Below the pieces are notes generated by a model. It was not told where the DNA came from. It saw only the letters and a list, made by a program, of their open reading frames with translations, and made no database searches. A stretch of DNA of 14,939 nt from DATDCY01 sp031406795 [NCBI: Candidatus Rokuibacteriota bacterium]. Lineage in GTDB: Bacteria > JAUVQV01. Within the stretch, counting starts at the first letter, position 1, and every line of letters starts with the position of its first letter. The position numbers and the translations under genes were made by a program. Shown piece by piece: positions 1 through 14,939 of this stretch. The DNA is taken from positions 1 through 14,939 of the forward strand of contig JANOHV010000080.1 in the NCBI GenBank assembly GCA_031406795.1, in the 5' to 3' direction.

Positions 1-1
1 C

Positions 2-1234
2 TTCTACATCTCCACGAGGGATGAGTTGGGCGAGGTGCTCAGTTCGCGCGACCACTTCCGCGACAACCTTCAGACGGCGCTGCTGAGCCTCATGGGCTCG
101 GTCCCCGTAGCGCGCGGCGCGCTGCTGCTGCGCGACCGCGCGAGCGGCGACCTGGTGGTGGCGGCCGCGCGCGGCACCGCGGCGCGCCCGGGGTTGCGGA
201 TCCCCCTGCCCGCGGAGCCGGCCCGGGCCCTGCTGCGCCGGCGCCGCCCGCTGAGCGTGAACGCGCACGTCCCCGGCCTGATGGCCTGGTTGCGCCGGAC
301 GACCGTGCTGGGCGAGATGGGGGCCGAACTGCTCGCGCCCCTGCGCTTCAAGGAGGAGCTGGTCGGTATTGTCGTCCTCGGGCTCAAGTACACCGGGGAG
401 ACGTACACCCCGGGCGATCTCGAATTGATCATGGTCATGGCCAACTTCATCGCGCTGGGCGTGCACAACCAGGAATTGTTCCGGAACCTCGAAACCGCGA
501 ACACCGCGCTGCGGCGCAAAGTCACCGAGAACCGGCGGCTCTACCGGAATCTGGAGTCGATCTACGGCGACACGGTGCGCGCCCTGGGAGCCGCCATCGA
601 CGCCAAAGACCCCTATACGCGCGGCCACTCGGACCGCGTCGCGCGGATCGCCGTCGCGATCGGCCGGGCCCTCGGCCTGCCGGAGCGCGAGATCAACGCC
701 CTGCGGATCGCCAGTCACCTCCACGACATCGGCAAGATCGCCGTCGACAACAGCATCCTGCTCAAGATCGGCCGTCTCGACGAGCAGGAGATGACGCAGA
801 TCCACCGCCATCCAATGGTCTCCTACGACATCCTCTCGAACATCGCTTTCCCCTACCCGGACGTGGCTCTGATCGCGCGTCACCACCACGAATGGGTCGA
901 CGGCTCCGGTTATCCCGACCGGCTGGGGGTCAAAGAGCTGCTCCCGGGGATGAAGATCATCTGTCTGGCGGACTCCTTCGACGCGATGACCTCGGACCGG
1001 CCCTACCGCCCCGCCTTGAAGCTGAAAGAGGCCGTGGCCCGGATTCGCGAGGGCGTGCGCGTCCAGTTCGACCCGCGGGTGACGCGCGCCTTCCTCGAGG
1101 TGCTGCGCGGGGAGCTGCGCGAGGAGATGCCGCCGCCACAGATTCTCTGCGGGCTCGACCGGCGCTTCTCCACCAGCGCCATGGTCGGGAGCATCGAGCG
1201 GTTTCTCGGCGAACTCGGACCGGCCCACCGGTGA
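2..1234 (+). CDS. GAF and HD-GYP domain protein, probable c-di-GMP phosphodiesterase (5' end outside the window)
   Basis: The reading frame is open from base 2, and the residues before the first possible start (TTG at 26) read FYISTRDE, continuous with the domain that follows. The gene is therefore cut by the window edge, and 410 residues are visible. Residues about 15-155 look like a GAF sensor domain, with a helical linker to about 185. Residues about 185-380 are an HD-GYP domain: the HD pair lies in HLHDIGK (codons from about 716), followed by HHHEWVDGSGYP (codons from about 881) and the typical ADSFDAMTSDRPYRP segment. HD-GYP domains hydrolyse c-di-GMP using a metal centre, and the key motifs are intact. 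The ligand of the GAF domain is unknown, and further sensor or membrane domains may lie upstream. It ends 75 bases before hrcA, which has its own promoter, so co-transcription is not required. Confidence 0.9.
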   Translation, partial: FYISTRDELGEVLSSRDHFRDNLQTALLSLMGSVPVARGALLLRDRASGDLVVAAARGTAARPGLRIPLPAEPARALLRRRRPLSVNAHVPGLMAWLRRTTVLGEMGAELLAPLRFKEELVGIVVLGLKYTGETYTPGDLELIMVMANFIALGVHNQELFRNLETANTALRRKVTENRRLYRNLESIYGDTVRALGAAIDAKDPYTRGHSDRVARIAVAIGRALGLPEREINALRIASHLHDIGKIAVDNSILLKIGRLDEQEMTQIHRHPMVSYDILSNIAFPYPDVALIARHHHEWVDGSGYPDRLGVKELLPGMKIICLADSFDAMTSDRPYRPALKLKEAVARIREGVRVQFDPRVTRAFLEVLRGELREEMPPPQILCGLDRRFSTSAMVGSIERFLGELGPAHR

Positions 1235-1253
1235 GCCGCGGATGGTGATCTCC

Positions 1254-1282
1254 TTGACAACCCGGCTCAACTTCTCTAGTCT
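1254..1282 (+). promoter_or_regulatory. sigma70-like promoter of hrcA-grpE-dnaK
   Basis: A perfect -35 box TTGACA (1254-1259) is followed after 17 bases by TAGTCT (1277-1282), which keeps the three most conserved -10 positions (T, A and final T). Transcription would begin near 1289, so the leader to hrcA would be about 20 bases and include the ribosome binding site GGGAGG at 1295-1300. I see no CIRCE inverted repeat and no sigma32-type CCCCAT box here. Predicted from sequence only. Confidence 0.6.
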
Positions 1283-1309
1283 TTCCAAAGCGTTGGGAGG
1301 CAGATCACG

Positions 1310-2356
1310 ATGACCCGCAGTCACGGCGACCAGCTGACCGCCCGGGAGCGCACCGTGCTCTCTCTGACGGTTCTGCACCACATCCGCACGGGCGAACCGG
1401 TCGGATCCCGCTCGCTCGCGCGGCGGCTCGACCTCGACGTCAGCCCGGCGACCATTCGCAACACGATGGCCGACCTCGAGGAGAAGGGGTATCTGCGCCA
1501 GACGCACGTCTCATCGGGGCGCGTCCCGACCGACCTCGGATACCGTTTCTACGTCGACGAAGTGGTCGGGGTGCAGGCCGTTCAGACGGACGGCCTGGAG
1601 GAGATTCGCGAGCGGCTTGGTCGTCGTCTGCAGATCCCCGAACTCATCCGCGAGGCCTCCCGCACGCTCTCGGCCGCCTCGCGCCAGGTGGGTCTCGTGC
1701 GCGGGCCGCAGTTGCTCAACTCGCGCTTCGAGCACCTCGAGCTGCGCCGGGTCGGCCCCCATCGGGTGCTCGCCATCTTCGTCACCTCCAGCCGGCTCGT
1801 CCAGACCCGCCTGCTCGAATTGAAGGAGGACTGGCCGCAGCAGGAACTCGACGCGATGTCCCGCATCTGGAACGAGCGCTTCTCCAGTCTGACGCTGAGC
1901 GAGGTGCGCGCCCGGCTGCTCGCCGTCATGTCCGAGGAGAAGGCGGTTTTCGACACGCTCGTCGATCGCGCGCTCGAGATGGGCCGGCAGGCGCTCGCCG
2001 GGGAGGACGCCGAGGGGGAACTGCATCTCGACGGGGCGGCGAACATCCTGGACGTCCCGGAGTTCGCCGACCCGGGGAAGATCCGTGCGCTGGTGCGGGC
2101 CATCGAGGAGAAGGGCCGGCTCTGCCGTCTGCTCGACCAGTGCCTGTGCACCGACCGCGTCAGTATCTTCATCGGCGGGGAACTGCCGCTGCCGGAGTTC
2201 AGCGGGCTGAGCCTCGTGACCGCCCCCTACCGCCGCGAGGGGCAGGTTGTCGGTGTCCTCGGGGTCATCGGCCCGACGCGCATGGCCTACGAGCGGATCA
2301 TCCCGATCGTGGCCTGCGCCGCCGACAGTCTGAGTCTGAGCCTGAGCCTGGAGTGA
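1310..2356 (+). CDS. hrcA: heat-inducible transcription repressor HrcA
   Basis: HrcA represses heat-shock operons (classically dnaK and groESL) by binding the CIRCE operator, and it depends on GroEL for folding. The 348 residues fit the family length. The N-terminus (about 10-85) is a winged helix: ERTVLSLTVLHHIRTGEPVGS, then VSPATIRNTMADLEEKGYL as recognition region, then the hallmark SSGRVPTDLGYRFYVDEVV. The C-terminal GAF-like part keeps GAANILDVPEF (about 243-253) and GVLGVIGPTRMAYERIIPIV near the end. The ATG at 1310 is supported by GGGAGG nine bases upstream and by the family N-terminus. It is the first gene of hrcA-grpE-dnaK, and grpE starts 60 bases after its stop. No CIRCE is visible upstream, so autoregulation through a classical operator is not supported by what can be seen. 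Confidence 0.96.
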   Translation: MTRSHGDQLTARERTVLSLTVLHHIRTGEPVGSRSLARRLDLDVSPATIRNTMADLEEKGYLRQTHVSSGRVPTDLGYRFYVDEVVGVQAVQTDGLEEIRERLGRRLQIPELIREASRTLSAASRQVGLVRGPQLLNSRFEHLELRRVGPHRVLAIFVTSSRLVQTRLLELKEDWPQQELDAMSRIWNERFSSLTLSEVRARLLAVMSEEKAVFDTLVDRALEMGRQALAGEDAEGELHLDGAANILDVPEFADPGKIRALVRAIEEKGRLCRLLDQCLCTDRVSIFIGGELPLPEFSGLSLVTAPYRREGQVVGVLGVIGPTRMAYERIIPIVACAADSLSLSLSLE

Positions 2357-2367
2357 ACCCGCAGCGG

Positions 2368-2399
2368 CCGGGCGGGCGGTTGGTGACACCGCCACCCGG
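2368..2399 (+). promoter_or_regulatory. intercistronic hairpin between hrcA and grpE
   Basis: CCGGG (2368-2372) pairs with CCCGG (2395-2399), and GGCGGT (2375-2380) pairs with ACCGCC (2388-2393). They are separated by a small internal loop and capped by a seven-base loop. No T-run follows, so it is not a normal terminator. It lies just upstream of the grpE Shine-Dalgarno sequence GGGGAG (2402-2407). In Bacillus subtilis the dnaK-operon mRNA is processed between hrcA and grpE, leaving a more stable grpE-dnaK message; this hairpin could serve similarly, which is inference. Confidence 0.5.
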
Positions 2400-2416
2400 T
2401 CGGGGAGAAGCCGACC

Positions 2417-3009
2417 ATGACCCGCAAGCATGACAAACCGGTGCCGACCAGCAGTCTTCCCGAGCCGGAACCGACCGGCGACAACAGCGGTGCGTCTCCG
2501 GACGCGTCGACCGACGGTGATCCCATCCAGAGCGAGGCCGACCGCTTGCGGGCGGAGATCGCCGCGATGCAGGAGCGGTACCTCCGGCTGCAGGCGGAGT
2601 TCGAGAACTTCCGCAAGCGTCAGCAGCGTGAGCGCGAGGAGCTCAACCGCCAGGCCAAGGAGCGCGTGCTGGGGGAACTGCCGGGCATCGTCGACAACCT
2701 CGAACGCGCGCTTCAGCACGCGGGCGCGGCCGGCGCGGCCCCGGAGACTCTCGCCCAGGGGGTCGAACTCGTCTGCAAACAGCTGCAGGAGGTTCTGACC
2801 CGCTTCGGTGCGGAGCCGATCGCCGCGCTCGGCTCGGTGTTCGACCCACGGCTGCATGAGGCCATGGCCCGCGTCGAAACCACCGGAAATCCTCCCGACG
2901 GGACGGTGGTCGAGGAATACCGGCGCGGCTACCTCCTCGACGGCAAGGTGCTCCGACCGGCCCTGGTGGCCGTCGCCAAGCTGGCTGAGGAGCCGGAGGG
3001 GCCGGATTC

Positions 3010-3013
<4 letters not shown>
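2417..3013 (+). CDS. grpE: nucleotide exchange factor GrpE
   Basis: GrpE is the dimeric co-chaperone that releases ADP from DnaK and so resets its substrate-binding cycle. The 198 residues have the usual layout. An acidic, disordered N-terminus (1-40) is followed by a long coiled coil (about 42-85, with [16 protein letters not shown]), then a helical segment containing [12 protein letters not shown]. The compact beta-domain ends with the family signature [18 protein letters not shown] (about 165-185). The ATG at 2417 has GGGGAG ten bases upstream. Its stop overlaps the dnaK start as ATGA (3010-3013), so translation of the two partners is probably coupled. Confidence 0.97.
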
Positions 3014-4867
<1,854 letters not shown>

Positions 4868-4887
<20 letters not shown>

Positions 4888-5635
4888 GGGGGCGCTCTTC
4901 GCCGCCGGTCTCGGCCTGCTTCTGCTCCTGCCGGCCTGCGGGAAGAAGGCGCCGCTGCGGCTGAGCGACGACCGCGCCGCCGAGCGAGCGCCGGCACTGC
5001 AGGCGCGGGTTCAGGAGGGCCGGGTGACGCTTGGTTTTCGGGTCCCCGCGCACCGCTTCTTCCCCGAGCGCGAGGCGCCCTGGGTTCTCGCGCGCATCCT
5101 GCGCCAGGGGGCCCCGGCGTCGGAGCAGGTCGAAGTCGGGGCCATTCTCCAGAGGGAGGGATTCGCCTTCGACGCGCCCCTGACCTGGAGCGACCAGGCA
5201 CTGCCGTCGAAAAGCTCCTTCATCTACCGCGTGGAGTTTCGGGACGCCTTGCGCCGCCGGCGCGCGCTCTCCGAACCGTTGACGGTTTCCTGGAGCGAGA
5301 TACCCGGGGCCCCGTCGCAACTGACAGCCACCGGCCACCTCCGATCGGTCATTCTGACCTGGACGCCGTCGCCGGGCGCCGGTTCCGGGGTCAAGTACCG
5401 GGTCTATCGGCGGGAGGCGGCGCAGCCGCTGGCCGAGCCGGTCTCGCCCGCCCCGGTCGTTGAGAGCACGTATGTCGATTCGCGGATCGAGTCCGGCCGC
5501 GAGTACTGCTACGTCGTCCGCGCCGTGATCGCCGCCAAGGCCCTCGAGGTCGAAGGCCCGGCCAGCCCCGAGAGTTGCTCGCGTCCGGAGGCCGCGGAGC
5601 TACCGCCCGCGCAACCGCCGGGGGGCAGGCCCTGA
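4868..5635 (+). CDS. outer-membrane-type lipoprotein with fibronectin type III-like domains
   Basis: The chosen ATG at 4868 has a strong Shine-Dalgarno sequence, AGGAGGG (4858-4864), and gives a proper lipoprotein signal: a hydrophobic stretch (8-21) and lipobox LPAC with C24. An in-frame ATG at 4802 would add 22 charged residues and spoil the signal. The 255-residue product begins, after C24, with CGKKAPLRL, which resembles the CGxKGPLxxP start of LptM/YifL-type small lipoproteins. Residues about 45-140 look like a diverged FN3-like beta-sandwich. Residues about 147-238 are a clearer FN3 domain ([44 protein letters not shown]). The tail is proline-rich. The start overlaps dnaK by 20 bases, so it is probably expressed with the chaperone operon. 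The function is unknown; a periplasmic or outer-membrane scaffold is the most that can be inferred. Confidence 0.82.
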
Positions 5636-5654
5636 GGCCGTTCGCTCAGGCCTC
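5634..5654. terminator. weak bidirectional terminator candidate
   Basis: GAGGCC (5634-5639) and GGCCTC (5649-5654) form a perfect 6-bp stem with a nine-base loop. It spans the facing stop codons of the lipoprotein gene (+) and the YtxH gene (-), which are only ten bases apart. Neither side has a good T-run, so termination strength is doubtful. Confidence 0.35.
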
Positions 5655-5960
5655 GTTCCCCGTCTTGCTCTTCTCCCGCTGGTAGGCCTCTTTGCCGGCC
5701 TCCACGGCCGACTGGATCAGCGAGCGTTTCTCGTCCAGAAAATCCCGGCCGCGTCCGACGGTCGAGGAAACCGTGTCCTTGGCCTGATCGAGGTAGTCGG
5801 AGGCGCGCTCCTTCATGTCCTGCCCGAACTCGCGGATGCGGTCTGCCGACTCTTTGCGCGCTTGCGGGGCGAGCAGCAGCACGGCGGCGGCCCCGGCGAC
5901 GGTCCCGAGTAAAAAGGAGATGACGACGGTGTGACCGCTGTAGCCTTCTTCGCTCTTCAT
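5646..5960 (-). CDS. YtxH domain protein (small membrane-anchored protein)
   Basis: This is a 104-residue protein with one membrane segment at about 10-31 (VVISFLLGTVAGAAAVLLLAP), followed directly by the typical YtxH pattern APQARKESADRIREFGQDMKERASDYLDQAKD and a charged amphipathic helix to the end. The helical part is likely cytoplasmic. The YtxH family has no established biochemical activity; in Bacillus the ytxGHJ genes belong to the general stress regulon. The ATG at 5960 overlaps the stop of the DUF948 gene upstream (ATGA, 5957-5960), giving a coupled pair that matches the common DUF948-YtxH arrangement. Confidence 0.85.
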   Translation of the reverse strand: MKSEEGYSGHTVVISFLLGTVAGAAAVLLLAPQARKESADRIREFGQDMKERASDYLDQAKDTVSSTVGRGRDFLDEKRSLIQSAVEAGKEAYQREKSKTGNEA

Positions 5961-6358
5961 GGGGTTCCTCCCTTTTTCAAGATGTTTCTTGCCAGGTACG
6001 CCACGCTGGCGCCTACCCCGGCACGCAGTCCCGCGATCTTCGCCCCGACACCGCCCCCCAGCACACCGATCAGGCCGCTGAGTTCCCGGACGTCGTTGCC
6101 GACCTGACGGATCGAACCGGAGAACACCCGGACATTGTCGGTGACCGTGCTGATGTCGGTCGTGATGCGGTCGAGGTTTTCCAGAGTCGCCCGCAGTTCG
6201 CTCAGGGTCTGCGGCAACGACTCCTCGGTGATCTTGAGGATGGAGTTCATGGTGCGGACTGCGCGGCGCAACTCCAGGAGCACGGGGATCAGGAAGAGAA
6301 TCCCCGCGATGACGGCGACTGCAAGAACAGTTACGAGTGTAGCGGCTGTCGGTGTCAT
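5957..6358 (-). CDS. DUF948-type membrane protein (YtxG-like)
   Basis: This is a 133-residue protein with an N-terminal membrane helix (about 7-29, LVTVLAVAVIAGILFLIPVLL). A long heptad-rich region follows (about 30-95, with repeated leucine/isoleucine spacing in LSELRATLENLDRITTDISTVTDNVRV), and then a glycine-rich segment and a basic end. This is the layout of DUF948 proteins, which are usually found beside YtxH proteins, as here. The ATG at 6358 is preceded on the minus strand by AGAGGA (6372-6367). The function is unknown; envelope or stress association is inferred from the YtxG/YtxH pairing only. Confidence 0.82.
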   Translation of the reverse strand: MTPTAATLVTVLAVAVIAGILFLIPVLLELRRAVRTMNSILKITEESLPQTLSELRATLENLDRITTDISTVTDNVRVFSGSIRQVGNDVRELSGLIGVLGGGVGAKIAGLRAGVGASVAYLARNILKKGGTP

Positions 6359-6383
6359 GGTTTATATCCTCTTCTCATGATGA

Positions 6384-6412
6384 TTTGTAGCACCCGGCGC
6401 CGGGGGTGTCAA
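6384..6412 (-). promoter_or_regulatory. promoter of the DUF948-YtxH pair
   Basis: On the minus strand a perfect TTGACA (6412-6407) is followed after 17 bases by TACAAA (6389-6384), which matches four of six -10 positions. The -35 box overlaps the stop codon of the upstream response-regulator gene, so the pair could be transcribed independently. The spacer holds an imperfect palindrome, CACCCGGCGCCGGGGGTG (plus strand, 6391-6408), which may be a protein-binding site or the remnant of a terminator stem. Confidence 0.5.
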
Positions 6413-7506
6413 CAGGAAGCGCCGTCCGGCGGTTTGCCGCCGGGTTGTGGCGTCAGGGCGGCGACCACGCAGCGGTTCCGCCCCTCGGCTTTCGCCTGGT
6501 AAAGCGCCCGGTCGGCGGCCGCCACGAGATCGTCGCTGTGCCCGGCGGGGCAGTCCGGCCACACGGCGACGCCGATGCTGACCGTCATGCCGACCTCCCG
6601 CGGAGAGCCGGCGCCGTCGGCGACGTTCACCCGCGCCGCGCCGACGCGTTGCCGGAGTCGCTCCGCGACCAGCAGGGCCTCGGCCGGGGCGGTCTCGGGG
6701 AGAAAGCAGATGAATTCCTCGCCGCCGTAGCGTCCGGCGCAGTCGTAGCTGCGGATGCCGCCGAGCAATGCGGCCCCGACGGCCCGGAGCGCCTCGTCCC
6801 CGACCTGGTGGCCGTAGTTGTCGTTGAAGGTCTTGAAGTGGTCGATGTCGAGCATGAGCAGCGCCAGCGAACTGCCGAAGCGCCGGGAGCGGTGGAACTC
6901 GATCTCCAGGCGCGAGAAGAACGAGCGTCGGTTCGGCAGGCCGGTCAAGCCGTCCTGGTTGGCGAGCCGCTCCAGTTCGAGGTTGGCGCGCTCGAGCGCG
7001 GAAGCCTTGCGCTGCAGTTCCTCCTGGAGTTCCTTCATCTTGAGCATCACCGTGACGCGCGCCAGGAGTTCCGCGCGTTCGAAGGGCTTCGTCACGTAAT
7101 CGTTCGCGCCGAGCGTCAGACCGCGCACTTTGTCGACGGACTCGCCGAGCGCCGAGAGCATGATCACCATGACGTCGCGCAGCCGCGGGTTGTTGCGCAC
7201 CGCGGAGAGGAATTTGAAGCCGTCGAGCCGCGGCATGTTGATGTCGGTGAGGATCAGGTCCACCGGGGTGCGCGCCAACAGCGCCAGGGCGTCGATGCCG
7301 TCCACCGCTTCGACGATCTCCCCGATGGCGGGCAGGTGCAGCAGCGCCTCGCGCAACGCGACGCGCACGGCGTTCGAGTCGTCGACGATGAGGATGCGTC
7401 TCGCCGGCGGCTCGCAGGTCTCCGCGCAACTGAACCCCGCCGGCTGCGCGTCCGGGCAGGGTGGGGCGCCACTTTGCTCCGGCACCGGGTCCGCCGCCTT
7501 CTCCAT
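6409..7506 (-). CDS. response regulator with GGDEF domain (PleD-like diguanylate cyclase)
   Basis: This is a two-component receiver fused to a diguanylate cyclase that makes c-di-GMP from two GTP. Among its 365 residues, 1-35 are a low-complexity leader. The receiver (about 36-152) has the acidic pair D42/D43, phosphoacceptor D88 in LILTDINMP, S118 and K140. A coiled-coil linker (about 152-183) leads into the GGDEF domain, which starts at DGLTGLPNRR. The active site is GGEEF (261-265), an active variant of GGDEF. The inhibitory-site motif RSYD (252-255) lies five residues before it, so product feedback is expected. There is no membrane segment. No histidine kinase gene is adjacent, so it is an orphan regulator here. 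The ATG at 7506 has only a weak ribosome binding site. It is divergent from pyrR, with 120 bases between the start codons. Confidence 0.93.
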   Translation of the reverse strand: MEKAADPVPEQSGAPPCPDAQPAGFSCAETCEPPARRILIVDDSNAVRVALREALLHLPAIGEIVEAVDGIDALALLARTPVDLILTDINMPRLDGFKFLSAVRNNPRLRDVMVIMLSALGESVDKVRGLTLGANDYVTKPFERAELLARVTVMLKMKELQEELQRKASALERANLELERLANQDGLTGLPNRRSFFSRLEIEFHRSRRFGSSLALLMLDIDHFKTFNDNYGHQVGDEALRAVGAALLGGIRSYDCAGRYGGEEFICFLPETAPAEALLVAERLRQRVGAARVNVADGAGSPREVGMTVSIGVAVWPDCPAGHSDDLVAAADRALYQAKAEGRNRCVVAALTPQPGGKPPDGASC

Positions 7507-7512
7507 GGGTGC

Positions 7513-7541
7513 ATCATCGTGCCCCGTGCGGCGCAGGTCAA
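7513..7541 (-). promoter_or_regulatory. possible promoter of the response regulator-GGDEF gene
   Basis: On the minus strand TTGACC (7541-7536) is followed after 17 bases by GATGAT (7518-7513). If used, transcription would start almost at the ATG, giving a leaderless or nearly leaderless message. That would agree with the lack of a good Shine-Dalgarno sequence but is unproven. Confidence 0.3.
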
Positions 7542-7548
7542 GAAAAAC

Positions 7549-7553
<5 letters not shown>
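7537..7553. repeat. inverted repeat between divergent -35 boxes
   Basis: GTCAAG (7537-7542) and CTTGAC (7548-7553) form a perfect inverted repeat around an A5 tract. The right arm overlaps the pyrR promoter -35 box and the left arm overlaps the candidate -35 box of the opposite gene. It may be an operator, or only the symmetry of two back-to-back TTGAC boxes. Confidence 0.4.
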
Positions 7554-9130
<1,577 letters not shown>

Positions 9131-9134
<4 letters not shown>

Positions 9135-10447
9135 GCGCCGTCGGGCGGTTGCTGATTCGCGGCGGCCGGGTCATCGATCCGGCTGCGGGGCGGGATGGCG
9201 TGGCCGATCTGCTCGTCGTCGACGGCGCCGTTGCGGCAATCGGGCCGGAGGCGGCGGCCCGCGGCGGCGATTGCGCGGTGATCGAGGCGGCCGGGCTCTG
9301 GGTGCTCCCCGGACTGATCGACATGCACGTCCATCTGCGCGAACCGGGCTACGAATACAAGGAGACCGTCCTCACCGGTTCCCGCGCCGCCGCGGCCGGC
9401 GGGTTCACGGCGGTCGCCTGCATGCCGAACACCGACCCGCCCAACGACAGCGCCGCCGTGACGCGGGCGATCCTGCGCAAGGCGGAAGAGGCCGCTCTGG
9501 TGCGCGTCTATCCGATCGGGTGCATCACCGCCGGGCAGCAGGGCCAGCGCATGGCTGAATTCGGCGACCTCGTTGCGGCCGGCTGCCGCGCCGTTTCCGA
9601 CGACGGGCGCCCGGTGATGCACGCCGGCGTGATGCGCCGCGCGCTCGAGTACAGCCGCTACTTCGACATACCGGTCATCTCCCACTGCGAAGATCTGCAC
9701 CTCGCCGGCGACGGGGTGGCCCACGAAGGGGCGGTGGCCACCCGCCTCGGCCTCAAGCCGATCCCGGCGGCCGCCGAAGAGGCCATGGTCGCCCGCGAGG
9801 TGGTGCTCGCCCGCCAGACCGGCGCGCGGGTGCACATCGCGCACGTCTCGACGCGCGGGTCGGTGCTGTTGCTGGCTGCCGCGAAGGCCGAGGGGCTGGC
9901 GGTGACCGCGGAGGCCACGCCGCACCACCTCTCCCTCACGGACGAAGCGATCGGCGGCTTCGACACTTCGACCAAGGTCAACCCGCCGCTGCGCTCGCCG
10001 GAGGATCGCGACGCCCTGCGCCGCGCGCTCGCCGAGGGGATCATCGACGTCGTCGCGACCGACCACGCGCCGCACGGCCTTGCCGATAAGGACCTGGAGT
10101 TCGACCTGGCGGCCAACGGCATCGTCGGCCTCGAAACGGCCCTGCCGCTCGTGCTGCGGCTCGTCGCCGAGGGCGCCTGCTCGCTGCATCGGGCGATCGA
10201 CGCGCTCACCTGGAGACCGGCCCGGATCCTCGGCGTGCCCGGCGGGAGGCTCGCGGTCGGGGACCCTGCGGACATCACGCTCGTCGACCCGGAGGTGACC
10301 TGGACGGTCGAACCGGAAGCCTTCTTCAGCAAGGGACGCAACAGCCCTTTCCGCGGCTGGGCGCTCAAGGGGCGCGTGCGCGCCACGATTGTCGGCGGCC
10401 GGACCATCTTCCGCGATGGGGTCATCGTCGGCGAGGAGCGCCGGTGA
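9131..10447 (+). CDS. pyrC: dihydroorotase (type I)
   Basis: PyrC closes N-carbamoyl-aspartate to dihydroorotate in a zinc-dependent reaction. The 438-residue product has the amidohydrolase ligands: HVHLREPG (H66, H68), the DDG segment (158-160, Asp in place of the carboxylated lysine of other types), SHCED (H185), HIAHVS (H235/H238) and the catalytic aspartate in ATDHAPHG (D311). It also has the substrate-binding CMPNTDPP. The motifs are complete, so it is not the inactive PyrC-like partner found beside some PyrB enzymes. The start is GTG at 9131, overlapping the pyrB stop as GTGA; the open frame continues upstream but only as a shadow of pyrB. The N-terminus ([14 protein letters not shown]) fits the family. 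Confidence 0.96.
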
Positions 10448-10481
10448 GGCCGCTTCACGGAACCCGCGCCCGGCGAACTCC

Positions 10482-11267
10482 ATGCTGCTGAAGATTCGCG
10501 CCGCGCGTCGGCTGACCGAGGATTTTCAACTCCTCGAAGTCGACTGGCCCGCCGGCCTGCCCGAGCCGCTGCCCGGCCAGTTCGTCATGGTCCGCACCCG
10601 CGAAGGGACCGACCCGCTCTGGCGCCGGCCCCTGGGTGTGCACGACTTCCGGCGCGTCAGGGGCGCCGGGGTGCTCTCGCTGCTCTTCCAGATCGTCGGG
10701 CCGACCACGCACGATCTCGCGGGGCTCGCTCCCGGGGCGCCGCTCGATCTCCTCGGCCCGCACGGACGCGGGTTCAAAATCGACGCCGCAGAGATCTGGC
10801 TGGTTTCCGGAGGCCGTGGAGTCGCCCCGCTCTTCTACGTGGCGCGCCTGCTGCGCCGTACGGGCGTGCCCTGCCGTGCGTTCCTCGGGGGGCGCAGTGC
10901 CGGTCACATCCTGCGGGAGCGCGACTTGGTGCGCTTCGGCTGCCGGGTCGAGGTGGCCACCGACGACGGGAGCCGGGGGCGCCGGGGGCTGGTCACCGAG
11001 CCGCTCGAGCACGCGCTCTCCCGGCTCTCCGCGCGCCGGCGCGCGGCCGTGATGCTTCTGGCCTGTGGACCGCACGGGATGCTCAAAGCCGTGGCGGGAA
11101 TCGTCGCCGTGCACGGTGTTGCGGCGCAGGTCTCGGTCGACCCGTTGATGGCCTGCGGTCGCGGGCTCTGTCTCGGGTGCACCGTGGCCGCGCCGGGCGG
11201 CTACCGGCTGGCCTGCCAGCACGGGCCGGTCTTCAACGTCCGGGACCTGGACTGGGACGCCAGATGA
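10482..11267 (+). CDS. pyrK: dihydroorotate dehydrogenase electron transfer subunit PyrK
   Basis: PyrK carries FAD and a [2Fe-2S] cluster and passes electrons from PyrD to NAD+. From ATG 10482 the product has 261 residues. The N-terminal flavin barrel includes GQFVMVR and RRPLGVHDF, then the nucleotide-binding GGRGVAPL, and finally the cluster motif CGRGLCLGC plus the later C in YRLACQHGPVF, which is the typical PyrK spacing. In the flavin motif the usual RRPxS serine is glycine here. The start was chosen by family length; it lies 34 bases after pyrC and has no clear Shine-Dalgarno sequence. The open frame extends to 10389, but that would overlap pyrC with non-family residues. The stop overlaps pyrD by 4 bp, matching their role as one enzyme. 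Confidence 0.92.
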   Translation: MLLKIRAARRLTEDFQLLEVDWPAGLPEPLPGQFVMVRTREGTDPLWRRPLGVHDFRRVRGAGVLSLLFQIVGPTTHDLAGLAPGAPLDLLGPHGRGFKIDAAEIWLVSGGRGVAPLFYVARLLRRTGVPCRAFLGGRSAGHILRERDLVRFGCRVEVATDDGSRGRRGLVTEPLEHALSRLSARRRAAVMLLACGPHGMLKAVAGIVAVHGVAAQVSVDPLMACGRGLCLGCTVAAPGGYRLACQHGPVFNVRDLDWDAR

Positions 11268-12178
11268 CGCCGGATCTCAAGGTCAGGATCGGCGCCCTCG
11301 AACTGCCGAATCCGGTGCTGCTCGCCTCCGGAACCTGCGGGTACGGGCTGGAGATGATGCCGCACGGCAACATCGCCGGACTCGGCGCCGTGGTCGTCAA
11401 GGGGCTCTCGCTGCTGCCCTCCAAGGGCAACCCGCCGCCGCGCATCGTCGAGACGCCCTCCGGCATGCTCAACTCCATCGGGCTGGAGAACATCGGGCTG
11501 GAGGCCTTCCTGGCCGACAAACTGCCGAAGCTCAGGCACCTCGGCGCGCGGGTGATCGTCAATTTCTACGGCGGCTGCCGGGACGATTACCGGGAGTTGG
11601 CCGCGCGTCTCGACGGCGTCGAAGGGATCCACGCTCTGGAGATGAACATCTCCTGCCCGAATGTCGAGCGCGGTGGCGTGCTGATCGGCCAGGAACCGGA
11701 GGAGGTGCACAAGGCCGTTGCCGCCGTGCGCGGCGCGACGCGCCTGCCGCTGCTGGTCAAGCTGACGCCGAACGTCACCGACATCCGGCTGACCGCGCGC
11801 GCCGCCGCCGAAGCCGGAGCGGACGGTCTGACGCTGATCAACACGCTGCAGGGGATGGCCGTCGACGTCGAAACCCGTCGGCCGTCGCTCGCGCGCATCG
11901 TCGGCGGCCTCTCGGGGCCGGCCATCCGGCCGGTGGCGGTGCGCATGGTCTGGCAGGTGCGCCAGGCGATCGCGCTGCCGATCATCGGTTGCGGCGGCAT
12001 CTGGACGGCGCGCGACGCCCTGGAGTTCCTGATCGCGGGGGCGACGGCGGTGCAATTGGGGACGGTGAACTTCACGCACCCCGACCGCTGGATCGACGTG
12101 CTCGCGGGCATCGAGGCCTACCTCGATCGCCACAAATTCGAGCACGTCACCGACCTGATCGGCTCGCTGGAGAGTTAG
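11264..12178 (+). CDS. pyrD: dihydroorotate dehydrogenase, class 1B catalytic subunit
   Basis: PyrD oxidises dihydroorotate to orotate on FMN. The class 1B form works with PyrK and NAD+ rather than quinone or fumarate. The 304 residues show the class 1 catalytic cysteine in MNISCPNV (C131), LLASGTCGYG near the N-terminus, VKLTPNVTD, GLSGPAIRPVAVRMV and the FMN phosphate site GCGGI and AVQLGT. The adjacent, translationally coupled pyrK supports class 1B. The ATG at 11264 overlaps the pyrK stop (ATGA); the frame is open further upstream, but those residues shadow pyrK. It is the last gene of the pyr operon. Confidence 0.96.
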   Translation: MTPDLKVRIGALELPNPVLLASGTCGYGLEMMPHGNIAGLGAVVVKGLSLLPSKGNPPPRIVETPSGMLNSIGLENIGLEAFLADKLPKLRHLGARVIVNFYGGCRDDYRELAARLDGVEGIHALEMNISCPNVERGGVLIGQEPEEVHKAVAAVRGATRLPLLVKLTPNVTDIRLTARAAAEAGADGLTLINTLQGMAVDVETRRPSLARIVGGLSGPAIRPVAVRMVWQVRQAIALPIIGCGGIWTARDALEFLIAGATAVQLGTVNFTHPDRWIDVLAGIEAYLDRHKFEHVTDLIGSLES

Positions 12179-12204
12179 CCCGGGCCGCTCGGGAGGGCTT
12201 CTTT
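12177..12204 (+). terminator. terminator candidate after pyrD
   Basis: AGCCC (12177-12181, overlapping the pyrD stop) pairs with GGGCT (12195-12199), and TTCTTT (12199-12204) follows. The loop of 13 bases can also form the alternative stem CCCG/CGGG. A short stem but the right layout for intrinsic termination of the pyr operon. Confidence 0.45.
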
Positions 12205-12229
12205 CGCCTTGGCGGCGGTGGTGTCCTTG

Positions 12230-12279
12230 CCCTCTGCGAGCGAAGCGAGCGCAGGGTATGCGGCGGGCACCAGCCCGCC
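12230..12279. repeat. two small hairpins in the pyrD-pgsA gap
   Basis: CTGCG (12234-12238) pairs with CGCAG (12250-12254) around a loop containing AGCGAAGCGAG. A second hairpin has a perfect 7-bp stem, GGCGGGC (12262-12268) with GCCCGCC (12273-12279), and loop ACCA. Neither has a T-run on the plus strand. They resemble short palindromic intergenic elements; the function is unknown. Confidence 0.5.
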
Positions 12280-12313
12280 TCCGCGCACACTTCGCCCCTG
12301 CCTTGCCAGGACG

Positions 12314-12344
12314 AAAAAATCCGCTCCCGATCGGCACGGGCAGC
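12314..12344 (-). terminator. intrinsic terminator of the pgsA unit
   Basis: Read on the minus strand, GCT-G-CCCG pairs with CGGGAGC (12344-12323, one bulged base, seven-base loop), followed by GGA and six T (12319-12314). This is a good intrinsic terminator for transcripts coming from pgsA, about 185 bases past its stop. The structured repeat would therefore lie inside the pgsA 3' untranslated region. Confidence 0.65.
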
Positions 12345-12411
12345 TTGTTTGCGGAAAGACCAGGAGCGTCCCGGAGGCCTTGTCTTCGCTGCGCGGGGCG
12401 GACCGAATCGA

Positions 12412-12541
12412 CCGCAGGCCGCTGAGAAGGGTCCAGATGCCAGGCGGGCGAGTCCTGAGGAATGAGGCGTACGAGCAGTACGCCGCAGTGACGAAGGGCG
12501 AAGCCCAACGCCGCAGGTGGGGCCTTCTCAGCGGCCTGCGG
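12412..12541. repeat. 130-bp structured element with perfect 19-bp inverted ends
   Basis: CCGCAGGCCGCTGAGAAGG (12412-12430) is the exact reverse complement of 12523-12541. The stem can continue inward through CCA/TGG (12433-12435 with 12518-12520) and TGC/GCA (12438-12440 with 12513-12515). It encloses three hairpins: CAGG/CCTG (12441-12457), GGCGTAC/GTACGCC with loop GAGCA (12466-12484), and GGGC/GCCC with loop GAA (12496-12506). The result is cloverleaf-like. One plus-strand frame through it reads NEAYEQYAAVTKGEAQ, a peptide I associate with spurious ORFs from multicopy repeats in Geobacter-type genomes; this is memory, not a search. No transposase is encoded. The right arm runs into the end of pgsA. 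Confidence 0.8.
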
Positions 12542-13082
12542 CCGGGCGGGTGCCGGCGCGGTTGAGTCCGCGCCAGAGATACTGCAGCCCCGAGGCGATC
12601 GTCAGCGTGGCGGTCAACACGATGACCACCTGCCAGGTGCGCTCCACGGGCGCGTCGAGCAGCAGCAGCAGCGTCAGCACGAGCGTCGCGAACTGGCCGA
12701 GCATCGCCGCTTTTCCCGTGAGCGACGGCGCGATCTCCAGCCGGCCGTCGTGCAGGTAGAGGATGAGCGCCCCAAGTGAGATCAGCACGTCGCGGCTGAT
12801 CACGACGATCACGAACCAGGCCGGAATGGGGCCGATCAGCGCCAGCGTGACGAATCCGCTCACCGAGAGCAGCTTGTCCGCGAGCGGGTCGAGAAAGCTG
12901 CCGATCGCCGTCTTCTGATCGAGCCAGCGCGCCAGCAGGCCGTCGAGTGCGTCCGAGAGTGCGGCGAGCAACAAGACGACGAGCGCGAGGCCCGGCCGGC
13001 GGTACACGAGAAACGTCAGGAACAGCGGCAGCAGCAGCAGCCGCAGCGCTGTCAGCAGATTCGGCAGGTTCACGGCAGTCAC
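12528..13082 (-). CDS. pgsA: CDP-diacylglycerol-glycerol-3-phosphate 3-phosphatidyltransferase
   Basis: PgsA is a membrane enzyme that makes phosphatidylglycerol phosphate, the precursor of phosphatidylglycerol and cardiolipin. The 184 residues contain the full CDP-alcohol phosphotransferase motif DALDGLLAR-x8-G-x3-D-x3-D (D44, D47, G48, A51, R52, G61, D65, D69) and several hydrophobic helices. The first GTG (13082) overlaps the stop of the upstream gene as GTGA. A second GTG four codons in (13073) would give MNLPNLLTALR, the usual family N-terminus, and may be the true start. The last codons and the stop come from the right arm of the structured repeat. A related CDP-alcohol transferase cannot be excluded, but the N-terminal NLPNLLT favours PgsA. 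Confidence 0.9.
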   Translation of the reverse strand: MTAVNLPNLLTALRLLLLPLFLTFLVYRRPGLALVVLLLAALSDALDGLLARWLDQKTAIGSFLDPLADKLLSVSGFVTLALIGPIPAWFVIVVISRDVLISLGALILYLHDGRLEIAPSLTGKAAMLGQFATLVLTLLLLLDAPVERTWQVVIVLTATLTIASGLQYLWRGLNRAGTRPAAGR

Positions 13083-13984
13083 CGCGGCCGCGGCGTCACC
13101 CCGCGCCCCGTCGCGGAGCGGGCCCAGGCCAGACGCGGAGCGCAGACCGCAGCCACCTGGCGGGCGGCCTGCGCGAAGGCTTCGGCGGCCGGGCGGCCGG
13201 GCGGCCGGGCGATCTCGATGAGCGCCGAAGCCAGGGTTGTCTCGGAGGCGGTGGCGATCAGTTGCGCGTCGAGCACCAGTCCCTCGCCGCGGCGGCTCAG
13301 CTGTATGATGAGAACGGCATCGGCATCGAGTTTTCTGCCGGCCGCGGCGGCCAGCGCCACGCGGTTCTCCTCGGAGGTGGGGCCGGTGCCCTTCTCCCAG
13401 GGGGTCGGGTCGGTGCTCGCGACGATGATGGCGCCGCGCCGCGCCAACTCCGCTTCGATGGCGACGCTGGCGGCGCGGCCGTCGTCGAGCTCCTCGTCGG
13501 CGGTGCGGTCGACCAGGGGCAGGGAGGCGGCGAGCAGCATCACCCGCACGGCGGCCGCCGCCGTGGCGACACCGGTCGCGCGCGCGGCGCGGGCCAGCTT
13601 GTCGCGGTAGATCTCGAGCTCCGCCGAGAGGGTCAGAAAGCCGTCCTGCTCCTCTTGCGCGAGGATGCGCCAGGCGCCGACGAAATCGCCGGCCCGCGAC
13701 AGGATGGTCTCCTGCCAGGTCTCCAGGTCTTGGGGACTTTGGCGCTCCGGTTCGATGCTACGAAGGGCTTCGAGCAACCCGCGGCGAAACGCCTCGTCAA
13801 GGGCCTTCTGATAGGCGGTGTCGGCGCGACCACCCCGCACGGGCGCCCGTCCAGTCGTGCGCAACACGATGCCCGAGTGGATCACCGGCGCCGCCTCCGC
13901 CGGCGGGAGTGACGCCGCGAGCGCGATCACGATCCCCGGCAGCAGGGCGAAGCGCCGGAACAGGTGGGGCCGGCCGCTGCTCAA
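13079..13984 (-). CDS. secreted protein of unknown function, possibly FlgT-like
   Basis: This is a 301-residue protein with a signal peptide: RPHLFRRF, then a hydrophobic core ALLPGIVIALAASL, with cleavage probably after PPAEA (about residue 31). The following segment, GGRADTAYQKALDEAFRRGLLEALRSI, is like the start of FlgT-type or LPP20-type envelope proteins. A middle region GRKLDADAVLIIQLSRRGEGLVLDAQL could be a second alpha/beta domain of the kind found near CsgG homologues. I do not recognise the family with certainty. The start is TTG at 13984, overlapping the CsgG-like stop as TTGA; no good Shine-Dalgarno sequence precedes it, so translation may depend on coupling. It overlaps pgsA by 4 bp. 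An octamer tandem repeat lies near its 3' end. Confidence 0.78.
   Translation of the reverse strand: MSSGRPHLFRRFALLPGIVIALAASLPPAEAAPVIHSGIVLRTTGRAPVRGGRADTAYQKALDEAFRRGLLEALRSIEPERQSPQDLETWQETILSRAGDFVGAWRILAQEEQDGFLTLSAELEIYRDKLARAARATGVATAAAAVRVMLLAASLPLVDRTADEELDDGRAASVAIEAELARRGAIIVASTDPTPWEKGTGPTSEENRVALAAAAGRKLDADAVLIIQLSRRGEGLVLDAQLIATASETTLASALIEIARPPGRPAAEAFAQAARQVAAVCAPRLAWARSATGRGVTPRPR
13187..13210. repeat. three tandem copies of GGCCGGGC
   Basis: An 8-bp unit is repeated three times without mismatch inside the secreted-protein gene, encoding ARPPGRPAAEA-type residues on the minus strand. Because 8 is not a multiple of 3, gain or loss of one unit would shift the frame of the last roughly 40 codons. 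Confidence 0.85.
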
Positions 13985-14700
13985 TAGTGGTAGTACTGTG
14001 CGGGGGTCTGCTGGGCGATGAAATTCACGGCGGCCTGCAGGCAGACCCGGATGGCTTTCTCCATCGGCGTCTTCGCGAAGGCCCCGAAACCGTGGGCCAG
14101 CGGCCCGACCGCGATTCCCGCGAGCCCGCCGATGTCCTGCGCCTTGCCCTCGACGCTTTGCGCCGCCAGGATGCGCGAGGTCCTGGCGTCGATGACGCGG
14201 ACGTCGATGGCGATGTGGGCGGTCTTGCCCCCGACGCCCACGCCGAAGAAGCCGGTGGTCGTTCCGCCGGCAAAACCGCCGGCGTTCGGCTCGAACTCGG
14301 TGATTGCGCCGACGAGGAGCAATTCGGCGCCCTCGATTTCGCCGATGGCCGCCTCGGTTCCCTTTTTGATGCGGCCGGAAGCGCCGAGATCCTGTTCGCG
14401 CAGCACCTCGCCGAGTTCGCCCCGCTCCAGCACGATGAAACGGTTGGTGTTGAAAAGGGCGGTCGTGATCATGTCCGTCATGCCCGCGCCGATCTCGCCG
14501 TAGCCCTTGGCGGTCTTGTCGACGAAGCGGGAGACGGTGATCCGGGCCTTAGGCCCGTTGTAGGGCACGCGTTGCGCCTCGGCGATCCCCGGACCGCCGC
14601 CGCTCACCGTGGCCGAGGGCTGGATCGGCGCGCAGGAAGCGCCCAGCATCACGCACAGAACGCCCAGTGCCAGAAGTGTCGAACGCCTCTCGTTCTTCAT
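13981..14700 (-). CDS. CsgG/HfaB-family outer-membrane lipoprotein
   Basis: CsgG-family proteins are lipoproteins; CsgG itself forms the nonameric outer-membrane channel for curli subunits. The 239 residues start with a lipoprotein signal (LALGVLCVMLGASC, C23, with G rather than L at -3). The periplasmic part follows: RITVSRFVDKT, GAGMTDMITTALFNTNRFIVLERGELGEVLREQ and GAELLLVGAITEF. A glycine-rich hairpin region (GTTTGFFGVGVGG, AHIAIDVRVIDARTSRIL) corresponds to the membrane strands of CsgG. The end, PMEKAIRVCLQAAVNFIAQQ, aligns with the CsgG C-terminal helix, so it looks full length. A GGGGAGA Shine-Dalgarno sequence lies about five bases before the ATG at 14700. No curli genes (csgA, csgB, csgE, csgF) are here, so the cargo or role is unknown. 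Confidence 0.87.
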   Translation of the reverse strand: MKNERRSTLLALGVLCVMLGASCAPIQPSATVSGGGPGIAEAQRVPYNGPKARITVSRFVDKTAKGYGEIGAGMTDMITTALFNTNRFIVLERGELGEVLREQDLGASGRIKKGTEAAIGEIEGAELLLVGAITEFEPNAGGFAGGTTTGFFGVGVGGKTAHIAIDVRVIDARTSRILAAQSVEGKAQDIGGLAGIAVGPLAHGFGAFAKTPMEKAIRVCLQAAVNFIAQQTPAQYYHY

Positions 14701-14753
14701 GACTCTCCCCCCCTTGCCATGCCGTGCTCGCCGGGTGCACTCCCGTCCGGCCG

Positions 14754-14783
14754 ATGGTAGTTGCGCCTGCGGGTTGCTGTCAA
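14754..14783 (-). promoter_or_regulatory. promoter of the csgG-like/pgsA unit
   Basis: On the minus strand a perfect TTGACA (14783-14778) is followed after 18 bases by TACCAT (14759-14754), four of six -10 matches. Transcription would start near 14747, giving a leader of about 47 bases before the ATG at 14700. Confidence 0.55.
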
Positions 14784-14939
14784 TCGGCAGCGCGCGCGCC
14801 GCACGGCTACGTCAAAGTCCGTCGGTCTCCCGAGGCGGCTCGGCGAGCAATGGTGGCACCCACGGGCCCAACCGTACGGCTACGGGGCTGATCCGGGTTG
14901 CGAGAGGGGTGCAAGAACGCGGCAGCGGGTGCCTGAGGG
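14784..14939. other. unassigned window end
   Basis: These 156 bases upstream of the csgG-like promoter contain no convincing reading frame, RNA gene or repeat. They may hold regulatory sequence or the edge of a gene outside the window. Confidence 0.5.

Follow-up and report, generated by a model that had tools for sequence, protein, structure and literature searches.

A widespread hairpin repeat with a conserved rod-shaped fold, target duplications, and replichore-dependent orientation in some genomes

A hairpin element lies between two genes in the window

The window, by which we mean the whole 14,939-nucleotide stretch of DNA analyzed here, contains an inverted-repeat element at positions 12412 to 12541 of the + strand. 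The element sits between genes for dihydroorotate dehydrogenase (11264 to 12178, + strand) and CDP-alcohol phosphatidyltransferase (12528 to 13082, − strand). The initial annotation described perfect 19-bp inverted ends, and these are indeed present: 19 perfect pairs between a left arm (12412 to 12430) and a right arm (12523 to 12541), both read on the + strand, form the closing stem, P1. An inverted-repeat search of the window paired 12409 to 12440 with 12513 to 12544 at 84%. The phosphatidyltransferase reading frame terminates inside the right arm, whose positions 12528 to 12541 encode its last residues together with the stop; a TGA directed inward is part of the end motif.

Folded as + strand RNA, the element has a minimum free energy of −95 kcal/mol (z = −8.6), equaled by 0 of 200 shuffles; the minus-strand fold has a z of −9.25 against shuffles. 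The + strand optimum is a single unbranched rod, and the minus-strand optimum is branched. From the outside in, the fold comprises P1, P1b, P2, P3, an internal loop, and a terminal hairpin, P4, all given here on the + strand. P1b pairs CCA-GA-TGC (12433 to 12440) with GCA-GG-TGG (12513 to 12520), the family consensus for the latter being GCA-GA-TGG. P2 joins 12446 to 12449 with 12503 to 12506, and P3 joins 12452 to 12456 with 12495 to 12499. The internal loop places the purine-rich GAGGAATGA (12457 to 12465) opposite GCAGTGACGA (12485 to 12494), and P4 occupies 12466 to 12484.

A search of the window against 4227 Rfam families gave no match at the gathering score, and matches below that score in 12200 to 12700 were at chance level only. 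Between 12150 and 12700, there are no sigma-70-like sites and no terminator-like sites (a stem plus a T run).

The element belongs to a widespread repeat family

Relatives were sought with a pattern taken in part from the window sequence. It matched at least 120 stretches in bacterial genomes. By record title, the matches listed were mainly Deltaproteobacteria, Desulfobacterales, Geobacter, Syntrophaceae, and plain Pseudomonadota, with one bin each labeled Nitrospirota and Anaerolinea. Two covariance models were built: R1 from the window plus 39 copies, with the structure drawn on the window row, and R2 from 39 other copies, with the window left out. R2 matches the window at 12413 to 12540 with 130.6 bits (E = 1.5e-31). 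The window element is real, and it is one copy of a family of hairpin repeats of 130 to 160 bases.

The initial annotation had expected many copies, and this holds in relatives. R1 finds 1 to 133 matches per genome in 19 genomes that were picked for having a copy, counts that may include antisense double hits; matches number 78 in genome G001, 133 in G003, and 57 in G238. In 198 genomes drawn from one phylum, with stricter filters and 17 candidates scored per genome, R1 matches 96 at E 0.001 (best E < 1e-10 in 66) and leaves 102 without a match. Within one order, 102 of 141 genomes match. Searching plasmids and phages with the element by blastn gave 0 matches, a scan of plasmids for the element's ends found none, and viral contigs contain one exact pattern match. 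The element has the traits of a miniature inverted-repeat transposable element (MITE), being about 130 to 160 bp long, devoid of a transposase gene, and multicopy in relatives, and pairs of genomes share orthologous copies. The family is a widespread mobile repeat. In our literature search, outside which lay the paper on the Chunjie repeat and the Geobacter supplements, four core strings occurred in only three papers, all of them unrelated to judge by title and opening of the abstract, and in no relevant one; a partial earlier description of the family is possible.

Particular loci show further features. Two genomes of different species have a copy in the groES-groEL interval, antisense to the operon (L303 and L304; gene names assigned by eye). 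L026 and L228, again by eye, are the same intergenic region in two genomes with the element in opposite orientations. Seven Desulfobacterales-type copies (L036, L037, L044, L062, L071, L096, and L117) carry a second palindrome, starting TTTACCC, nested at one and the same point of the core, which suggests that the composite has been propagated as a unit. Five weaker matches in Geobacter-type genomes (L309, L314, L319, L323, and L324) have the same layout and little core sequence in common, and may represent sister families with the same architecture.

Paired positions covary across the family

We next consider the fold in alignment A3, whose 100 model-found copies were aligned to the model, so that it leans toward the model's structure. 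In A3, the paired fraction of cells is 89.3%, and 38 of the 40 pairs vary on both sides, the compensatory changes for which the initial annotation had called; covariation is 0.405, with shuffles giving 0.143 and slides no more than 0.075. Three rows duplicate copies of the training alignment, A1, and a recount on the remaining 97 gives 89.2% pairing, 38 pairs varying on both sides, and covariation of 0.423 versus 0.147 (maximum 0.160 in 200 shuffles). In A1 itself, covariation is 0.278, with shuffles giving 0.130 and slides no more than 0.090. Across the 100 copies, 98.4% of cells in P4 are paired, and the two sides of the internal loop are conserved at 80 to 99% per position (GAGGAATGA) and 60 to 99% per position (GCAGTGACGA). 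P1b, with its CCA-GA-TGC and GCA-GA-TGG strands, possibly contains tandem G-A pairs. One position of the closing stem fails to pair in 63 of the 100 copies, with its neighbors changing in step. By eye, the stems of resident copies in G259 differ in sequence yet remain paired, and an identical internal mismatch often recurs.

What is conserved is a single long, irregular hairpin, or rod, best supported on the + strand. Three separate hairpins had been proposed within the closing stem, and this part of the initial annotation is not borne out: in one rendering of the two side hairpins, 47.6% of cells pair over 40 copies, compared with 48.8% in shuffles, whereas in the rod's inner helices, P2 and P3, 81.2% pair with covariation of 0.551 versus 0.232. 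An ordinary intrinsic terminator or a chance palindrome would account for the hairpin followed by a T run seen in many relatives and for copies near called genes. Such an origin has a negligible likelihood, given the lack of a terminator-like site in 12150 to 12700 of the window and the copy inside groESL, and it is refuted by the covariation in 100 copies together with the R2 match to the window.

Mismatches within the stems bear on which strand folds. On the + strand of the 100 copies, G-T mismatches outnumber C-A mismatches by 146 to 83, and by 54 to 5 in P1b plus P4; related copies are not independent in these counts. Without the training rows, the figures for 97 copies are 139 versus 83 and 50 versus 5. 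The excess of G-T over C-A favors the + strand as the folded strand. Helix P2 is reversed, with 9 G-T and 32 C-A in the 100 copies.

These data also bear on the possibility that the fold works as a structured RNA, either a cis-acting mRNA stability element or a small RNA, along the lines suggested for ERIC and NEMIS/Correia. Such an RNA would spread as a MITE, with selection acting on what resident copies transcribe. The structured-RNA suggestion in the initial annotation draws support from the compensatory changes and the + strand G-T excess, which persists without the training copies, and runs against the opposite balance in P2. Also consistent with such an RNA are the conserved purine-rich internal loops, where tandem G-A pairs may form, the G259 stems that diverge in sequence yet pair with a recurring mismatch, and the groES-groEL copy found in two species. 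Against it stand the zero Rfam matches at the gathering score with chance-level matches below it, the lack of a sigma-70-like or terminator-like site in 12150 to 12700, and the arrangement of neighboring genes, which among 177 copies are in tandem on the element's strand in 48 cases and on the opposite strand in 55. We regard a functional RNA as an unlikely explanation that nevertheless carries appreciable weight. On our best reading, selection maintains the fold, which would act either as the substrate of transposition or in a transcript.

Terminal repeats and target duplications point to a transposable element

Terminal inverted repeats are found in relatives. Many of these have a second, distal left repeat about 30 nt outside the first left arm that, by eye, pairs better with the right end. 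The fuller form, of about 155 bp, thus runs from a distal left terminal repeat through about 10 nt, an imperfect second left arm, and a structured core of about 85 nt to a right terminal repeat. The window copy is a short form with one left arm, core, and right arm; its left arm is the counterpart of the proximal left arm in relatives, and its right arm that of their right terminal repeat. Neither a distal left repeat nor a target duplication is visible in it, and we read it as best explained as an old, short-form copy.

Two classes of copies were distinguished by their ends, GATGG... in class A and CAGG... in class B. Exact 6-bp duplications of the form A-N4-T flank 19 of 39 class A copies (mean of 0.77 and maximum of 4 in shuffled pairings), and five copies have exact 7-bp duplications (shuffled mean of 0.13). 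In class B, 29 of 85 copies have exact 4-bp duplications of the form YTAR (shuffled mean of 6.55, maximum of 16) and 0 of 85 have exact 5-bp duplications. These counts include both L021 and L049, which represent one site shared by two genomes. Single-stem copies lacking the distal repeat make up a third set, found in Geobacter-type genomes. Longer direct repeats occur at the flanks of L002 and L064. In G259, a duplicated whole terminator-like hairpin flanks the element at 5 of the 26 places examined (7 + 19); these duplications measure about 19 to 30 bp, two of them with a mismatch, and reach 30 bp at L315, for example. Palindromy outside the short duplications was not found in classes A and B. 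Capture of arms from target hairpins is not favored as the source of all stem variation, because the single-stem arms of G259, G238, and G263 follow a common consensus, departures from which are compensated, as judged by eye.

Copy number, terminal repeats, target duplications, and compensatory changes thus bear out the proposal of a non-autonomous MITE- or REP-like element in Geobacter-type and other deltaproteobacterial genomes. A REP/RAYT or IS200/IS605-type element would move as single-stranded hairpin DNA by means of a Y1 (HUH) transposase. Sharp target duplications, which are not expected of the single-strand mechanism of Y1 (HUH) enzymes, are present here. Y1_Tnp is present in most of the genomes searched (10/11 and 5/6), as this type of mobility would predict; it gives 0 matches in the copy-rich G003 and G238 (133 and 57 element matches) and one weak match in G213. 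The position left unpaired in 63 of 100 copies, taken with the replichore orientation described below, recalls features described for IS608 in part of PMC5371812. In view of the target duplications and the two copy-rich genomes without a Y1 match, a RAYT/HUH mobilizer is disfavored, and we consider it very unlikely.

An IS1182-type transposase is a candidate mobilizer

Transposase searches covered PF05598 in 10 genomes, PF01797 in 11 and 6, PF13546 in 20, and PF01609 in 11, and flanks were scanned for the element's ends at L151 to L183 and L325 to L366, with L367 to L396 left out. The sole candidate worth pursuing to emerge from these searches and scans was an IS1182 element in G001. This genome carries a 525-aa transposase that matches NCBIfam NF033551 (IS1182) at 290.1 bits, above the cutoff of 270, and that contains the Pfam domains DDE_Tnp_1_6 and DUF772; the ends of the element, GAGACTGTCGAAAAA, form an inverted repeat around the transposase gene. 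DUF772 matches occurred in 3 of 10 genomes searched, G213 not being among the 10. G213, searched with PF01609 and PF13546, gave 0 matches to either.

Some of the family's ends resemble the right end of this IS1182 element. Class B ends, which come from other genomes, agree at 13/18 (p = 5e-5) and 12/18 (p = 0.0014) positions, the G016 end at 13/17 (p = 5e-5), and the G259 ends at 12/18 (p = 0.0008) and 13/18 (p = 0.0005). Class A ends, which are G001's own class, match weakly at 10/18 (p = 0.04) on the right and 9/18 (p = 0.21) on the left, and the window arm agrees at 9/16 (p = 0.07). All of these p values, derived from shuffles, are post hoc, because the G001 element was noticed during the flank scan for such ends and several ends were compared. 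Eight IS1182-like loci have clear ends in four cases, weak ends in one, and none by the criterion used in three; among seven such loci on plasmids, three are annotated as IS1182. A Pseudomonas plasmid IS1182 element is flanked by hairpin-like arms, and the IS1182-like elements at L404 and L429 adjoin sequences that resemble integron attC ends. No IS1182 relative was confirmed in viral contigs. IS1272, a member of the IS1182 family, targets stem-loops, according to parts of PMC5678879 and PMC4923244.

Other candidates were set aside. Transposase genes adjoining element copies proved to be IS5-type with different ends in G010 and ISNCY-type in G013, and G002 has an IS4-type gene with one single end nearby. 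No autonomous element with identical ends was found in any genome with fresh copies. In G003, an autonomous element between paired ends was rejected for L184 to L186, the three of seven stretches that were read, which hold ordinary genes between adjacent copies. A scan of the collected loci gave two end pairs with no core in between, at L080 (328 bp) and L187 (534 bp).

The mobilizing enzyme, for which the initial annotation had no proposal, can thus be given a candidate by likeness of ends, an IS1182-family transposase. Since the duplications of classes A and B are of different lengths, the two classes may not share a single enzyme. From the sequence comparisons, a link to IS1182 is plausible for class B and no more than possible for class A.

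Orientation follows the replichore in some genomes

The direction in which copies lie was examined relative to the chromosome. In G213, a single contig, orientation fits a diametric split into two replichores at 91 of 109 places, a value that 0 of 2000 permutations reach, and at 89 of 109 when the split is fixed at position 0. Agreement extends across match strengths, with 34/43 at 85 bits or above (p = 0.002) and 58/66 below 85 bits. Among the matches listed for each genome, orientation follows the replichore at 24/30 places in G263 (p = 0.02), 27/30 in G259 (15/18 at 60 bits or above; p = 0.05), and 41/51 in G238 (8/10 at 60 bits or above; p = 0.47). Likewise among the matches listed, agreement is not significant in G329 (9/11; p = 0.39) or G326 (18/28; p = 0.78). 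Orientation therefore follows the replichore in some genomes; the mechanism is our inference.

In G213 and G263, the GC skew at sampled loci fits an origin near position 0, and with the origin there the element's + strand runs against the leading strand; in G259, the skew is uninformative. As far as was checked, 15 of 18 G263 family loci are in genome orientation. On the element strand, GC skew is negative in 128 copies and positive in 84 (p = 0.005).

The neighbors do not support gene strand as the source of the bias. Among 214 copies, 177 have both neighbors called, and these are in tandem on the same strand in 48 and on the opposite strand in 55; in G213, the corresponding counts are 11 and 6. 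The coding majority is opposite to the element in 122 copies and the same in 92 (p = 0.047), so a small share of the bias may come from gene strand.

The orientation could in principle be kept by selection at a chromosome-organizing or fork-related site, instead of arising from an insertion bias. The bias in both the stronger and the weaker G213 matches would suit such a site. Its patchy distribution (102 of 198 genomes without a match and 1 to 133 matches per genome in 19 genomes) and the target duplications argue otherwise, and we hold this explanation to be highly improbable. Replication-linked insertion has precedents, including transposases that bind the beta clamp, as described in part of PMC5371812.

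Discussion

Taken as a whole, we favor, with a probability of about 0.6, a MITE related to IS1182 whose insertion is linked to replication and whose fold is kept by selection. The element would be a non-autonomous transposable element, inserting with 4- or 6-bp target duplications that are sometimes longer; in G259, some copies sit beside a duplicated whole hairpin. The resemblance of some element ends to those of IS1182 suggests an IS1182-type DDE transposase, acting in trans, as the likely mobilizer. Insertion is probably tied to replication forks, where single-stranded DNA would expose hairpins, and insertion at such sites would fix orientation by replichore.

A more specific proposal, which we advance tentatively and think doubtful, is that mobility depends on the folded + strand rod being recognized as a structure, either as a hairpin at the fork or as element RNA, by transposition machinery that inserts into other hairpins, the left and right ends being set by fork direction. 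The recognized features would be the two conserved internal loops and the closing-stem position that stays unpaired. Recognition of structure would leave the stem sequence free to drift as long as it remained paired, as the G259 copies show.

If the IS1182 link of the favored reading is true, hairpin-targeted transposition would be joined to replication direction, which could explain why paired arms are kept in small palindromic repeats despite sequence drift. The family is widespread, with matches in 96 of 198 genomes of one phylum, yet the window copy has no Rfam match. Such insertions can also give stop codons to adjoining genes, as in the window.

The element can be set beside several known systems. 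It shares with REP/RAYT systems the form of high-copy palindromes, and related HUH systems have replication-linked orientation, as described in part of PMC5371812; it differs in being longer, in having target duplications, and in occurring in genomes without a Y1 match. The Chunjie MITE of Geobacter uraniireducens likewise has dozens of copies in a Geobacter genome, at 178 to 235 bp, according to portions of PMC10969869, the comparison being by description and not by sequence. Aklujkar et al. reported intergenic multicopy sequences in G. metallireducens and P. carbinolicus, one set of which has ends that form inverted repeats (sections of PMC2700814 and PMC3543383); compared by description only, an overlap with the present family is possible.

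ERIC/IRU/RU-1 and Correia/NEMIS MITEs are similar in size (100 to 200 bp) and in having many copies whose transcripts would fold into long stem-loops, as outlined in part of PMC2229807, but they have other sequences and other hosts. Relative to ERIC and Correia/NEMIS, the fold of the present element was tested by covariation over many genomes, and replichore orientation is seen in some.

The IS1182 family, including IS1272 and TnSha1, differs from the element in that the latter has no transposase gene and has a conserved internal fold. IS1272 is described in passages of PMC5678879 as making no duplications, whereas many element copies have 4- or 6-bp ones. The two may be alike in an end motif of the type GRCTGT(C/T)GAAAAA, present in several members examined, and in the use of hairpin or palindrome targets, for which models in part of PMC5678879 include a stem-loop-duplicated outcome such as that seen in G259.
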